The notes below the pieces were generated by a model. The model made no database searches. It was not told the DNA's origin and was given only the letters and a program-made list of their open reading frames with translations. The translations under genes and the position numbers were made by a program. Shown here piece by piece: positions 1 through 64,000 of a DNA stretch of 64,000 bases. The stretch lies in the IMG/VR virus record IMGVR_UViG_3300020470_001313, positions 1 through 64,000 of that record; one strand, written 5' to 3'. This stretch comes from a virus. How positions within the stretch are numbered: the first letter of the stretch is position 1; the number at the start of each line of letters is the position of its first letter.

Positions 1-641
1 GCACTAAACAGGGCACCACCAAACATACCCGCCACACCTGCCATGTGGAATGGATGCATGAGGATATTATGTTCCGCCTGGAAGACAAACATAAAGTTGA
101 ACGTGCCTGAAATGCCGAGAGGCATACCGTCACTGAATGATCCTTGTCCGAAAGGATAGACCAAGAAGACAGCGAAGGCTGCTGATACTGGTGCGGAGTA
201 AGCAACACAGATCCAAGGGCGCATGCCTAAACGATACGATAGTTCCCACTGTCTACCCATGTATGCTGAGATACCTATGAGGAAGTGGAAAATTACTAAC
301 TGGTATGGACCTCCGTTATACAACCATTCATCAATGGTTGCTGCTTCCCAGATGGGATAGAAGTGCATGCCTATAGCATTAGATGATGGAACTACAGCAC
401 CAGAGATGATGTTGTTGCCATACATTAATGAACCAGCAACTGGCTCACGGATCCCGTCAATATCAACAGGAGGTGCAGCAATGAATGCTACGATGAAACA
501 AGTGGCGGCTGTCAACAAGCAAGGAATCATTAATACTCCAAACCAACCTACGTATAGTCTGTTGTTTGTACTTGTTACCCAGTCACAAAACTCGCTCCAA
601 TTCGTTAGCAGACCTTGCTCTCTACGTTGGAGAGTTGTCAT
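1..641 (-). CDS. psbA: Photosystem II D1 protein, C-terminal part cut by window edge
   Basis: The reverse strand encodes about 213 N-terminal residues of D1, beginning MTTLQREQGL and running through the GWFGVLMIP and [15 protein letters not shown] stretches; the rest lies beyond position 1. D1 is the rapidly turned-over PSII reaction-centre subunit in thylakoid membranes. Phage copies keep host photosynthesis going while host psbA expression falls. Residue 130 is Gln, the state typical of cyanobacterial D1:1 forms, whereas D1:2 has Glu. The ATG at 641 follows a roughly 200-nt leader and a consensus promoter. I see no intron or frameshift in the visible part. Confidence 0.97.
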
Positions 642-843
642 TTAAAAAAAGAGTGCGATTTGTACTTGTATGATAAGACATTATGACCCCGTGGTCTTGG
701 TTAGGGGGTATGTAAAAGGTGGTGATACATATGCTGCTTATACTCAGCCCCATTGTATCAGCGGGGGGACTTATTTGTGTTCAGAACTACCCAGCCACGC
801 ATAAATGCGATTCATCGGTTCGGTCTTGCCCTTGCCACCCAAG
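642..843 (-). promoter_or_regulatory. Structured psbA 5' leader
   Basis: About 200 nt separate the predicted transcription start (near 843) from the psbA ATG. The leader holds a perfect CGCAT/ATGCG hairpin near 797-808, a CCCC...GGGG pairing near 744-770, a GACC/GGTC hairpin near 690, and a T-run just before the ATG. It has no convincing long ORF. PhotoRC RNA motifs are known upstream of psbA in marine cyanobacteria and their phages, and this leader could belong to that class. I inferred that from position and structure and did not align it to a model. Confidence 0.5.
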
Positions 844-844
844 T

Positions 845-878
845 TATTTATCATAACAAAACTTCACAAATTTGTCAA
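845..878 (-). promoter_or_regulatory. psbA promoter: sigma-70 type overlapping a late box
   Basis: Read on the minus strand, TTGACA (878-873), a 17-nt spacer, then TATGAT (855-850). The -10 runs into ATAAATAACTT, so a T4-type late box (TATAAATA-like) is superimposed on it. The exported-protein gene near 31.0 kb has the same arrangement. Confidence 0.8.
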
Positions 879-893
879 GAGAATAAATAAAAA

Positions 894-979
894 CTCTGAG
901 GGTAGGAGTTGAACCTACAAGTCCCGCCAGGAACAATAGATAAACGGTCTATCGCGTTTGCCAGTTTCGCCACCTCAGA
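894..979 (-). tRNA. tRNA with GUU anticodon and long (class II) variable arm
   Basis: An 86-nt cloverleaf reads on the minus strand. It has a 7-bp acceptor stem TCTGAGG/CCTCAGA, a D-arm with the A14 and GG signature, a five-pair anticodon stem ATAGA/TCTAT with loop CCGTTTA, an extra arm GTTCC/GGGAC, and T-arm GTAGG-TTCAACT-CCTAC. The anticodon falls at GTT (Asn). U1-A72 and discriminator G73 also match bacterial tRNA-Asn, yet the long variable arm and D-arm look like tRNA-Leu. Position 33 is C instead of the near-universal U, and 37 is U. CCA is not encoded. A T-rich tract follows the 3' end. The body is clearly a tRNA; its amino-acid identity is uncertain. Confidence 0.85.
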
Positions 980-987
980 TTGAGGCA

Positions 988-1785
988 CTATGAAAGTGCC
1001 GAGATCATGCGAGTGATACCAATTCCTCCTCCAGAACGAGGGAAGAAGTCAAAGGAAAGGAAGTCTTCTAGTTCTTTCTCTACTCTACTTCTTCCAAACA
1101 AATCAATGATGAGTTGTGCATACTGTCCATCAGAGATGGTATAGAATGTGTCTCTCATTTGATCCTTGTCAGTGCTACGTTCAGCACTACCAATGGTTTC
1201 CATACCACCTAGGATCACATCAATCTTTTTACTAGTGCCATCATCATTCCTTGCCATGTTCCAGAAGGGTGATGTCCACTCAGGGAAGTCAGTAATCATA
1301 CCACGTCCAATCTTTTTCTCATGGTCATGGTCTAACTCTTTACAGTTAAACTTGTTAGTCCAGTCATCATAGGTCATGATGTCTTCTTTATCTAATGGTA
1401 GACCTAACCATTCACATAGTTCCCACTCCATGTCTTGAAGTTCTTTGACACCACCCTTCATTTCAAATTCAAACATGGGAAAGATGGTCTCGTGTCTACC
1501 TGGTACAGGGTTTGGTTCTGCTCTGTATGAAGTTGAGACACAGAAAAACCCTTCCGCTGAAGGGTTGGAAAGTAATTCATATTCTAACCACATCTGACCT
1601 GTTTGAGGGAGTGGCCAGATATTATCACCGTAATTATATGTTGCTACTGTCTCTGGGTCTTCACAAGCAGCAAGTATACTCAGTCTATTCTGAGTGTGAA
1701 CCTCTAGGTAATTTTTAGACAAAAAAAATGACCTCAATAGGTCAACAGTCTCACTATATTTACGAGGATCAATCAGACTTGTCAT
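988..1785 (-). CDS. Stand-alone class II aminoacyl-tRNA synthetase catalytic core (Asp/Asn/Lys-type)
   Basis: This 265-residue protein has the class II catalytic fold motifs: motif 2 near residues 85-110 (SYRAEPNPVPGRHETIFPMF, with the loop Arg-x-Glu and a following FEFEM) and motif 3 at the C-terminus (GGGIGITRMISAL). Full-length AspRS, AsnRS or LysRS carry an extra N-terminal OB-fold that binds the anticodon; it is absent here, so the protein is only the adenylating core. Known stand-alone paralogues include AsnA and EpmA/PoxA, which act on free aspartate or on EF-P. The stop codon lies 8 nt upstream of the tRNA on the same strand, so the two are probably co-transcribed. The substrate is unknown. 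Confidence 0.75.
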   Translation of the reverse strand: MTSLIDPRKYSETVDLLRSFFLSKNYLEVHTQNRLSILAACEDPETVATYNYGDNIWPLPQTGQMWLEYELLSNPSAEGFFCVSTSYRAEPNPVPGRHETIFPMFEFEMKGGVKELQDMEWELCEWLGLPLDKEDIMTYDDWTNKFNCKELDHDHEKKIGRGMITDFPEWTSPFWNMARNDDGTSKKIDVILGGMETIGSAERSTDKDQMRDTFYTISDGQYAQLIIDLFGRSRVEKELEDFLSFDFFPRSGGGIGITRMISALS

Positions 1786-1832
1786 TAATTTTTTGCAAAA
1801 CTAATCTATTTAGCAAGTCCGACTGTCTTTAT

Positions 1833-2063
1833 TTACTTTGTTAACATTTCAGAACCACCACCGATAGTATGCTTACCACTCTTGGTTGCTAGTCTATACA
1901 TTTTTTCATGTAAAGATAGTTCTGCCTCAACATCTTTAGGATCTTTGGCAATAGGCATAGCATCTAAAGGGTTGGGTGGTCTACCATAGTCATCCAGTTT
2001 ATCTGGATCATACTTGTATGAAGGATCAAACCATTCATCATAAGGGATTGTTGGGAGTCCCAT
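1833..2063 (-). CDS. Hypothetical protein, 76 aa
   Basis: The protein starts MGLPTIPYDEWFDPSYKYD and is rich in Asp, Pro and Tyr. I recognise no domain and no membrane segment. The ATG at 2063 follows the stop of the upstream gene by one base; an upstream TTG at 2099 in the same frame is possible but would overlap that gene by 35 nt. It is probably co-transcribed with the synthetase-like gene downstream. Confidence 0.6.
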   Translation of the reverse strand: MGLPTIPYDEWFDPSYKYDPDKLDDYGRPPNPLDAMPIAKDPKDVEAELSLHEKMYRLATKSGKHTIGGGSEMLTK

Positions 2064-2064
2064 A

Positions 2065-2256
2065 TTACTTTGCTTTTCGTATAGTTCCTTTCTGTCCAAT
2101 AGATTTTAGAAATGCCCTTGCTTCCTTTTGAGCATCAAATACTTTAGCAAACCGTGGATCTTCTGACCATGTAGTTTTAGATACAAGGTATTCAATAGCA
2201 CCGTCTACCTTACGTGTTGCGTTCCAAACGGACTCGTTGTTGGGATCTCTACTCAT
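2065..2256 (-). CDS. Hypothetical protein, 63 aa
   Basis: A small charged soluble protein (MSRDPNNESVWNATRKVDG...) with a basic C-terminus ending GTIRKAK. No domain is recognised. It sits 22 nt after the coupled small-membrane-protein chain and directly upstream of another small ORF on the minus strand. Confidence 0.6.
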   Translation of the reverse strand: MSRDPNNESVWNATRKVDGAIEYLVSKTTWSEDPRFAKVFDAQKEARAFLKSIGQKGTIRKAK

Positions 2257-2278
2257 GACTAATAAATGTAATCTTCAG

Positions 2279-2446
2279 CTATTTATCCATCCAATAGGCT
2301 TCATAATACTGAACGATACCTGTCGTCACTACCTGCTTACGAGACCACTCTTCAGCACAGGCATAGATGCTATCACGCTGTCCGTACTTCTTATATAAAA
2401 TCTTTATTGAATTTTGTTTTACGTCTTCTGCTGTTAGTGTTTCCAT
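2279..2446 (-). CDS. Hypothetical protein, 55 aa
   Basis: Encodes METLTAEDVKQNSIKILYKK... ending EAYWMDK, probably helical and soluble. Its ATG overlaps the stop of the preceding membrane-protein gene as TAATG, which indicates coupled translation. Function unknown. Confidence 0.6.
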   Translation of the reverse strand: METLTAEDVKQNSIKILYKKYGQRDSIYACAEEWSRKQVVTTGIVQYYEAYWMDK

Positions 2447-2730
2447 TATCCTTGCCAAATCATATCAGGCATTGCCTGTGGTTGTTGTCTTCCTACCGTA
2501 AACATTAATATAAAATAAGCAAAGAACCATACGATATTAAAGATCCATGCTTGTCTGTAAAGGTACTTACGTATACCCATAGATATCATTACATTCCTTA
2601 CGTCCTGTGGATTGTCTTCATTACCTCTGGCTCTGAAGATCTGTTCTATCACAACAGCAACCAATGTTCCTACCACTAATGGATAGAACACAAAGTTTGC
2701 AAAGGACATGATGCCAATTAAAAAAGTCAT
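2446..2730 (-). CDS. Small membrane protein, 94 aa, two transmembrane segments
   Basis: Two hydrophobic stretches are visible, about residues 3-28 (SFANFVFYPLVVGTLVAVVI) and about 62-80 (WIFNIVWFFAYFILMFTV), separated by a charged loop. No family is recognised. Its ATG overlaps the upstream stop (ATGA), and it lies in a chain of tiny membrane genes downstream of hli. Confidence 0.65.
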   Translation of the reverse strand: MTFLIGIMSFANFVFYPLVVGTLVAVVIEQIFRARGNEDNPQDVRNVMISMGIRKYLYRQAWIFNIVWFFAYFILMFTVGRQQPQAMPDMIWQG

Positions 2731-2828
2731 AGTAAACCTAATGATCCTGCTGTAAATCCTACGGCACAGAAGAAACCAAATTCATACAGTGCGTAGTATG
2801 GACTATTGAAGAACGAATTGACCGACAT
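2727..2828 (-). CDS. Single-span micro-membrane protein, 33 aa
   Basis: The peptide MSVNSFFNSPYYALYEFGFF...GSLGLL has one hydrophobic helix. Its start lies inside the end of the 24-aa gene upstream (26-nt overlap) and its stop overlaps the next ATG, as expected for coupled translation. The size resembles low-molecular-weight subunits of photosystems or cytochrome b6f, but I cannot assign it to one. Confidence 0.5.
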   Translation of the reverse strand: MSVNSFFNSPYYALYEFGFFCAVGFTAGSLGLL

Positions 2829-2877
2829 TTGTATATGCTACTGCTACTAATGTTGCTGCGAATAAAATGAAATTCAT
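2803..2877 (-). CDS. Single-span micro-membrane protein, 24 aa
   Basis: MNFILFAATLVAVAYTNVG... is a 24-residue hydrophobic peptide whose ATG comes one base after the upstream stop (TAAAATG). It is too short for homology claims. Tight coupling on both sides is the main argument that it is a gene. Confidence 0.45.
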   Translation of the reverse strand: MNFILFAATLVAVAYTNVGQFVLQ

Positions 2878-2878
2878 T

Positions 2879-3067
2879 TTAAGTTCCTGATGGTACAGGT
2901 ACAGCAATGGGTTGTCTAATACGAATACCTTTACCACCATCTTGATCGTCATCGTCATCATTGAACGCACGTAGAAGTAGTTCAATCAAAACAAGTGCAG
3001 CCATTGGGTAGAACACCCACAAGATTGCTACGATTGGTGAAACTGTATCCGTTACTAGATCGCCCAT
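2879..3067 (-). CDS. Small membrane protein with acidic tail, 62 aa
   Basis: One transmembrane helix (about residues 11-34, IVAILWVFYPMAALVLIELL) is followed by a run of five Asp and a Lys/Arg/Pro-rich tail. The ATG at 3067 is preferred over a GTG one codon earlier. It heads the coupled chain of micro-membrane genes. No family recognised. Confidence 0.6.
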   Translation of the reverse strand: MGDLVTDTVSPIVAILWVFYPMAALVLIELLLRAFNDDDDDQDGGKGIRIRQPIAVPVPSGT

Positions 3068-3116
3068 CACTACCTTTAAGTTTTGTTACGAGTAAGTATT
3101 TATACGTTAGAATATT

Positions 3117-3218
3117 CTAACTGAAATACTGTAGTTTGGTATAGATTGCTATACCTGCCCAGAAGAGCATCATAGTTGCTCTTCCATTCGCTCTCCAAAA
3201 GATATCTGCTTGTGTCAT
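3117..3218 (-). CDS. Hli-like micro-membrane protein, 33 aa
   Basis: MTQADIFWRANGRATMMLFW... resembles the single helix of high-light-inducible proteins: an N-x-R-A-x-M arrangement leads into a hydrophobic stretch. It begins at a TAATG overlap with the stop of the neighbouring Hli-like gene, so the two are probably made together. A role in pigment or photosystem protection is inferred from this resemblance only. Confidence 0.55.
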   Translation of the reverse strand: MTQADIFWRANGRATMMLFWAGIAIYTKLQYFS

Positions 3219-3325
3219 TAGAAGATACCTGGAATGATTTGTCCTGTAGTGATGTAAGCACCTGTTGCTGCAACGAATCCGATCATTGCTGCCCAACCGT
3301 TAAACTTTTCTGCTTCTGGTGTCAT
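3218..3325 (-). CDS. hli: Short high-light-inducible-type protein, 35 aa
   Basis: MTPEAEKFNGWAAMIGFVAA... contains the E-x-F-N-G-W-A-A-M-x-G helix of the Hli/chlorophyll a/b-binding family, shortened to its essential single helix. A ribosome-binding AAAGGAG lies just upstream of the ATG. Such proteins bind chlorophyll and carotenoid in the thylakoid and dissipate excess energy. The C-terminus IIPGIF matches the end of the larger neighbouring Hli protein. Confidence 0.8.
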   Translation of the reverse strand: MTPEAEKFNGWAAMIGFVAATGAYITTGQIIPGIF

Positions 3326-3402
3326 TGTTTTGCTCCTTTTGTTAGATTTAATAGGGTTAAAAAGTAACTAGCATTTGCTAGTGGTGTAAAAGACCTTGTA
3401 AA

Positions 3403-3603
3403 TTATACAATGCCTGGAATTACCCATCCAAAGACGGTGTAATTGAAGACTCCGATTACTAATCCCATCATCGCTAGGCGACCATTGGTTAGTTCGGCAT
3501 TCTTCCAGTAATCTACGTCTTCCATTACCTCAATACGAGGCTCCGCAGCAAACATATTCTGCTTGCCGTACTCGGTGGTGACGTATCTTGAACTTGAAGT
3601 CAT
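3403..3603 (-). CDS. hli: High-light-inducible protein
   Basis: This 66-aa protein has a soluble N-terminus and a C-terminal membrane helix carrying the chlorophyll-binding signature ELTNGRLAMMGLVIG. It ends WVIPGIV. Phage Hli proteins are thought to protect PSII during infection. A consensus promoter lies 24 nt upstream, so it is probably expressed early, and it leads the micro-membrane gene cluster. Confidence 0.93.
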   Translation of the reverse strand: MTSSSRYVTTEYGKQNMFAAEPRIEVMEDVDYWKNAELTNGRLAMMGLVIGVFNYTVFGWVIPGIV

Positions 3604-3626
3604 TAGTTCGTTACGAAACTTTACAT

Positions 3627-3655
3627 ACTATATAGCATGTGTAAAGTTTTGTCAA
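3627..3655 (-). promoter_or_regulatory. hli promoter, sigma-70 type
   Basis: TTGACA (3655-3650), 17-nt spacer, TATAGT (3632-3627) on the minus strand, immediately upstream of the 66-aa hli gene. Confidence 0.75.
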
Positions 3656-3683
3656 GAAAATGTTAAGGAATCCTGAACAAATC

Positions 3684-4280
3684 TTAAGATTTCAACTCTG
3701 TCTGTACGTTCTGTTGCATTGGTGAAAACTTACCCATACCATTCATGGGTGCGAACCATCCTGTTAAAATATACTTACTACCACTGATAGGTGGGTTACC
3801 TCTGTGTAAATGTGTCCATGAACCTGGCCAAATTAATGCTGTGTTCTTGGTAGGTTTAAATCTTTTCTTCTGATATAAGAACTCAGTCTCACCACCCTCT
3901 TCAACATCATTAAGATAGATCATCCATGCTAATGCTCTGAATCTATTAGACCATGCTACATTCTCAGCATGGAAACTATGATACCCTTCACATGGATCAG
4001 TCTTCTGAAGTATAGTTGTACCACTCATCCAGTCTGCTTCCTGATTCTTTAGGTATGGGAAGTCATCAAAGTATCTACCTAAACATTTACCGATAAGGTA
4101 TGAGTTAATTTCTTCTGCTAGTTCAGGCCAAAATGGTTCCAACGCATACTGTCTATCCTTTCTATGCTTATCGGATCTATGAGACCACTGAGCATACTGT
4201 TGATTGTCTATCAGTTGTGTTAACGCATTGAATATTCTCTCATCCAATACGTCATTGTATACTCTAATGAAATCATCCAT
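3684..4280 (-). CDS. 2-oxoglutarate/Fe(II)-dependent oxygenase (prolyl-hydroxylase-like)
   Basis: This 198-residue protein has the double-stranded beta-helix pattern: iron ligands H-x-E in SFHAENV (Glu in place of the more usual Asp), distal His in WTHLHRGNP, and a 2OG-binding Lys in SKYILTGWF. The segment YLNDVEEGGETEF is typical of phage prolyl-4-hydroxylase-like proteins. The family couples 2OG decarboxylation to hydroxylation; the substrate is unknown. It is one of six related enzymes in this window. A strong hairpin lies 18 nt upstream of the ATG. Confidence 0.85.
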   Translation of the reverse strand: MDDFIRVYNDVLDERIFNALTQLIDNQQYAQWSHRSDKHRKDRQYALEPFWPELAEEINSYLIGKCLGRYFDDFPYLKNQEADWMSGTTILQKTDPCEGYHSFHAENVAWSNRFRALAWMIYLNDVEEGGETEFLYQKKRFKPTKNTALIWPGSWTHLHRGNPPISGSKYILTGWFAPMNGMGKFSPMQQNVQTELKS

Positions 4281-4289
4281 AATTTATAT

Positions 4290-4314
4290 AAAGAAAAGGG
4301 GAGCAGTGCTCCCC
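4290..4314 (-). terminator. Rho-independent terminator-like hairpin
   Basis: GGGGAGC-AGT-GCTCCCC (4298-4314) forms a perfect 7-bp stem, followed on the minus strand by TTTTCTTT. It ends the upstream gene group but lies inside the short space before the oxygenase start, so it could also act as a processing or attenuation element. Confidence 0.65.
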
Positions 4315-4386
4315 AGTTGTCAGTCTTATTGTTGCTTTCGCGCTACAACCATCTAGATTATAGTCTATTGGCAAAGACGTTTTTAT

Positions 4387-4845
4387 TTAGGTAGTTTCTT
4401 CGTCTTCTTTTTTCTCTGTGTCTCCACCAAATACTATAGTATCTGAACTATCAAAACCATATGTGAATGGACTTGTCATGTCAACATCAGTATTAAATGT
4501 AATAACATCCTCAAGACTTCCATCAGGAACGAATGTTACATCACCACCTGCTGAATAGTTAACAGTATTTACAGCATCACCTGCTATAAAACCATTATCA
4601 TCTACACGAAAGTTATCATCTCCAGCACCACCAGGTACAGGGAATGTTACGTTATCAATCTTACCATCTACTTCATTCTCTGTTAGAAATATCTTTTCTG
4701 TTGCCTTGGGTTTAGTCTCAGCAATAGAACGAAGACCTAGATAGTGTCTCCATAAATCACCCAGAGTATTTTGATCTACATTATCATAAAGTGCCTGAAT
4801 AACAGCGTCTCTTGCTGCAATTTCTGCTTCTGAATACTTACTCAT
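4387..4845 (-). CDS. Hypothetical acidic protein, 152 aa
   Basis: The N-terminus is helical (MSKYSEAEIAARDAVIQALYD). The rest is Asp/Gly/Thr-rich and probably beta-structured, as in appendage or structural proteins. No domain recognised. It starts in an ATGA overlap with the upstream small gene. The stop region CTACCTAAATAA resembles a late promoter for the oxygenase downstream. Confidence 0.6.
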   Translation of the reverse strand: MSKYSEAEIAARDAVIQALYDNVDQNTLGDLWRHYLGLRSIAETKPKATEKIFLTENEVDGKIDNVTFPVPGGAGDDNFRVDDNGFIAGDAVNTVNYSAGGDVTFVPDGSLEDVITFNTDVDMTSPFTYGFDSSDTIVFGGDTEKKEDEETT

Positions 4846-4988
4846 AGAGCCTCATTAAGTTGGTGGATTTGTTCAACGATTTGTTCACAGTCATCTCCTA
4901 TGCTCACAGCATAATGGAGTTCATCAATCAAAGCAGAGAGTGTAGCATGGAGTTGATCCATCTGCTGATCTTCAAGGAAGTTGAACAT
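4842..4988 (-). CDS. Hypothetical small protein, about 48 aa
   Basis: The protein MFNFLEDQQMDQLHATLSAL... is acidic and helical, ending HQLNEAL. The frame stays open to 5114, but a start there would overlap the GIY-YIG gene by 80 nt, so I chose the ATG at 4988; the start is uncertain. It is coupled to the next gene by ATGA. Function unknown. Confidence 0.5.
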   Translation of the reverse strand: MFNFLEDQQMDQLHATLSALIDELHYAVSIGDDCEQIVEQIHQLNEAL

Positions 4989-5034
4989 GTCTGGAGTACA
5001 GGTAGGCTTAGTATAGCACCCACCTTCATCGGTG

Positions 5035-5493
5035 TCAACCCTTGAAGTAGTCTTTCCGCATGTACCTTCCAAGAATGTTTGAGTTGTAGAAAGCAGGTGT
5101 TCCATCATCCGCAACCTCAGTCAGTACATTATTTATGAATAACTGTCGGGTCTCCTCGTAGTTTACTTGACCCAATGTAGTATGTAGGCTAATTATTTCA
5201 CGCTTGAAAACGTTTCGTCCATACTTTGTAACGTCGTCTTTAAGTTCCTTAGAACTTCCGTAGTAGCGTTTCCAGTCACTCTCACTCGTAACTTTTCGTT
5301 TCCCACCTCTAGGCTTTCTACGACTGGTAAAGTATTTACGTCCGATGTATTTTTTGTTCGTGATTGTATTTGTAATACAGTAGACGTAACCGAAGAAACC
5401 GTTAATGTCGTTAGAAGTAAAAGTTGTACCTTGATAGGTCCAGGGGTTTTCATAATCTCCTTCAACCACTGAGGTCTTTGTGGTGGTCTCCAT
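5035..5493 (-). CDS. GIY-YIG-type nuclease
   Basis: The 152-aa protein carries GYVYCITNTITNKKYIGRKYF (residues about 34-54), the GIY...YIG core; Arg in YIGRK is the usual catalytic Arg. A basic stretch follows (RRKPRGGKRK), and the REII segment near residue 119 may hold the metal-binding Glu. Phage proteins of this size are often homing or DNA-processing endonucleases. No intron or target gene is visible, so mobility is unproven. Confidence 0.7.
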   Translation of the reverse strand: METTTKTSVVEGDYENPWTYQGTTFTSNDINGFFGYVYCITNTITNKKYIGRKYFTSRRKPRGGKRKVTSESDWKRYYGSSKELKDDVTKYGRNVFKREIISLHTTLGQVNYEETRQLFINNVLTEVADDGTPAFYNSNILGRYMRKDYFKG

Positions 5494-5511
5494 CCCATGA
5501 TCTTCATTAGT

Positions 5512-6141
5512 TTATATTGAAAGGTTCATGATACAGATAGATCTAATTTCTCCTGGTCCTGTAGGACCGATAGCATGGAAGTGTTTACCATTAAAGACTG
5601 CTATCTTACCACGCTTAGGAGTTATACGATGTTTGATAGTAAGTTCTTGTTTATCAAAAACTGTACTACGATAACCTGCACCAACGGAGACGGAATTAAA
5701 ACCGCCTCCTTTCTTACAATAGTATATATCTATGTCATCATCGGGGTTCCATTCATCCTCAAAGACAAAGGTGTCACCAGTAGCATCATTAAGATACATC
5801 ATAAAGATTAGGTGAGGACACTTAGCATCTAGGTGTGGGTCTTGGTATTCGTATCCAGGTATATGATATGTGTTGTTAAGACATGCTCTAATAATACTTT
5901 TATATTTGATATCATTCTTCTTACAAAACTCATCCATGATCTCAAAAAAGAATGGATAAATTTCAGAGACAGGATTAACTTTCCTAATCTCCTTAGCATG
6001 ATCATTTCTTTCTACCAATAGGTGTTGGTAGTATGGAAACTCAGGTGATGAAGACTGAGTATGATAATAAGGTATACGATCTACCCTCTTGTCAAGGTAG
6101 TCAAGTTTCTCTAAGGGTATACCATTCTCATCTTCAATCAT
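5512..6141 (-). CDS. 2OG/Fe(II) oxygenase, paralogue A
   Basis: This 209-aa protein has the iron-binding H-x-D in DPHLDAKCPH, the distal His in FNGKHFHAIGPTG and a 2OG-binding Arg in EIRSICIMNL. The FPYYQHLLVERN stretch, the NNTYHIP stretch and the C-terminal third match the next gene closely, so the pair arose by tandem duplication. The substrate is unknown. Confidence 0.8.
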   Translation of the reverse strand: MIEDENGIPLEKLDYLDKRVDRIPYYHTQSSSPEFPYYQHLLVERNDHAKEIRKVNPVSEIYPFFFEIMDEFCKKNDIKYKSIIRACLNNTYHIPGYEYQDPHLDAKCPHLIFMMYLNDATGDTFVFEDEWNPDDDIDIYYCKKGGGFNSVSVGAGYRSTVFDKQELTIKHRITPKRGKIAVFNGKHFHAIGPTGPGEIRSICIMNLSI

Positions 6142-6722
6142 GCTAATAAATTAAAAATACAAATGCTTCTATGCTCACCGATACCAGTACATCTATTGGT
6201 ATGATAATGCTTACCATTAAAGACTGCTATCTTACCACGCTGAGGAGTTATCTCTTTCTTAATAGTGAAGTGTTTACCTTGCTGACTCTGTAGATACATT
6301 CCCTTATCATTTTCAGGATAAGTCTCATCAAATACTACAGTGTTACCACTAGCATTATTAAGATACATTATAAGAACGTAGTGAGGAACCTTAGCATCAA
6401 CATGAGGGTCACCGTATTCAAATGGTAAGTGATAGGTATTGTTAATACATCCTCTAATAATAGATCTATACTTTAGATCCCACTTCTCCATGAAGTTATG
6501 CATGATAGTCCAGAAGAAAGGGAATGCATCAGAGCATGGTTCTACTGGTATAGTCTCATCAATCTTCTCGTTTCTTTCTACTAATGGATGTTGGTAATAA
6601 GGAAAAGACGGTGACGTTGACATGCGGTACGTGAAAGGCATGCCAGAAAACTTTGACTCAATAATAAGTAAGTCAGCTTCATTGATTCCATTAGGATCCT
6701 CCAGAATTTTGTTCAATGTCAT
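6138..6722 (-). CDS. 2OG/Fe(II) oxygenase, paralogue B
   Basis: The 194-aa paralogue of the gene immediately downstream conserves H-x-D (DPHVDAKVPH), the distal His (FNGKHYHTNRCTG) and Arg (EHRSICIFNL). The ATG at 6722 is preferred to a TTG two codons earlier. It is coupled to paralogue A by an ATGA overlap. A glycine-rich insertion in paralogue A before the second half of the core is missing here, which suggests different substrates. Confidence 0.8.
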   Translation of the reverse strand: MTLNKILEDPNGINEADLLIIESKFSGMPFTYRMSTSPSFPYYQHPLVERNEKIDETIPVEPCSDAFPFFWTIMHNFMEKWDLKYRSIIRGCINNTYHLPFEYGDPHVDAKVPHYVLIMYLNNASGNTVVFDETYPENDKGMYLQSQQGKHFTIKKEITPQRGKIAVFNGKHYHTNRCTGIGEHRSICIFNLLA

Positions 6723-6927
6723 ATTCAATCACGATTTTTTTACTAGATCTACCCATGCTATTTAAAGTAGAAGTATGTTGTATAGTACCACCTATCTGAT
6801 CTACAATCTTTTCAAGTTTTTCCTTCCAAGTAAGTGGTTTAATACTATCTCCAGTGACTGTCGTACGACATTCCTCTGGTGTACATGCGAAGAAGATATT
6901 CTCTTCTGGTTCTAAGTTACCATGCAT
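6691..6927 (-). CDS. Hypothetical protein, 78 aa
   Basis: A soluble protein with an early ACTPEEC cysteine pair and a mixed charged C-terminus. No domain recognised. Its ATG overlaps the stop of ho1 by one base, and its end overlaps the oxygenase start by 32 nt. Confidence 0.55.
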   Translation of the reverse strand: MHGNLEPEENIFFACTPEECRTTVTGDSIKPLTWKEKLEKIVDQIGGTIQHTSTLNSMGRSSKKIVIEYDIEQNSGGS

Positions 6928-7658
6928 CAGATCACTCCTGCTACCTTTAAAAAGTATTGGATACGTGAGTTAACATAGCCACATGCAGTTGCTAGGAATC
7001 CTTTAGTAGCATCACCTTGTATCTCCTCAAACATATACATGTTCAATCGGAAAGCATAGTTTGCCTCTACGATAATAGCATTTACATCTGACTGATCAAC
7101 TGGTATGAAGTTATCTAGGACACTACGATAAGATTCTTTGAATCCTTTCTTGTCTGTTATCTCAGGGAAGTCATAGAATGCTAGACCCTTATCCTTAAGG
7201 TTCAAAGCATTCTTAGTAATGTTACCAAGGATAACACCACCAGATAGATCTCCCATGTAACGTGTGTAATGATGTCCTATCAATAGTTTAGGATTATCAT
7301 GTGCTACTTCTTTAATTCTGTTAATATATTGTTGCGTTGCTTCAGTAGGGTAAATATTTTCTCTCCAATCTTTACCCCAAAAATACTCACAGTCTTCTGC
7401 TAATGCTTTCTGCCTAGGTAGACCGTTTAATCTCATCGGTCCTACAAAGTCATCCTCTTTAAGTCTTTCTACTTCAGTCTCCATAGCATGATAGATGAAA
7501 TAGAAGTTGGCAATCAATTGTTTGTAGTTCTCTTCACTGACAACACCACGTAAGTATGATGCAACGAACTTAGTATTCTCAGCAGCAGTGTGAGACTTCT
7601 TAGTTCCTGCTTTAAGTTGCTTAGAAAAATCAGGGATTCTTTTCTTCATAGTAGGCAT
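6927..7658 (-). CDS. ho1: Heme oxygenase (biliverdin-forming)
   Basis: This 243-aa protein has the usual length. The proximal heme His lies in GTKKSHTAAENT, and the distal-helix glycine motif is YTRYMGDLSGG. It opens heme to biliverdin IXalpha, CO and iron using ferredoxin electrons in the host cytosol. Its product feeds the bilin reductases PcyA and PebS encoded near 36 kb. It is the first gene of its minus-strand run, after a divergent gap facing a plus-strand small gene. Confidence 0.95.
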   Translation of the reverse strand: MPTMKKRIPDFSKQLKAGTKKSHTAAENTKFVASYLRGVVSEENYKQLIANFYFIYHAMETEVERLKEDDFVGPMRLNGLPRQKALAEDCEYFWGKDWRENIYPTEATQQYINRIKEVAHDNPKLLIGHHYTRYMGDLSGGVILGNITKNALNLKDKGLAFYDFPEITDKKGFKESYRSVLDNFIPVDQSDVNAIIVEANYAFRLNMYMFEEIQGDATKGFLATACGYVNSRIQYFLKVAGVI

Positions 7659-7700
7659 AAATATTTGTTAAATGTATCAGGGAATACTGACACAAGTTGT

Positions 7701-7707
7701 CTAAATA
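7701..7707 (+). promoter_or_regulatory. Late-type box CTAAATA
   Basis: CTAAATAATA on the plus strand resembles the boxes upstream of phage structural genes and lies about 73 nt before the plus-strand small gene. It is the only candidate promoter I see for that gene, and it is weak. Confidence 0.35.
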
Positions 7708-7779
7708 ATAGCAGAATTAGGGATCAACAAGATGTACCCAAATTTCTATATTATGATTGTCCACTGACGGAGGAGAAAG

Positions 7780-7942
7780 ATGCATAACATAGTCTCACAT
7801 AATAATTTAGCAGAATGGAATCACATGGATCATGCTTTCTCTAGCGATGATCAAAAATTAAATGATTACTACGAATGCTTAATTGAATGTGCAGACGATC
7901 AAAGTTCATGCAAACGTGTGTGTAAGGAAATCTTACTTTAAG
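7780..7942 (+). CDS. Small cysteine-containing protein on the plus strand, 53 aa
   Basis: The reading frame 7780-7941 encodes MHNIVSHNNLAEWNHMD... with Cys at residues 33, 37, 44 and 48 (patterns C-x3-C and C-x3-C), suggesting a metal site or disulfide helical hairpin. A strong ribosome-binding site (GGAGGAG) precedes the ATG, and a strong terminator follows 30 nt after the stop. It is isolated from the surrounding minus-strand genes. No family recognised. Confidence 0.7.
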
Positions 7943-7973
7943 AGACAAATGAACTCAAGTTAATAGTTTTTAT

Positions 7974-7998
7974 AAGACCCCTTCGGGGGTCTTTTTTT
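7974..7998. terminator. Bidirectional terminator
   Basis: AAGACCCC-TTCG-GGGGTCTT followed by a T-run on the plus strand, with A's before the stem that serve as a shorter U-tract on the minus strand. It lies between converging genes and can end both transcripts. Confidence 0.9.
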
Positions 7999-8200
7999 AA
8001 TGCACTTCCAAGTATGGGTAGTAATCTTTTTCAACTTCTACTATCACCTCTTCAAGAACACGGTTGATACTTTCAGACATCAAACGATATCCAGTACCAA
8101 CATACATTTGTCCAGCAAATACGGATACAGTAGCAGCACCCCAGAAGATATAATACCATCTGGATTTAACTTGATGTCGTTGCTTCTTCTTCTTGTTCAT
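7997..8200 (-). CDS. Small membrane protein, 67 aa
   Basis: A very basic N-terminus (MNKKKKQRHQVKSR) precedes one transmembrane helix (about residues 16-34) and an acidic C-terminal helix. The likely topology is N-in. It is the last gene of the talC-led run. Function unknown. Confidence 0.6.
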   Translation of the reverse strand: MNKKKKQRHQVKSRWYYIFWGAATVSVFAGQMYVGTGYRLMSESINRVLEEVIVEVEKDYYPYLEVH

Positions 8201-8337
8201 AAAATAATTGCACCAATAATAACACCCTTAGCAAAGGATACACATAACATTTGGTAGTCAGTCAAGTTAAACTTATCCTGAAACCTTCGTGCCATACGAC
8301 GATCCCAATCAACTACCTTATCAAAGTATTTTTTCAT
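8197..8337 (-). CDS. Small protein with hydrophobic C-terminus, 46 aa
   Basis: MKKYFDKVVDWDRRMARRFQ... is basic and ends in a short hydrophobic stretch (GVIIGAIIL), possibly a membrane anchor. It overlaps both neighbours by 4 nt, the usual coupling pattern here. Function unknown. Confidence 0.6.
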   Translation of the reverse strand: MKKYFDKVVDWDRRMARRFQDKFNLTDYQMLCVSFAKGVIIGAIIL

Positions 8338-8552
8338 AGATTCATTTCCTCTCCTAGGTTATCTATAAACTCACGACGCTGCTCCCATGTCTGTCCACTG
8401 GTACTACCTTTGCATGGATTAATGCATTTGTCAGTACCATATTCATTACATAGGAGACCAGCAAGATCGTGAGGACAACCTATTTTACCATTACTCCAGT
8501 ACAATTGTCCAGCTATCCACTGTGCTTGACAGCAAGGACAGATCTTAATCAT
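8334..8552 (-). CDS. Cysteine-rich, probable zinc-binding protein, 72 aa
   Basis: The cysteine pattern CPCC near the N-terminus, GCPHD, LLCNE and KCINPC could chelate one or two metal ions. The protein is otherwise hydrophilic. It is coupled by ATGA to the gene upstream. No family recognised. Confidence 0.6.
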   Translation of the reverse strand: MIKICPCCQAQWIAGQLYWSNGKIGCPHDLAGLLCNEYGTDKCINPCKGSTSGQTWEQRREFIDNLGEEMNL

Positions 8553-8761
8553 CCTTTGAAGTATTTGTCTATAACTTCAACCTGATCATGGTAACGTGCA
8601 ATCTTATCCAATTCAGTTTGAATTGCTTCAGTAATATCTGAATGCTCTCCGATACCAGCAGGATGTTCTAAGTAAACGTTAACGTTTGCTCTATGTTTGG
8701 CGATCTCACCTTGTGCGTGAGCTTTCACTGCCGCTAATAATTGTTCTCTCATGTGTAACAT
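8549..8761 (-). CDS. Hypothetical helical protein, 70 aa
   Basis: MLHMREQLLAAVKAHAQGEI... is predominantly helical with heptad-like spacing. The ATG at 8761 is preferred to a TTG at 8767. It is part of the coupled run downstream of talC. Confidence 0.6.
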   Translation of the reverse strand: MLHMREQLLAAVKAHAQGEIAKHRANVNVYLEHPAGIGEHSDITEAIQTELDKIARYHDQVEVIDKYFKG

Positions 8762-8763
8762 AC

Positions 8764-8928
8764 TCAATAGTGATATTCATCTAATATATCTAGGGCATTA
8801 TTCAATGCCAGTTGTGCTGCCCATCTCTCTTTATCATCCCACTCAGGATACCATGACTTGCTATCTATATTACGTTTAAGTTTCAGTAAACGTGCAGTCA
8901 TGTCCACTTTGGACAGTCGGCCATTCAC
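8764..8928 (-). CDS. Hypothetical protein, 54 aa, GTG start
   Basis: I chose the GTG at 8928 because AGGAG stands 8 nt upstream and GTGA gives a 4-nt overlap with the talC stop. An in-frame TTG at 8955 lacks such support. The protein is basic at first, then helical (WAAQLALNNALDILDEYHY). Confidence 0.6.
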   Translation of the reverse strand: MNGRLSKVDMTARLLKLKRNIDSKSWYPEWDDKERWAAQLALNNALDILDEYHY

Positions 8929-9584
8929 TTTAGGGACTCCTGAACTTTTTGCCAATCAGCATCAAAGAGTTCTAAACCCTTATCAGTTAGAATATGTTTG
9001 TACATTCCTTTGAATACCTTAATGGGTAGTGTACAAATGTCAGCACCATATTCAAATGCTCTACCTACATCTCTTACATTTCTTATAGATGCTGCTAAGA
9101 TCTCAGTACCTTCCCACTTCTGTTTAGCAAACACATTAGCAATATCTTTTACTAGGCATAACCCACCAAATGAATTGTCATCTACACGTCCTACAAATGG
9201 TGACACATACTTAGCACCTGCCTTAGCAGCAAGGATTGCCTGTGTCTGAGAAAATACTAAGGTTACATTAACTGGTATATCATTGTTAGATAATTCTTTG
9301 CATACCATCAGACCTTCTGGGGTGCATGGTACTTTGATTGTAATGTTTGGTCCTATATTCACATACTGTTCTGCCATCTCTAGCATCTCCCACTGATCAC
9401 CTATAACTTCAGCAGATATAGAAGCATTCCAAGGAAATACATTAGAGATCTCTTTGATTACTTCCACTGGATCTCTACCTGACTTAGCCATCAGTGAGGG
9501 ATTGGTGGTCACACCATCAATCAAACCAGTATCAAATAACTCCGTGATTTCTTTAGTATCTGAAGAGTCCAGAAAAATTTTCAT
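8925..9584 (-). CDS. talC: Transaldolase (TalC type)
   Basis: This 219-aa protein matches the short fructose-6-phosphate aldolase/TalC family: FLDSSDTKEI at the N-terminus, GVTTNPSL, and the Schiff-base Lys in NITIKVPCTPEG. Phage TalC is thought to push host carbon through the pentose phosphate pathway to supply NADPH and ribose for nucleotide synthesis, in step with the phage nrdAB and purM genes. ATAAATA occurs 16 nt upstream of the ATG and may be a late box. Confidence 0.95.
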   Translation of the reverse strand: MKIFLDSSDTKEITELFDTGLIDGVTTNPSLMAKSGRDPVEVIKEISNVFPWNASISAEVIGDQWEMLEMAEQYVNIGPNITIKVPCTPEGLMVCKELSNNDIPVNVTLVFSQTQAILAAKAGAKYVSPFVGRVDDNSFGGLCLVKDIANVFAKQKWEGTEILAASIRNVRDVGRAFEYGADICTLPIKVFKGMYKHILTDKGLELFDADWQKVQESLK

Positions 9585-9617
9585 GACATCTCGCGTTTCG
9601 TAGTATTTATTGTAACA

Positions 9618-9647
9618 TAAAAAAAGAGACCCTGCAATGGGTCTCTT
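9618..9647 (-). terminator. Terminator upstream of talC
   Basis: AAGAGACCC-TGCAAT-GGGTCTCTT, a 9-bp stem, followed by a long U-tract on the minus strand. It ends transcripts of the riboswitch-led small genes to the right. Confidence 0.85.
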
Positions 9648-9667
9648 GTATTCATTTCATAACTTAG

Positions 9668-9793
9668 TTATGAAGCCGTCGCAAGTTCCTTTTTGAACTT
9701 CACACCACGATAGGCCAGTTCTGGCTTTAATTTCGTAGCTTTCTTTTGCTTGTCGGTGTCATATTTAACACCACGGTATGTGACTTGTGCCAT
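9668..9793 (-). CDS. Small DUF4278-like protein, 41 aa
   Basis: MAQVTYRGVKYDT and AYRGVKF are two copies of the Y-R-G-V-x-(Y/F) unit seen in the short cyanobacterial DUF4278 family. The rest is Lys-rich. A ribosome-binding CAGGAG precedes the ATG. Function unknown; the family is common in cyanobacteria and their phages. Confidence 0.7.
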   Translation of the reverse strand: MAQVTYRGVKYDTDKQKKATKLKPELAYRGVKFKKELATAS

Positions 9794-9833
9794 GATAGTA
9801 CTCCTGTAGGATTAGGTTTATGAAACCGTTCCT

Positions 9834-9992
9834 TCAGTCGGCATTTGCGTCCCAACATCCGTCCGTTTCTTCTTTCACAATCTGAATCATCTCAGATCGT
9901 GTCTCTTCTTCCACCTTATACTTACTCATTTTATCAACGAGTAGGTGTGCGTCAGAACAGGATAAAGAAGTAGCGATTAAAATAGGAATCAT
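9834..9992 (-). CDS. Small exported or lipoprotein-like protein under riboswitch control, 52 aa
   Basis: MIPILIATSLSCSDAHLLVD... has a short hydrophobic start with a Cys at position 12, like a mini signal or lipobox, then a helical acidic part ending GCWDANAD. Its ATG directly follows the candidate glutamine-riboswitch aptamer and switch hairpin. Short ORFs in this position gave the Downstream-peptide RNA its name. Molecular function unknown. Confidence 0.7.
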   Translation of the reverse strand: MIPILIATSLSCSDAHLLVDKMSKYKVEEETRSEMIQIVKEETDGCWDANAD

Positions 9993-9997
9993 GGGAT

Positions 9998-10047
9998 GAA
10001 CGTATCCGTTCCGTGTCGGCTTACTTGCGTCTCCTTAGAGATGAACG
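9998..10047 (-). ncRNA. Candidate glutamine riboswitch (Downstream-peptide / glnA-like RNA)
   Basis: On the minus strand the aptamer runs from CGTTC (10047-10043) to GGAACG (10012-10007). Between them are a TCTC-TAAG-GAGA hairpin and the conserved-looking GACGCAAGTAAGCC. These features match what I know of the glnA and Downstream-peptide RNAs of marine cyanobacteria and phages, which bind glutamine. The same GAACG can instead pair with a second CGTTC at 10002-9998, forming a GATA-loop hairpin 5 nt before the start codon. Two mutually exclusive helices are what a translational switch needs. Confidence 0.75.
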
Positions 10048-10053
10048 TTAAAA

Positions 10054-10085
10054 GGTATGTTAGCATACCCACATCTATTTATCAA
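10054..10085 (-). promoter_or_regulatory. Riboswitch promoter with inverted repeat over the -10
   Basis: TTGATA (10085-10080), 17-nt spacer, TGC-TAACAT (-10 at 10062-10057) on the minus strand. A 6-bp inverted repeat GGTATG-CTAA-CATACC (10069-10054) covers the -10 and could be an operator. Confidence 0.55.
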
Positions 10086-10245
10086 TCTTTTTTGTATCTT
10101 TCGTAACATTTTTCTTTCCTGCTTCCCATAACATCATCAAACCCTCCTTTTCTAAGGGTGATGTGTCAAATTCACTTAAGAGTTCTTCATATTTCTCTTC
10201 CGCTTTCATCTGATACTCTTCTGTTAATGGTCTATTTTGCTCCAC
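10075..10245 (-). CDS. Hypothetical charged protein, 56 aa, probable GTG start
   Basis: A GTG at 10245 has GGGAGG 9 nt upstream and overlaps the end of the oxygenase gene; the alternative ATG at 10209 would give 44 aa. The protein is Glu/Lys-rich and helical (EEKYEELLSEFDTSPLEKEG) and soluble. Function unknown. Confidence 0.55.
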   Translation of the reverse strand: MEQNRPLTEEYQMKAEEKYEELLSEFDTSPLEKEGLMMLWEAGKKNVTKDTKKIDK

Positions 10246-10825
10246 TTGAACTTGCCTCCCACATGAACCAACCTGTTACGATGTATTTAGTTTCCTTTGG
10301 AGCAGTCACACCCTTGTGTCTATGGGTATATCCCGCAGGAAATAATACAGTCTTACCTTTTATTGGTTGTACTGTATAGTCTTGATAAAGGAAATGAGTT
10401 CCACCTCCTTCTTTAACAGTATTTAAATAAGTTATCCAAGCAACTACTCTACCTTGGTCAGTACCCATAGCATCAAAATGCTCTTCATAGAATGCTTCAC
10501 CTGGTGCATAGACTTGGAACTTAGGATGACTATGGAATCCTAATGGTGCCCAGAACAAATATCTTTCAGAGTAATCTTTAATACACTCCATCAAGTGTGT
10601 TCTATACTCCATGTCCTTATACTCAGGACTATACTCTATCTCTGCCTTGGGTATATCATTAAAAAATAAATCAGTACACTTTTTAAACTCTTCATTAACG
10701 TGTGGTACATTACCTACAGTACCAGGTCTACATGCTTTACCAGTTGCTTCTACTGTATCATATAGTTTGATAAGTCCATCACATACAGACTCATCTACAG
10801 TGTACTCAATTACATGTTCAATCAT
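10232..10825 (-). CDS. 2OG/Fe(II) oxygenase (prolyl-hydroxylase-like)
   Basis: The 197-aa protein shows H-x-D in EEHFDAMG, the YLNTVKEGGGTHFLY strand, the distal His in YTHRHKGV and Lys in KYIVTGWF. It follows nrdB with a 4-nt overlap. The layout resembles the oxygenase at 3.7 kb more than the tandem pair at 5.5-6.7 kb. Substrate unknown. Confidence 0.85.
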   Translation of the reverse strand: MIEHVIEYTVDESVCDGLIKLYDTVEATGKACRPGTVGNVPHVNEEFKKCTDLFFNDIPKAEIEYSPEYKDMEYRTHLMECIKDYSERYLFWAPLGFHSHPKFQVYAPGEAFYEEHFDAMGTDQGRVVAWITYLNTVKEGGGTHFLYQDYTVQPIKGKTVLFPAGYTHRHKGVTAPKETKYIVTGWFMWEASSSGAK

Positions 10826-11952
10826 AATGAAAATCCAGCAAACATATCTTTCTCAACATCCTGCTTGATACCACCTACAACATAAGATTCAATCTCAGTT
10901 TCTTGTGGTGCATTCTGTTGTCCTTTGCTATTTAACCAATGGTCTGTCCAAGGTAATGGATTATTCTTAATGGGAACATCATACAATGGTTTTAATCCTA
11001 TGGATCTCATACGTTTGTTAGCAATCCATTCAACATACTGACTCAACAATCTCTCGTTCAGTCCTATCATTGTACCACCTTCAAACAAATACTCTGCCCA
11101 CTCCTTCTCTTCATCAACACATCTCTTAAACATTTCAATGACATTATCTTCTTCTTCCTTAGCAATTTCAATCATCTCTGGGTCATCACCCTTTCTCCAA
11201 TTGTTAATTATGTTTTGGGTGAGGGCGAGGTGTTGAGATTCATCTCTGGCAATGAGCGATAGAATCTTAGCTGACCCTTCCATAAACTTAAGTTCACCAA
11301 ATGCAAAACTACAAGCAAAAGAAACATAGAAGCGTACGCCTTCCAAGATGTTAACATTAGCAACTGCCTTATACAAACTTCTCTTTAGATCTTTACGAGT
11401 CCACACTGCATTAATATGATCCTTCCAATCAGGCTTCCAGTTATTACTCTGACCATACTCATTTGCTACGTTAATGAACTCATCATACGATCTAGTAACA
11501 GACTCTGCTCTCTTTAATATTCTATCATCATCTAGGATAGTATCAAATACCTCAGCAGCATCTGAATATACATTCTTAATAATATATGTATAGGATCTGG
11601 AGTGAATCATCTCCATGAAACCCCACACTTCCATACAGGATTCTAGTTCTGGTAAAGAACAGTAAGGTAGGAATGCCATACCTGGTGCTCTACCTTGTAC
11701 ACTATCTAACATGATCTGATACTTCAGATTAGATGTAAAGATGTGCTTCTGTGCCTCAGTCAATTGACCATAATCAGCACGGTCTTTCTGGAGTGATACC
11801 TCTTCAGGTCTCCAGAAGTAACCTAGTTGTTGCTTTGTTAAATTTTCAAATGCAGGATACTTAAAGTTATCGTATCTCTGCACACCTAACGGAGCACCAA
11901 AAAACATAGGTTGCTTCTTGGTATTAGTCTTCATAGTATTAAAGACAGTCAT
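10822..11952 (-). CDS. nrdB: Ribonucleotide reductase class I, small subunit
   Basis: The 376-aa protein has the di-iron ligands of R2: LPELESCMEVWGFMEMIHSR carries Glu and E-x-x-H, and DESQHL carries the second E-x-x-H. The radical Tyr is in HSRSYTYI. It generates the radical that NrdA uses to make dNTPs. I chose the ATG at 11952, 10 nt after the nrdA stop; the frame is open to 12015, but that would run into nrdA. Confidence 0.95.
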   Translation of the reverse strand: MTVFNTMKTNTKKQPMFFGAPLGVQRYDNFKYPAFENLTKQQLGYFWRPEEVSLQKDRADYGQLTEAQKHIFTSNLKYQIMLDSVQGRAPGMAFLPYCSLPELESCMEVWGFMEMIHSRSYTYIIKNVYSDAAEVFDTILDDDRILKRAESVTRSYDEFINVANEYGQSNNWKPDWKDHINAVWTRKDLKRSLYKAVANVNILEGVRFYVSFACSFAFGELKFMEGSAKILSLIARDESQHLALTQNIINNWRKGDDPEMIEIAKEEEDNVIEMFKRCVDEEKEWAEYLFEGGTMIGLNERLLSQYVEWIANKRMRSIGLKPLYDVPIKNNPLPWTDHWLNSKGQQNAPQETEIESYVVGGIKQDVEKDMFAGFSL

Positions 11953-11962
11953 GCCTTTAATA

Positions 11963-14284
11963 TCAGACGGCGCAGCTGTCACAGATCTCCTCCTCAGTAG
12001 TAAGAATGTTTTCAATTAAATCATCAACGTTCTCTACGTTGTCATGCCAACCCATTGGATGAGTCGGTTCATCTATATCTTTCTTAGCATCATATGTATT
12101 CTGATAGTAAGAAGTCTTCCAACCATACTTGTAACTAGTTAGTAGATCATTTGCCATTACACTAATAGGAACTTCAGAGTCAGGAAAATGCTCTGGATTA
12201 TAGGACCAGTTTCCAGAAATTGCTTGATCAAAGAACTTCTGCATAACAGCAACAATATTAATATACCCAGTATTCCCAGGCATATCCCACAGCAACGTAT
12301 AATTGTTTTTAAGTGTCTGATATGATGGGACAATTTGTTTTAGTGGTCCTTTCTTACTCTTCTTAACGGACAAGTAGTCTCTAGGTGGTTCAATTCCATT
12401 TGTTGCGTTTGACACAACGGAGCTGCTCTCCGAAGGCATTTGTGCGGACAATGTGCTGTGCCGTAACCCATAGGTTCGTATGTCTTGCCGTAAATTTCCC
12501 CAATCAAGATGAAGGTCATTCGGAACTAACTCATCAACGTCCTGCTTATATGTATCTATAGGTAGAATTCCATCAGCGTATTTAGTACTCTTAAATCCTT
12601 CACATGCTCCCTTCTCTTGTGCAACTTTGTTAGATGACTTAAGAAGATAGTATTGAAAATACTCTGTGAGAGTGTGAACTAATGACCATGCTGCTGGATC
12701 ATCATACTTAACACCTTGCTTGGCAAGATAATGTGCTAGTCCTATGAACCCTACACCAAGAGAACGTCTTGCCTTGGTTGATTCTTCAGCAGCAACTACA
12801 GGATAGTTCTGATAATCAATCAACTCTTCTAGTCCACGTACTGATAGGTCACAGAGTTCTTCCATGTCCTCAAGTTTATTCAACTTACCTACGTTAATAG
12901 CAGACAGTATACACAATGCTATCTCACCTTCATGGTCATCAATATGATCAATAGGTTTAGTAGGTAGTGTAATCTCTTGACATAGATTACTCATAGTAAC
13001 CTTGTCTTTAAATGATGAATGACTATTACAATGGTCAATGTTCATCAAATATATACGTCCTGTCTCTGCTCTCTCCTTAAGGAGATCACCAATCAACTCT
13101 TGAGCATTTACTTTTGTACATGGTACTCCAGCATTTTCATATCTTACGTATAGATCATCAAAATTCTCTGTACCAAAACTATCATACAACCCTGGCACAT
13201 CATGAGGAGAAAAAAGCGTAATCTCCTCGTTCTTAATGAAGCGTTCATAAAATAACTTACTTAACTGGATGGAGTAGTCAAGTTTTCTGACTCGGTTATC
13301 TTCGGTTCCTTTGTTGTTTTTGAGGACGAGGATGTCTCTGATTTCTTGGTGCCAAATAGGGAAGTGGACAGTTGCTGAACCCCCTCGGATGCCGTTTTGA
13401 GTGCAGCATCTGACAGTTGACTCAAACTTTTTGAGAAATGGGACAACACCTGTATGTTGAACTTCTCCGCCTCTGATTTTACTGTTGATTCCTCTGATGC
13501 GGCCCGCGTTAATACCGATACCAGCACGTTGTGCGACGTATTTGCCAATAGCCATATCACTGCTAAAGATACTATTGAGGGTGTCATCAACATCAACCAG
13601 AACACAAGATGCAAATTGACGAATAGGGGTTCGTACTCCCGCCATGACTGGCGTGGGGATGTTGAGTCTGTGCTTGGAGATTGCGTCGTAGTATCGTCTG
13701 ACATAATTAAGTCTAGTTTCTATAGGATAATTTCTAAACAGTGTAGCTGCAATGAGACAATACATGAACTGTGGTGTCTCGTAAACCTTTCCAGTGCTAC
13801 GATCTTGTACAAGATATTTATCTACAACCTGTCTAAGACCTGCGTAAGTAAACAAAAAGTCACGATCATGGTCAATGAATGAATTTATTTCAACCCACTC
13901 TTCTTCTGAATAATATGAGGGCAACTCCTCATCATACACACCACTACTTATACCCTTCTTAAGATGCTCTAGTATTGGAGGAGGATTATCAGGATGGCAA
14001 CCATACACACCCTTGCGAAGTCCAAATAATAACAGTCTTGCTGCTACAAATTGGTAGTTAGGATTGTCTAATGAGATCAGATCATTAGCAGACCTTATTA
14101 GAATCTCTTGAATATCACAAGTTTTAATACCATCATACCATTGCAGGTTGGCATTCATTTCAACTTGCGACTCAGACACACCTGCAAGACCTCTGCAAGC
14201 GTGTTCTACCATTTTATGTACTTTCTCTAGGTTGATCTGTTCAACGCTGTTGTTGCGCTTTACAACCTTAATTGTTCCATTCAT
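11963..14284 (-). CDS. nrdA: Ribonucleotide reductase class I, large subunit
   Basis: This 773-aa R1 begins with an ATP-cone-like domain (IKVVKRNNSVEQINLEKVHK) and carries the active-site set NLCQEI (Asn, thiyl-radical Cys, Glu), the first redox Cys in FASCVLVDV, and a C-terminal C-x-x-C (EEICDSCAV) for re-reduction. It reduces ribonucleotides for phage DNA synthesis. The ATG at 14284 overlaps the primase stop by 4 nt; a TTG four codons earlier is not needed. Confidence 0.96.
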   Translation of the reverse strand: MNGTIKVVKRNNSVEQINLEKVHKMVEHACRGLAGVSESQVEMNANLQWYDGIKTCDIQEILIRSANDLISLDNPNYQFVAARLLLFGLRKGVYGCHPDNPPPILEHLKKGISSGVYDEELPSYYSEEEWVEINSFIDHDRDFLFTYAGLRQVVDKYLVQDRSTGKVYETPQFMYCLIAATLFRNYPIETRLNYVRRYYDAISKHRLNIPTPVMAGVRTPIRQFASCVLVDVDDTLNSIFSSDMAIGKYVAQRAGIGINAGRIRGINSKIRGGEVQHTGVVPFLKKFESTVRCCTQNGIRGGSATVHFPIWHQEIRDILVLKNNKGTEDNRVRKLDYSIQLSKLFYERFIKNEEITLFSPHDVPGLYDSFGTENFDDLYVRYENAGVPCTKVNAQELIGDLLKERAETGRIYLMNIDHCNSHSSFKDKVTMSNLCQEITLPTKPIDHIDDHEGEIALCILSAINVGKLNKLEDMEELCDLSVRGLEELIDYQNYPVVAAEESTKARRSLGVGFIGLAHYLAKQGVKYDDPAAWSLVHTLTEYFQYYLLKSSNKVAQEKGACEGFKSTKYADGILPIDTYKQDVDELVPNDLHLDWGNLRQDIRTYGLRHSTLSAQMPSESSSVVSNATNGIEPPRDYLSVKKSKKGPLKQIVPSYQTLKNNYTLLWDMPGNTGYINIVAVMQKFFDQAISGNWSYNPEHFPDSEVPISVMANDLLTSYKYGWKTSYYQNTYDAKKDIDEPTHPMGWHDNVENVDDLIENILTTEEEICDSCAV

Positions 14285-15285
14285 ACTTTCTTCCAATCAT
14301 TAAGGGTGAGTTGTGCTTTAAGTCCGCTAAAGGTATTTGATTCTACCACATCCTGAACCTTATGTCCAGCGAGTACCATATCATTTATGTCCTTCTCCTC
14401 AAGATACTTTGGCCATATTACAATCTTAAACCCTTTGTCTATTACCTTTTGCATTCGGTTAATGATCTGTTCGTTACGTGGTTCGTTGTCGTATACAAAC
14501 ACGATTCGTTTTCCTTCTGCGAATGACCATTCAACGTCAGCACCTACCATAGCAATGGCATTGTTTAAAAATAACGAGTCAATTGGTCCTTCAGTGACAT
14601 AAAGGGTTCTGTTATATGAGGAGTGATTTAAACCGTAGATCTTCGTCTTCTCATCATCCAAAATTACGGTGACATACCGCATCTTATCTGTGGGATCTAG
14701 GGATCTACCTTGGAATCCAAACCAAGAACCATCCTCTATCAACGGTATGATGACACGAGGATGGTCGTACTTTAGACTCTCATCTGAGTATGTATATTTC
14801 TGGGTGTTAACCCATGCCTGAAACTGTTCAACATAAAATAATTCACTGTGATATTGCTCTGGAATTCCACGTTTCAGGATGTACTCTTTAGCGGGATGTT
14901 CTTTATTTAGCTCGGAAATCTTCGTCAATCCTGTGGGATTTTTAACTGGTTTTGGTTTCCTTGTTTTAAAATTAATCGTAGGATTCTTTATATAACGTCC
15001 CTTACCAGTGAGACCCTCCTTATAGCGTTCCAATACATACTCATCATGTAGATCCAATGCCTGTTCCTTAAGAAAATTGGAAAAAGATCTACCCACGCCA
15101 CAATTATGACACTTGTATATTAAATCAGTTTTTACTCTGATAAAATAACCACGTGCCTTGTTCTTATACTTCTGACTGTCCCCACAATAGGGACATCTAA
15201 AATTCCACAGTCCTTCTTTCTTCCTTACAAATTTATCCAGTCTCCCACTGAGAAGATTCACGTACTTGCTTTCTATGTAGTTCAT
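14281..15285 (-). CDS. 61: DNA primase (gp61-like)
   Basis: The 334-aa protein has an N-terminal zinc ribbon (FRCPYCGDSQKYK...YKCHNCG) and a Toprim core (YVTEGPIDSLFL with catalytic Glu, VFVYDNEPRN, and KDINDM), the layout of T4 gp61. It makes RNA primers with helicase gp41. The ATG at 15285 is chosen over one six codons earlier because it lies just downstream of a consensus promoter's expected start site. Confidence 0.93.
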   Translation of the reverse strand: MNYIESKYVNLLSGRLDKFVRKKEGLWNFRCPYCGDSQKYKNKARGYFIRVKTDLIYKCHNCGVGRSFSNFLKEQALDLHDEYVLERYKEGLTGKGRYIKNPTINFKTRKPKPVKNPTGLTKISELNKEHPAKEYILKRGIPEQYHSELFYVEQFQAWVNTQKYTYSDESLKYDHPRVIIPLIEDGSWFGFQGRSLDPTDKMRYVTVILDDEKTKIYGLNHSSYNRTLYVTEGPIDSLFLNNAIAMVGADVEWSFAEGKRIVFVYDNEPRNEQIINRMQKVIDKGFKIVIWPKYLEEKDINDMVLAGHKVQDVVESNTFSGLKAQLTLNDWKKV

Positions 15286-15670
15286 ACGCAACCTGACTCT
15301 CATATATTCTAGCAGGTTGCTCTGCGTCTGTCAAGGTTCTAATGATTTTTTGTCCGATTGGACTAACGATGACAGATATAATACTAAGAGCACCAAAAAT
15401 AGACCACATCTTCTTTTCCATGACCCTAAGACGGTCATCAACCTTTCGTATGTCTCTTTCACAACCTTTCTTAATCTCCTCTGCTCTACGGTTTACTTCA
15501 CGATGGACACTCTCTATCTTTTCAAAGAGAACACCATCAATCCTGTCCTGCTTGTCCAACTTTTCATTGTGAACAGCAAGAAGTTGCCCCATCTTCGTGG
15601 AGTTTTCCTGGAGAGACTCAACGACCTTCTCCAGTCGTTCAATTATTGCACTATTAATATTCTCAGCCAT
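15233..15670 (-). CDS. Coiled-coil membrane protein, 145 aa
   Basis: A long heptad-rich helix (about residues 5-85, with many Leu, Glu and Lys) is followed by one transmembrane segment (about 88-106, WSIFGALSIISVIVSPIG) and a charged tail. The form resembles phage spanins, holin partners or tape-like proteins, but no family is certain. The 3' end overlaps the primase start by about 50 nt and contains its promoter. Confidence 0.65.
   Translation of the reverse strand: MAENINSAIIERLEKVVESLQENSTKMGQLLAVHNEKLDKQDRIDGVLFEKIESVHREVNRRAEEIKKGCERDIRKVDDRLRVMEKKMWSIFGALSIISVIVSPIGQKIIRTLTDAEQPARIYESQVAYELHRKQVRESSQWETG
15306..15334 (-). promoter_or_regulatory. Primase-nrdAB promoter inside the upstream gene
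   Basis: TTGACA (15334-15329), 17-nt spacer ending in TGC, TAGAAT (15311-15306) on the minus strand. It lies inside the coding region upstream and would start transcription a few bases before the primase ATG. Confidence 0.65.
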
Positions 15671-16532
15671 TATTCTCAGGTGGATTAGCAAATGCTAAGA
15701 CACGATTAAACATGTCTGGAGATTCATTCGTAGCATTACTAAACCTTGCCTGATTCTTACGTACGTTTAACTGTCCGTAGGCTTTCATTACCTTGGTTGC
15801 TACATCAGGTGTAACATCAACCTCTGTACCATCGTGGAACTTAATAGCACCAGCACAACCATTCTCTGCACAGTGCTTGATCTTTGCTAAGTTACCAGTC
15901 TTGGAAAATTCTTCGTTCTGAGTTGATACATCTGTACCTACTCTCGCTTTACGTTTTAAGTTAGCAGTCTTCTTTTGTAAAGTCTTTTGGATCTCTTGCT
16001 TCTTAAGGTCAGCATTCTTCTTTAAGATCTGTATCTTTGATTGAGCAAGTTGTTGTTTGATTTGCTTGTCCTGATCCTCAAGGACAAATTCTTCAGGGAT
16101 ATTCTTCATCGCTTTCATTCTCTTATTGTAATAAAATTTCTGTGCTTCACCAGGGAATACCCTATCAATCTCCACATCACCTCGGTAACGAGGATTAATT
16201 AGAAGACGCATCTTTTGTCTTAACTCTGCCTGAGTGTTAGCATAAACTATAGTTTCACCCACACCAGGAATCTTAACCTTATACTGTAGTAACCTGCTAG
16301 GCATAGCAGGGTTCACTTTATTTTTTACCTTACCATCGTTAGGTGTATGACCTTCCTTCCAGTTTTTACGGAGCTTTCTATAGGCAGAGACGAATGGTTG
16401 ATCTTTGATCTTCTTATTCGCTCTCTTACGGAAGTCTAACTTAGGATCAAAACCTGCATTAGGTCCAGTGGCAGCAGCAGATCCAGAGAATCCACCTGTA
16501 CCAGCACTCATTGTAGGTTCTTCATTAATCAT
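15663..16532 (-). CDS. Probable head protein with capsid-like processed N-terminus, 289 aa
   Basis: The start MINEEPTMSAGTGGF...ATGPNAGFDPKLDF closely copies residues 50-80 of this phage's major capsid protein (LMEAPTNAAGTGGF...ATGPVAGFDPVL). Both begin with an (I/L)-x-E site of the T4 prohead-protease type. The middle is a Lys/Gln-rich coiled coil, and a C-x4-C lies near residue 220. It is probably a virion head component that is cleaved by gp21; its function is otherwise unknown. Confidence 0.6.
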   Translation of the reverse strand: MINEEPTMSAGTGGFSGSAAATGPNAGFDPKLDFRKRANKKIKDQPFVSAYRKLRKNWKEGHTPNDGKVKNKVNPAMPSRLLQYKVKIPGVGETIVYANTQAELRQKMRLLINPRYRGDVEIDRVFPGEAQKFYYNKRMKAMKNIPEEFVLEDQDKQIKQQLAQSKIQILKKNADLKKQEIQKTLQKKTANLKRKARVGTDVSTQNEEFSKTGNLAKIKHCAENGCAGAIKFHDGTEVDVTPDVATKVMKAYGQLNVRKNQARFSNATNESPDMFNRVLAFANPPENNG

Positions 16533-16891
16533 AATGTGCTAAGTTCCTCTACGACATCAGGGTCAGACTCTAAACAGTCCATGTAATGTTCAGGGAATCT
16601 GTTTAGGTATTCTAAGAATGCTTTCAACAGTGGCCAATATTCTTTTTCAAATTTGAATAAGAGTAATGGTGTTGCAGCGTCATCAAAAACATTATAAAGA
16701 ACAATCAGATGATTTATAATCAAATGAGACCTTAAAGGTCCCCCACGCAGATACCTCTTGAGTAATCTCTTGAGGTACTTAAAGCGTTTCATGTCTTCAT
16801 CAAAATCCTCACGAGTAACACTGTGAGGATTCTCATAATTTCTGATGGCGAACATTACGTAGTTATCGTTGTTCAGTTCACCAAATTTCAT
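16529..16891 (-). CDS. Hypothetical protein, 120 aa
   Basis: A soluble, aromatic- and charge-rich helical protein beginning MKFGELNNDNYVMFAIRNYE. It is placed between two virion-like genes and coupled by ATGA to the capsid-mimic gene. I recognise no domain; a structural or assembly role is inferred from context only. Confidence 0.6.
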   Translation of the reverse strand: MKFGELNNDNYVMFAIRNYENPHSVTREDFDEDMKRFKYLKRLLKRYLRGGPLRSHLIINHLIVLYNVFDDAATPLLLFKFEKEYWPLLKAFLEYLNRFPEHYMDCLESDPDVVEELSTL

Positions 16892-16897
16892 CTAGTA

Positions 16898-17470
16898 TTA
16901 AGTAGTTGTAAACGTCTTAGTAGTACCAGAACCACCTGCTCCAATTGTATCACCTAGAACAAATGCCTTATCGGATGTTGCACCACCAGTGGAGTCAACG
17001 ATTGTTCCAGAGATTGTTTGAGCACCGATTGTATGCACCTTGTCAGCAGCAGCAGCGGTGAATGTAAATTCAACACGGTTTGTGTTTGACTGAGCAGCAG
17101 CAGTAGCAGTTATACTTGCACTGTCTGTAGTGTTGGTAACTACAAGAGTTGCACCGTTAGTAACGTTGACTCTCTCGTTATATATGACAACAACAGTACC
17201 AGTTGCTCCAGCAGCGTATGAAGTCTCCTCAAAGAATACAGCAGTGATGTCTGCCTCTCCAAGTGTATTAGTTCCACGACCACCAGCACCTACAAGACCA
17301 TCAACAGCAACTAGAACTTCATCCCAGTACTCTGATAGATCAGCTTTCTTGTAGTGTCTTAGTACCCAACCTTGCTCGGTTGCAAAAATATTTGATGGGT
17401 CTACAGCACCACCCTGTACCGCCCACTTCGGCTTAGCTTCATCAGCATCAGTTACACCATATAGTGCCAT
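16898..17470 (-). CDS. Putative virion structural protein, 190 aa
   Basis: The N-terminal half is compact (GWVLRHYKKADLSEYWDEVL). The C-terminal half is Ala/Thr/Gly-rich with beta-strand periodicity, like a surface-displayed Ig-like or decoration domain. A ribosome site (GGAGACGATCAA) and a late box lie upstream. No specific family is certain. Confidence 0.6.
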   Translation of the reverse strand: MALYGVTDADEAKPKWAVQGGAVDPSNIFATEQGWVLRHYKKADLSEYWDEVLVAVDGLVGAGGRGTNTLGEADITAVFFEETSYAAGATGTVVVIYNERVNVTNGATLVVTNTTDSASITATAAAQSNTNRVEFTFTAAAADKVHTIGAQTISGTIVDSTGGATSDKAFVLGDTIGAGGSGTTKTFTTT

Positions 17471-17505
17471 TTGATCGTCTCCGTATAATTAACTCAATCT
17501 GTTAT

Positions 17506-17512
17506 TATTTAT
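17506..17512 (-). promoter_or_regulatory. Late promoter box
   Basis: ATAAATAATAACA on the minus strand, about 36 nt before the ATG of the putative structural protein; a T4-type late element recognised by gp55. Confidence 0.55.
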
Positions 17513-17525
17513 CAGTTTGAGTGCT

Positions 17526-17729
17526 TTAAAGATATGCTTTAGATATGTTAGTAGCGAATCCTATAACCGTGACTCCAGCAGCTATCACTGCCCCAGCTCC
17601 GATTACCCACTTCTCTACTGTTTTTAATCTTTCTCTTAGGTCATCCTGTTTTTCCTCAAGACGTTCTATCTTGAGTTGCATCACAGTAATACGAGTTTCC
17701 TGTGAAGCATCAAGTCCTAGATCGCTCAT
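17526..17729 (-). CDS. XhlA/holin-like coiled-coil plus membrane-anchor protein, 67 aa
   Basis: A Glu/Lys/Arg coiled coil (residues about 14-43, MQLKIERLEEKQDDLRERLK) runs straight into one transmembrane helix (44-60, VIGAGAVIAAGVTVIGF). This matches the architecture of the XhlA haemolysin/holin-accessory family. No endolysin gene is next to it, so a lysis role is only a suggestion. Confidence 0.5.
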   Translation of the reverse strand: MSDLGLDASQETRITVMQLKIERLEEKQDDLRERLKTVEKWVIGAGAVIAAGVTVIGFATNISKAYL

Positions 17730-17947
17730 GATACAAAGTCGTCAGCTTTGACTTCTCTGTTTCTAATTGCTTTTGCTACTTGCTCAAACAACTGATCATC
17801 AACGTCTGTCTTAGTAGTCTTTACTGCTTTAGCAAGAACTCTTAAACAAATCTCAATGAGTCTATCTCCAATCTCTGCATCGTTTGGGATAGCGTTAACT
17901 GCATCTTTTATAATCTTAGATGCAAAAGGTAAAAGTGCTTTAAACAT
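17726..17947 (-). CDS. Hypothetical helical protein, 73 aa
   Basis: MFKALLPFASKIIKDAVNAI... is an amphipathic helical protein, coupled by ATGA to the holin-like gene downstream. The ATG at 17947 is preferred over a TTG two codons earlier. It is a possible partner of that membrane protein; no family recognised. Confidence 0.55.
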   Translation of the reverse strand: MFKALLPFASKIIKDAVNAIPNDAEIGDRLIEICLRVLAKAVKTTKTDVDDQLFEQVAKAIRNREVKADDFVS

Positions 17948-17967
17948 TTTCAATAGATTACTCTAAT

Positions 17968-18489
17968 CTATATAGGTTTAAATTTCCCACCTTTGAGATA
18001 TCCCCACTTACCACCTCGGACTGCCTTCACTCCTTTAGCAGTTCTCTTAGCGTCAGCAGCATTCTTCATGAAATCTTTATACTTCTTTGCCTTAACTTCC
18101 TTATGCTTTCTCTGAGCATTATCTATCAATTCCTTATGGATGTCTTCTTTTTTAACACCACGTCTTGCTTCATGGTCTGCTCTTCTATCCTTTCTAATAC
18201 CACCACCTAGTTCATGTGATCCATGTGGGTTACCATATCTCTTATCTCTGACTGTTGCTCTCTTATGCTCAGGTGTTTTTAGATCAACCTTTGCTTCATT
18301 GGTATGAGCAAATGCTTTTTTCATAACATCCAACCGAAGATGAGGAGGAAGACTTTTCTCAGCTTCCTTCCTCTTCTTCTCAGCCTTCTTCTTAACAGCA
18401 TCACCTAGTTTGCTGTGTTCTATCTCAGGTTTCCAATCTTCATTATGTTCCAAGGCCACGTCCTCTATCGTAGTTGTCTTTACCACCAT
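17968..18489 (-). CDS. Highly basic hypothetical protein, 173 aa
   Basis: Lys/Arg/His-rich throughout, with segments such as KKKAEKKRKEAEKS and RKDRRADHEARRG, and a Gly/Lys end (GGKWGYLKGGKFKPI). DNA binding is likely from composition. It overlaps the start-distal end of the histone-like gene by 47 nt and may also be packaged with DNA, but it shows no clear targeting peptide. Confidence 0.6.
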   Translation of the reverse strand: MVVKTTTIEDVALEHNEDWKPEIEHSKLGDAVKKKAEKKRKEAEKSLPPHLRLDVMKKAFAHTNEAKVDLKTPEHKRATVRDKRYGNPHGSHELGGGIRKDRRADHEARRGVKKEDIHKELIDNAQRKHKEVKAKKYKDFMKNAADAKRTAKGVKAVRGGKWGYLKGGKFKPI

Positions 18490-19705
18490 AGCGAGCCATG
18501 GTGTTAACGTAATTCTTTACGTCTTTGAATCCACGCTTCTTAGCATCAGATGCGGTTGCTTTCTTAGCATCTGCTGCCTTCTTATACTTTCCAGTACCAG
18601 CATCAGATTTAGCACCCTTTACTTTCTTTGCTTGTCTGCTTCCTTGCCCTACTACAGCACCTGCTCCATGATCCTTACGGATCTTAGCCAGCACAGCTGC
18701 TAGGGCTGGATCCTTTTTTCCCTTAGTGCCCCCTTTGTCGTAACCTTTCTCTTTCTTAAGACGTGTTGCTTCTGAAACTAGACGTGCCTTTAGATGATTC
18801 ATCATAGCTTCTTCTTTAGAAACTACCTTCTTAACATCCTTAGCAAACTTAACAGCAGTCTTTACACCAGACTTAACGCCCTTAGCAAATTCCTTAGCAC
18901 GTTTCTCAGGTACTTTACCCTTAGCACGTTGCTTAGAGTATGCTGCTTTAGCATCTCCTACTGCTTTCTTATGTCTTTCAACACCTTTCTTAACAGCACC
19001 ACTTACTCTACCGAGTATTCCTTTCTTTGAGGTTGGTTTTGCTGGTTGCTTCGCTTTTGCTTTTGTAACAGTCGCTGCAACTTTCTTACTAGTAGCAGCC
19101 TTCTTTGCAGGTGCTGCTTTCGGTTTTCTAACAGTAGCCTTAGCAACTGGTTTGACTTCTGTTTTAGGTGCTGCCTTCTTCTTTGGAGCCGCTGCTTTCT
19201 TTTTAGCAGCAGGTTTTTTAGAATCTCCATAGTTAGTACTGTCCTCAGTTTCACCAGATCTCTTGGCGTATGACTTAGCATACTCACCTTTACCTGATGC
19301 TTTCTTTGCTTTGTCTGCTGCATCAACCTTTGCTTTTACCTTCTCGTAAGAAGGTGCTTTAACAGATGCCTTTCTTGCAGACCGTTCCTCATTGAGTTCT
19401 TCAATAGGATCAATAACGAATTCAGTGAACTCATCAATACCTATCTCTTCAATAAGACTGTCAAGACCTTCTTCGTTAAGTCCTTCTGAGTAGAAATATT
19501 CAGCAGCAACTTCTACAGCAGAATCAATCCACTCTTCAGTGAATTCAACAGACTCTACAGTTGGTCCTTCAGCATCCTCTTTCTTCTCACACTTACCACA
19601 AGTGCAATCTTCAGGATGTTTCTTAGGAGCCTCCATCAATTCATCCTTGCGAGGATTGATCTTGATCTTAGACTTCTTTTCGGTTAGTTCTTTAAAACTA
19701 AGCAT
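18443..19705 (-). CDS. Histone-tail-like protein with capsid-targeting leader, 420 aa
   Basis: The N-terminus MLSFKELTEKK leads to ELMEAPKK at residues 22-29; LME-AP is identical to the proposed gp21 cleavage site in this phage's capsid protein. Residues 38-40 hold a C-x-C-x2-C. An acidic domain (about 45-105) follows, then a very long Lys/Ala/Pro tail resembling histone H1 or AlgP repeats (PAAKKKAAAPKKKAAPK). I infer an internal head protein that binds packaged DNA and may enter the cell with it. Confidence 0.65.
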   Translation of the reverse strand: MLSFKELTEKKSKIKINPRKDELMEAPKKHPEDCTCGKCEKKEDAEGPTVESVEFTEEWIDSAVEVAAEYFYSEGLNEEGLDSLIEEIGIDEFTEFVIDPIEELNEERSARKASVKAPSYEKVKAKVDAADKAKKASGKGEYAKSYAKRSGETEDSTNYGDSKKPAAKKKAAAPKKKAAPKTEVKPVAKATVRKPKAAPAKKAATSKKVAATVTKAKAKQPAKPTSKKGILGRVSGAVKKGVERHKKAVGDAKAAYSKQRAKGKVPEKRAKEFAKGVKSGVKTAVKFAKDVKKVVSKEEAMMNHLKARLVSEATRLKKEKGYDKGGTKGKKDPALAAVLAKIRKDHGAGAVVGQGSRQAKKVKGAKSDAGTGKYKKAADAKKATASDAKKRGFKDVKNYVNTMARYGGKDNYDRGRGLGT

Positions 19706-19934
19706 CGGATTTTTCCTCCTCAGTTTCTATGTCATGTTCAATAACTTTACCATCAGCATCTACTTCATGATGCTCCTTCTTAGTTTTGAACTTACCATCT
19801 ACCTCACCTTTCTCATAACCTTTTCCATCGCCGTCATCATCCCACCAGCGTTTAGTCTTCTTGTCATACTTTTTCTTGCCCTCATACACTTTATTAAGTG
19901 CATCGGTCATATCGGGTAGGTCTTGTAAGTTCAT
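19698..19934 (-). CDS. Acidic protein with EF-hand-like loop, 78 aa
   Basis: DDDGDGKGYEKGE (residues about 32-44) fits the D-x-D-x-D-G half of a calcium-binding loop; a full EF-hand is not evident. The rest is charged and probably disordered. It is coupled to the nucleotidylyltransferase gene upstream and the histone-like gene downstream, so it may belong to the same head-packaged set. Confidence 0.55.
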   Translation of the reverse strand: MNLQDLPDMTDALNKVYEGKKKYDKKTKRWWDDDGDGKGYEKGEVDGKFKTKKEHHEVDADGKVIEHDIETEEEKSDA

Positions 19935-21145
19935 TTCTTTTTGCTGCTGCTCTTTTTATTTATAGTTTCACCAGGTGTCAGAGTCTTGACTGCCTTGGCA
20001 AGTTTTGGTGTTCCCTCTAATCCTAATGGGCTAAAGTTAAACGCTTTAAGATCGGCATAACCTTTCTTAGGGTCAGTCTTTCTATAGGATACAAAGTTCT
20101 TTACAGATACTTCCTGTAAATCCTTTAACCAACCACGATAAACATGATCATGTTCATCAATGTATATAACGTAGTTCACACCACGTTTAACAATCTTTCC
20201 AGTGATACCACTATTAATGTTCTCAATGATAGCACCTTCTTTAAAGATCTTCTTACCATAGTATGCTTCTCTAAGTCCTTCTGGATCTAACTTAGGTGCA
20301 ATCTCATATAGTTCGTAAGAAGCATCTCCAAAATCTTCTATGGATTCTACTTGCATAGAACCTCTTAACTCTTTGAAGAGTTCCTTTGCTTCCTTATCTT
20401 CTAATGCTTGAGGCATACCAGAACGGAATGAATTAAAATCATTCTCTGCTGCTGCCTTACGCATCTTAGATGCAGACATACCTTCTACACTATCAGAATC
20501 TGGATCTCTATCACCAGCAGACTGAACGTTGATCTCTTCAAACTCATAGAGTTTACCATTATATTTCTCTGCTAAGTTCTCAAACTCAGCAACCCTATCA
20601 CCACCCAAAACTAAATTGATTGTTGAGTACCCTTCATTGTAGAGTGACTTGAGTACATCAAATATAGTTTTAAATTCTTCGTTGTTTACAATAGCATGTG
20701 CATGGTCAGGAAACATCTGACGCATGTAATGTACTTTAGTCTCAGGATCTATTGGGTTTTTCTTTGGATCTTGAGATCTACTGGGATATATCTTGTATTC
20801 CCCACTCTTACTAGATGAAGCGAGTCGCTCAATGAGTTTCTCATGTCCGATAGTTGGTGGATTAAATCTTCCAAATGTAATAGATATGTCACCTTTAGTG
20901 CCCGCGTTGCCACCTTCTTCCTGTCCAGTTCCTTGTTGTCCCTGTTGTTCTGGTGGTACTCCATTCTTTGCTGCCTGTTGTTCAGGTGATAGTTCTATTA
21001 GTTGTCCATTAACAGAACGATGGGTCACAGTTCCATCGGGACGACCATAATAGCCGTATCCTACATGACTGAGACCTAGTTTTGCTGCTTTATCTGATGC
21101 TTGTGATTTTGCTGCTTCGGTAAGGAAGTCGCTAAACTTTTTCAT
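19931..21145 (-). CDS. Nucleotidylyltransferase with T4-type capsid-targeting sequence, 404 aa
   Basis: Residues 1-11 (MKKFSDFLTEA) match the T4 internal-protein targeting peptide (MKTYQEFIAEA in T4 IPs) position by position, with a gp21-type L-T-E cleavage site. Residues about 90-275 form a cytidylyltransferase-like domain: SITFGRFNPPTIGHEKL holds the (H/T)xGH motif, and GMSASKMRK the S-x-S-x-x-R motif. Such enzymes transfer AMP or CMP (NMNAT, PPAT, FAD synthetases). The C-terminal 120 residues are unassigned. A packaged and injected enzyme, as with T4 Alt, is my inference. Confidence 0.7.
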   Translation of the reverse strand: MKKFSDFLTEAAKSQASDKAAKLGLSHVGYGYYGRPDGTVTHRSVNGQLIELSPEQQAAKNGVPPEQQGQQGTGQEEGGNAGTKGDISITFGRFNPPTIGHEKLIERLASSSKSGEYKIYPSRSQDPKKNPIDPETKVHYMRQMFPDHAHAIVNNEEFKTIFDVLKSLYNEGYSTINLVLGGDRVAEFENLAEKYNGKLYEFEEINVQSAGDRDPDSDSVEGMSASKMRKAAAENDFNSFRSGMPQALEDKEAKELFKELRGSMQVESIEDFGDASYELYEIAPKLDPEGLREAYYGKKIFKEGAIIENINSGITGKIVKRGVNYVIYIDEHDHVYRGWLKDLQEVSVKNFVSYRKTDPKKGYADLKAFNFSPLGLEGTPKLAKAVKTLTPGETINKKSSSKKK

Positions 21146-22037
21146 GCTTCCAATTTTTACGTAAGTTAAAGTTTGCTTGACTAAATTCCAAACGGTTAAC
21201 GAGTTTCACTGAATACTTAGGTCCAATTAATACATAACCTTCTGGTTTAGAAGGTTGATCACCAATTAAGCATTCAACACTCTCATCTACCTTGACAGCA
21301 GAGAGAAGTATATCTTTAATATTCAGGATTAGATTATATAATCTGAAGGTATTTATGTTTACCTCACACTTATATTTATCATCCAAACTGTAGTAGATTT
21401 CAGATGCCGTAGGAGCTTTTCCTTCACGGATAAATTTATTATAGAATTGTCTTAGATCTGAAGTAGGAAACTTACAGAATGGAACTAACAATCTTGCCTG
21501 ACTAATTAAAAACTTTGCCCAGAATGGAACCTCAAGTTTAGATGTATTTGTATCTACACAATAGCAAGTGGCAGTAGAAGGTAAAGTCACACCGTAGATA
21601 GGTACAGCAGTAGGACTTACTTCATTATATGCTGTGTGTGGTGCTATTATTACGTCTTGTAAAACAAGTGAATTAAACTTATAAGTAATCGTGTTGGGAC
21701 GGTAGGTATCAGACCCTCCAAATCCGATAAAGTCTGCTTGTACGATACCTTCTATACGAGGTAAAGCATAGAAACAGGCGGTCAGAATCTGAGCTACCGC
21801 ACCATCATGGTTACGAACTATATCAGCGACACTATAATTTATTTTAACTTTTCTTTTGTTGAAAACACTCTTCGTACCAACAAAGAACTTACCCTCATTC
21901 TTACCAAACACTATGGATGGTGCTCCATCCCACTTAGTTGAGAGTTTGTGTACCATAAACAGATGATCTAGAACCTCATTAGGATCAACCCCTGTAAGGA
22001 TCATATCTTCTGGATGTTCTAGGTGCTTATTGGGCAT
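21132..22037 (-). CDS. Covalent nucleotidyltransferase (ligase/capping fold), 301 aa
   Basis: Ligase-type motifs are in order: motif I KWDGAPSIVFG (adenylated Lys in K-x-D-G), motif III IVQADFIGFG, motif IV PEGYVLIG and motif V VKLVNR. The protein lacks an obvious OB-fold and is shorter than a full DNA ligase, so an RNA-ligase or protein-nucleotidylating role is possible. It is tightly coupled (14-nt overlap) with the nucleotidylyltransferase gene downstream. Substrate unknown. Confidence 0.65.
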   Translation of the reverse strand: MPNKHLEHPEDMILTGVDPNEVLDHLFMVHKLSTKWDGAPSIVFGKNEGKFFVGTKSVFNKRKVKINYSVADIVRNHDGAVAQILTACFYALPRIEGIVQADFIGFGGSDTYRPNTITYKFNSLVLQDVIIAPHTAYNEVSPTAVPIYGVTLPSTATCYCVDTNTSKLEVPFWAKFLISQARLLVPFCKFPTSDLRQFYNKFIREGKAPTASEIYYSLDDKYKCEVNINTFRLYNLILNIKDILLSAVKVDESVECLIGDQPSKPEGYVLIGPKYSVKLVNRLEFSQANFNLRKNWKHEKV

Positions 22038-22058
22038 GGGTGTCTTTCAGATACCCTT

Positions 22059-22067
22059 ATTATAGCA
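22059..22067 (-). promoter_or_regulatory. Extended -10 promoter TGC-TATAAT
   Basis: TGCTATAAT on the minus strand just before the KxDG nucleotidyltransferase gene; no good -35. The same TGCTATAAT sequence precedes cobS. Confidence 0.5.
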
Positions 22068-22092
22068 TGCTAGAACCTAGTTGTGTACTGCC

Positions 22093-23535
22093 TTAGTACA
22101 GTTTGCCAAATGGTCCAAAGCGTTTACCCTTCTTCGCTGCTAAGAACACCATATCTGTCATAAATTCATCACGATTTTTAACTTTCATCCCTGATAGCAT
22201 GGCAATGAATTTCATCTGCATTAATTTTGATGTGGCAAGACCGAATGGATCATTCTTCAATGCAGTTTTCATATTATTAACAAAGGTATCTTCATCCACA
22301 CCTTTTGTATCAGCAAACTTATCAACCTTTTTAAAGATTGATCTCCACTCCTTCTCTTCTTTTACAAAGGTATCTACATCTTTAGGATACTCTTTGTGTT
22401 GATTTTTAAAATCAAGTTTCTGTTTATTATCTTTGATAAGTTGTTGAACCATAGCAACTGGTGCTTTACCCATACGAGCAGCTCTACCTTTATCCTCAGT
22501 TGGTTCAAACTTTAAGTTTGATACCTTCTTAGTATCATTACCTTTGATTTGAAAATCATAAGAAGCATCATTACCTGATACAACAACACGACTGTCCTGT
22601 GATGCCCATCCATTATTATAATTTAAATTACATAAAGGTTTCAGAGTTTTATAGTTGTAAGTATCTTCATCCAATCCCAATTCTCTAACGTTATACTCTC
22701 TCCAGTCTGCACTACTACCACTAATCTTTTTCAAAGATATACCAACAACCCTTCTCTGATGGAACATTTTCCTTAGAACAGCATTAAGTTCAATAATAGT
22801 TTGGGATCCATTACCATCAATAGTTTTATCAATATCGTTTTTAATTGACGTTGTAGTACCTTTTATACCCCAAATATCAGCAGGGTTCCAGTTATCTTTC
22901 TGAGATATACCAAACTTTTCTTTAACTGTATCACTAATATATTTCATGAACCCACCCTTGTGGTTGAAATCAGTAAAGTCACTCTTCTTAAACTCATCTA
23001 ATATCTTTTTCTGTTGTGCATAGTATCCTTTAATCCAATCTTCTGATACATCTTCATAAACTTCATAGATTGTTTTGAATGGTTTACTATCATCAATTCT
23101 AACTCCTTCTCCAGGAGCTTGATACGTTACTATATCTTCCCACTTACTAAAGTTTGCATTCTTTTTCAATGCACATTTAATAATCCAAGCAGATGTACGT
23201 TCTTGTTTTTCTGTTGTCTTAGCATCTGCTGCTTTTGCAGATTTCTTACCAGACTTTAAAAATTTTATTCTCCACTCTTTCTTATCACCAGTGTTTACAA
23301 ATCCTTTTGTGTTTGGTTTCTCACCAAAGTGTATAGCAATGGATTCATACTCATCTTCTGAAACCTTCCATTGCCATTGAGATGACTTAGTTCTTCCCCA
23401 ATTAGCATCAGCAAATATAGTTGCCTTACCTCTTGGTAGAGCACTCCAGATTTCATCAACCAAAGCTTTACAATCTGCTGGAGCTTTCGCTTTTATTTTT
23501 GTTTTGGTATCTAAAGTAAATGCTGTCTTAGCCAT
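22093..23535 (-). CDS. Unrecognised 480-aa protein, possibly nuclease-like
   Basis: No family is recognised. The segment NPADIWGIKG (about 217-226) followed some 45 residues later by VVGISLKKISGS resembles the D...(x)LK spacing of PD-(D/E)XK nucleases found in phages; this is weak. The C-terminal half is Lys-rich and ends GKRFGPFGKLY. CTAAATAG near 23.56 kb could be a late promoter. A virion or DNA-processing role is possible. Confidence 0.6.
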   Translation of the reverse strand: MAKTAFTLDTKTKIKAKAPADCKALVDEIWSALPRGKATIFADANWGRTKSSQWQWKVSEDEYESIAIHFGEKPNTKGFVNTGDKKEWRIKFLKSGKKSAKAADAKTTEKQERTSAWIIKCALKKNANFSKWEDIVTYQAPGEGVRIDDSKPFKTIYEVYEDVSEDWIKGYYAQQKKILDEFKKSDFTDFNHKGGFMKYISDTVKEKFGISQKDNWNPADIWGIKGTTTSIKNDIDKTIDGNGSQTIIELNAVLRKMFHQRRVVGISLKKISGSSADWREYNVRELGLDEDTYNYKTLKPLCNLNYNNGWASQDSRVVVSGNDASYDFQIKGNDTKKVSNLKFEPTEDKGRAARMGKAPVAMVQQLIKDNKQKLDFKNQHKEYPKDVDTFVKEEKEWRSIFKKVDKFADTKGVDEDTFVNNMKTALKNDPFGLATSKLMQMKFIAMLSGMKVKNRDEFMTDMVFLAAKKGKRFGPFGKLY

Positions 23536-23559
23536 TAGTTCTCGCAGGTCTCCACGAGA

Positions 23560-23658
23560 CTATTTAGATTCCAATTGCTTCCTCCAAGCATCAATCAGAA
23601 GTTGGAGTTCCTTCTGACGTGCTTGTGCTACTTTGATTTTTTCTTCCAGATTATTCAT
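23560..23658 (-). CDS. Very small coiled-coil protein, 32 aa
   Basis: MNNLEEKIKVAQARQKELQL... is an almost continuous amphipathic helix. Its ATG overlaps the mazG stop (ATGA). Its stop region contains the CTAAATAG box for the next gene. Confidence 0.5.
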   Translation of the reverse strand: MNNLEEKIKVAQARQKELQLLIDAWRKQLESK

Positions 23659-24131
23659 CTGTCTCCTGCTTTACGATTCTCCGAACGCATAACATTAAAC
23701 TGACCCTCTGGGTAGCGTGACACTAACTTATTTACATTCATTAAAGCAAGTTCATCAAACGATGTGTCTAATGCCATACATGCCTGAGCAATATACCATA
23801 GGCAATCACCTAACTCAGTCTTCATATGATCAATGTTATCCACACTATATGGTTTACCTTGGAATACAATCTTCTTAACGATCTCAGTAAACTCACCTGC
23901 TTCAGCAGATAGACCAGTAGCAGCAGTCATAAGACGATTGACATCACAACCCTTAGTTTTAAGAGCATCTAATCGTTCTTGAAATGCATCGTAGTCTTTA
24001 CTTTCTTGTGAGGTTACCTCATTTACAAACTCTAGGTAACGTGCGTAATCAACCTTTGGAATTTCGTCAGTTACTTGATCCTCATTGATACCAGGAACAG
24101 AAGTATCTCCAAAGCCATGTGGTTTTGTCAT
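23655..24131 (-). CDS. mazG: MazG-type nucleotide pyrophosphohydrolase
   Basis: This 158-aa single-domain protein has metal ligands in GLSAEAGEFTEIVKKIV (E-x-x-E) and HMKTELGDCLWY (E-x-x-D), the MazG all-alpha NTP-PPase pattern. Phage MazG has been proposed to lower (p)ppGpp or hydrolyse (d)NTPs to reshape host metabolism. It lies immediately downstream of the helicase gp41. Confidence 0.92.
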   Translation of the reverse strand: MTKPHGFGDTSVPGINEDQVTDEIPKVDYARYLEFVNEVTSQESKDYDAFQERLDALKTKGCDVNRLMTAATGLSAEAGEFTEIVKKIVFQGKPYSVDNIDHMKTELGDCLWYIAQACMALDTSFDELALMNVNKLVSRYPEGQFNVMRSENRKAGDR

Positions 24132-24132
24132 T

Positions 24133-25509
24133 TTAATAAGTTAGTTGTGATAATTTATCGTTAGAGAACTTCTTTACGATAGAAATCTCTTCATTTGCTT
24201 GCTGTCCAGAATCAACTAGACCTTTTTGAGCATCCTCTATATCATACAGCCTCATCTTCGCTCTGTCAATACCTACGCAAAACTTCTTATTTATTGTAGG
24301 ATCATTATAGCGATTCTTTAACTGCTTAACCATGATCTGATTCAACCCTTCCAACTCCTCAGTAGAAATAAGAGCAAACATGAGATCAGCAGTGGCAGGA
24401 AGCCCGAAGGATTCAGATGTGTCAGTAAGATCAACATCGCTACTACCGTAACCAGCACGAGTGGTCTGGGTAGCCGAGACAATAGGAAGATTAAACTCCA
24501 CCGCAAGACCTCTAAGCTCCTCAGCAATACTCTTGACAAGCGTGTACGAATTGATGTTGCTACCTGCACGGTATCTTGATGATGCACAGATATTTAGATA
24601 GTCTACAAAGATAATATCTGGAGTGAAATTTTTCTTAAGTTTAAGTTCACCTACCAATGATCTGAAGTGTCCAGAGTGTGCTGATGCAGTTGGATACTCC
24701 TTGACAATGATCTTACCCTGAGTCTTCTTAATAAGATTACTTATCTTATTATCAAACATCACTTTAGGTAATGTCTTCAGGTCTTGGATCGGAACGTTGA
24801 GTAAATTTGCGTCAATTCTCTCTGCGATCTTCTCTTCAGCCATCTCCAATGTGATGTAGAGAACGTTCTTCCCTTGTAGTAAGACCGCACTGGCCATATG
24901 ACACATAAACAATGACTTACCAACACCAGTTCCAGCCAATGCAATATTAAGGGTCTTATTTGGGATGCCACCCTTAGTAATTTTGTTGAAGAACTCAAGG
25001 TCAAATGGTATCTTAGTCTCCTCTTGATGATACGATTCATATCTTTCTTCCGAATCTTTAATATAGTCATGCCCTACATTATTGTCAAAAGAAACTCCAA
25101 GTGCCTCTGTTAATACATGTGGTATGGCACCCTTGTCTTTAGTATCATCCTGTCCATCTGCGATTTTAATAGACTCCATCAGTGCCAAATAGATAGCACG
25201 TTCCTGACACCACTTCTCTGTAGTGTCTAGCAACCAAGGTAAGTCAGTCTCTTCGCAAATTATACTGTCTACAATTTCTTTGACTTGCTGGAACCCTTCA
25301 TCGGTGAGATCTGTTCTCTTCTCTAACTCAATGTAGAGTATGTCCTTATTGGCAAGACTGTTGTATTTATCAATGTAAGTGTGTAACTCTTCGTAAATGA
25401 CTCTGTAGTTGAACTCACTAAAGTACTCTGACTTTAGGAAAGGAACTACCTTACGAACATACTGCTCGTGACAGAGCAAGTTCGTGATGATCAGTAGTTC
25501 TGTATTCAT
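24133..25509 (-). CDS. 41: Replicative DNA helicase (gp41, DnaB family)
   Basis: A 458-aa RecA-core helicase: Walker A in LAGTGVGKSLFM, H1a-like ITLEMAEEKIAERID, Walker B in DIIFVDYLN, and SATQTTRAGYG. It unwinds DNA ahead of gp43 and works with primase gp61. The length is close to T4 gp41. The 5' end overlaps the oxygenase gene by 4 nt. Confidence 0.96.
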   Translation of the reverse strand: MNTELLIITNLLCHEQYVRKVVPFLKSEYFSEFNYRVIYEELHTYIDKYNSLANKDILYIELEKRTDLTDEGFQQVKEIVDSIICEETDLPWLLDTTEKWCQERAIYLALMESIKIADGQDDTKDKGAIPHVLTEALGVSFDNNVGHDYIKDSEERYESYHQEETKIPFDLEFFNKITKGGIPNKTLNIALAGTGVGKSLFMCHMASAVLLQGKNVLYITLEMAEEKIAERIDANLLNVPIQDLKTLPKVMFDNKISNLIKKTQGKIIVKEYPTASAHSGHFRSLVGELKLKKNFTPDIIFVDYLNICASSRYRAGSNINSYTLVKSIAEELRGLAVEFNLPIVSATQTTRAGYGSSDVDLTDTSESFGLPATADLMFALISTEELEGLNQIMVKQLKNRYNDPTINKKFCVGIDRAKMRLYDIEDAQKGLVDSGQQANEEISIVKKFSNDKLSQLTY

Positions 25510-26114
25510 AGGTAATGGAGATACGATCCAACGATGTACTTAGGGAACTTTCTACATGGTCTTCCTTCATGTGGGAACATCCATGTTGGTGGGAACACCA
25601 TCATTCTACCACACTTTGGCTTAATCCACTGACTCCATTTAGGAAATACTGTCTCACCCTGATCTGGTTCATTCAAATACAGGAAGAAACCAAGGTATCT
25701 ACGAGCAGAATTATAGTCAAGGACATCCACATGCTTGGCAAACTGATCTGGTCTACCACTAGGTGCATCACATTGTCCTAAACCATCTGGGTTATACTTC
25801 TTAATTCTAAATTCTTCTAATGCTATCTCGTATGGAAAATCCTCACCAATACCTAACTCAGTCTTATATAAATTGACACACCCCATGAAGGCAGTCTGTA
25901 GTAAGTAGTGAAGAGGTTCATGTTTGATCTTACTCTCTTCACTCTCCTTATATAACTGAGTGAAATTTAACTGAGTGAACTGAGGTTTCATGTTCTCAGT
26001 TTCAACTCGGTCATGCTTGTCAGTATTAGATTCAAAAAGATCAATACATTGTTGTGCTAGGTCTTTGTCAATGACCTCATCGTATACACGGACGTAATCT
26101 TTAAGCTGTTTCAT
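25506..26114 (-). CDS. 2OG/Fe(II) oxygenase
   Basis: The 202-aa protein has H-x-D in [10 protein letters not shown], the strand [16 protein letters not shown], the distal His in MFPHEGRP and a Lys in [11 protein letters not shown] use the ATG at 26114 ([12 protein letters not shown]); the open frame to 26150 would run further into uvsX. It lies between helicase and recombinase genes, an unusual place for a metabolic oxygenase. Confidence 0.82.
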
Positions 26115-27120
26115 TACCGTAACTGAATTCTTTTTGGGCACACTCATCAAGTGCTTGCATTAATTCTGGCGTGAAGTACTTTTCTGGCTCGGCAAGAATA
26201 GCTGACGGATACACAGAACTATCCCCAACAACAATACGATTTCCTTTACGGGTAAAGACTCCGTACTTCTCACCCAATTCCAATAGTCCGTAATAACGGT
26301 CAAGTCCTTTGTCATAAAATAATCTAGTGGTTACTTCTGAATTTTCTTTAGAGAGTCTGCTTTTAGCTGTCTTAGCTTTGATAAGGTTTCCAACAACCTC
26401 TTTCGCACTCTTTTCCTTTTTTTTACTGAGATAAATGATTGTACTCGCGGCATATTTGAGACCAGAGCCGCCTCCCATTTCTTTAGTAGGGATGTAACTG
26501 CCGACAACATCGTAGGTATGGTTTGTAACTATAAGTGGAACGTTTGCCTTACCTAACTTCAGTGTAAGAACTCTAAAAATAGACTTGACAACTTGGGCAC
26601 GAGTCATATCACGAGTTTCCTTACCTGCTTCACTGTCCTCTATCTCCTTGGTGGTACTTAGCATACCAAGTGAATCAAGAACGAACATTAAAGGTTTACG
26701 TTCAGATGAATCCTGCTGTAAATATTTATCAAGAATCTTAATTGCCTGAGTTCTAAACTCTTGTACTGTTACTACAGGTACAATAACTATACGGTCACCA
26801 TCAATACCTTTCTCTTGAATCAAATCTTTTGACAAAGCAGATTCAGACTCAAAGTAAATGACACCTGCATCCTTATCCATCTCAAGGAAACTACGTACTA
26901 GTCCTAGGGCAAAGAATGTTTTACCTGTACTAGTCTCACCTGCTAAGGCAGTGATCTTATTAGATGGAAGACCACCATAGATAGATCCACTGCATAGTGC
27001 ATTGAAAATGTAACTGCCTGTATCAATGTAGTTAGCAGTATCACCTGCTGCTACACCATCAGAGACAATGGAAGCATACTCGTTTCCTATCTCTCCTACT
27101 ACATCTTTTAAAAAACTCAT
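26101..27120 (-). CDS. uvsX: RecA-like recombinase UvsX
   Basis: The 339-aa protein has Walker [15 protein letters not shown], Walker [11 protein letters not shown], and the loop [11 protein letters not shown]. It forms presynaptic filaments on ssDNA, assisted by UvsY, for recombination-dependent replication. It directly follows gp43 with a 4-nt overlap. Confidence 0.95.
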
Positions 27121-29594
27121 CCGAATAAATGTTCTAAGGTTGCTACTTTCTCAGGTTTCCACCCGATTGTGTCAAGAATGACTTTCAGTGGATCTAGGAA
27201 ACTCTTCTGGAATTGTAAGTCATAATCCACTGATTTGTCAAGCCCCAATTCTTTGGGGAAGTCACTCATAAATGAAATGACATTTTCAACTATCTTGTTT
27301 GGTGTCTTTAGGTAAATGAATTTCACCTTCTCACCATCCTGTATTAGTGGGTACTTGTGGGTCAACTTATTTTTCTTGATATGATAGTTATAAAGGATAG
27401 CACCACGGACATGTATGGGTGTACCCTTACTATACAGTCCTGCTGGATTAGACCACTTTCTCACACCATTACATCCACGAGGGAATGCTATATCCTCTGG
27501 TGGCATTGATTCAAACTTCTCTCGGAAGTCAGCAATATACTTTTGTGCATCCTTCTCATCACCATTCATAATAACTTTAAGTGCTTCCTTAATAGCAATA
27601 CGACATGGTGCTGGTGTTGAGGATTTGACTGCCTCAATACCCATTATTTTAAGCTTTGGTTCTGCGAATCTGACTCCTTCTATGTCCCATGCATTTAAGA
27701 TGTATCGTTTTTTAGCAGTCCAGATACCTTTATTAGCAATGGTCTCACGTTTCATGAACATCTTCTGATCATAGGCACTTACGTAGTCGGCCAATTCTTG
27801 GTAAGAACTCGTAATATACTTTTCAAGTTCCACTTCACAGACCTTATTAAGGAACGTGACAATGCTTTCATCAGTTTTCTCTCTGCCCTTGTATACAGTG
27901 TCAACCAAAGGACCCAAGTTAAGGTAAATACTATCGGTATCAGCAGCAATAACATAATCTTCTCCAGTAGTTTTAAGTATCTTATTCAGATACTGATTCA
28001 TTTTGTTTTCAATCCAACGGATGCTAACTTGACCCGATAGAGTAATCGCCTCAGCATTAGCCAAGTTGTAATATCTAAAGTATTGGTTTCCAATAGCTCC
28101 ATAGGCACTGTTAAGTTGAATCTTGCGAGCCATCTGGATGTTATTGAATTTGCTAATATCTCTCTGTAGTTTTGCACTTGGGTTAGTTTCATTATCCCGC
28201 TTCGCTTGAAGCATTTTCTTCTTATAGATCGTACGCTCATTGTAAATAGTCTCCATCATTTCAGGTAGGAAACCACGTATATCTTTACGGTACTGAGCAC
28301 CGTTAGCACACGTAGCAAACTTAGAATCAAACTCAACTTCTTCGTTTAGAATCCCCTCAACGCTCGCGCTGGAATGTCTAGTCTCCCAGAGTGTTTCGGG
28401 TGAGATGTTGTACTGCATGATGAGATGAGGATACAGACTGTTAAGGTCAAAAGAAACAACCCACTTATATAACCCAGGTATAGGCTCCTTAACGAAAGCT
28501 CCTGCATACTTCTCATCTTTCTTTTCACGTTTCTTAGGAGGTACGACAAAGTTTTTCTTCTTAAGGTAATTATATATCATAGTATCCCACATGCGAACTT
28601 GGGAATAAACGTCATCAAAGTTAACCTTAGCATCGTAAGCCATTGTCACTGCTAGTTCTAACAGTTTCATCTTGTCTTCAAGACGGTCAACAAGTTCAAC
28701 GTCCTTTATGTTGTAATCAATAAATTTCTGCCAATCTCTAGTATAGAACTCCTTAAAATTATCATACTCACTGTGGTCTAATTTCTTCTGACCTAGTTCT
28801 ACGTTAGCAATGTAATCAAGACGATAAGATTCCTGATTAGTATAGGTAAACTTCTTATATAAGTCTAAGTAGTCTAGGATTGATACACCACATATATCAT
28901 AGTAAATATTACGACGACCCTGAATATAAACCTCTTCCTCATCTACCTTATTCCAAGGTGATAAAGACTTCATCCACTTCTCACCTAAGATACGTGATAC
29001 TCTACGACAAATATAAGGTATATCATATAGGTTACAGTTCCATCCTGTTACAATGTCAGGAGTATTCTGTGCCCACCAGTTAATAAAGTGAGAAAGCATC
29101 TCACGTTCGTCTTTACAAATATAATGTTCATGCTCTGTTTCAAATTCTCTTGTACCCCATACAATAAATTTCTTAGTTGCTAGATCTCTTACTGTAATAC
29201 ACAGCATTTCTTCTGCTGCTGCATCTACATCAGGGAATCCATTCTCACAAGCAACCTCAATATCAATCGTTAGGATATTCATTTGATCCATACGATAGTC
29301 TACCTCACCCTCAAACTCACTGGAGATAAACTGGTATAAGTAACGGTCATATCCGTGAACTTCTACACCCTCTACACCATGATATCTGTCCGCAAAGTCT
29401 CGTGCCTCACGAACAGTATTAAAGTTAACAGGTTTTACATCACGTCCACCTAATGTCTTCCACTTCTCCTTTTTATTACTGGTAATATAAAGAGTTGGAG
29501 AAAACTGGAAGCGATGTTCTACTCGCTCCCCTCCCTCATACCCTCTATAGAGGATAGTGTTACCAAGAAGTTGGACGTTAGTGTAGAAACTCAT
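27117..29594 (-). CDS. 43: DNA polymerase (gp43, family B)
   Basis: An 825-aa single ORF: exonuclease motif I ([17 protein letters not shown]), Exo II ([13 protein letters not shown]), polymerase motif A ([11 protein letters not shown]), motif B ([17 protein letters not shown]) and motif C (AADTDSIYL). The C-terminus ends in a hydrophobic ATLEHLFG peptide that should bind the clamp gp45. No intron or split is seen, unlike some phage polymerases. Confidence 0.98.
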
Positions 29595-29851
29595 TCAGTA
29601 GGTGGTTTCGCAGGTACAGTAGACTCATAAAGTTCCACCATCGTGGCACTTGGATCCACTATAGTAAAGATTGACTCAGATGTCAAGAACAAATCACGTT
29701 GTGCTGAATACTTTGGATATACTTCCAACTGATCGTTCACAATCTTGAAGCAGTCTTGGATGAAGAGACTAGGTTCCTCATCCAATTCTTCTATTCTTCC
29801 TATGAGATAGTCATTTAGACCACCGTTCTTAAGTAGTACTACCTTGATCAT
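29591..29851 (-). CDS. Small Sm-like-type protein A, 86 aa
   Basis: MIKVVLLKNGGLNDYLIGRI... has a beta-rich start and a later (S/D)xxxTIVDP...VELYES segment. This pattern recurs in the next gene upstream and again near 50 kb, so the three look paralogous. The fold is reminiscent of Sm/Hfq barrels (LxxGxxxIGxI). Function unknown; it sits next to gp43. Confidence 0.6.
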   Translation of the reverse strand: MIKVVLLKNGGLNDYLIGRIEELDEEPSLFIQDCFKIVNDQLEVYPKYSAQRDLFLTSESIFTIVDPSATMVELYESTVPAKPPTE

Positions 29852-30233
29852 TTTTAGATTCCTTTGCTTCTATGAGTTCATTATACTTTTCGGTTACCTG
29901 ACCATGAGGATCATAGACTGTAACCACTTCTTCTAAACGAACAAAAAATTCTTTGTTAGTCGCTAATGGACACCAAGGATATAGGATAAGATTAGGGTTC
30001 TTATCAATCTGTTCTTGGTTCTCTGGAAGGATTTCAGGTTCATCTTCTAAAGACTCATCACCCTCACCCCATAGTTCCATTTCAATTTCAGACTGATCAT
30101 CTAAAATGACTGAGTAAGGATTCTTAAAACAAAAGGCGATAGCAGTTTTGTTAGTGTCTTCTTTAGCACTGACTTCTTTAATGTCAGCGATGACATCTTC
30201 ACCGCTTTTTAGTCTTGCGATTTTTACGCTCAT
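29829..30233 (-). CDS. Small Sm-like-type protein B, 134 aa
   Basis: MSVKIARLKSGEDVIADIKE... opens with the LKSGEDVI signature, has an acidic insertion (about 60-85), and ends VRLEEVVTVYDP...TEKYNELIE, parallel to its neighbour. RNA binding is possible if the Sm-like resemblance is real. A possible sigma-70 promoter lies within the upstream gene. Confidence 0.6.
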   Translation of the reverse strand: MSVKIARLKSGEDVIADIKEVSAKEDTNKTAIAFCFKNPYSVILDDQSEIEMELWGEGDESLEDEPEILPENQEQIDKNPNLILYPWCPLATNKEFFVRLEEVVTVYDPHGQVTEKYNELIEAKESKNDQGSTT

Positions 30234-30429
30234 AACTCTTTGCTGAAATTGTGTTAATGCTTTGACTAATTATGTCCTTAAGGACTTTGTTTGTATGAGT
30301 ACCTTTGTCATATGCAATGTTACGAGCATATTCCAATACGTCCTCCATCATATACGATGGGAGCTCAATTGTCAAGACCTCCCTATCACCACTATATGAA
30401 GGTGGTGAAAAATTATAGTAAAAGTTCAT
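30199..30429 (-). CDS. Hypothetical protein, 76 aa
   Basis: MNFYYNFSPPSYSGDREVLT... is followed by a helix and a very basic C-terminus (SYERKNRKTKKR), suggesting nucleic-acid binding. The ATG at 30429 is used instead of a TTG four codons earlier. It is the first gene of the gp43 run. Confidence 0.6.
   Translation of the reverse strand: MNFYYNFSPPSYSGDREVLTIELPSYMMEDVLEYARNIAYDKGTHTNKVLKDIISQSINTISAKSYERKNRKTKKR
30347..30375 (-). promoter_or_regulatory. Possible intragenic sigma-70 promoter
   Basis: TTGACA (30375-30370), 17 nt, TATGAT (30352-30347) on the minus strand inside the 76-aa gene; it would drive the Sm-like genes and gp43. The match is close to consensus but coding constraint may explain it. 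Confidence 0.4.
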
Positions 30430-30442
30430 AGTTTTTCCCAAT

Positions 30443-30468
30443 AAAAAGAGAACCCCGAAGGGTTCTCT
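30443..30468 (-). terminator. Terminator of the exported beta-barrel-like gene
   Basis: AGAGAACCC-CGAA-GGGTTCTCT followed by TTTTTATT on the minus strand, just after the gene's stop codon. Confidence 0.88.
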
Positions 30469-30502
30469 ATTCAGTTATACACTATATATCAGATTCTGAT
30501 TA

Positions 30503-30886
30503 TCAGAATGTGAATTTAACTCCTGCTTTAGCACCCCAGTTAACTAGTGAGTCGCCATTAGCGTCCTCATCAGTAGCACCTGATAGCTCACCGTATACAG
30601 ATGTAGCTTCAGCGATTGCATAAGATGCACCAACCTTACCAGAGAAATCTACGTCTGTATCATCAGCAGATTCTGAATGGTTAACTTGAGGACCACCTTG
30701 TACGTAGTAAGCTACTTTACCTTCGCCACCTTCATATCCAACGTGGATATCTGTAGCTGCTGAGGAGTACTCTCCATCAGGATAAGAAAGGTTGCTCTCA
30801 ACATTCACATATGGACCAGCAAAAGCTGCACCAGCGAGAAGGAATGGAGATGCTGCTACCGCAGCGATTGTTGATTTGATAGACAT
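30503..30886 (-). CDS. Exported outer-membrane beta-barrel-like protein, 127 aa
   Basis: A Sec signal peptide (MSIKSTIAAVAASPFLLAGA, cleavage after AFA) precedes a mature part with alternating hydrophobic strands and a C-terminal Phe (GVKFTF), the usual beta-barrel assembly signal. It resembles small porins or OmpA-like barrels. It is a single-gene unit with its own promoter, structured leader and terminator. Its role in infection is unknown; altering the host envelope is one possibility. Confidence 0.75.
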   Translation of the reverse strand: MSIKSTIAAVAASPFLLAGAAFAGPYVNVESNLSYPDGEYSSAATDIHVGYEGGEGKVAYYVQGGPQVNHSESADDTDVDFSGKVGASYAIAEATSVYGELSGATDEDANGDSLVNWGAKAGVKFTF

Positions 30887-30912
30887 GTTAATTTTTAAAA
30901 GTATCTCGCAAG

Positions 30913-30973
30913 AAAAAACCCTGCGGATGATAGATTCCCCGACATGGGAATCTTTGTAACATCTGACGCAGGG
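30913..30973 (-). promoter_or_regulatory. Attenuator-like leader hairpin
   Basis: On the minus strand, nested pairs CCCTGCG/CGCAGGG, GATG/CATC and GATTCCC/GGGAATC around loop ATGTCG are followed by TTTTTT. It lies between the promoter at 31.0 kb and the exported-protein ATG, so it can stop transcription before the gene or switch with another fold. It also separates the gene from hsp20. Confidence 0.7.
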
Positions 30974-31007
30974 TACGATCTTTCGGGCCTGTGTAGTTAT
31001 GTTAAGT

Positions 31008-31041
31008 TATTTATAATACCAGAACGTTAAGAATTTGTCAA
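31008..31041 (-). promoter_or_regulatory. Dual sigma-70/late promoter
   Basis: TTGACA (31041-31036), 17 nt, TATTAT (31018-31013), which overlaps TATAAATA (31015-31008) on the minus strand. The downstream ATAAATAACTT is identical to the psbA promoter. Confidence 0.8.
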
Positions 31042-31070
31042 GGGGTGACAGTTTCTAAAGTGTCCCAACC

Positions 31071-31508
31071 TTAGAACCATTCTTTTCTGGCATGATGTTC
31101 AGGCACAATCTTCTTCAGCACGATAGTAAGAAGACCATCCTCAAACGTAACTTCCTTGACTTCGGTGTCATCAGTAAGAGTCCATGTTCTAGTAAAGGAT
31201 CTCTGAGCAAGTCCTTTATGGTAGTAAGTTACGTCATCCTCTTTTTCATCCTGATTACCTTCTACAACGAGTTTACCATACTCAGTGTAGACCTTAACGT
31301 CATCTTTTTTAAATCCAGCAAGTGCAATCTCCAAACGTGACTCCACGTTATTAACAGTTACAAGATTGTATGGTGGATAATTACTTTGCGGTGTTGCTAT
31401 ATTGAAGAAACGATCAAAGTACTCATCGTTGAGTCCAATACTGTGCTTAGAGATCTTATCAAAAAGTTCAGGAAGATCTGACGCACGATAGCGTGTTAAA
31501 TTAGTCAT
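31071..31508 (-). CDS. hsp20: Small heat-shock protein Hsp20
   Basis: The 145-aa protein has an alpha-crystallin domain: VESRLEIALAGFKKDDVKVY, then the A-x-x-x-G-V-L equivalent EVTFEDGLLTIVLKKIVPE. It is an ATP-independent holdase common in T4-like cyanophages. A ribosome site (AAGGAG) precedes the ATG. A short TGTC...GACA hairpin lies in the leader. Confidence 0.93.
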   Translation of the reverse strand: MTNLTRYRASDLPELFDKISKHSIGLNDEYFDRFFNIATPQSNYPPYNLVTVNNVESRLEIALAGFKKDDVKVYTEYGKLVVEGNQDEKEDDVTYYHKGLAQRSFTRTWTLTDDTEVKEVTFEDGLLTIVLKKIVPEHHARKEWF

Positions 31509-31640
31509 TGTTATGCTCCTTATAAAGCGAGTTTTATTTTGGTGTCCCCGAAGGCGACATAACTATTTAACCACAGACACTAGATATAGTATAGGGTGGA
31601 TACCATAATATTTCCTTCGGTTTTCTAGAATAAAAGTAGG

Positions 31641-31648
31641 TATAAATA
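31641..31648 (+). promoter_or_regulatory. Late promoter TATAAATA
   Basis: Perfect T4-type late box on the plus strand, 26 nt before the first gene of the exported-protein operon. Confidence 0.75.
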
Positions 31649-31673
31649 GCCTTAGGTTAGACAATGTGAAGAT

Positions 31674-32177
31674 ATGAAAAGATTTCTTCCTTTCGTTATG
31701 CTTGCTGGACTAGGTGTTGTGGTAGCAAACCCTGTTAAAGCTGATATTACAACAAGATTTTCATCTAGTGTTCAACTAAGTGTTGGAGGTGCTTCAACTC
31801 AAGCTGAGAGGGTGGGATCGTCATTCTCAATTTCAGGTAGTGGAGTAAATACAACTGATGGAACCACGGCTGGCACGATTAGTGCTGGTACTATAACTTC
31901 AGGAGTATATGCTCCTGGGACGATTGCTGCCACCCAAGCTAGTAATGGCGCAGCATTTAGCTTTGCCCAGTCATATACTCAAGCCGATGCGGTCCCAACA
32001 AGTGCCGTTACTGTAGGTGCATCACAAAACTTTAGTGATACATACAGTGTTGCTGGTGGAACTGTTGGCGATCTTGCTGGTTCTGTCACTAGTTCTCATG
32101 GATTTAGTGGTGTAGAGGCTGGTGGAGCAAATACATCTGCGACTTCTCAGTTCGTAACTGAAGTCACAATCAGGTAA
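31674..32177 (+). CDS. Exported Ser/Thr/Gly-rich protein, 167 aa
   Basis: An N-terminal signal sequence (MKRFLPFVMLAGLGVVVANP, cleavage after VKA) leads to a low-complexity Ser/Gly/Thr/Ala-rich part. No domain is recognised. It is the first gene of a plus-strand operon under a late box, so it is probably made when virions assemble; a virion or envelope location is possible. Confidence 0.65.
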   Translation: MKRFLPFVMLAGLGVVVANPVKADITTRFSSSVQLSVGGASTQAERVGSSFSISGSGVNTTDGTTAGTISAGTITSGVYAPGTIAATQASNGAAFSFAQSYTQADAVPTSAVTVGASQNFSDTYSVAGGTVGDLAGSVTSSHGFSGVEAGGANTSATSQFVTEVTIR

Positions 32178-32181
32178 GACG

Positions 32182-32613
32182 ATGAGACGAGTTATAGCAT
32201 TACTATGGCTTAGTCTTTTGGGATCTGCTGCTAACGCAGTGCCAGTGGTCCCAAATTTTACCCAGGGCTCTATGACTAGTCATACAGAAACTACGTCTAA
32301 GGTAACTGAGACGATTAATAGCATGGATTATGCTACAGGCTGGCAGTATTCAGTTACTGGTACAGGCATTCAACACGATGGTTCCTCAATTACACCAGGA
32401 ACAACATCATCTACGAATACAATTGATGGGGTGACTTCAACATGGACAGGATTGGATTTAAACAACAAACCCAACTGGACACAAACAACACCAGGTGCAG
32501 CATTTCAGATGACGGAAACGTATCTCGGACCTGGGCTTCAAAATCAGACAATAATTCAAAGAGTGACCGAGGTAACAAGCGTCACCGACACAACAAGTAT
32601 CTTCTCGCAATAG
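32182..32613 (+). CDS. Exported Thr-rich protein, 143 aa
   Basis: Signal peptide MRRVIALLWLSLLGSAANA is followed by a Thr/Ser-rich beta-like region with repeated TETxSKVTET-type and VTEVTSV segments. It begins 4 nt after the previous stop. The last 172 nt are shared with the next gene in another frame. Function unknown. Confidence 0.6.
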   Translation: MRRVIALLWLSLLGSAANAVPVVPNFTQGSMTSHTETTSKVTETINSMDYATGWQYSVTGTGIQHDGSSITPGTTSSTNTIDGVTSTWTGLDLNNKPNWTQTTPGAAFQMTETYLGPGLQNQTIIQRVTEVTSVTDTTSIFSQ

Positions 32614-33443
32614 GGAGTTCCCTTGCTATAACAGGGTTCTTACCAGTTAATGTCTATGCTCAGACAGACGTTGGTGGTGTATCAGCAACCGCCAATCCTG
32701 TCGCTAATTCTTCTGGCTCAGTCACCAACCAGGCAATACAAGTTTTACAAGGTCCATACATAACTAATACTTATGGTGGTGGTATTCAATGCCAAGGACC
32801 TACCCTCAACATCACACCATACGTCACACGAACGATGTCATGGCAGGATCCGTTTGAGGCATACTATAATGATCCAGTCTACAACAACGTTGATGCTAAT
32901 GACGATGGTGTTCCTGATAATCCTGGAGAAGTTTTATATTACGTACCTACTAGAACTGGACAAAAGGATACTCACAACTGGTCAGTAGGTGTATCAGCAA
33001 CTATATCTCACCCATTAGATAAAAAATTACAAAACCAATGTAAGGAAGCTGTAGCAGTTCAAATAGATTTACAACGACAATTAACTGCTAATAAAAGATT
33101 AGACTTTGAGATCGCAAGACTTAAAAATTGTGGTGAACTCAAGAAAGCTGGAATAATGTTTCATCCAAAATCACCTTATGCAGGGGTATGTGCCGATGTT
33201 ATGTTGGTAAATCCACCTGGTGTAGTAGCACAACATACACATACTATAGACAAAGGTTCTTTAACTCCTAAAGCAAATGGAACTGCTGAAAATCTAGGAA
33301 CATTCTCTATTGGCAATCCTATTTCTTCTTCTTCCGAGTCAACTTCAAAGGAGGAAGACCTTTCTTCAAACGATACTGGTCTGCCAACACTTCAGATCGG
33401 GACGGTTTCGGAGGAGTCTTCCCAAGAATCGTCTGAACCTTAG
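32442..33443 (+). CDS. Exported or membrane-anchored virion-like protein, 333 aa, overlapping start
   Basis: The only ATG in frame gives a 52-residue basic, polar N-terminus before a signal-like segment (LLAIGSSLAITGFLPVNVYA-Q). That part lies inside the preceding gene in a different frame. The mature part has a Cys/Asn/Tyr-rich domain and an acidic Ser tail. A frameshift from the previous gene, or a start codon I cannot recognise, are alternatives. The 3' end overlaps the convergent gene by 125 nt. Confidence 0.55.
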   Translation: MDRIGFKQQTQLDTNNTRCSISDDGNVSRTWASKSDNNSKSDRGNKRHRHNKYLLAIGSSLAITGFLPVNVYAQTDVGGVSATANPVANSSGSVTNQAIQVLQGPYITNTYGGGIQCQGPTLNITPYVTRTMSWQDPFEAYYNDPVYNNVDANDDGVPDNPGEVLYYVPTRTGQKDTHNWSVGVSATISHPLDKKLQNQCKEAVAVQIDLQRQLTANKRLDFEIARLKNCGELKKAGIMFHPKSPYAGVCADVMLVNPPGVVAQHTHTIDKGSLTPKANGTAENLGTFSIGNPISSSSESTSKEEDLSSNDTGLPTLQIGTVSEESSQESSEP

Positions 33444-34167
33444 TTATCACCTTCTTCACAACAGGTTTCACAACCTTCAGGAGAAGATCAGCAAGAGGTT
33501 TTGCAAGAAGTGCTGAAGTTGTTGCAGCAACAGCAATTCCAGCCGTAGTTGTTACAACATTAGCACTCGGTAAATATTTTTCTACTACAGTTAATTCTTC
33601 ATAGAGAGTCACACAGATCTTTTCTGTAGGGTTATTAGGATCTACCTGTAACTCATAACCAGATACTGCTTCATTTCCACTCTGAGCCACGTCACCTATT
33701 CTAGGAGCATTAGGTGGTGGACAGGGTGGATCTTCTTTTGTATCTGTCTTAGGTATTGATGGTGCCTCTACTTCAGGTGCAGGAGGTACTTCCTGATTAG
33801 GTACTTTAGGAACTGGTGCTTCAGTAGTAATAGTCAACTGTTCAGGTTCATAGTCCATAGGACTGAATGAAGGAGTACCTGCATCGCAGTAAGTTCGTAC
33901 TCCTTTAGGATCATTATCTACTAGACTACCTGCCTTACCCTCATCTTCACTATGTGCTTCTACACATCCTGGCATATCAACTATAGGCTTTCCCAATACA
34001 GAAGTAACAGGTACTACTGGTGAGATTGCCTGTGGTGGATTCGTTAACCATATTCTAGGACCATCAATGTTGATGTCCCTTATCTGACTAACGCTAACAT
34101 TAATTTGTCTGATTCCTATTTGGGGTATTGACGCATCACGTACCCCAATCTGGGGTATCTCTGACAT
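33319..34167 (-). CDS. Pro-rich putative structural protein, 282 aa
   Basis: The N-terminus repeats SEIPQIGVRDASIPQIGIR. The centre is Pro/Glu-rich (PVPKVPNQEVPPAPEVEAPS) and the C-terminus combines a hydrophobic helix with a basic tail (LTRKKKK). The ATG at 34167 overlaps the upstream stop. Such proteins occur in cyanophage virions, but I cannot assign one. It is convergent with and overlaps the plus-strand operon. Confidence 0.55.
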   Translation of the reverse strand: MSEIPQIGVRDASIPQIGIRQINVSVSQIRDINIDGPRIWLTNPPQAISPVVPVTSVLGKPIVDMPGCVEAHSEDEGKAGSLVDNDPKGVRTYCDAGTPSFSPMDYEPEQLTITTEAPVPKVPNQEVPPAPEVEAPSIPKTDTKEDPPCPPPNAPRIGDVAQSGNEAVSGYELQVDPNNPTEKICVTLYEELTVVEKYLPSANVVTTTAGIAVAATTSALLAKPLADLLLKVVKPVVKKVITKVQTILGKTPPKPSRSEVLADQYRLKKGLPPLKLTRKKKK

Positions 34168-34427
34168 CAAAGGCTACCGATATTAGGATTAGGATCTGCC
34201 ATAGGAGCATCCATCATGACACCACCTGTAGCGGAGGGAACACTAGGAATTTCTGGGAGAGCAGTGTCCACCAATCCTGGCAATGCTCCAGTAACTGCTT
34301 CCATAACTTGAGATTTAACGCCATCAACGATGGATGCGCGATTAAGAAATAGAAATAGCCCACCGCCGACAACGGCAACAGATACAGCACCAGACGCAAG
34401 AGCAATGATGTTGACAATTTTCTGCAT
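34167..34427 (-). CDS. Small membrane protein, 86 aa
   Basis: One N-terminal transmembrane helix (IIALASGAVSVAVVGGGLFLF, about residues 7-28) precedes an extended Pro/Met-rich tail. It is coupled to the Pro-rich gene by a TGATG overlap, so the two may act together. Confidence 0.6.
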   Translation of the reverse strand: MQKIVNIIALASGAVSVAVVGGGLFLFLNRASIVDGVKSQVMEAVTGALPGLVDTALPEIPSVPSATGGVMMDAPMADPNPNIGSL

Positions 34428-34453
34428 GGTAATTTTTTAACTAATAATATATA

Positions 34454-34612
34454 TCATTTATTATCACGTGCTTCACGTAGCATATCATTGACAGTGCGAT
34501 TTGCCTTAGCCAATTTTTCAATCCAAATCATATCTTCTATCGGTAATTCCAGACCATTTCTAATGTAATAGCATAGAGTCTGTGCTCTTTTTCTATAGTC
34601 AGTACTTAACAT
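34454..34612 (-). CDS. Hypothetical small basic protein, 52 aa
   Basis: MLSTDYRKRAQTLCYYIRNG... is helical and charged, ending LREARDNK. It overlaps the end of purM by 7 nt. No domain recognised. Confidence 0.6.
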   Translation of the reverse strand: MLSTDYRKRAQTLCYYIRNGLELPIEDMIWIEKLAKANRTVNDMLREARDNK

Positions 34613-35604
34613 ACCTCACCTATAACCCACGACTTAACACCATTAGATTCCCAAATGATCTTACGAGCATCATACTCTACGTTTGGTGGAACAATAATAC
34701 AGAAACCTATACCCATGTTAAAGACTTTTCTCATCTCCTCATCAGGAAGTCTGTATGGTGTACCTGCTGGACCACTTCCAGCATTCTGTATCTTATCAAA
34801 TATAGGAGGTATATCCCATGAAGTATAATCTACATGAACATCAAGACCTTCTGGTAAACAACGTGGTAAATTACCTGGTATACCACCACCAGTTATATGT
34901 GCCATACCAACAATAGGAACTTCATCTAATAATTCATCTATCATACGATGATATATTCTTGTTGGTTCTATTAGTTCAGGAGTATCAGCAATTTTTATAT
35001 GTTGATGGAACAACATATTATTGATCATTGAATAACCATTACTATGGATGCCACTACTTGCTATACCAATAACCTTATCACCCTTTCTAATCAATTTCCC
35101 ATCAATAATCTCATTCTCTTCTACAATGCCTGTACAGAACCCTGCAAGGTCAAACTTACTATGACTATACATACGTGGCATTTCTGCTGTTTCTCCTCCT
35201 AGGAGGGCACAGGATGCCTCGTGACACCCATCACCTATACCAAATACAATCTGTTTGAGTACCTCCTCATCAATCTTACCAGTGGCAATATAATCTAAAA
35301 AATATAATGGTTTAGCACCTGATGTAATAACATCATTAACACACATTGCAACTAGATCTCTACCTACACAATAGTATGCTTCATCATTATTAAATGCAGC
35401 TGCTACATTTAATTTTGTACCTACTCCATCAGCACCTGATACTAGTACTGGTTTCTCATATCCTTCTGGGAGTCTCATCATCCCATTAAAACCACCAAAT
35501 CCACCCAATACTTCTGGAGTATGAGTGGACTTTACCTTTTCTGATATGAGATCTACAAATCGTTGACCTGCTTCTATGTCAACTCCGCATTCCTTGTAGT
35601 TCAT
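34606..35604 (-). CDS. purM: Phosphoribosylaminoimidazole (AIR) synthetase
   Basis: This 332-aa PurM carries LVSGADGVGTKLNVA (ATP/FGAM site), GRDLVAMCVNDV, LLGGETAEMP and AHITGGGIPGNLPR. It converts FGAM to AIR in purine synthesis, supporting nucleotide demand during infection. The length is typical. Confidence 0.96.
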   Translation of the reverse strand: MNYKECGVDIEAGQRFVDLISEKVKSTHTPEVLGGFGGFNGMMRLPEGYEKPVLVSGADGVGTKLNVAAAFNNDEAYYCVGRDLVAMCVNDVITSGAKPLYFLDYIATGKIDEEVLKQIVFGIGDGCHEASCALLGGETAEMPRMYSHSKFDLAGFCTGIVEENEIIDGKLIRKGDKVIGIASSGIHSNGYSMINNMLFHQHIKIADTPELIEPTRIYHRMIDELLDEVPIVGMAHITGGGIPGNLPRCLPEGLDVHVDYTSWDIPPIFDKIQNAGSGPAGTPYRLPDEEMRKVFNMGIGFCIIVPPNVEYDARKIIWESNGVKSWVIGEVC

Positions 35605-36280
35605 TTATTAAAGGTTTGTCAAACAATACTGTATCTATATAGTTGCTTGCCCATTCCTTGTTAAATAATTTTTCTAATATACCACGAGTCTTATCATTCT
35701 TTTTTTGTTGGTTGCAGTAATGAATTTGATCATCAAGCCTCAACATAGTATTAACCCAGTTTGAATCTGGTTTAGATTCTAATACAAGATTACGATATAC
35801 ATGAAGATAATGTAGTACGAGACAATAGAAATTAACCATCTCTATGTTCTTATTGATACGCATAAACTTACAATAAGGTGAGAAGATCTCATCACCCCAT
35901 AATGGTATTGGTCTTCTTTCACTGAATTTATATTCGTTACTAAGTTCTCTAATGTCTTCCCAGTTATCAAAACCTCTTACAGGAGACACATCAACAATAG
36001 CAGCAGTTACTGTCTTACCTGTAGAAACTATATCACATCCAAAGATAGGTAGATTGTAATGAGGATTTGGAAAGAACACTGAATGTAGTATCTTCAAACC
36101 ATTTAGATTTGCTAACTCAAGATGCATCTTTCTAAGTGGAGGACACTTACTCATCTTATTTGTTATGAGTAGATCATCCTTCTTTACTTCAGGAATAGGA
36201 CTGTCTAATGGTTCTACATCAGGGAAATCTTCTATAACATCTGTAATTAAAGATGCCAAGTCATCTACTAAGTCACGCAT
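35579..36280 (-). CDS. pcyA: Phycocyanobilin:ferredoxin oxidoreductase
   Basis: A 233-aa ferredoxin-dependent bilin reductase. CPPLRKMHLE, ILHSVFFPNP (catalytic His) and LPIFGCDIV (catalytic Asp) match PcyA. It reduces biliverdin to phycocyanobilin. The ATG at 36280 overlaps the pebS stop by 8 nt. Biliverdin would come from the phage ho1 gene. Confidence 0.9.
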   Translation of the reverse strand: MRDLVDDLASLITDVIEDFPDVEPLDSPIPEVKKDDLLITNKMSKCPPLRKMHLELANLNGLKILHSVFFPNPHYNLPIFGCDIVSTGKTVTAAIVDVSPVRGFDNWEDIRELSNEYKFSERRPIPLWGDEIFSPYCKFMRINKNIEMVNFYCLVLHYLHVYRNLVLESKPDSNWVNTMLRLDDQIHYCNQQKKNDKTRGILEKLFNKEWASNYIDTVLFDKPLINELQGMRS

Positions 36281-36902
36281 AACTAAAAAAGAATTCCTCA
36301 ATTAGTTTCTTAGACTCTTCCTTACCGAAAGCACTTCCTAGATATCCTGAGATAGGATCTAACCTTATCATATAAGAATCAAAGTCTTTATAACAACTAG
36401 TATCTTCACCAGTTGGTTTTGATTCTTCTATCATGTCTTTATAAAGTGACAGATAATATTTAAATGTTGGTAAGTACGTATCAACCATGTCTGCTTCACA
36501 GTATCTTACAAAGATATTGTCAGAGAAATGATTACCCTTCTCAAAGAAACGATAAGTCTCTGTTGTCTTTGGTAATGGAGGTACTTCTAATAAAAAATTT
36601 TCTACAGGATGCTGGAAGTCAAATACAATTATAACTTTCTTCTGACTGAATCCCATAAGATCCATACCAAAACAAGGAACATTATCTCCTGTCTTAGGAT
36701 AGATTATATTGTTATGAATATTAAGATATTTCTCATCCCAGATGTCAACATGTCTGGACTTAAGAAAATACTTACCAGAATATAAGTCAGCAGTTAACTT
36801 CGTGCCCTTCTTATTCTCCCAGTTAGCATGTTGTTTTTCAAATTTTAGATCAGGAAAGGTGTCAAATACTGCCTTTCTATAGTTCTTCCAAAGATCTTTC
36901 AT
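36273..36902 (-). CDS. pebS: Phycoerythrobilin synthase
   Basis: The 209-aa reductase matches P-SSM2 PebS closely as I remember it: IYPKTGDNVPCFGMDLM (first catalytic Asp), KKVIIVFDFQHP, and LDPISGY (second Asp). PebS makes phycoerythrobilin from biliverdin by itself in two steps. PcyX-type enzymes are similar, but both catalytic Asp residues argue for PebS. The ATG at 36902 overlaps the upstream stop (ATGA). Confidence 0.9.
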   Translation of the reverse strand: MKDLWKNYRKAVFDTFPDLKFEKQHANWENKKGTKLTADLYSGKYFLKSRHVDIWDEKYLNIHNNIIYPKTGDNVPCFGMDLMGFSQKKVIIVFDFQHPVENFLLEVPPLPKTTETYRFFEKGNHFSDNIFVRYCEADMVDTYLPTFKYYLSLYKDMIEESKPTGEDTSCYKDFDSYMIRLDPISGYLGSAFGKEESKKLIEEFFFSYA

Positions 36903-37093
36903 GCATGTATTGTACACGTAGAGGTAGGATCCCAACAATCAGGACAATCCATCTCTTGTTCATAACTATGTAGTTTGTGTATTACTTTGTCGTACTCTTC
37001 GGCGACGCTAGGGTCTTGATTGCCGATAGCACTCTTGTAGTATTCGCATGCACGTAGTATGCGATCAACCTCTTTTTCATGAAACTGCATCAT
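36899..37093 (-). CDS. Hypothetical protein, 64 aa
   Basis: A helical N-terminus (EVDRILRACEYYKSAIG) and a C-terminal CPDCWDPTSTC that could bind a metal. It is coupled to pebS by ATGA. Function unknown. Confidence 0.6.
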   Translation of the reverse strand: MMQFHEKEVDRILRACEYYKSAIGNQDPSVAEEYDKVIHKLHSYEQEMDCPDCWDPTSTCTIHA

Positions 37094-37301
37094 CGCGCTC
37101 GGTCTCTTGATTACCGTTGGTCTTATATTTTAGCAGTTTTCTAAGCAATGTCACCTCCTTAAGAAGTGATTTGTTTTCAACCTCTAACTTTTGGATCTCT
37201 TGTTCGTAAACAATAATCATATCTTTTAGATTTAGATTCTCATTCTCTAGTTCCCAGTCCATGTGCGTACTTACTACCCTTGCACCTAAAGGTAGAGTCA
37301 T
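37077..37301 (-). CDS. Coiled-coil protein, 74 aa
   Basis: After a short N-terminus, a long Leu/Glu/Lys heptad helix (LEVENKSLLKEVTLLRKLLK). The start at 37301 is used; an ATG at 37262 is possible. CTAAATATT stands directly before the ATG and may be a late box. Confidence 0.55.
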   Translation of the reverse strand: MTLPLGARVVSTHMDWELENENLNLKDMIIVYEQEIQKLEVENKSLLKEVTLLRKLLKYKTNGNQETERDDAVS

Positions 37302-37345
37302 TAATATTTAGGTCTGGTAGAACTATTTACCCACTTAAGAATCTC

Positions 37346-37441
37346 TTAATCCTTTGCTGGATGGTTCAGAATGTATAACCACACTACACCTAGCACTATA
37401 ATAGCGAACATTCTTATAGAGCTAGGTGAGGTATCAATCAC
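37346..37441 (-). CDS. Single-span micro-membrane protein, 31 aa, GTG start
   Basis: A GTG at 37441 overlaps the upstream stop (GTGA). The peptide contains MFAIIVLGVVWLYILNH, one helix. An internal ATG would give 21 aa. Function unknown. Confidence 0.45.
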   Translation of the reverse strand: MIDTSPSSIRMFAIIVLGVVWLYILNHPAKD

Positions 37442-37878
37442 AATGTGTAAGGTTTCTCATCCTTCTTGTTTGGATCAACAGCAATAATCTTTAATGGTGC
37501 TTGTTCTATCCTTAAAGTTTGAACAGGTCCACCATTACCACCACCATTAGGTCCACCATTACCATTACCTGCCATCTTCATAGTGCCATCACCTTTCTTA
37601 GAAGCAGTCTGAATTCCGAAGCTAGCTAAAACCCCAGTAAAAACTGAAGCTATGAAAGTCGGATCTATTTTTTGTTGAGGTACACCAGGAATCGCCACAT
37701 AATTAAGAGTCAATATTCCTCCTGACCACACCAAGACCCCAAGCCTAACCATGCTAGAAAGCAATGCTGCTTGCTCTTCTTGATCTGGAAGAATAGCATC
37801 CTTTATTTTACCAAAGGCACCCTTCTTTTTCTCTTCCTGTTCTTCCTCTTCTACAAGGACTTCTTCTTTATCTGCCAT
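37438..37878 (-). CDS. Membrane protein, 146 aa
   Basis: A Glu-rich N-terminus (EEVLVEEEEQEEKKKG), two hydrophobic helices (about 41-64 and 73-90), then a Gly/Asn-rich linker (GNGNGGPNGGGNGG) and a short C-terminal domain. No family recognised. It directly follows regA. Confidence 0.6.
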   Translation of the reverse strand: MADKEEVLVEEEEQEEKKKGAFGKIKDAILPDQEEQAALLSSMVRLGVLVWSGGILTLNYVAIPGVPQQKIDPTFIASVFTGVLASFGIQTASKKGDGTMKMAGNGNGGPNGGGNGGPVQTLRIEQAPLKIIAVDPNKKDEKPYTL

Positions 37879-38307
37879 TTAAGCCTCCGTGGTTGTTTTC
37901 TTTTTTCCAATGTTGTATTTGGACTCAAGATCCCAATCACCTTTTTCCTTGTAGGATATAATTTTAATCTGACTCAGTGGAGCAGTATCTAATATAGAAT
38001 CTTTCTTAGGAACATCAACTAAACCCCAATCGGATAGTAGTTGTACAATCCTGTTTCTCCTCTGTACATCATTTTGAGATAGATTTGTCCGTTTGCCATC
38101 TAAGGCAAACAACTCTTTGAAATGAACTATGTAATACTGTCCCTTCTTATGTAAGATGTGACAAGATTGATATAGTTTCTTTTCTTTTCTAGAAGCTACT
38201 CCAATACGTGTGAGAGTTTCACGTACCTTTAGAAAATCATCAGGTTCCCTAAGTGTAACCTCTATCATATCGTTTTTAGACCACGATATATCCTGTTCCT
38301 CGCTCAT
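37879..38307 (-). CDS. regA: Translational repressor RegA
   Basis: The 142-aa protein matches T4 RegA: FLKVRETLTRIGVASRKEK, LYQSCHILHKKGQYYIVHF and the helix RNRIVQLLSDWGLVDV. RegA binds start regions of early mRNAs and turns them down. As in T4 it sits beside gp62-gp44-gp45. A roughly 14-residue N-terminal extension precedes the conserved MIEVTL. Confidence 0.93.
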   Translation of the reverse strand: MSEEQDISWSKNDMIEVTLREPDDFLKVRETLTRIGVASRKEKKLYQSCHILHKKGQYYIVHFKELFALDGKRTNLSQNDVQRRNRIVQLLSDWGLVDVPKKDSILDTAPLSQIKIISYKEKGDWDLESKYNIGKKKTTTEA

Positions 38308-38684
38308 GTTAATCCTCCAGTATTCAGTTTTGATTTAATATAGTCAAGTTGTTGCGGGGACAATAGGGATATGGCTTGTCTTGCTTTTTCTATGGAGTAT
38401 CCATAGTATTTTTGAACAAGTTCAAGGTTCTCAACCGTGTCCTTTTTACCCCAAGGAGAGAAACGCTTCCTTGGTCTAACCGTATTTATATAAAAATCGT
38501 ACTGTAATTTAGATGGAAGATTTGTGCAACGATTCATCTCATTAGCATGCATCACAGTGTCTATGTGATGTGACATACACTTATTAATAATATAAGCAGG
38601 ATACCCCTTCTCATTGAGGGGATCCTGATCCATTAGGTTATCTTTAGTTGTATTAATACTATTAAGATAATCTTTAAGTTGCAT
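38304..38684 (-). CDS. 62: Clamp-loader small subunit gp62
   Basis: The 126-aa protein begins LKDYLNSINTTKDNLMD and contains YPAYIINKCMSHHIDTV and KRFSPWGKK, typical of T4-like gp62, though it is shorter than T4's. With gp44 it loads clamp gp45. Position next to regA supports the call. Confidence 0.88.
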   Translation of the reverse strand: MQLKDYLNSINTTKDNLMDQDPLNEKGYPAYIINKCMSHHIDTVMHANEMNRCTNLPSKLQYDFYINTVRPRKRFSPWGKKDTVENLELVQKYYGYSIEKARQAISLLSPQQLDYIKSKLNTGGLT

Positions 38685-38880
38685 TAGATTCCTGAATTGC
38701 CTCTTTAATAACAGTTTTAAGTTGTCTTAGTTTCTTTTTACCAAGACCTGCTCTTGTATCAATTTGTACCTTCAACCAGTATACAAATGCAAGAACAATA
38801 ATAAATTGAATGCCTTCACTCCAAGACATATTCCATGCTTCATTAAGATCTAATGAGGCAGCAGCTAATAGGTTAATCAT
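38674..38880 (-). CDS. Small membrane protein, 68 aa
   Basis: One transmembrane helix (about residues 22-38, EGIQFIIVLAFVYWLKV) and a basic helical tail. It overlaps gp62 by 11 nt. Function unknown. Confidence 0.6.
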   Translation of the reverse strand: MINLLAAASLDLNEAWNMSWSEGIQFIIVLAFVYWLKVQIDTRAGLGKKKLRQLKTVIKEAIQESNAT

Positions 38881-39019
38881 TTAATACAGCAGTGACACCA
38901 AGTATTCTGGCGTTAGGGTTTCTAGCAAGAGCGACTTCTCTTGCTTCATCGTAGTTGCGACAGATTACTTTCTCAGTAAAAACTGTTCCAGCAACATAGA
39001 GCTTGACTTCACATTTCAT
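38873..39019 (-). CDS. Hypothetical protein, 48 aa
   Basis: MKCEVKLYVAGTVFTEKVIC... is a small beta-alpha-beta-like protein with DEAREVALARNP as its helix. It overlaps the dam stop by 11 nt and the next start by 8 nt. Function unknown. Confidence 0.6.
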   Translation of the reverse strand: MKCEVKLYVAGTVFTEKVICRNYDEAREVALARNPNARILGVTAVLND

Positions 39020-39842
39020 AGTTCATTAGTACCAACTCTTTACGTTCGTTCTGATCTTTCATGTAGTCACCCACAGAACGCATGGTATAAGTGTGACTAA
39101 ATTCAGCAGCGACCCAGTACTTGAAGCGATCCCTCACGCACTGACTACTATTATAACTGATCATTTGCTTGCAACAGTAATTGTCACAAGATGATGCAAA
39201 AGCATCATGATCAAAGTACTTATGCATGTCACCCTTCTTACCATAGAGTTTGTCTCCAATCTCATATGGTGGATCTAGATAAACAAATGCTTCAGGAGTG
39301 TCATCCAATAAAGCACCAAAATGATAATTGGTTATCTGCCAATTCTGAATCAGTTCACTATAACTAGGGAGTTTTTCAATCCCTCGCATTGAGAAGTTGG
39401 ATTCACTTGCTTGTTTGGAGAATGAGGATGACTCAGTAAGACCACTAAAAGAACACTTGTTAACGATGTAAAAAGCCACGGCTCTGTCTTTGTCACTTTC
39501 ATTTCTGTTATTGATTATATCTTTCTGAGATCTAAACAATTTACCAGCAGAAAGTGGTTCATTATTCTCTTGCTTGAAAGTCTTTAGTTGTTCATACAAA
39601 TAATTACCTTCATCTCTGAGAATAGACCAGAAATTATACAAGGGTTCATACAGATCATTAACCCATATTTTAAGTTTAGGGTAAGTCTTAGTAATGTGGA
39701 TTGCCATAGACCCACCACCTAAGAATGGTTCACGATAGATCGTATACTTAGATAGATCAGGAATCCATTGTGCTAGCTTAGGCACTGCACGAGACTTACC
39801 ACCAGGATAACGAAGTGGTGTTTTTAAACCTTTAAGACTCAT
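39009..39842 (-). CDS. dam: DNA adenine methyltransferase (Dam family)
   Basis: The 277-aa D12-class N6-adenine methylase has LRYPGGKSRAV and PFLGGGSMAI (SAM binding) and the catalytic DPPY in VYLDPPYEIG. It probably methylates GATC-type sites to protect phage DNA or mark it. No restriction partner is visible nearby. Confidence 0.92.
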   Translation of the reverse strand: MSLKGLKTPLRYPGGKSRAVPKLAQWIPDLSKYTIYREPFLGGGSMAIHITKTYPKLKIWVNDLYEPLYNFWSILRDEGNYLYEQLKTFKQENNEPLSAGKLFRSQKDIINNRNESDKDRAVAFYIVNKCSFSGLTESSSFSKQASESNFSMRGIEKLPSYSELIQNWQITNYHFGALLDDTPEAFVYLDPPYEIGDKLYGKKGDMHKYFDHDAFASSCDNYCCKQMISYNSSQCVRDRFKYWVAAEFSHTYTMRSVGDYMKDQNERKELVLMNYEM

Positions 39843-40029
39843 CTCGGTAAGCTTCCTCTGCTTTTTCTAAGAATGGTGCAACTGTTATTAGATTCTCTAT
39901 GTTAGATAACATATCAGCAATGTGCTTACTGATGTATGGTTTCTCAGTTCTTGCTGCAAATGCTAATGCATTTCTGAGATCTTCTTGTGCTGCTTGTAGA
40001 GAATCTTCTACTTGCTTTGATAAACTCAT
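39832..40029 (-). CDS. Hypothetical helical protein, 65 aa
   Basis: MSLSKQVEDSLQAAQEDLRN... is an all-helical acidic protein coupled between gp44 (ATGA) and dam (11-nt overlap). No family recognised. Confidence 0.6.
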   Translation of the reverse strand: MSLSKQVEDSLQAAQEDLRNALAFAARTEKPYISKHIADMLSNIENLITVAPFLEKAEEAYRDES

Positions 40030-40970
40030 TTAAATTCACACTCCATCATAATTTGTGTTAGACTTGCCAGAAGATTAATCTCCTGATCAGCAACGAATGC
40101 TGCCTTATACTGATAGTCTGCAATAATAAGAACCATTGCTGCTATAGACTGAGGGTTCAGTCTAGTATATAGGGTATCATATACCTTACGATATAGGGCG
40201 GTTATATCATTATCAATGTTCTGTACTACCCACTTCTTAACTGTTGTAAAATTCTTTGCTTTCAATCCCTCTACTAATTGCTCCATAGGAGCATCACCAA
40301 TGACTGATAGAATACCACTATCAATTTTTCCACTGGATCCATAACGCTGAAGTTCATTAAGAACTCTTCTCCAGTCAGGGAAGTACTTCTTGATCAACTC
40401 AGCAACAACCTTCATCTCAAATTCTATATTCTCATTAGCAAGTATATAATTAACACGTTTGAAGAACTGACCTGATATCTCCATCTTATCCTTACCAGTT
40501 ATTCCGAAGTCAACAACCGAACAACGTGAGTGTAAGGGTTCAATAATACGATTCTTATAATTGCACGTAAATATAAAACGACAGTTCTTCTGAAACTCTT
40601 CAATGCTTGCACGTAAGAGTAACTGGACATCATTGGTGGTATTATCCGCTTCATCAATAATAAGTACTTTATGCTTCGCTCCACCAACAAGAGAGACAGT
40701 ACTAGCAAAGGTCTTTGCCTGATTGCGTACAGTGTCCAAGAATCTACCTTCATCCGATCCATTAATGACATAGAAATCTGCTCCTAATTCATTGCACAGT
40801 GCTTTAGCAACTGTTGTCTTACCTATACCAGCAGTACCAGACAATAGTAAGTTTGGTATCTCACCTGCCTCTAAGAAACCTTTGAAGGTATCCTTTATAG
40901 GTTGTGTGAGAATACATTCATCAATTGTTTTAGGTCGGTACTTCTCAACCCAAAGGAAATCATTGTTCAT
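40026..40970 (-). CDS. 44: Clamp-loader large subunit gp44
   Basis: A 314-aa AAA+ ATPase: Walker A SGTAGIGKTTVAK, Walker B VLIIDEADN, and the arginine-finger HSRCSVVDF. With gp62 it opens and loads gp45 onto DNA. Confidence 0.96.
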   Translation of the reverse strand: MNNDFLWVEKYRPKTIDECILTQPIKDTFKGFLEAGEIPNLLLSGTAGIGKTTVAKALCNELGADFYVINGSDEGRFLDTVRNQAKTFASTVSLVGGAKHKVLIIDEADNTTNDVQLLLRASIEEFQKNCRFIFTCNYKNRIIEPLHSRCSVVDFGITGKDKMEISGQFFKRVNYILANENIEFEMKVVAELIKKYFPDWRRVLNELQRYGSSGKIDSGILSVIGDAPMEQLVEGLKAKNFTTVKKWVVQNIDNDITALYRKVYDTLYTRLNPQSIAAMVLIIADYQYKAAFVADQEINLLASLTQIMMECEFK

Positions 40971-41524
40971 AATTTTAATCTGCTCTCCAGTTGAGGAGAA
41001 TTAATGTATCCAAAAGAAAGGTTACAACTGATGATGGTCTTTCGTTGATCACCAGTTATGATTGGAGATCTATGTGGCATTGCACCAGGAAAAATAAAAA
41101 TATCTCCTTCTTCAACATCTGGTTGGAACTTCACCATCGTATCATAATCTACGAGTTCTGTACACTCTTTGGGATCTGGAAGTTCAAGATAGTATACAAA
41201 TGCTACAGAGGTTTGACCATGAACATGCCATCCATGCTTATCTCCAGTAGTATATTGTTGATACCATCCATTAAGTAATTGAGAATCTCTCAAACAATAA
41301 TGATCATGGAGTGTAGCATAGAAATCATTCAGATTATTATGAAGCAGTGTTAGATACTGCTTCTCATCTAATGACTTTTCTGCATAGTAATCAGTTCTAG
41401 AAATAGAATCATCTGCACTATAAGGATCATGTTGAACTGTCTTACCTTCAGAGTATTCAATACTCTTTAGTAATGCTGGTTTCAACTCATTATGTAATGG
41501 AAACTTATAAGTCCAGGGTTTCAT
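40967..41524 (-). CDS. 2OG/Fe(II) oxygenase-like protein
   Basis: The 185-aa protein has HGWHVHGQTSVAFVYYLEL, then VEEGDIFIFPGAMPHRSP and RKTIISCNLSFG, the layout of the 2OG-FeII_Oxy_5-type family (H-x-H instead of H-x-D). It is inserted between gp44 and gp45, which are adjacent in T4. Substrate unknown. Confidence 0.75.
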   Translation of the reverse strand: MKPWTYKFPLHNELKPALLKSIEYSEGKTVQHDPYSADDSISRTDYYAEKSLDEKQYLTLLHNNLNDFYATLHDHYCLRDSQLLNGWYQQYTTGDKHGWHVHGQTSVAFVYYLELPDPKECTELVDYDTMVKFQPDVEEGDIFIFPGAMPHRSPIITGDQRKTIISCNLSFGYINSPQLESRLKL

Positions 41525-42177
41525 TATGGTTCTAGAGCGATCCAGTACTTAACATTATCACCTTGAAAGAGTGCTACATTAGCATCACTAATAGTAACCT
41601 GATACTCACAAGGTACTAACTTTAAATTCTCAATCTTAAAACAATAGCAGTAATCCTTATCAGTCTCACCAACTTCTACTGAGTACGTATTGGATGTATC
41701 ATTCTTCTTATCAGTCACACACAAACGCATCTTACCATCACGACCATATAAGCATAGATCAGGAACCTGATACACTGCTGCTGCACGTTGTAGTGAGTTT
41801 AGATTCTCAGGTGTAAGAGTAAAAGTTACATCCTCAGATGGTAGTGTGATATCCTGATCAGGTGGTTGCACGATCACATCAGGATCAGCATAGAAGAACT
41901 TAGTCTTAGACTTACCAGTGCTATCACTTACAGATAGATACTGACTGTTGCTAGTATCAAACTGAGGTTGATCAAATAGACTAAGACATCCTAGAAAAGA
42001 ACTTAGATCATAGATAGAAATCTGACTATCAATGTTTTCTTCCACCGAAGCTTCAGCAAGAATGTTCTTGTTAACACTCAAGGTCTTGATAGTACTTCCT
42101 GGTTTAATTACAATAGACTTGTTGATACTGCTGAAGTTCTTCAGGATATCAATGGTCTCTCTGGAAATTACTGTCAT
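41524..42177 (-). CDS. 45: Sliding clamp gp45
   Basis: The 217-aa protein has the clamp beta-alpha layout: VISRETIDILKNFSSINKSI, an SIYDLSSFLG segment, and a C-terminal ISDANVALFQGDNVKYWIA. It is the processivity factor for gp43 and, in T4, the late-transcription coactivator with gp55. Confidence 0.95.
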   Translation of the reverse strand: MTVISRETIDILKNFSSINKSIVIKPGSTIKTLSVNKNILAEASVEENIDSQISIYDLSSFLGCLSLFDQPQFDTSNSQYLSVSDSTGKSKTKFFYADPDVIVQPPDQDITLPSEDVTFTLTPENLNSLQRAAAVYQVPDLCLYGRDGKMRLCVTDKKNDTSNTYSVEVGETDKDYCYCFKIENLKLVPCEYQVTISDANVALFQGDNVKYWIALEP

Positions 42178-42491
42178 TTGTCGTAGTCTACTGCGAAGGC
42201 GGTTGAATTGTTAGCGTTAAGACGGTCTGCTGCTTCACGCTTATCATTGAAGTGTAGAAGAAGGATACCGTAGTGTATAATTTTTATGATATCTTTACGT
42301 GATGAACCTTTACGATCATAACGTGAAGCATACTTGAGAACATTACTTCTACAGAACGCTTCAGCATCACCTACAGAATCAATAAGGTCAAGAGTCTGAA
42401 CGTTACCGACAGAATAATGACCTTTGTATGTGCTTGAAATATAGTCCGAGATCTCCTTTAGTATCTCGGACTCACTGTACTTGTTACTCAT
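42174..42491 (-). CDS. DUF3310-like protein, 105 aa
   Basis: FCRSNVLKYASRYDRKGSSR followed by DIIKIIHYG resembles the phage DUF3310 nucleotide-associated family (F-x-x-GN-x-x-KY-x-x-R). Its role is unknown. It is coupled between cobS and gp45. Confidence 0.65.
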   Translation of the reverse strand: MSNKYSESEILKEISDYISSTYKGHYSVGNVQTLDLIDSVGDAEAFCRSNVLKYASRYDRKGSSRKDIIKIIHYGILLLHFNDKREAADRLNANNSTAFAVDYDK

Positions 42492-43582
42492 TCTAAGGAC
42501 TTCAGAAGTTGTTCATCTGTTAGTTCCTCTTCATTATACACTGTTTCTTCTCCTGCGTCAACCTTAGTATAAAGATCAAGGAATGACTGCTTAGTATCCT
42601 CATCAAAACGATTGATACAATTGGTTAGTGCCTTCAACTTGTCACCAAAGATGCTATATGCTTGAGCAATATGCACCAAACGTCTGGTGGTTATGATCTC
42701 ATCCACTCCACCATCATAGAATGTTTTACGAATTGCTCCTGCCCACTTAACTAGGTTCTCAGCAAACTCTTTATCACATCCTACATTGAGTAGAATTTTA
42801 GTCTCGGTAACTGGAGTAGGATAGGACTGTTCAAATGTTACTGGGAATCTTTCAAGGAACGCTTCGTTGAGCACGTTAGTTCCAATAAATCTGCCGTCGT
42901 CTGAACCTTTACCTTTAGTATTTGCTGTGGCAACGACTGTGAAACCTTGTGCGGGTCTGACGTACTCTCCGATCTTTTTAAGGAAAATTCCTTTACCTTC
43001 AAGGACGGACTGGAGGCAGAGAATCTTGTTTGAGGCAAGGTCAATTTCGTCAAGGAGCAAGACAGCCCCTCGCTGGAGAGCTTCAACAACAGGTCCGTTG
43101 TGCCAGACGGTATCGCCGTTAACAAGACGGAAGCCCCCAATGAGATCATCTTCATCTGTTTCTATAGTAATGTTTACACGAATCAATTCACGATTGGTTG
43201 CGGCACATGTTTGCTCAACAGAAACAGTCTTACCGTTACCAGATAAACCAGTAATGAATACAGGATAGTATGCTTTGGATTGAATTATTTTTTTAAGATC
43301 ATTATAAGGACCAAATGGTACGAAAGTTTTATCCTTAGTAGGAACCAAACTTACATCCACTGCCTTAGCAGGTGCTTCAAATACTCTTTCAAGATCTGCT
43401 ACTGTGAGATCCCACTTACCTCGTCCAACCTTAAATTGTTTAAGTCTTTTGAAGACTGTCGGTTGACTAACTCCAAACTTATCAACAGCAGCACGGATAG
43501 CAGTAGAACCAAATTCATTACCAAATTTGCGTTTGATGAATTTTGTGATGTCATTGGTTGAAAGTTCAAGTTTTTGTGGCAT
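42488..43582 (-). CDS. cobS: MoxR/CobS-type AAA+ ATPase
   Basis: The 364-aa protein has an N-terminal DNA-binding-like helix-turn-helix (FGVSQPTVFKRLKQF) and an AAA+ core: Walker A GLSGNGKTVSV, Walker B VLLLDEIDLA, sensor VVATANTKG, and arginine finger in EAFLERFPV. It is usually called CobS in cyanophages. With no CobN or other cobalamin genes here but a VWA-HExxH protein nearby, a MoxR-VWA chaperone role is equally plausible. Confidence 0.85.
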   Translation of the reverse strand: MPQKLELSTNDITKFIKRKFGNEFGSTAIRAAVDKFGVSQPTVFKRLKQFKVGRGKWDLTVADLERVFEAPAKAVDVSLVPTKDKTFVPFGPYNDLKKIIQSKAYYPVFITGLSGNGKTVSVEQTCAATNRELIRVNITIETDEDDLIGGFRLVNGDTVWHNGPVVEALQRGAVLLLDEIDLASNKILCLQSVLEGKGIFLKKIGEYVRPAQGFTVVATANTKGKGSDDGRFIGTNVLNEAFLERFPVTFEQSYPTPVTETKILLNVGCDKEFAENLVKWAGAIRKTFYDGGVDEIITTRRLVHIAQAYSIFGDKLKALTNCINRFDEDTKQSFLDLYTKVDAGEETVYNEEELTDEQLLKSLE

Positions 43583-43606
43583 GTTTTCTCTTTTGTTTAT
43601 ATAAAC

Positions 43607-43615
43607 ATTATAGCA
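43607..43615 (-). promoter_or_regulatory. Extended -10 promoter TGC-TATAAT for cobS
   Basis: TGCTATAAT on the minus strand, about 25 nt upstream of the cobS ATG, without a recognisable -35. Confidence 0.55.
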
Positions 43616-43651
43616 GTTTTCATACTATAATGGTGGGGTGAGTGGACAGTT

Positions 43652-43897
43652 TCACCACTGTTCCCCCTTGTATGTGGTGGACGCTGCTAGATCATTTAAA
43701 GAATCAGTAGCAATAGTTTCCTGACCCTCAGATCCACCTGATACTGGGTGAGGATGATCCTTCATAAAAGCATTAGGAAATGCCTTCTGGAAATTTAAAC
43801 ACGCTCTTGCTTGAGTAGGTGCATACAGATGACCAGAGTACAACTTCTCACGATCTTCTTTATAATAGTATTCAAACTCCCACTTAGGTAACGTCAT
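43652..43897 (-). CDS. Hypothetical protein, 81 aa
   Basis: A soluble aromatic-rich protein (MTLPKWEFEYYYKEDREKLY...) coupled by ATGA to the CobT-like gene. No domain recognised. Confidence 0.6.
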   Translation of the reverse strand: MTLPKWEFEYYYKEDREKLYSGHLYAPTQARACLNFQKAFPNAFMKDHPHPVSGGSEGQETIATDSLNDLAASTTYKGEQW

Positions 43898-46053
43898 GCG
43901 ATTTGCTCCACAAACTTATTAAGAATTAACTTGTTTGTCATCTTAGAACCCATGTGCTTTTTGAATGCTCTAGTAAGTTCTCCTGCGGTGGCAGTCTCAC
44001 CTTTAACCTTTACATCAAGATCATTAGTATCACCACCCACATTGGATGATCCTAGGATAAGTAATTCACTGTACCCATATTTATCAGTAGATACAAATTT
44101 CTGCTTAGACCATTGCTTATTGTAATCTTGCTGATCCGACCAAGAAATATCTGCCTGACGTAAGATTCTATTCATATCACCCTTGTCACCTATACGAATA
44201 CCAATCCAATTATAATCTGTAACCTGATTAACAAATCCTACAATCTCTCTTGTTGTTAAACTATATGTTGTATTAATTTTCTTGGATAAACCTGTTTCCT
44301 TATCACGTAAGATGAATACTTTACTATGACAATTTTGCATATAGGCACTACGAAATTCACGATTTTCCCAATCACACTTAGTTAAGTATGACATTGGATT
44401 TGAATCACCATCACTTAGAACAACCACATTAACTTTATCAACCTTCTCAATTGCTTTAAACTTATTAACTAAAGTACGAGTACAAATAACTGCATCTGCT
44501 AATGGTGTACCACCAAGATTATATTTCTGCATAGGTCTGCAACCCCAACTGTATCTCATTCCCCATGCTTGAGTCCAGATATATTTCATCATTAATTCAA
44601 GATCACGATTGTTCATCTTGTTACTGAAGAACTCAAACAACTGAAATTGTTCAGTAAGTGAAAGTGTATTCTCCTTCTCAACATATGTTTCAAGTTTCTC
44701 TCCACCCCATCCATTAGAAAAGGCATATACTCTAAATGGAATGTTTACTTTCTTACAGAACCAGATTAGATTAAATGTTTGCTTAAGAGTATCAGTAAGA
44801 AGTGTACCTGAAGGTGTAGTAGTGGTCATAGAACCTGACCAGTCAAGATGCATTATTAGACCATGATTCTTACCATCTGCTACAGTAGTAACTCTCTTAA
44901 AAATATCCTCACTGATCTTATACTTGTATAATGAATTGGTATTGATAACTCCAGTCTTAGAAGTTGCTGCACGTTGATAATTAGCAGCAGACTTTTTCAT
45001 CTCAAACTGCTTAACAAGATAGTTAACAGTCTTTACTGATGACTTCTTAAATTCAGTAAATTTTGAAAAATTATATCTGAGATTCTTATCATAATATTCT
45101 TGTGCATTCTGATCAACATGTGCTTGACCTAAGAAATGGTAGTGAAGATCTTCTAATATTTTTTTGTAAGGTACAACAATGTTATCAATTTTAACCTTTG
45201 GAAGATCTACGTAGACCCATTCCTTAGCAGAATCATCAACCAATTGCTGCTGTGCTTCTGCCATTGCTTTATCAGTATGAGATTCAGTCTCATCATAATC
45301 TTCACCAGCACCGTTAACTGGTGCTTCTATATCCTCACCACCTTCATCTGAAGCTTCTGGTGTCTGACCTTCACCTTTTTCTTCTGAGGTTGGATCAGGA
45401 GAACATGGTTCATACTCAGCATTTTCTTCAATCTCCTGCTTTATCTCATCAGGTAAAGAACCAGCACCCATAGGTGGTACATCAGGTAGTTGCTCTTTCT
45501 CTTTCTCCTTCTGTAATCCCTCACAATATTCATACAACTCATTAGCAAGTTTTACCACATCTTCAAATGTATTAGTCTTACCAGCACGATCAACCCAAAC
45601 CTGCTCTTCCTCAGTAAATTTTATTTCCTGATGTGAACCAATCTTATAGTGAAGATTGATACGATCAATGAAAGGAAGTCTTGCTGGATCTTCTTTACGT
45701 ACACCGAAGAAATCCTTATCATGTAACTCAGTATATCCTGTATAGAATGACTTGCGTAGACCAGGATATGTTACCTTCATCTTCTTCTCAATTCTTACAT
45801 CCTCTATTACATTCACAAAATCCTTTGGAGCATCCCCAAAACAATCAGCAGGGGTGTACAAGGCATGTCCTACCTCGTGCCCTACTAGAAGGTCATATAC
45901 ATCATTACTAACATCCTTCCATATAGGCAGAGCAAGTACACGCTTCTGAACATCAAAATATGCTGTAGCGATCTTACGATGCTCTACATGTAGGTTCTCT
46001 GTAGCAAGTAACTTTGCTAGTTGACCTTTGACATCAGTGTTTACTTCTTGCAT
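43894..46053 (-). CDS. cobT: CobT-like VWA protein with HExxH motif, 719 aa
   Basis: Near residue 55 stands GHEVGHALY, a zinc-protease-like H-E-x-x-H, with a downstream Glu in NVIEDVRIEKK. Acidic linkers (about 190-290) separate it from a C-terminal von Willebrand A domain with MIDAS D-x-S-x-S in LDWSGSMTTT and VVLSDGDSN. This is the CobT/VWA layout. A promoter and the ribosome site AAGGAGG lie upstream. It probably works with the CobS-type ATPase encoded just downstream. Confidence 0.8.
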   Translation of the reverse strand: MQEVNTDVKGQLAKLLATENLHVEHRKIATAYFDVQKRVLALPIWKDVSNDVYDLLVGHEVGHALYTPADCFGDAPKDFVNVIEDVRIEKKMKVTYPGLRKSFYTGYTELHDKDFFGVRKEDPARLPFIDRINLHYKIGSHQEIKFTEEEQVWVDRAGKTNTFEDVVKLANELYEYCEGLQKEKEKEQLPDVPPMGAGSLPDEIKQEIEENAEYEPCSPDPTSEEKGEGQTPEASDEGGEDIEAPVNGAGEDYDETESHTDKAMAEAQQQLVDDSAKEWVYVDLPKVKIDNIVVPYKKILEDLHYHFLGQAHVDQNAQEYYDKNLRYNFSKFTEFKKSSVKTVNYLVKQFEMKKSAANYQRAATSKTGVINTNSLYKYKISEDIFKRVTTVADGKNHGLIMHLDWSGSMTTTTPSGTLLTDTLKQTFNLIWFCKKVNIPFRVYAFSNGWGGEKLETYVEKENTLSLTEQFQLFEFFSNKMNNRDLELMMKYIWTQAWGMRYSWGCRPMQKYNLGGTPLADAVICTRTLVNKFKAIEKVDKVNVVVLSDGDSNPMSYLTKCDWENREFRSAYMQNCHSKVFILRDKETGLSKKINTTYSLTTREIVGFVNQVTDYNWIGIRIGDKGDMNRILRQADISWSDQQDYNKQWSKQKFVSTDKYGYSELLILGSSNVGGDTNDLDVKVKGETATAGELTRAFKKHMGSKMTNKLILNKFVEQIA

Positions 46054-46073
46054 TTTCCTCCTTGGTTACACCT

Positions 46074-46082
46074 ATTATAACA
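46074..46082 (-). promoter_or_regulatory. Extended -10 promoter TGT-TATAAT
   Basis: TGTTATAAT on the minus strand, about 20 nt before the VWA gene; a partial -35 (TTGCTT) lies 17 nt further upstream. Confidence 0.55.
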
Positions 46083-46117
46083 GGTATCAAAGTCGGAAGC
46101 AACGCAGGGTGGACAGT

Positions 46118-46294
46118 TCAATAACTGGGTGTCTCATCTAAAGGTGGTTCCCATACTGGGACGATCTCATGATCTTTAAATCTAACCACACCTTCTCTCA
46201 ATTTCTCTTCAAGTTCATCAACATCTAAACTGTGAGCAACCACCTTAGTTTCACTCTTATCATTTTCATATACGTGGAATGTTAAACTACTCAT
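46118..46294 (-). CDS. Hypothetical protein, 58 aa
   Basis: MSSLTFHVYENDKSETKVVA... is acidic with a short beta-alpha arrangement and ends EPPLDETPSY. It is coupled to gp46 by ATGA. Function unknown. Confidence 0.6.
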   Translation of the reverse strand: MSSLTFHVYENDKSETKVVAHSLDVDELEEKLREGVVRFKDHEIVPVWEPPLDETPSY

Positions 46295-48012
46295 GACACA
46301 TCTTTCATTTTGGAGAAATCATTAATCTTCTCAAATCTTAAAGTGGTCATAAACTTATCTGCAAGTATATCACCCTTATGTGATATCACAAATACGTTTG
46401 TACTCTGTCCTAAATTTCTAAGAATTTTCATAAGTTCTTGAGTAGAAGAATCATCCAATGATGAATCAAATACTTCATCCAATATAAGAAGATTAGTTGA
46501 TGCAGAGTTTTTCATTCTAGCAACTTCTCGCCATGTGAATAGTAATGCTAAATCAATCTTCTGCTTCTCACCCTCAGAGAATGAGGAGTAAGAGAAGTCA
46601 TCACGAAATCTTGATTTAATTACTTCATTAAATTCATCATCTAAGGTGAAGTTAACGTAGAAGTCCATACTCTGAAGGTATTTATTGATCAGTGTATTGA
46701 AGACTGGTACGTATTTCTTTATAACTTGGGATTTAATACCTGAATCCTTAAGCAAATATGAAACTGCTGTGTACTCATCCAGAGTTTTGTTAATATTTGC
46801 ACAATCTTTCTCAGTTTTTGATAGATTTGCTTTGAGAGATTCTAATACTTCTATCTCACCTTTAACATTTGGTTGATCATCTGTTAGAGATTTAATCTGT
46901 TTCTCAATAGCAATGTTTCTCTTCTCTATTCTTATTAGATCTCTATCAAGATTATTAATATCATTATTTAAATTAAAAATACTTTTATTTAAAATTTCAA
47001 GTTCAGTAATATCTTTTAAACATGTTTCAATTTGACCTTCTAATTTTAAAAGTCCCTTATTATATGTTGATGATTCTTCATCTAATGTTGTACACTTGTG
47101 TGTCTTAAATTCTGTATCAATCTCCTGAGTGCAGGTAGGGCATACATTATTTGAGGAAAAGAACTTTAATTCTTTAAGTAAAGCAGACTGTTTGTGTTCT
47201 ATCTTTACACGTAATCCCTTTAACTTTTCTAAATCTTTCTTAACAGTTTTGTAATTATCTAATTTTGGTTCTTCACTTTTTAATTTAAATTCAAGCTTAC
47301 TGCGATCAGCATTTAAAACTTTAATAGAATCTTTATTATTTAAAAGTTCATCTTCCTTTTCACGAACTCTATCCTCATTGATAGCAGATAGTTTATCAAT
47401 ATGTGCTTGCTGAGTGTTAACTCTTTCTTCTGCTATTGCTAATAGGTGGTCACAGTCTTTACCTTGATCCTGAGACTCCTTGATACGATCCTTTAATAGT
47501 GTATTCATAACACTAAAGATCTGAATATCTAATAGATCTTCTACAACCTCACGTCTTACACTAGCATTCAATTGCATAAAGGGAACAAATGTACTACTCC
47601 CTAGTATAACAACCTGTGTGAATGACTTATAATTTAGTTTAAGTATTGACTGTTCAAGATACTTTTGATAATCTCTATTAGCAGCATCTTGATCTACCAG
47701 TTTATCGTTCTCAAATATTTCAAACTTATTAGGTTTAATCTGACGACGTACTAGATACTGTCTACCATTAACTTCAAATTCTGTTTCTACTACTGTTCCT
47801 TTCTCATTAATACTATTAACTAACTGACCCTTTGTTATCTTACGAAAGGGTTTGTTAAACAATACGAATGTAATAGCATCTAATATGGTTGACTTTCCAG
47901 CACCATTGGTTCCAATTATAAGAGTTGATGGAGATTCACTCAATGGGATCTCAATGAATTGATCTCCTGCACTCAGGAAATTTTTCCATCGGATCTTCTG
48001 GAAGGTTATCAT
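46291..48012 (-). CDS. 46: Recombination endonuclease subunit gp46 (Rad50/SbcC-like)
   Basis: A 573-aa SMC-type ATPase: Walker A IGTNGAGKSTIL, two long coiled coils with a zinc hook CPTC at mid-length, ABC signature SFSEGEKQKIDLAL and Walker B LLILDEVFDSSLD. With gp47 it resects DNA ends for recombination-dependent replication and host DNA degradation. Confidence 0.96.
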   Translation of the reverse strand: MITFQKIRWKNFLSAGDQFIEIPLSESPSTLIIGTNGAGKSTILDAITFVLFNKPFRKITKGQLVNSINEKGTVVETEFEVNGRQYLVRRQIKPNKFEIFENDKLVDQDAANRDYQKYLEQSILKLNYKSFTQVVILGSSTFVPFMQLNASVRREVVEDLLDIQIFSVMNTLLKDRIKESQDQGKDCDHLLAIAEERVNTQQAHIDKLSAINEDRVREKEDELLNNKDSIKVLNADRSKLEFKLKSEEPKLDNYKTVKKDLEKLKGLRVKIEHKQSALLKELKFFSSNNVCPTCTQEIDTEFKTHKCTTLDEESSTYNKGLLKLEGQIETCLKDITELEILNKSIFNLNNDINNLDRDLIRIEKRNIAIEKQIKSLTDDQPNVKGEIEVLESLKANLSKTEKDCANINKTLDEYTAVSYLLKDSGIKSQVIKKYVPVFNTLINKYLQSMDFYVNFTLDDEFNEVIKSRFRDDFSYSSFSEGEKQKIDLALLFTWREVARMKNSASTNLLILDEVFDSSLDDSSTQELMKILRNLGQSTNVFVISHKGDILADKFMTTLRFEKINDFSKMKDVS

Positions 48013-48275
48013 TTGGGTGGTGGAACAACTAAAGTGTCAGATTCAATAATACTGTAGCGATAACCAAACTGTTTACAGTTGGACGCTACCATGTCTATAT
48101 CAATATGTGCGATTCTTAAGTTGGAATTCTTCTTATCAGGTGTGTCTTCTGCTTCAAGATGTACTAAGTAACGTTCAGCATCATCCTGCTTTTCAAAGAT
48201 CTGGACAATTTTAGATTTGTCCTTTGCCTTTACAGCATAGACTCCTTCAGTACCGTTGTCTACTAGTATGAACAT
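48009..48275 (-). CDS. Hypothetical protein, 88 aa
   Basis: MFILVDNGTEGVYAVKAKDK... has a beta-rich first half with an FEKQDDAERYLVHLE helix, resembling small cyanobacterial DUF3110-type proteins. It sits between gp47 and gp46, coupled on both sides. Function unknown. Confidence 0.6.
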   Translation of the reverse strand: MFILVDNGTEGVYAVKAKDKSKIVQIFEKQDDAERYLVHLEAEDTPDKKNSNLRIAHIDIDMVASNCKQFGYRYSIIESDTLVVPPPK

Positions 48276-49297
48276 GCTTCTACATACAATGACTTCATGA
48301 TGGATTTAATGTTGGTTTTGTTTTCTTGTAGTTCCATCTCATCTATGTAGTTCTCTAACAAAGTTAAAGTGTCTTCGGTCTCTACCACTTCTAGTTGTTT
48401 TTCTAGAACAGTACCGAGATCTTCAATGATCTTTAAGTCTGCTACCTCACACTCCTGTAATCTACGAACAAACTGATCAAATTTAATTTGGTCAGTCTTA
48501 TTCTCTACTATCAATTTGACATAAGTGCCTTTGATAGTCTTAGGATCAGGCAAAACGCAACCCTCATTATAGTACAGTTTGTGGAACATGTCAAATGGAT
48601 TTCTATAGAAGGTAGTCTTCATAGTGTCCGTATCAAACACGTGGAACCCACGTTTGCAACCATAGTCATTCCAGTATAACTGGGAAGGGTTACCTAGGTA
48701 TGTAATATTATCCTGCTTAGACTTCATATGATAGTGTCCAGTAAATACTTTTTCAAATTTACTGTACGGTGATCTATCCATACCATGAGTCATGAAAGCA
48801 CCTGGATGAGCTTCAAAGCCGTTAAGCTCAAGATGGCCCATACAGACAGGTGCAGTACTTTCTGAGATGCATCTGAAGGTAGCGTCTCTGTTCTCATCAC
48901 ATATCCAAGGAAGAAGTAGAATGTCAATACCACCGATGTTACAGGTAGTAGGGTCTTCAATGATAGTGATGTTGTCGTACTCTCCCAGTAATTCCTTTGG
49001 AGCATTAATTCTAAGAGTATTTTTGTAGTATATGTCATGGTTCCCTATGAGCATTGTCATATGACATCCCATCTCTCTAATAGGATCAAACCACATATCT
49101 CTTGCAGCATCAAGAGACTGGAAGTTTATGCTCTTTCTTTTGTCAAAAGTATCACCCAGATTGATAATAGTTTTAATTCCACTTGCTTTAATAAAAGGTA
49201 CAACTATCTCACCATAGAATTTCTTGTACGCAGTTATATAAGCTTGGTTATCATTACGAACACCAAAGTGCTGATCTGTTATTAGTAATATTTTCAC
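48263..49297 (-). CDS. 47: Recombination endonuclease subunit gp47 (Mre11-like)
   Basis: A 344-aa calcineurin-like phosphoesterase: metal-site motifs ITDQHFG, NLGDTFDKR, GNHDIYYKN and TGHYHMKS in order. The start is GTG, overlapping the gp55 stop (TAGTG). It is the nuclease partner of gp46. Confidence 0.95.
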   Translation of the reverse strand: MKILLITDQHFGVRNDNQAYITAYKKFYGEIVVPFIKASGIKTIINLGDTFDKRKSINFQSLDAARDMWFDPIREMGCHMTMLIGNHDIYYKNTLRINAPKELLGEYDNITIIEDPTTCNIGGIDILLLPWICDENRDATFRCISESTAPVCMGHLELNGFEAHPGAFMTHGMDRSPYSKFEKVFTGHYHMKSKQDNITYLGNPSQLYWNDYGCKRGFHVFDTDTMKTTFYRNPFDMFHKLYYNEGCVLPDPKTIKGTYVKLIVENKTDQIKFDQFVRRLQECEVADLKIIEDLGTVLEKQLEVVETEDTLTLLENYIDEMELQENKTNIKSIMKSLYVEACSY

Positions 49298-49767
49298 TAG
49301 TTATATCTCTGGCTGGTTTCTATACGTGCTTTAATAGCATTATATTCTGCTGATTGCTCACCATCCACATGCATAACTTCTTGGTAACCTGACTTCTCAA
49401 TTATCTTATCTCTAATCTCCATCTGACGTTTCTCTTTAGCAATACGTCTTAAGAATGCAAAGTAAACTATCTGTGTAAAATAAGCAAATGGATTTTTAGA
49501 TTTTGCTGGATCAAAATTATCTATGTACTGTATACAATTTTCTATTCCGTCACAAACCATATCATCCTTATACATGTAGTTGATAAAGTTTGGTCTATAC
49601 GATAAATGAGTAGCAATTTTTAAAAAGCAACTACCAATATAATCATTTACTCTAGGCTTTGGAAGTCCCTCTCTTTTATTACGAAGAATTTTGGCACGAT
49701 ACTTTTCAAGCTCTGATAAGAACTTTTTATTATCTAAGTAGTGTTCCTTTTTTCTTCTAGGGGCCAT
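49297..49767 (-). CDS. 55: Late-transcription sigma factor gp55
   Basis: The 156-aa protein resembles T4 gp55: YIGSCFLKIATHLSYRPNFI, DGIENCIQYIDNFDPAKSKN and PFAYFTQIVYFAFLRRIAKE, a reduced sigma-2-like region. It directs host RNA polymerase to late boxes. The ATG at 49767 is chosen (MAPRRKKEHY). A fully consensus sigma-70 promoter lies 38 nt upstream, so it is probably made early. Confidence 0.93.
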   Translation of the reverse strand: MAPRRKKEHYLDNKKFLSELEKYRAKILRNKREGLPKPRVNDYIGSCFLKIATHLSYRPNFINYMYKDDMVCDGIENCIQYIDNFDPAKSKNPFAYFTQIVYFAFLRRIAKEKRQMEIRDKIIEKSGYQEVMHVDGEQSAEYNAIKARIETSQRYN

Positions 49768-49804
49768 AGATTTAGTGTACATGTATAGCCAACTGACTGA
49801 CCCT

Positions 49805-49833
49805 ATTATAGTAAATCCTGACCATTGTGTCAA
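49805..49833 (-). promoter_or_regulatory. gp55 promoter, perfect sigma-70 consensus
   Basis: TTGACA (49833-49828), 17-nt spacer, TATAAT (49810-49805) on the minus strand. Confidence 0.9.
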
Positions 49834-49839
49834 GGGGGC

Positions 49840-49868
49840 TTGACAAGATCAGGAATCCTCTATAGAAT
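49840..49868 (+). promoter_or_regulatory. Divergent plus-strand promoter, possibly antisense
   Basis: TTGACA (49840-49845), 17-nt spacer, TAGAAT (49863-49868) on the plus strand. Its -35 forms an inverted repeat with the gp55 -35 (TGTCAAG-GGGG-CTTGACA). No plus-strand gene follows; the transcript would be antisense to the Sm-like gene. Confidence 0.5.
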
Positions 49869-49895
49869 AACAATGTCAGTTGTGAAGGGTTACCT

Positions 49896-50348
49896 CTAGC
49901 TTTTCTTATATAGTTCTTCAAATCTCTTACGAGCATCGGAGATCTTACCGATTTTACCCTCTTTTTCCGTGACTTCTACTTGATGGTCTTTTCTAATTTT
50001 TGCTTTGTCAGCACTGCCGCGCTGCGAATGTAGGTAAGATTCATAAACAAATATCATTTCTCGTGAGAGAGAAGCAATAGAAACAACGTCCTTCTCGTTT
50101 ATAATATAAAAATCTTCTTCAGAAAAATTCTGCCATTGAGTGAAACCAATACCTTTAACAGCTTTATCTTCTGCAATCTCTTTCGTAAAACTTTGTACTA
50201 CCAATGGGTTTTCAACATACAATAAGTCCTGTGTAGGAAAGGTTGCTTTGTCCCTTGAGACAATACACTTCCCAATAATTTCGTCACCACTTGTTAATTT
50301 AATACAGCAGTGAAATTCTTCATCATGCTTAACGTAGTTTAAACTCAT
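49896..50348 (-). CDS. Small Sm-like-type protein C, 150 aa
   Basis: IKLTSGDEIIGKCIVSRD (residues about 16-33) matches the LKSGEDVI start of the paralogues near 30 kb. NEKDVVSIASLSREMIFVYES matches their TIVDP...YES end. The C-terminus is a basic helix (ISDARKRFEELYKKS). An RNA or protein chaperone role is possible. It lies between uvsW and gp55. Confidence 0.6.
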   Translation of the reverse strand: MSLNYVKHDEEFHCCIKLTSGDEIIGKCIVSRDKATFPTQDLLYVENPLVVQSFTKEIAEDKAVKGIGFTQWQNFSEEDFYIINEKDVVSIASLSREMIFVYESYLHSQRGSADKAKIRKDHQVEVTEKEGKIGKISDARKRFEELYKKS

Positions 50349-50351
50349 TGA

Positions 50352-51806
50352 CTACCCTAACTTTACATCTATGATTTCATAATCAAATTTTTCATCTTTG
50401 TAAACTTTGACTCTTTCAAACAAATGGTTTAAAGTATAATTGTGAAATTGGTTTCGGGAGATGTTATCTGCAATATCATATAATACTGCTTGTGATTTGT
50501 TATCACCCTTTCTTAATACTCTACCAATTGATTGTAAGTTCCTCACTCTTGATTTACTAGGACTAGCAAAAATTACATTATGAAGGTTTTTTATATTGAT
50601 GCCTGTAGAAAAAGTTCCGTAGGATGCAACAATAATATTATCGTTGGTCTCCTCTGCTAGAGCTCTTATCTTCTCACGATCATCAACATCAACACCACCA
50701 TGAACTAAATGTACTGGTTGTGTTACATTACTATTTAGCAGATCATATAAAGGGAGTCCGTGACGCTCTACATAGTTAAAGAGAACTAACGTATTTCCGC
50801 GCAGATCTTTTGTTAATCTCATAATGAATTTGTTTCTCCGTTCATGAGAAACTAAGTATTCCATTTCTTCTTGATAAGTTTCAAATGGTATATAATCATG
50901 CTTCAATACTAGGATCTTGACCTTAAGACTAGCAACTTGACCTCTATCCATGAGAGTCTTAGTTCTAGTTACTTGAGAACATCTACCGAATAAACCTTCT
51001 AATACTAGTTGATTACATTCTGATCCATCAAGTGTGCCTGTAAAACCAATTCTATACTTGCACTTATGAAGCTTAGTCATTAACGTAGTAAGAGATTTGG
51101 CTTTGAAAAGGTGCGCTTCGTCACCTACGATAACATCAAATTGTTCAAACCATTTACGAGGTTGTTTATAAATTGACTGCCAAGTTGAAATAGTTACATA
51201 ATGATTAGTGTTCTTTGATTCACCTGCATAAATTTTGTAGCAGAATACATCTACTTTCCATCCATAATCAGCAAAGTCTTTATACATTTGCTCTACAAGG
51301 GATGTAGTAGGAACTACAATCAAAACTCTTCTATTAACATTAACATGAAAACGTACCAATGAATAAATCATCAAGGATTTCCCGCTGGCAGTTGGGGACA
51401 ATAGGAGTCGTCTGTTGTATCGTAGGGATTCGTATATTGCTCGGTATTGGTAATCGCGTACCTGTACAGGAAGACGTAAAGACTTTACAAACCCAGCCAC
51501 CGACTGAGGAGTTACAAACTGATTTTCCTCCAAAGGGAGGCCAAAGTGCTCGTTAGGTTCAAACTTATATTCATACCCTCTCTCCTGACACCAATCCTGT
51601 AGGTATTTTAATAACCCTACGTAAATATCTCCAGTGCCAGGAGAATACAATCTTATTTTACCATCCCATCTCCTATATCTTTTCGTCCTCTGTAAAAACT
51701 TTGCAGATGGTACTTCAAAAGTAAAGTAATCTGAGAGTTCATGGTGAACATGCTGCTCCGCATCTACTGTAAGATAGACTTCGTTCTTCTTTTTGATTGT
51801 GATCAC
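50352..51806 (-). CDS. uvsW: DNA/RNA helicase UvsW
   Basis: The 484-aa SF2 helicase has LSPTASGKSLMIYSL (Walker A), DVIVGDEAHLF (DEAH), GFTGTLDG and the C-terminal QSIGRVLRKGDN (motif VI). It rewinds R-loops and branched DNA and ends origin-dependent replication in T4. I use the GTG at 51806; the frame continues to a TTG at 51836 inside uvsY. Confidence 0.93.
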   Translation of the reverse strand: MITIKKKNEVYLTVDAEQHVHHELSDYFTFEVPSAKFLQRTKRYRRWDGKIRLYSPGTGDIYVGLLKYLQDWCQERGYEYKFEPNEHFGLPLEENQFVTPQSVAGFVKSLRLPVQVRDYQYRAIYESLRYNRRLLLSPTASGKSLMIYSLVRFHVNVNRRVLIVVPTTSLVEQMYKDFADYGWKVDVFCYKIYAGESKNTNHYVTISTWQSIYKQPRKWFEQFDVIVGDEAHLFKAKSLTTLMTKLHKCKYRIGFTGTLDGSECNQLVLEGLFGRCSQVTRTKTLMDRGQVASLKVKILVLKHDYIPFETYQEEMEYLVSHERRNKFIMRLTKDLRGNTLVLFNYVERHGLPLYDLLNSNVTQPVHLVHGGVDVDDREKIRALAEETNDNIIVASYGTFSTGINIKNLHNVIFASPSKSRVRNLQSIGRVLRKGDNKSQAVLYDIADNISRNQFHNYTLNHLFERVKVYKDEKFDYEIIDVKLG

Positions 51807-51808
51807 AG

Positions 51809-52237
51809 TTACATACCAGCTTGGAATTTTTCCCAATCAATAGCACTCTTGATGTGGAAGCCTCGGTTCTGAATCATACGGATAATTGAATCCAAATAAT
51901 TCATACATGTTTCTATGTATGCAAGTTTGGATCTGGTCTTAATAACCTCTGTGTCTGCGTTTATAAACGTTTCTACTTCATCTCTATTAGTTAATTTCAA
52001 ATCAAAAGGCACCTCACGGTATGCTACCGCAGGTGCTTTGCCTTTATAATATTTCCATTTATCACGAATTAAGGTATTTAATTTACCTTCTGTTTCAATC
52101 TTCATACCAGAGAATACATTAATATACTCATAGTATTTCGCATGAAGACTAGCGATCTTAACAGATTCTTCAGAGTATAAGTCAGGTTGAATCTGACTAT
52201 CTACTCTCCACTGTTCTTGGATAGTCTCCAGATTCAT
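51809..52237 (-). CDS. uvsY: Recombination mediator UvsY
   Basis: The 142-aa protein matches T4 UvsY in length and in the C-terminal IETCMNYLDSIIRMIQNRGF followed by HIKSAIDWEKFQAG. It helps UvsX displace the ssDNA-binding protein. The genomic order uvsY-uvsW is as in T4-like phages. Confidence 0.88.
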   Translation of the reverse strand: MNLETIQEQWRVDSQIQPDLYSEESVKIASLHAKYYEYINVFSGMKIETEGKLNTLIRDKWKYYKGKAPAVAYREVPFDLKLTNRDEVETFINADTEVIKTRSKLAYIETCMNYLDSIIRMIQNRGFHIKSAIDWEKFQAGM

Positions 52238-52476
52238 TAGATACCTTGGTCTTTAGTTTTTTCTAAAAATTCTTTTAAACTTGATTGACAGTTTGGTGGT
52301 TCAGGATCTTTATAGCCTTTTATATCCTTCCACTTATTATATAATGCTCCCATCATCCATGACTGAGACAGACTTTTAGGTCCATTCTCTAGTAAATCTA
52401 ACTCATACTTACTAGAAGTATAAGCTTTATATTCTTCTCTCCAATTGGAGTTGTCAAAAGGTTCCTTAGTCATCAT
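52237..52476 (-). CDS. Hypothetical protein, 79 aa
   Basis: A soluble protein with NSNWREEYKAYTSSKYELDL and SLKEFLEKTKDQ helices. It is the first gene after the TTGACA-TAGACT promoter and overlaps uvsY by one base. No domain recognised. Confidence 0.6.
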   Translation of the reverse strand: MMTKEPFDNSNWREEYKAYTSSKYELDLLENGPKSLSQSWMMGALYNKWKDIKGYKDPEPPNCQSSLKEFLEKTKDQGI

Positions 52477-52494
52477 AGACCTCCCTAGGGTAAG

Positions 52495-52523
52495 AGTCTA
52501 TCACGAAGTAGGTCGGTTGTCAA
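52495..52523 (-). promoter_or_regulatory. uvsY-group promoter, sigma-70 type
   Basis: TTGACA (52523-52518), 17-nt spacer, TAGACT (52500-52495) on the minus strand, 19 nt before the 79-aa gene. Its -35 overlaps the last codons of the tube-like gene. Confidence 0.65.
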
Positions 52524-53086
52524 GTAGTTCGTCTTGTACCAGAGTTCTTTCCTCTAACCTCATAGAGAGTATAGTTGAATGTTGCCTGTGCTTGGAAGAA
52601 CTGCGTGTCGGTTTGCGTTACGTCAAATGATAGGGTGGATAAGTTTGTTGGAAATAGATCTTCAAAAACTACTTCAAACGAAACGTTGTTTTGATTATTT
52701 AGTACCTGAAGTGTAGCGTCACTTACAAGTGATTTATAGTTTGCAGCATCAGGTGTAGTTCTCTTATCAACAATCCAAACACCTCTCTCATTTAAATCTT
52801 GTGGAGTACCTAATGCTCTCATCCAGTTATGAATCTGCATATAATTTTCTAAATTCTCATCCACCAAAAACGATACACTAAATTCTCCATAGCGTATGTT
52901 ACCATCAATAGGATATGATACTAAACCTCTAGTGGGTATAGCAATATCTCCGACAGTTATATCAGGAATACTTGCTTGCTGAACTAAGAACGCAACCTTT
53001 GGTGCTTTCTCTAATATGAACTTAAACCCTATAGGTGCAAGAAAGTTCTTGTTCTTTAATTCATTTTCGTACCACGTAGCAGCCAT
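52520..53086 (-). CDS. Tail-tube-fold (gp19-like) baseplate or tube protein, 188 aa
   Basis: APIGFKFILEKAPKVAFLVQ and IAIPTRGLVSYPIDGNIRYG with SVSFLVDENLENYMQIHNWM parallel the (I/V)PxRG...G...VxxxxD pattern of the true tail tube gp19 near 60 kb. It is probably a paralogue such as a gp54-like tube initiator or tail completion protein; the exact role is uncertain. A CTAAATAATAA late box lies upstream. Confidence 0.6.
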   Translation of the reverse strand: MAATWYENELKNKNFLAPIGFKFILEKAPKVAFLVQQASIPDITVGDIAIPTRGLVSYPIDGNIRYGEFSVSFLVDENLENYMQIHNWMRALGTPQDLNERGVWIVDKRTTPDAANYKSLVSDATLQVLNNQNNVSFEVVFEDLFPTNLSTLSFDVTQTDTQFFQAQATFNYTLYEVRGKNSGTRRTT

Positions 53087-53107
53087 ATCAACAACCTAGC
53101 ATCATTA

Positions 53108-54652
53108 TTATTTAGTATAGATGGTGTCTCCGACACACAATACATCTAGATCAGTATCATGTAATAACTGTAGTGCATCACTTATTCTACCAGCAATAGG
53201 TTTACCACCATTATTGAGAGAAGTATTAAGTACCATCGGTAATCCAGTCAGTTCTTCAAAGACCGATATAAGATCGTAATAATCCTCTTTATCCTCACCT
53301 ACTGTCTGTGGTCTACATGTACCATCCGCATGTGTAATAGATTTAAAAGTTTCTGGATCTCTTACATCCATACAATATAACATATAGTCTGACTTCCCTT
53401 CCCATACAAAGTAATCACTTACTTTATCTTCAATTATACTTGCACCAAATGGTCTAAACCACTCACGGTGTTTTACTCTTTTATTTAAAAACTCTTTTCC
53501 ATCTTCTAAATCAGGACGCATCAATATAGATCTGTTACCTAATGCTCTGGGACCTAGTTCACCATGTCCTTGATACCATCCAACAATTCTACCATCAGCA
53601 ATATACTCTGCAACCTCTGTAATAGTTTTAGCTGATGGTCTCTCAGCAGGTGCTTCATCATCTTGCCAGAATGGGAATCCACTTCTATCAAATTCAGGTT
53701 GCTTCCAATATCTTCTTAACCATTCAACTATACCAAGTGTTAGACCTTCATCAGCACAGTGTGGTATAATATTTAAGTTTGGTCTTACCTTTTTAATCTT
53801 AGAATTTACAATAGTATTAAGAGCAACCCCACCACTGTAGAGTATAGTATCATTAGGTCTACTACTCTTTACGAAATGATTTACAAGAATATCTTCTGTA
53901 ACACTATGGCAGAATTGAATTTGATCTAGTACTTTATGATCTTCTCCCTCACCTTGATATACTAAACGTTCAATATATTCTAGGTTCCATAGATCCCTTA
54001 TACCTTCAATACCAATATCATAGGTATGACATTCTAGTTTAGTTTTTTCTAAGCACTCAGGTGTCAATCTACCATAGGCTTTTAATGCCATGACTTTACC
54101 TGCCATGTCATGTGGACTACCTTGTAACTTTAATATATGACCACCAAGATCTCCTAACACTCCACCAAAACTAGGTGCATGATCAGTAGTATATCTTTGA
54201 AATCTTTCATCACCATGATATGCAGTGAAGGTTATCTTATCATCACCGAATCCATCATATACAAAATTAACATCTGATTTAATACCAAGTGGCCATGCAC
54301 TTAGCATATGAGCATAGTGATGATCTATTCTATAGATGGGACAGTCATACCCAATATCTCTGAAGACTGGTATTTCAATTTCTTCAACTAACTTCTTCTC
54401 ATCTGTCTGTATCCTTGGGTACATATGACAGTCTAATACTATACCAATAGCATCAACTTCTCTAGGATCAAAAGGTTCTCCAGTTCTACAATATGAATAA
54501 CGCTCTAAGGAATGTGCCCACGAGGTTAGATCCCGTGGTGCATAATGCTTTTGTTGAAAGTCTCTTTCGTGTTTATAATACCAGACACTAGAATCTCTTG
54601 TGTAGGTTATACTACTGTCATGGTCACACAATCTTAATCCTAAGAAGTTCAT
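53108..54652 (-). CDS. Carbamoyltransferase (NodU/CmcH family)
   Basis: A 514-aa protein of the NodU/CmcH family: a Kae1-like N-terminal domain (MNFLGLRLCDHDSSITY), HHYAHMLSAW, GVALNTIVNSKI, GPRALGNRSIL and VLNTSLNNGGKP. Such enzymes make carbamoyl-adenylate and transfer the group to sugars or antibiotics; in phage a DNA-base, glycan or small-molecule target is unknown. It sits amid late genes behind a late-like CTAAATAA box. Confidence 0.9.
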   Translation of the reverse strand: MNFLGLRLCDHDSSITYTRDSSVWYYKHERDFQQKHYAPRDLTSWAHSLERYSYCRTGEPFDPREVDAIGIVLDCHMYPRIQTDEKKLVEEIEIPVFRDIGYDCPIYRIDHHYAHMLSAWPLGIKSDVNFVYDGFGDDKITFTAYHGDERFQRYTTDHAPSFGGVLGDLGGHILKLQGSPHDMAGKVMALKAYGRLTPECLEKTKLECHTYDIGIEGIRDLWNLEYIERLVYQGEGEDHKVLDQIQFCHSVTEDILVNHFVKSSRPNDTILYSGGVALNTIVNSKIKKVRPNLNIIPHCADEGLTLGIVEWLRRYWKQPEFDRSGFPFWQDDEAPAERPSAKTITEVAEYIADGRIVGWYQGHGELGPRALGNRSILMRPDLEDGKEFLNKRVKHREWFRPFGASIIEDKVSDYFVWEGKSDYMLYCMDVRDPETFKSITHADGTCRPQTVGEDKEDYYDLISVFEELTGLPMVLNTSLNNGGKPIAGRISDALQLLHDTDLDVLCVGDTIYTK

Positions 54653-54679
54653 AATAATCCTCGTGATTTATTTAGGCAC

Positions 54680-54712
54680 AAAAAAAAGACCCCCGAAGGA
54701 GTCTCTTTTTTA
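54680..54712 (-). terminator. Terminator after the capsid gene
   Basis: AGACTCC-TTC-GGGGGTCT with one mismatch, followed by TTTTTTTT on the minus strand, 20 nt past the capsid stop codon. Confidence 0.88.
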
Positions 54713-54727
54713 AACTTATGTGATGGA

Positions 54728-56113
54728 TCACATGAGGTTTGTAACTTGTACACGTCTGTAGTACTTGTTGGTATTTGCAGTAAGTGCGCCAGATCCTTGT
54801 GTAAGACCTTGTGAGAATGGGTTTGAAACCATGCCGTAACGAGTCTTGAATCCAATTTTTGGTTGGAAGGTATCAGGATTGATCGCTCTGACTTGCTGTA
54901 GAGGAACGTAAGGACAATAGAATAGTCCAGCGTCATAAGGAGAAGTACCTTTGTATCCAGCAACGTAGAAGTGCTTGTCAGCAACGTTAGCAGAATATGG
55001 GTCAACGTAAACCTTAATGCGTCCGTTTAGAGTACCAACGAATGTTGAAGAAGTATCATCAACAGATGTTAGTTGGTTGTTACCATTAAGAGCAGGAGCA
55101 TAGTCAAGAACACCAGCCATTCCGAGGGCACTTGCTACATCAGCAGATGTAATCAAAATGTTGCCCTTCCCGCGACGAGTCTCTTGTCCGATAGCGTTTG
55201 CATCTCTTTCAATCTGGAATAGAAGTCCCTTGAATTTTTCAACTGACCATCTACCATTTGAGTCAACGTCTAGGTCAAAGATTCCGTCTGTAGCGGTATC
55301 ATTGATAGCACCTTTAACAGCGTTAACATAGATTGTACGAACAACTTCACGGTTGATCTCAGCAAGAATTTCAGTAGATAGAATGTTGCTTAATTCCTGC
55401 TCGGCATCCAATCCGTGAATAGCCTTGAGGTCTTGAGCAAGTTCTAAACTGTACTCTGCCTTTAAAGCACGAGACTTAGCAGTCACCGTTACTTTCTCAA
55501 TGGCGAAGCCCATTTCGCGGAACTCAGTTCCAGACTCACCTAGAGATTCAGCAGTTGCTGTTGCCATACCTTGAGCGTCACCTGTCAACTCGTAAGTTCC
55601 TGGTGAACCGTCGTTAAGAACGGCAGGGTTAGTACCCTCAGCGTCGTTGTTAGCAGAGCTTGAAGCGCCTGGGTCGTATGTACCTGAACCACCAGATTGA
55701 CCTGCGTTTGGCTCGTTGAAGAATGCTTCTCTGAATGCTGCATTCTGTGGGTCGCGTTGAGTACCGTAGTTAGTTCTCATTGCGAAGATTAGTCCAGTAG
55801 GACCTGTCATTGGCTGAACGCCAGCAATGTCATAAGCAATAAGCTTAGGCATTGAACGACGAATCAAGCTAATGAGTACAGGGTCAAAACCAGCAACTGG
55901 ACCAGTTGCGGTTGCATCAGCACCGAAACCGCCTGTTCCAGCAGCGTTCGTTGGTGCCTCCATCAACATCTGCGACTCTTCACGAGCAGCAAATTCTTGG
56001 TTCTCAAGAAGTTGTGCGACAACTCCACGCTTGTGAGAGTCTTCAATCTTTGGAAGACTTTCGTGCTCAAGTACGGGTGCCCACTTCTCTTGTAGTTGTT
56101 TTAGATCAGCCAT
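54728..56113 (-). CDS. 23: Major capsid protein gp23
   Basis: The 461-aa protein has a pro-region of about 52 residues ending SQMLME, then APTNAAGTGGF and VLISLIRRSMPKLIAYDIAG, the typical T4-like HK97-fold capsid N-domain. Cleavage after LME by gp21 is inferred. A strong ribosome site (AAGGAATTAAAATG) fits high expression. It is followed by its own terminator. Confidence 0.97.
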   Translation of the reverse strand: MADLKQLQEKWAPVLEHESLPKIEDSHKRGVVAQLLENQEFAAREESQMLMEAPTNAAGTGGFGADATATGPVAGFDPVLISLIRRSMPKLIAYDIAGVQPMTGPTGLIFAMRTNYGTQRDPQNAAFREAFFNEPNAGQSGGSGTYDPGASSSANNDAEGTNPAVLNDGSPGTYELTGDAQGMATATAESLGESGTEFREMGFAIEKVTVTAKSRALKAEYSLELAQDLKAIHGLDAEQELSNILSTEILAEINREVVRTIYVNAVKGAINDTATDGIFDLDVDSNGRWSVEKFKGLLFQIERDANAIGQETRRGKGNILITSADVASALGMAGVLDYAPALNGNNQLTSVDDTSSTFVGTLNGRIKVYVDPYSANVADKHFYVAGYKGTSPYDAGLFYCPYVPLQQVRAINPDTFQPKIGFKTRYGMVSNPFSQGLTQGSGALTANTNKYYRRVQVTNLM

Positions 56114-56163
56114 TTTAATTCCTTAAAATTGTTTTTAGAAAAGTAGTGTTTACAAAATCATGC

Positions 56164-57246
56164 TTAATTAGTCCAACGGCTCAGGGCATCAACATAAGCT
56201 CCCATCACGCCTTCTGGTTTGGACTCTTCTACTAGGGGTGCTACATCTTCAACAGGATCAGCAGAAGATTTCACTGCCACTTCCTTGTTTGTGAAGTAAG
56301 ATTCCTTAATAGTTGTGATCTTCTTACGAAAATCATCCTCACTCTCAAACTCAACACCCTCAGAAAGTTCGCTTAGCTTCTCTTTCTGTGTCTCGGAGAG
56401 ACCTAGAGCACACTCGTTCACAATTTCCATTTTAGTAAATTGACCAACCTTCTTATTCAAAGAAATGTTAGCCTCAATTTGCTCGTTGAGTTTTCCTTCC
56501 ATTTCATCTAATTGCTCAACCATTCCGTCTAGGAGATTGAACTTCTCTTCGGGTACACCAACATGGTGTTCCACGAATAGATTCTTGAGACCTGTCATGA
56601 ATGACTCTGCTATCTCGTTTTTAACACCATGCTCAATAGCAAGGGCGTTTTCTTCTGCCCACTGCTTTGCAGCATACGAGATATAGTCGTCAACCTTCTC
56701 GGCCAATTCTGTTTTGATTGCTTCCACTTGTTCGGTAAGTGCAGCTTCAAATGCTTCTGTTAGAGATGCTTTCTCTTTAGTAACGCGAGAATTAACGGCA
56801 GCTTCAAAAATAGTAACTGCTTTGTCTCTAAACTCTTCGCTTAGTTCTTCACCAGCGACAAGAGCGTTAACATCTTCAGTAAAGTCGTACTCGGCTTCAG
56901 GGGTTTCTTCTTGGATCGTTTCGCCATCTTCCTCCTTAGAGTCAAAGATTTTTCCTGAGAGTCCAGCACTTACGTTACCAGATCCTGCATCAGATCCCTT
57001 CGTTTTAATTGAAGAGTCTTTCGTTGCACCTACAGGTGCGGCTGCCTTTGCTCCGAGGTTTTCTGTACCTTCGGGGTTAGACTTGTTATCTGATCCACCG
57101 ATGTCGGAATGTTTCGCACCAGAGGTATCAATTTTTTCACCAGAGGTTGCCCCCTTCTTTATAGCGGCAACACCAGTCGCTGCGTCTTCGTTGACAGCAG
57201 TGTCTGACATTGAAGCCTCAAATTCTGTGTCGCGGGTTTCGGACAT
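56164..57246 (-). CDS. 22: Prohead core scaffold gp22
   Basis: The 360-aa acidic, helical protein lies between gp21 and gp23, as in T4. Its first third is Gly/Ala/Ser-rich and the rest a long coiled-coil core (KIDTSG... to LEVALT-like repeats). The ATG at 57246 is preceded by CAGGAGAACC; the frame continues to 57270. It should be degraded by gp21 during maturation. Confidence 0.88.
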   Translation of the reverse strand: MSETRDTEFEASMSDTAVNEDAATGVAAIKKGATSGEKIDTSGAKHSDIGGSDNKSNPEGTENLGAKAAAPVGATKDSSIKTKGSDAGSGNVSAGLSGKIFDSKEEDGETIQEETPEAEYDFTEDVNALVAGEELSEEFRDKAVTIFEAAVNSRVTKEKASLTEAFEAALTEQVEAIKTELAEKVDDYISYAAKQWAEENALAIEHGVKNEIAESFMTGLKNLFVEHHVGVPEEKFNLLDGMVEQLDEMEGKLNEQIEANISLNKKVGQFTKMEIVNECALGLSETQKEKLSELSEGVEFESEDDFRKKITTIKESYFTNKEVAVKSSADPVEDVAPLVEESKPEGVMGAYVDALSRWTN

Positions 57247-57285
57247 TTGTGGTTCTCCTGAGTTCAGCATTTGCTTTTCTAAGAT

Positions 57286-57293
57286 TATTTATA
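57286..57293 (-). promoter_or_regulatory. Late promoter TATAAATA before gp22
   Basis: Perfect late box on the minus strand about 40 nt before the gp22 ATG; it also overlaps the region just after the gp21 stop. Confidence 0.75.
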
Positions 57294-57295
57294 CT

Positions 57296-57940
57296 TTATA
57301 ATGTTTGTAAAAAGGATTTGAACGCGGAAATTTTGCGTTCTTGGATGTTTACGAGAGTAGCTTGATCAAGTTCTTTCTTAATTTCAGCTATCTTGGACTC
57401 TTTAATGACTCCGTTATCCCACACCCACTCTTTACCTTCCATGATTCCATCCACAAATGCGTCTGGAGCTGATGGATCTGCTACAATATCAGCAGCGGTT
57501 GCCAACATGAAGTCATCTTGTATGATGTTCATGTTATTTTCTCTACGGATGGATCCCATACCGCGAGATGATACACCTAGTTTCACTCCTTCATCAAGTA
57601 GATTTTTAGCGATAGATCCCATTGGTGTATCCATGATCTTCGCTCTACCAATGAAGTTGTCTCCTTCTTGCTTAAGAGAATTGATCTTGTGTGACACACG
57701 ATCTAAGTTGATGGAAGGACCATCAGGGTGACCGAGTTCTCCAAGAGCTCTTCCTTTAGTAATAAAAGACTCCTCATATTTAGCAACTTCCCTACCAAGG
57801 GTTTCAATAGGATAAAATCTCCCGTTGCGATTCTTGATGTTACCTTGCAAGAAGACACCCTCAATGTAGTGTGCTTTCTTACCGTTTTTTTCTTCGGTAA
57901 TAAATTCTACCTGATTGATTTCTTCAGCTATTAGCTTCAT
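57296..57940 (-). CDS. 21: Prohead core protease gp21
   Basis: The 214-aa protein has the herpes/T4 assemblin-type protease motifs: GRALGELGHPDGPSINLDRV (catalytic His) and GVSSRGMGSI (catalytic Ser). It cleaves after (L/I)-x-E in head proteins. The ATG pair at 57943 and 57940 follows AGGAGACGA; I use 57940. It overlaps the upstream gene by 17 nt. Confidence 0.92.
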   Translation of the reverse strand: MKLIAEEINQVEFITEEKNGKKAHYIEGVFLQGNIKNRNGRFYPIETLGREVAKYEESFITKGRALGELGHPDGPSINLDRVSHKINSLKQEGDNFIGRAKIMDTPMGSIAKNLLDEGVKLGVSSRGMGSIRRENNMNIIQDDFMLATAADIVADPSAPDAFVDGIMEGKEWVWDNGVIKESKIAEIKKELDQATLVNIQERKISAFKSFLQTL

Positions 57941-58289
57941 CATTCGTCTCCTCTTCTGGGGTAGTTTCTGTTTCAACAGATGCTTCTGGTTCTACACTTG
58001 AAGGTGTTCCAGGAGCTTCATCCTCTGGTGGTTCATGGGGTTGACGTTCGCCAGGATCATAATCCTTTGCTTGGTTAGTCCCATCTGGCAGAGTAGCACT
58101 AAGTTCATCAGCAGCAGCTTGTCCAGTTTGTGATTGGTCGTAACCCCACTTCTGTGCCCAGTCTGCTTTAGTTGCTTGAACTAAATCATAAGATGCTGCG
58201 GATAAACCTGTCTTAGTTTGATCTAAGGCAGCTACTTTATCATCAGCGAAAATCTTATTCACGATGTCAGTTGCTATTTCTGATGCCAT
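57924..58289 (-). CDS. Putative prohead core component, 121 aa
   Basis: The protein starts MASEIATDIVNKIFADDKVA and ends in a long acidic, Pro/Glu-rich tail. T4 has gp67 and gp68 prohead core proteins between gp20 and gp21, so position suggests that role; sequence similarity is not visible by eye. Confidence 0.6.
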   Translation of the reverse strand: MASEIATDIVNKIFADDKVAALDQTKTGLSAASYDLVQATKADWAQKWGYDQSQTGQAAADELSATLPDGTNQAKDYDPGERQPHEPPEDEAPGTPSSVEPEASVETETTPEEETNDEANS

Positions 58290-58314
58290 AATATGTATCT
58301 ATGTATAGTACTAT

Positions 58315-59937
58315 TTAGAAAGTTCCGCGCTTCGCATCCTCAGCACTAAGATCTTTATCGTTAAATAACGGTTTTTGTTCTTGTGCAGGTGCTCCTCCAG
58401 CAGCGGGATCCATCCCTCCACCAGCAGCGGCCATCATTGCTTCTTCAGCAGGATCTACGATCTTACCTTCTGCCATTTCACTCTCAATCTGTTTATCTAT
58501 TTCTTTTATTTCTACGTCAGTCTGCTTAAGAACCTGACGACGTACGTAATCTATTGAGAAGTATTTGCCTACGAATGGATCAATTACATTAACTAGATTC
58601 ATTCTTTCATTGCGGATTTCAGTCTCCTTCAGTTCGTTGAAGTAACTGTCAGCAATGTAATCAATCTGGATGTTCTCCTTCATATCATCCCATTCTTCAA
58701 TGGAGATAATACCTTTAAGAATCAACTGAGTCTTCAGAAGATCAAGGAATAGTTCACCAAATCTCTTACGTAGACGTGCAATGAATTTTTGGAATTTAAC
58801 TTCGTCTCGTGTTATCTCTGCTGCGCGACCAATGTTAAATGTAGTTTCTGTCTCTAGTCTGGAGGTTGGGACGTTGAGTGCTTTGTAGAGTTTCTTTTGG
58901 AAGTACTTGACATCCTCAAGTTCGCCAAGATTTTGACCACCAGGGAGAGTAGTAATCTCCGTTCCTCTACCACCTTCACGGCGAGGTAACCAAAAATCTT
59001 CAAGCATTGACATAAACTTCTTATCGTCTCGTATCTCACCTGTAGCCGCGTCATACACCAGCTTATTGCGATATCTACCCATAACCTCACGGAGATATTG
59101 CTCTGCTTTTTGCTTAGGTAAGTTACCCACATCAATGTAGAAAATTCTACGCTCTGGGGCACGAGATAAACGATAGATGACAAGGGAATCCTCAATCATG
59201 CGGAGTTGGTTTACCGCTTTGATTGCCTTATGTAGGTGAGACAGTACCATGTTCTTATTAAGATCCATGATACCTGAGTGAACATAAGTAACAGAATCAG
59301 GAGAAATCTTCAGTCCTTGATTACCTGTTTGCTTAAGTCCTTTAGGATTGTATAGGAAATAGTCTACTTGTTTCTGAGTTAGAGCATCATTTAATTCTAC
59401 TGGTCCACCAGAACGTACTTTCTGACTACCATCTATCTCAGTAACCTTTCTAATCTTGCGAGGGTCAATATATCTAATGTCAACCAGACCCTTCTTTGGT
59501 TGCTTAGGATCAATTACCTTATGATAAAAAAGTCTTCCGTCCACATACCAGCGGCGAAAGATCTCGTAACTTCTATTGTCAAAATCTAAAAGTCTTAGAA
59601 TCGTATCAAACTCTTCTCTAATTAACTTCTTGATTTTTTCTGATTGCTTTAAATTTGATAGTTCAACTGCTACTGGTACTGCATCAAAGTTCCCACATAT
59701 TGTTTCATTAACCACATCATCTACAGCAGAGTCACACTCTGGTTGTAGAATCATATCACGATAACGTCCAATTAACTCATATTCATTACGAACAGTCCCA
59801 TCTATATCTACAGTATATCCAAAGTGAGACCCACCTACGACGGGATAAGATCCATCTAGGTTGTCTTTCTGCACGAAAGAAGGCCCCTTTGGAGCCTTCT
59901 TCGCTCTTTCTATGGAAAAACCGAATAGTTGTGACAT
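58315..59937 (-). CDS. 20: Portal protein gp20
   Basis: The 540-aa protein carries QPECDSAVDDVVNETICG, YIDPRKIRKV, ERRIFYIDVGNLPKQKAEQY and LETETTFNIGRAAEITRDEV, characteristic of T4-like portals. It forms the dodecameric DNA entry vertex. The ATG at 59937 is preferred to a GTG one codon earlier. The Pro/Gly/Ala-rich C-terminus is cyanophage-like. Confidence 0.96.
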   Translation of the reverse strand: MSQLFGFSIERAKKAPKGPSFVQKDNLDGSYPVVGGSHFGYTVDIDGTVRNEYELIGRYRDMILQPECDSAVDDVVNETICGNFDAVPVAVELSNLKQSEKIKKLIREEFDTILRLLDFDNRSYEIFRRWYVDGRLFYHKVIDPKQPKKGLVDIRYIDPRKIRKVTEIDGSQKVRSGGPVELNDALTQKQVDYFLYNPKGLKQTGNQGLKISPDSVTYVHSGIMDLNKNMVLSHLHKAIKAVNQLRMIEDSLVIYRLSRAPERRIFYIDVGNLPKQKAEQYLREVMGRYRNKLVYDAATGEIRDDKKFMSMLEDFWLPRREGGRGTEITTLPGGQNLGELEDVKYFQKKLYKALNVPTSRLETETTFNIGRAAEITRDEVKFQKFIARLRKRFGELFLDLLKTQLILKGIISIEEWDDMKENIQIDYIADSYFNELKETEIRNERMNLVNVIDPFVGKYFSIDYVRRQVLKQTDVEIKEIDKQIESEMAEGKIVDPAEEAMMAAAGGGMDPAAGGAPAQEQKPLFNDKDLSAEDAKRGTF

Positions 59938-59954
59938 CACTTATGCTCTATTAT

Positions 59955-59974
59955 GTAAGTATTTAGGTACTTAC
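59955..59974 (-). promoter_or_regulatory. Late box inside an inverted repeat before gp20
   Basis: GTAAGTA-CCTAAA-TACTTAC: a 7-bp inverted repeat whose centre is the late box CCTAAATA. It lies about 18 nt before the portal start. Confidence 0.6.
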
Positions 59975-59986
59975 GCAGACCCTATT

Positions 59987-60577
59987 TTAGGCGACTACGC
60001 CATCAGGGATTGCTTGCCAGTACTGAACCTGAAGTTCCACAGTGAATTCTTCAACAGCATCGTTGCTTCCGAAATCCAAGTCAATCGCCGAAACGTTACT
60101 TGGGAATACATCTGTAAACTTATAGGATCTCAAAATGCTTGCCTTCTCTCCAGAAGATGCATCGCGAGATAGTTGGTGAACAAACATATCTGCAAAATAT
60201 CCTGTAGCATCAGACTCATCGCCAAGTCCAGAGACCTGTGTGATGTTTTCATTAGCGGCTTGAATCTTCTCTACCCATACCTCAAATGCATTGCGGAGTG
60301 CGAACTTACTGTCATTCATAACAGTAATTGTCCAAGGTTCAAAAGTTCTGTCTCCAGCAATCTTAAGAACACGTCCTCTAAAAGGAACCTCAACGATACC
60401 CATCTGCGAGGAAGGTAAGTTCGCTGCGCGAACAGTGTACTTACCTAACTGCTGTAAACCAGTACCGTTTGCAATCACCTGAGAAGGGAAGGCAAGATCA
60501 ATCTGAAACAGATTGGGTCTCGCAAAATCCGAAACTACGCTTGACTTAAACGAGTCAATAGTGCCTCTTACTGCCAT
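59987..60577 (-). CDS. 19: Tail tube protein gp19
   Basis: The 196-aa protein shows RGTIDSFKSSVVSDFARPNL at the N-terminus, VEVPFRGRVLKIAGDRTFEP, and a C-terminal VELQVQYWQAIPDGV typical of T4-like tubes. It polymerises inside sheath gp18. Strong ribosome site and late box upstream. Confidence 0.93.
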   Translation of the reverse strand: MAVRGTIDSFKSSVVSDFARPNLFQIDLAFPSQVIANGTGLQQLGKYTVRAANLPSSQMGIVEVPFRGRVLKIAGDRTFEPWTITVMNDSKFALRNAFEVWVEKIQAANENITQVSGLGDESDATGYFADMFVHQLSRDASSGEKASILRSYKFTDVFPSNVSAIDLDFGSNDAVEEFTVELQVQYWQAIPDGVVA

Positions 60578-60600
60578 TTTCTCTTTCTCCTGATGTTATT

Positions 60601-60609
60601 ATTATTTAG
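60601..60609 (-). promoter_or_regulatory. Late box CTAAATAAT before gp19
   Basis: CTAAATAATAATAACA on the minus strand, about 25 nt before the gp19 ATG and just after the gp18 stop. Confidence 0.6.
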
Positions 60610-60610
60610 A

Positions 60611-63013
60611 CTAAGAAGCAATTTCAGAGAAGGCTACGCCTGTTCTGGTTGCTGTGAAGGTCAATGTAATGTAGTTGATAGTACGTGTTGGCTTAACGTA
60701 TATCTCAGCGTAGAACTCGCCACGATCAACAGAATCAGGAGGGTTATTCTCTTCATCACACTTAACCAAGAAATCGGTGACCCCACGACGGCCTTGGACA
60801 TCGCGTAGATAAGGTTCAACGATATTACGGAAGAGCGACCTTGAAGTCTCATCGTTCTGCTCAAAGAGTTGTTGCTTTGCAGCACTACTTATAACTCTTT
60901 CCATTGTAAGGAAGAGACGGCGAACGTTAATTCTGTCAAAGGCAGACTGATAACCAAGTGCAGTCTTATCACCGAATAGGATAATACCTTGTCCAGGGAA
61001 GGAGACTATTGGGTTAACTCTTTCTGCGTACAACTTATCGCGTTGATCTTTGTTAGGAGAGTAAGCAAGTTTAATTGCATTACGTAGAACACCACGAGAG
61101 AAACCAGCAGGTGAATACCAAGGATCTTGGTTAATACCTGTTTCTAGGCAGAGTCCAGCAGTGTCTCCATTGCAAGGAATGTAACGATAAACATCATTAT
61201 ACTTGTCATAGACGTACTTGTAACCTGCGTCTAGAACAGCATAAGATGTAGAACCAATCTTATTAAAGTATGTTAAAATACGCTCTGTGATTATATCAGC
61301 ATTAGATTGACCTACGATGTCAGTTCTCTGTGGAGAGAAGAATGCTAGGCAATCCTTACGTGTGTTAACGATGTTAAGAATGGCATTAGCTTTGGCAACA
61401 GCAGCGTCAGTAGTATCACCTTGAGGACCACTAAGGATATAATCAACTTGTAGTGATTCCGCATCGGATACTAGATTGTATGCTGTACTAAAGTTTGCTG
61501 AAGTATTAGAATAATCATCTACACCACCAGCGAATTGATACTGAAGTGAAGAACCTTCAAATCCACCTACATGCTCACGTCCACTTGGTTCTGAAATAAC
61601 AGGACCAGCAGATTGAATTAGGTTGAATGAACGGTTTGCAGCAGCATTACCCCAATCACCTGTTGAAGCAGCAGCACCTACTGTAAATGTATCAGAAGGA
61701 TGACTACCCCAATAGATGTAAGCAGAAGTCTGCTTAAGAACATTACCGTAGTAGTTGTTCTCTCCAACTGTACTCTTAGCATCAGTTGCTTTAGATACTG
61801 AGATGAACTTCTCTAGAAGTGTATTAGGTGTTCCACTTAGAGCACCATCACCATCAAGAACGATGACATGAAGCTCGTCACGATATCCACCTTTGTCTTG
61901 AACATAGAGTGAAGTGCCTGGACGTGGTGCAATAGATACCCACTTTTTACCAGGAAGATACTCACGCTCAGGATACTCATCTCTTACTGCACTGATAGTA
62001 GCAGTAGCAGAGTTGTCATCTGTAATTGTATTCGTTGCAGCGAATGATGCAGAATCTTTATCTAGTACAACCTGCAACTCACGAGTAACAGTATCAATAG
62101 AACCTGTAACAGTACCCTGTGTCAATACCATTGTGTTATCAATGATACCAGTAATACCAGCACCAGGAATTGCAATCTCAGCAATACGATCTGTTGGATT
62201 CCATGCAAGAATACTAACTGTCTGAGGTGAACCACCAATTTCAATAGTGGAAGCAGTTACTGTACCTTCAAATGCCCAAACAACAGCACCGTCAGTAACA
62301 TTACCAGACGTATGGGTAGGAGCAGTAGCACCAGCAGTGCCAGCATTTTGAGCAACGTATGACTTACCACCGTTACTAACTCTAGCGTACTGACTATAGT
62401 ATGAACCTTGTGACCATGCATCATGAACAGCAGGAGTGAAATCACCGTTTACATCAGTTTCAATCTGAAGTTTGATTGTATAGCGGAAAACCTTACCAGA
62501 TTTACCACCATTTGAAATACCAGCACCTTTAACGAATTCGTATTCGTTACCTGAGCTTGGAGCTGTAATAGTTGCGATCTGGTCTGCACCAGCATCTGTT
62601 AAAAATACTCTTAATGAGTTTCCGTATTCACCTGGAGTTTGTGTTCCTAACCTCCAGTTGTTTGTTTGACCAGTCTCATATGTGGTCTCGTAGTCTTGTA
62701 AATTCTTGATCTTAACAGAAGCAGCATTGCTTACCGCATTTTTCAAGTTTGTTGCATCTGCACGGATGGTCTTTAGTGTACCTCCGTAGCTTAAGAATTG
62801 AGCGGCTGTGAACCAGAACTCATAATTACTGTCGTTTGGTTTGCCGTAGGTGGAGATCAGAGTCCTTTCGTTGTTTACATCAACGATTTGCTCTACTGGA
62901 CCTCGCTCAAATGGGGCAGCAATCGCACCAATATTAGCCAGTGATACTGTGCTAACGGTAGTGAAGTCGCGCTCCCTAATAACAACACCTGGCGATAATT
63001 GTGACGCTGCCAT
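60611..63013 (-). CDS. 18: Contractile tail sheath gp18
   Basis: The 800-aa protein has the sheath N-terminus LSPGVVIRERDFTTVSTVSL and C-terminal FDRINVRRLFLTMERVISSA, SLFRNIVEPYLRDVQGRRGV. The variable central domain (about 150-330) is Thr/Gly-rich and likely surface-exposed. Length is larger than T4 gp18, as common in cyanophages. Confidence 0.95.
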   Translation of the reverse strand: MAASQLSPGVVIRERDFTTVSTVSLANIGAIAAPFERGPVEQIVDVNNERTLISTYGKPNDSNYEFWFTAAQFLSYGGTLKTIRADATNLKNAVSNAASVKIKNLQDYETTYETGQTNNWRLGTQTPGEYGNSLRVFLTDAGADQIATITAPSSGNEYEFVKGAGISNGGKSGKVFRYTIKLQIETDVNGDFTPAVHDAWSQGSYYSQYARVSNGGKSYVAQNAGTAGATAPTHTSGNVTDGAVVWAFEGTVTASTIEIGGSPQTVSILAWNPTDRIAEIAIPGAGITGIIDNTMVLTQGTVTGSIDTVTRELQVVLDKDSASFAATNTITDDNSATATISAVRDEYPEREYLPGKKWVSIAPRPGTSLYVQDKGGYRDELHVIVLDGDGALSGTPNTLLEKFISVSKATDAKSTVGENNYYGNVLKQTSAYIYWGSHPSDTFTVGAAASTGDWGNAAANRSFNLIQSAGPVISEPSGREHVGGFEGSSLQYQFAGGVDDYSNTSANFSTAYNLVSDAESLQVDYILSGPQGDTTDAAVAKANAILNIVNTRKDCLAFFSPQRTDIVGQSNADIITERILTYFNKIGSTSYAVLDAGYKYVYDKYNDVYRYIPCNGDTAGLCLETGINQDPWYSPAGFSRGVLRNAIKLAYSPNKDQRDKLYAERVNPIVSFPGQGIILFGDKTALGYQSAFDRINVRRLFLTMERVISSAAKQQLFEQNDETSRSLFRNIVEPYLRDVQGRRGVTDFLVKCDEENNPPDSVDRGEFYAEIYVKPTRTINYITLTFTATRTGVAFSEIAS

Positions 63014-63056
63014 GTGATAACTCCTTATAAAGAATACTATATCAGTTTTCTGAAAT

Positions 63057-63064
63057 TATTTATA
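63057..63064 (-). promoter_or_regulatory. Late promoter TATAAATA before gp18
   Basis: Perfect late box on the minus strand, 44 nt before the gp18 ATG, which has AAGGAGTTATCAC as ribosome site. Confidence 0.75.
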
Positions 63065-63082
63065 ATTTTCAAGTGCTGAGAT

Positions 63083-64000
63083 TCAGCGATACTCCCACAT
63101 ATACGCACGATCTCCGTACTCATCGGTGTGCCAAACGTCTCCATCCGCATCAACGAATGTATCTTCCGCAAGATGATCATCAATAAATCCGAAGGGTGCC
63201 ATATCCTGTTCTATATTTTCTTTCTGATCATCATATATTCTTTGACGGACATCATTGTCATTCATTTCTCTGAAGTATGGTTGTAATGCCAACCATGCAA
63301 ATATAACCAGAGTCATCGCTAGATCATCATTACATCCATCCTCTGCCTCAAAAGATTTACCCTTTTGAATGAACGTAGTAAGTTCTGATATTATGTCGTA
63401 GTCTGAGATTAAGAGTTTATCTTCTTCTATTAATGCTTTTAAATTAGAGCATCCAATCTGTTTAACAGTGGTACTCATCTTAACACCCATCTGGGTTTTT
63501 GTTCCTGAAAATCCTTGTCCTACTACCTGACCTGCTCTACCTCTCATAGATGCCATAAGAAGATTATCATACTCCAAATCAAAATGTATAATGTCAGCAA
63601 CCTGTCCACCAACATCATTTACTTCACATAGAACAAAAGCATGATTATAATTTGAAGCAGTCTGAACTATAATATTAGGAAATAATAAAGGTTTTATAGT
63701 ATTGCTTCTATACTTAGCAACAAGTTTATATGGGAACGTGGTTGTATCTATAACTGTGAATGCAGAATAGTCAGCAGACACACCTCTAGCCACATCACAT
63801 GCTATAACATATTGATGATCTTTAATTGCTTCTTCATATATATCCAGACCAGCATTTGATTTAACAGCATCATCATATGCTAAAACTTTTAACTTACTTG
63901 GTGAGATGAGAGTGTCAACAGATCCTAAGAACTCACACTCAAACTCAACTTTGAACTGTTGTTCAGATGTATTAGCAATAGTCTGGGCTTTCCATTTATC
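63083..64000 (-). CDS. 17: Terminase large subunit gp17, C-terminal part
   Basis: A 305-residue C-terminal piece, open to the window edge, containing the RNase H-like nuclease domain: YVIACDVARGVSADYSAF has the metal-binding Asp of terminase nucleases, then DIIHFDLEYDN and CNDDLAMTLVIFAW (another Asp pair). The N-terminal ATPase lies outside the window. It packages DNA through portal gp20. Confidence 0.93.
   Translation of the reverse strand, partial: DKWKAQTIANTSEQQFKVEFECEFLGSVDTLISPSKLKVLAYDDAVKSNAGLDIYEEAIKDHQYVIACDVARGVSADYSAFTVIDTTTFPYKLVAKYRSNTIKPLLFPNIIVQTASNYNHAFVLCEVNDVGGQVADIIHFDLEYDNLLMASMRGRAGQVVGQGFSGTKTQMGVKMSTTVKQIGCSNLKALIEEDKLLISDYDIISELTTFIQKGKSFEAEDGCNDDLAMTLVIFAWLALQPYFREMNDNDVRQRIYDDQKENIEQDMAPFGFIDDHLAEDTFVDADGDVWHTDEYGDRAYMWEYR

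Follow-up and report, generated by a model that had tools for sequence, protein, structure and literature searches.

The window analysed here, a 64,000-nucleotide stretch of a 150.6-kb viral record (IMGVR_UViG_3300020470_001313), carries T4-like cyanophage genes, including nrdA and nrdB, talC and a heme-oxygenase-like gene (talC identified by Pfam, the others by reading). By eye, two adjacent paralogous genes at 5512-6728 resemble 2OG-Fe(II) oxygenases. The locus of interest lies on the minus strand, where a promoter region (10085-10057) and an aptamer-like RNA (10049-10003) precede a 52-aa ORF (9992-9834; phrog_504, E = 1.4e-12) and a 41-aa gene of the DUF4278 type (9793-9668). The latter matches PF14105 at 27 bits, against a cut-off of 25.3, and phrog_5049 with E = 8.6e-15.

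A sequence-only reading had proposed a glutamine riboswitch at this position, in which the aptamer and a start-codon hairpin exclude each other. All of the sequence features it described are present on the minus strand: a CGTTC (10047-10043) facing a GAACG (10011-10007), an internal hairpin (10041-10038/10033-10030), the GACGCAAGTAAG core, and a second CGTTC (10002-9998) that precedes the start codon of the 52-aa ORF (ATG at 9992) by 5 nt. The carrier is indeed a phage, the element sitting in a cyanophage, and the inverted repeat reported over the -10 (GGTATG-CTAA-CATACC, 10069-10054) is found as well. The observations were thus confirmed, and the interpretation placed on them is partly supported by what follows.

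The promoter is composite. A -35-like TTGATA (10085-10080) is overlain by a late-type TAWATA box, here GATAAATA (10083-10076), and a -10-like TAACAT (10062-10057) falls inside the inverted repeat. This arrangement is conserved in homologous upstream regions, with a sigma70-like promoter in 62 of 78 (0-4 in shuffles), a TAWATA box in 67 of 78 (4-14 in shuffles) and a stem of at least 6 bp in 57 of 76 (shuffle mean 8.7), while the sequence of the inverted repeat itself differs between phages. Transcripts made from the late box would begin with this hairpin.

Both RNA families named in the earlier reading return an Infernal match at this spot, and both matches fall below their cut-offs. Using cmscan, RF01739 (glnA RNA) scores 31.4 bits against a gathering cut-off of 35 at 10049-10003 (E = 8.3e-5 in 701 nt, 0.0076 in 64 kb), a score to be read with the fact that the composite element described below cannot be scored across its ORF insert; RF01704 (Downstream-peptide RNA) scores 26.5 bits against 33. 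Relatives without an ORF insert pass the RF01739 cut-off at 41.4, 38.8, 38.1, 36.7, 35.5, 35.4 and 35.3 bits, with other relatives at 28.9-33.3 bits, and for this reason we place the RNA in the glutamine-riboswitch family. P1, P2 and the conserved junction letters match RF01739 with one exception, as every phage element seen has CGCAA where RF01739 has CGGAA. Comparison with relatives therefore upholds the proposed likeness to glnA RNAs; the likeness to Downstream-peptide RNAs is not supported, the RF01704 cut-off never being reached among the loci tested (best relative, 31.8 bits).

A search with the core pattern GACGCAAN{5,14}GGAACGG revealed a second copy that the sequence-only reading had missed. 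The window has exactly two matches to it, on the minus strand at 10031-10006 and 9851-9826, whereas 100 shuffles have none; the same two copies, 180 nt apart, are the only ones in the entire 150.6-kb record. The second overlaps the 3′ end of the 52-aa ORF. The aptamer-like RNA is one half of a larger two-core element. All cores examined are of two types, A (CGCAAGTA...) and B (CGCAAAN...RAAGGAACGG), with A preceding B and 2-5 nt between cores in the cyanophages examined. Among the loci listed, a CGTTC follows within 2-5 nt of the core in 89/89 type A cases and 0/113 type B cases, the B total including a few chance matches.

Comparative evidence indicates that the two cores form one interlocked double junction. 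The A segment following CGCAAGTA is complementary to the B segment preceding RAAGGAACGG, generating a long-range helix, P3, which in the window joins AGCCGACA (10021-10014) to UGCCGACU (9843-9836). Compensatory exchanges are abundant (AGUCG/CGACU, AGUCA/UGACU, AUUCG/CGAAU, GGACG/CGxCC and AGCCC/GGACU), and a further form, AGCCGACU/AGCCGACU, stands against the window's own. Positions k=0, 1 and 4 pair in 82/82 sequences and k=3 in 81/82, with exchanges A-U/G-C, G-C/U-A and G-C/A-U/C-G; many sequences have A.C oppositions at k=2 and k=5. When 47 ORF-free elements are aligned, 25 cells are doubly changed where shuffles give 8.1 (0/500 reaching the count, in controls that ignore relatedness), slid versions of the helix fail, and 96.6% of cells are paired across the whole double-junction structure. 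A pattern for GGACG-type P3 found no match, and must have been too strict, since such elements exist (L091, L148).

In the resulting model, the outer junction would consist of P1, P2a and P3, and the inner junction of P3, a hairpin P1′ and P2b. Outer P1 would pair a1 (CGUUC, 10047-10043) with the GAACG (9831-9827) of a2′ (GGAACG, 9832-9827); it encloses the P2a hairpin (UCUC/GAGA, 10041-10030), which appears in the Rfam alignment and has an ORF in its loop in other phages, and the conserved core A, CGCAAGUA (10029-10022). Beyond the 5′ strand of P3 lies P1′, GAACG-GATA-CGUUC (10011-9998), composed of a1′ and a2, followed by P2b, whose strands UCCCA (9996-9992) and UGGGA (9854-9850) flank the ORF. 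Core B, CGCAA (9849-9845), then leads into the 3′ strand of P3.

P1 strands showed no deviants in 142 cases, even using patterns that left these strands free, so that the case for P1 pairing is made by energies, RNAalifold and the Rfam alignment instead of covariation. Unguided RNAalifold draws both outer P1 and the inner hairpin. Likewise, the RF01739 model pairs a1 with a2′ and accommodates 39-42 nt as an insertion within P3 (41.4, 41.0, 38.6 and 37.0 bits), such that in several relatives above cut-off Rfam's own alignment treats the inner junction as inserted sequence. The 5′ CGTTC had been thought to close with the nearby GAACG; its best partner is instead the second GGAACG, ~215 nt further on. 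Similarly, the GAACG/CGTTC hairpin proposed as a mutually exclusive fold is probably not one: its loop spans 3-6 nt in 89/89 cases, its pairing probability in the window is 0.98 in the unconstrained ensemble, and it forms part of the comparative fold. Most likely this hairpin belongs permanently to the double junction, and an anti-aptamer role for it was rejected in view of P3 covariation. A start-to-start pairing seen in the window fold (CCAUGAU/AUCAUGG) was also rejected, being absent from relatives inspected by eye. By nearest-neighbour energies, the double junction is less stable than the free ensemble, by 11 kcal/mol in the window and by an average of 6.7 kcal/mol in 90 ORF-free leaders. 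Binding energy alone is unlikely to cover this gap of 6.7-11 kcal/mol, and tertiary or kinetic effects would be needed.

A rival reading of this region is a tandem of glutamine aptamers that fold independently, a1:a1′ and a2:a2′, and share the a1′:a2 hairpin as a mutually exclusive competitor. RF01739 does match each core alone, the a1′:a2 hairpin is always possible, and tandems are well precedented, with 157 glutamine doublets known (PMC9481103) and further examples in SAR86/SAR92 bacteria. Against this, the mid-segments of A and B covary as a single long-range helix, and 29 sequences retain the long-range P3 while the P3 hairpins that each aptamer would need are disrupted. The tandem model is higher in energy than the double junction in 109/109 ORF-free elements, and its P1 pairs appear in 0/109 minimum free energy folds. 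Moreover, core A lacks GAA and core B lacks GUA, whereas the outer composite has both. The phage element therefore fails to provide a P1 and P3 for each aptamer; a simple tandem was rejected on P3 covariation and energies, and we regard the version with a shared competitor as improbable.

One P2 strand of the double junction immediately precedes the ORF start and the other is at the ORF end, yet the two covary. In 60 divergent type B cases, pairs 1-4 of P2b form in 60/60, and pair 4 is C-G in 46, U-A in 8, U-G in 4 and A-U in 2, a count reached by 0/1000 shuffles. For P2a, pair 3 is C-G in 12 and U-A in 6 of 18 type A cases, and pair 4, with U-A, A-U, G-C and C-G exchanges, is paired in 15/18 (0/1000 shuffles). 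These shuffle controls, too, ignore relatedness. Mapped on protein trees, the P2 exchanges are repeated and none runs the wrong way, with few on well-supported branches. The whole AUG falls inside contiguous P2 in 13/18 type A and 13/60 type B cases; in the window only the A of the AUG does so, as the last base of the 5′ strand. At the other end, the 3′ strand of P2b lies in the final codons, and the stop codons keep to set positions at the core or within it (0/+11 for A, +15/+18 for B). The window's UGA (9836-9834) overlaps P3 and J3/1.

Substitution patterns indicate that these nested ORFs are coding and under purifying selection, with pS of 0.65 and pN of 0.26 in loop B and pS of 0.65 and pN of 0.22 in loop A. 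The pN value is below pS in 277/277 homologue pairs of the 52-aa ORF, and in every pair compared for both loops. Chance overprinting is ruled out by these ratios. The two ORF families, which share a hydrophobic N-terminus and a pair of conserved cysteines, are probably related (hhalign probability 76%). One family occupies loop A in L098 and loop B in L061 and L084, which suggests that ORFs have been exchanged between loops. The nested 52-aa peptide had no Pfam or defence-system match, and AlphaFold predicts a two-helix hairpin with modest confidence (pLDDT 73.6).

The element is widespread in cyanophages. The 52-aa ORF family is encoded by 52 viral contigs, and a pattern scan returned at least 120 further core-bearing loci. 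Among the loci listed, an ORF is found in loop B only in 42, in both loops in 20, in loop A only in 8 and in neither in 12, the remaining elements being incomplete or partly matched. A 52-nt query spanning the A/B junction matched 423 public phage records, all of them cyanophages. No annotated feature lies under the best of these matches among deposited phages; in P-SSM7, P-SSM4, P-HM1 and P-HM2 the nested ORFs have their own annotations, as hypothetical proteins. In P-SSM4 (L178), a manA RNA (RF01745) sits directly upstream of the nested-ORF riboswitch region; strong manA matches were obtained at L178:715-900 and L095:1640-1839.

A cellular origin was rejected, as the phage-type core occurs in about 300 Synechococcales-family genomes only at chance level, plus one contig with a phage-type element. 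Within 61 genomes of one genus, RF01739 found only the genome bearing that contig, and phrog_504 found none, in a search run without a positive control. CGCAA-core matches in genome assemblies resemble cyanophage contigs. An assembly of Nonlabens xiamenensis includes a 188-kb contig (NZ_RMVE01000006.1) that carries a cyanophage-type element and may be a contaminating cyanophage genome. A 189-kb contig deposited under Prochlorococcus AG-418-C09 (QCLS01000003.1) probably represents a phage from an infected single cell, and an IMG/VR record of identical length (189106 nt) carries the element as this contig does.

Genomic context provides a clue regarding the regulated gene. As with RF01739 elsewhere, the element lies upstream of a DUF4278 gene; a DUF4278-type start motif was automatically found after 78/113 B cores, and most other genuine B cores have a TYRGV motif behind an N-terminal extension by eye. 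The motif CURAAG runs from the end of P3 through J3/1 into the start of a2′. Its complement, CUUYAG, lies over the DUF4278 Shine-Dalgarno (SD) sequence in 173/248 leaders, and a one-base shift adds 34 to give 207/248; every other offset tested yields zero, and shuffled leaders average 5.8 with a maximum of 11. The R and Y positions covary (A-T 98, G-C 65, G-T 65, A-C 1). Within core CGCAAACGACTRAAGG, R = A is accompanied by CUUUAG in 52/52 and R = G by C in 32/42. In the window, CUGAAGG (9837-9831), which overlaps P3, J3/1 and P1, pairs at 6 of 7 positions with CCUACAG (9810-9804), overlapping the SD AGGAG (9805-9801). The helix has one A.A mismatch and a probability of 0.93 in the free ensemble. 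With the double-junction fold imposed, predicted SD accessibility goes up in 25 and down in 17 of 90 leaders, and the rise is not consistent.

The CURAAG/CUUYAG covariation at the DUF4278 SD suggests a translational ON switch, and type 1 and type 2 glutamine riboswitches have been reported as activating and linked to DUF4278 genes (PMC6316151). The translational switch envisaged by the sequence-only reading is thus plausible. Its target is another matter, as the conserved and covarying competitor sits at the ribosome-binding site of the DUF4278 gene (9793-9668) and not at that of the 52-aa ORF.

The ligand is probably L-glutamine. Specificity drift within an identical architecture has to be considered because CGCAA replaces CGGAA in all phage cores and GUA is missing from core B; the core change is systematic in every phage element seen. 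Relatives above the RF01739 cut-off, a DUF4278 link as in known glutamine riboswitches and the CGCA at a comparable place in the glutamine-II consensus argue for glutamine, and we consider another ligand unlikely, if somewhat less so than the tandem arrangement. A ligand-free leader has the smallest share of our confidence. Here, ribosomes on the nested ORF would open the aptamer and couple the two genes in the manner of an attenuator, as the fixed stop positions might suggest; a translated ORF in the M. tuberculosis metE B12 aptamer does affect its gene (PMC11260477). However, many phages with both loops ORF-free keep the full fold and the SD competitor.

Overall, we consider it likely that this T4-like cyanophage carries a translational ON riboswitch of the RF01739 lineage, built from two back-to-back three-way junctions. 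Without ligand, the SD hairpin would hold and DUF4278 would be off; ligand would stabilize P3, the joining segments and P1, releasing CURAAG and freeing the SD. A weaker proposal is that P2, when closed over the nested ORF, hides its start codon. If so, the nested peptide would be made under conditions in which DUF4278 is not, and vice versa, and the sensor would contain a gene under its own control, the two genes being set oppositely by host nitrogen. We offer this extension tentatively, with rather more doubt than belief. The DUF4278 gene is related to the N-terminus of the glutamine-synthetase inactivating factor IF17, and if it acts similarly, it would let the phage adjust glutamine synthetase or nitrogen use in its host. 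These abundant marine viruses appear to sense a nitrogen-linked signal, and a relative of a glutamine-synthetase brake may be under their control.

The closest known system is the RF01739 type 1 glutamine riboswitch, with which the phage element shares P1 (CGUUC/GAACG), P2, the AAGUA and GAAGGAACG junctions, the DUF4278 association and presumed ON translational control. It differs in having two junctions on one P3, a CGCAA core and ORFs in the P2 loops, and in being carried by phages. Glutamine-II RNAs (RF01704) have a similar 5′ half, short downstream genes and a CGCA motif, but the second hairpin around the RF01704 pseudoknot is not formed in the phage element. Phage-borne RF01739 has been noted in methylophage Melnitz and, as a glnA RNA, in cyanophage S-CREM1 (PMC9004378, PMC9964418), in accounts that do not give architecture, nested ORFs or a DUF4278 target; the 99-nt S-CREM1 match may be the same composite. 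In the open-licence literature, we found glnA RNA named in cyanophages without analysis, and did not find the double-junction/nested-ORF architecture or DUF4278 in cyanophages. The M. tuberculosis metE B12 riboswitch also bears an ORF in an aptamer extension. That ORF has limited conservation (PMC11260477), whereas the phage peptides are conserved across phages and their ORF ends form a covarying aptamer helix. The double-junction fold, with whole coding sequences in aptamer loops, widens the range of riboswitch shapes. Finally, tandem glutamine riboswitches, catalogued as doublets (PMC9481103), likewise have two glutamine-type cores per leader. In the cellular tandems of SAR86/SAR92 the CGGAAGUA cores are complete, every core forms a P3 hairpin of its own and nested ORFs are absent, whereas the phage cores are interlocked, and some catalogued tandem aptamers could likewise be single interlocked structures.
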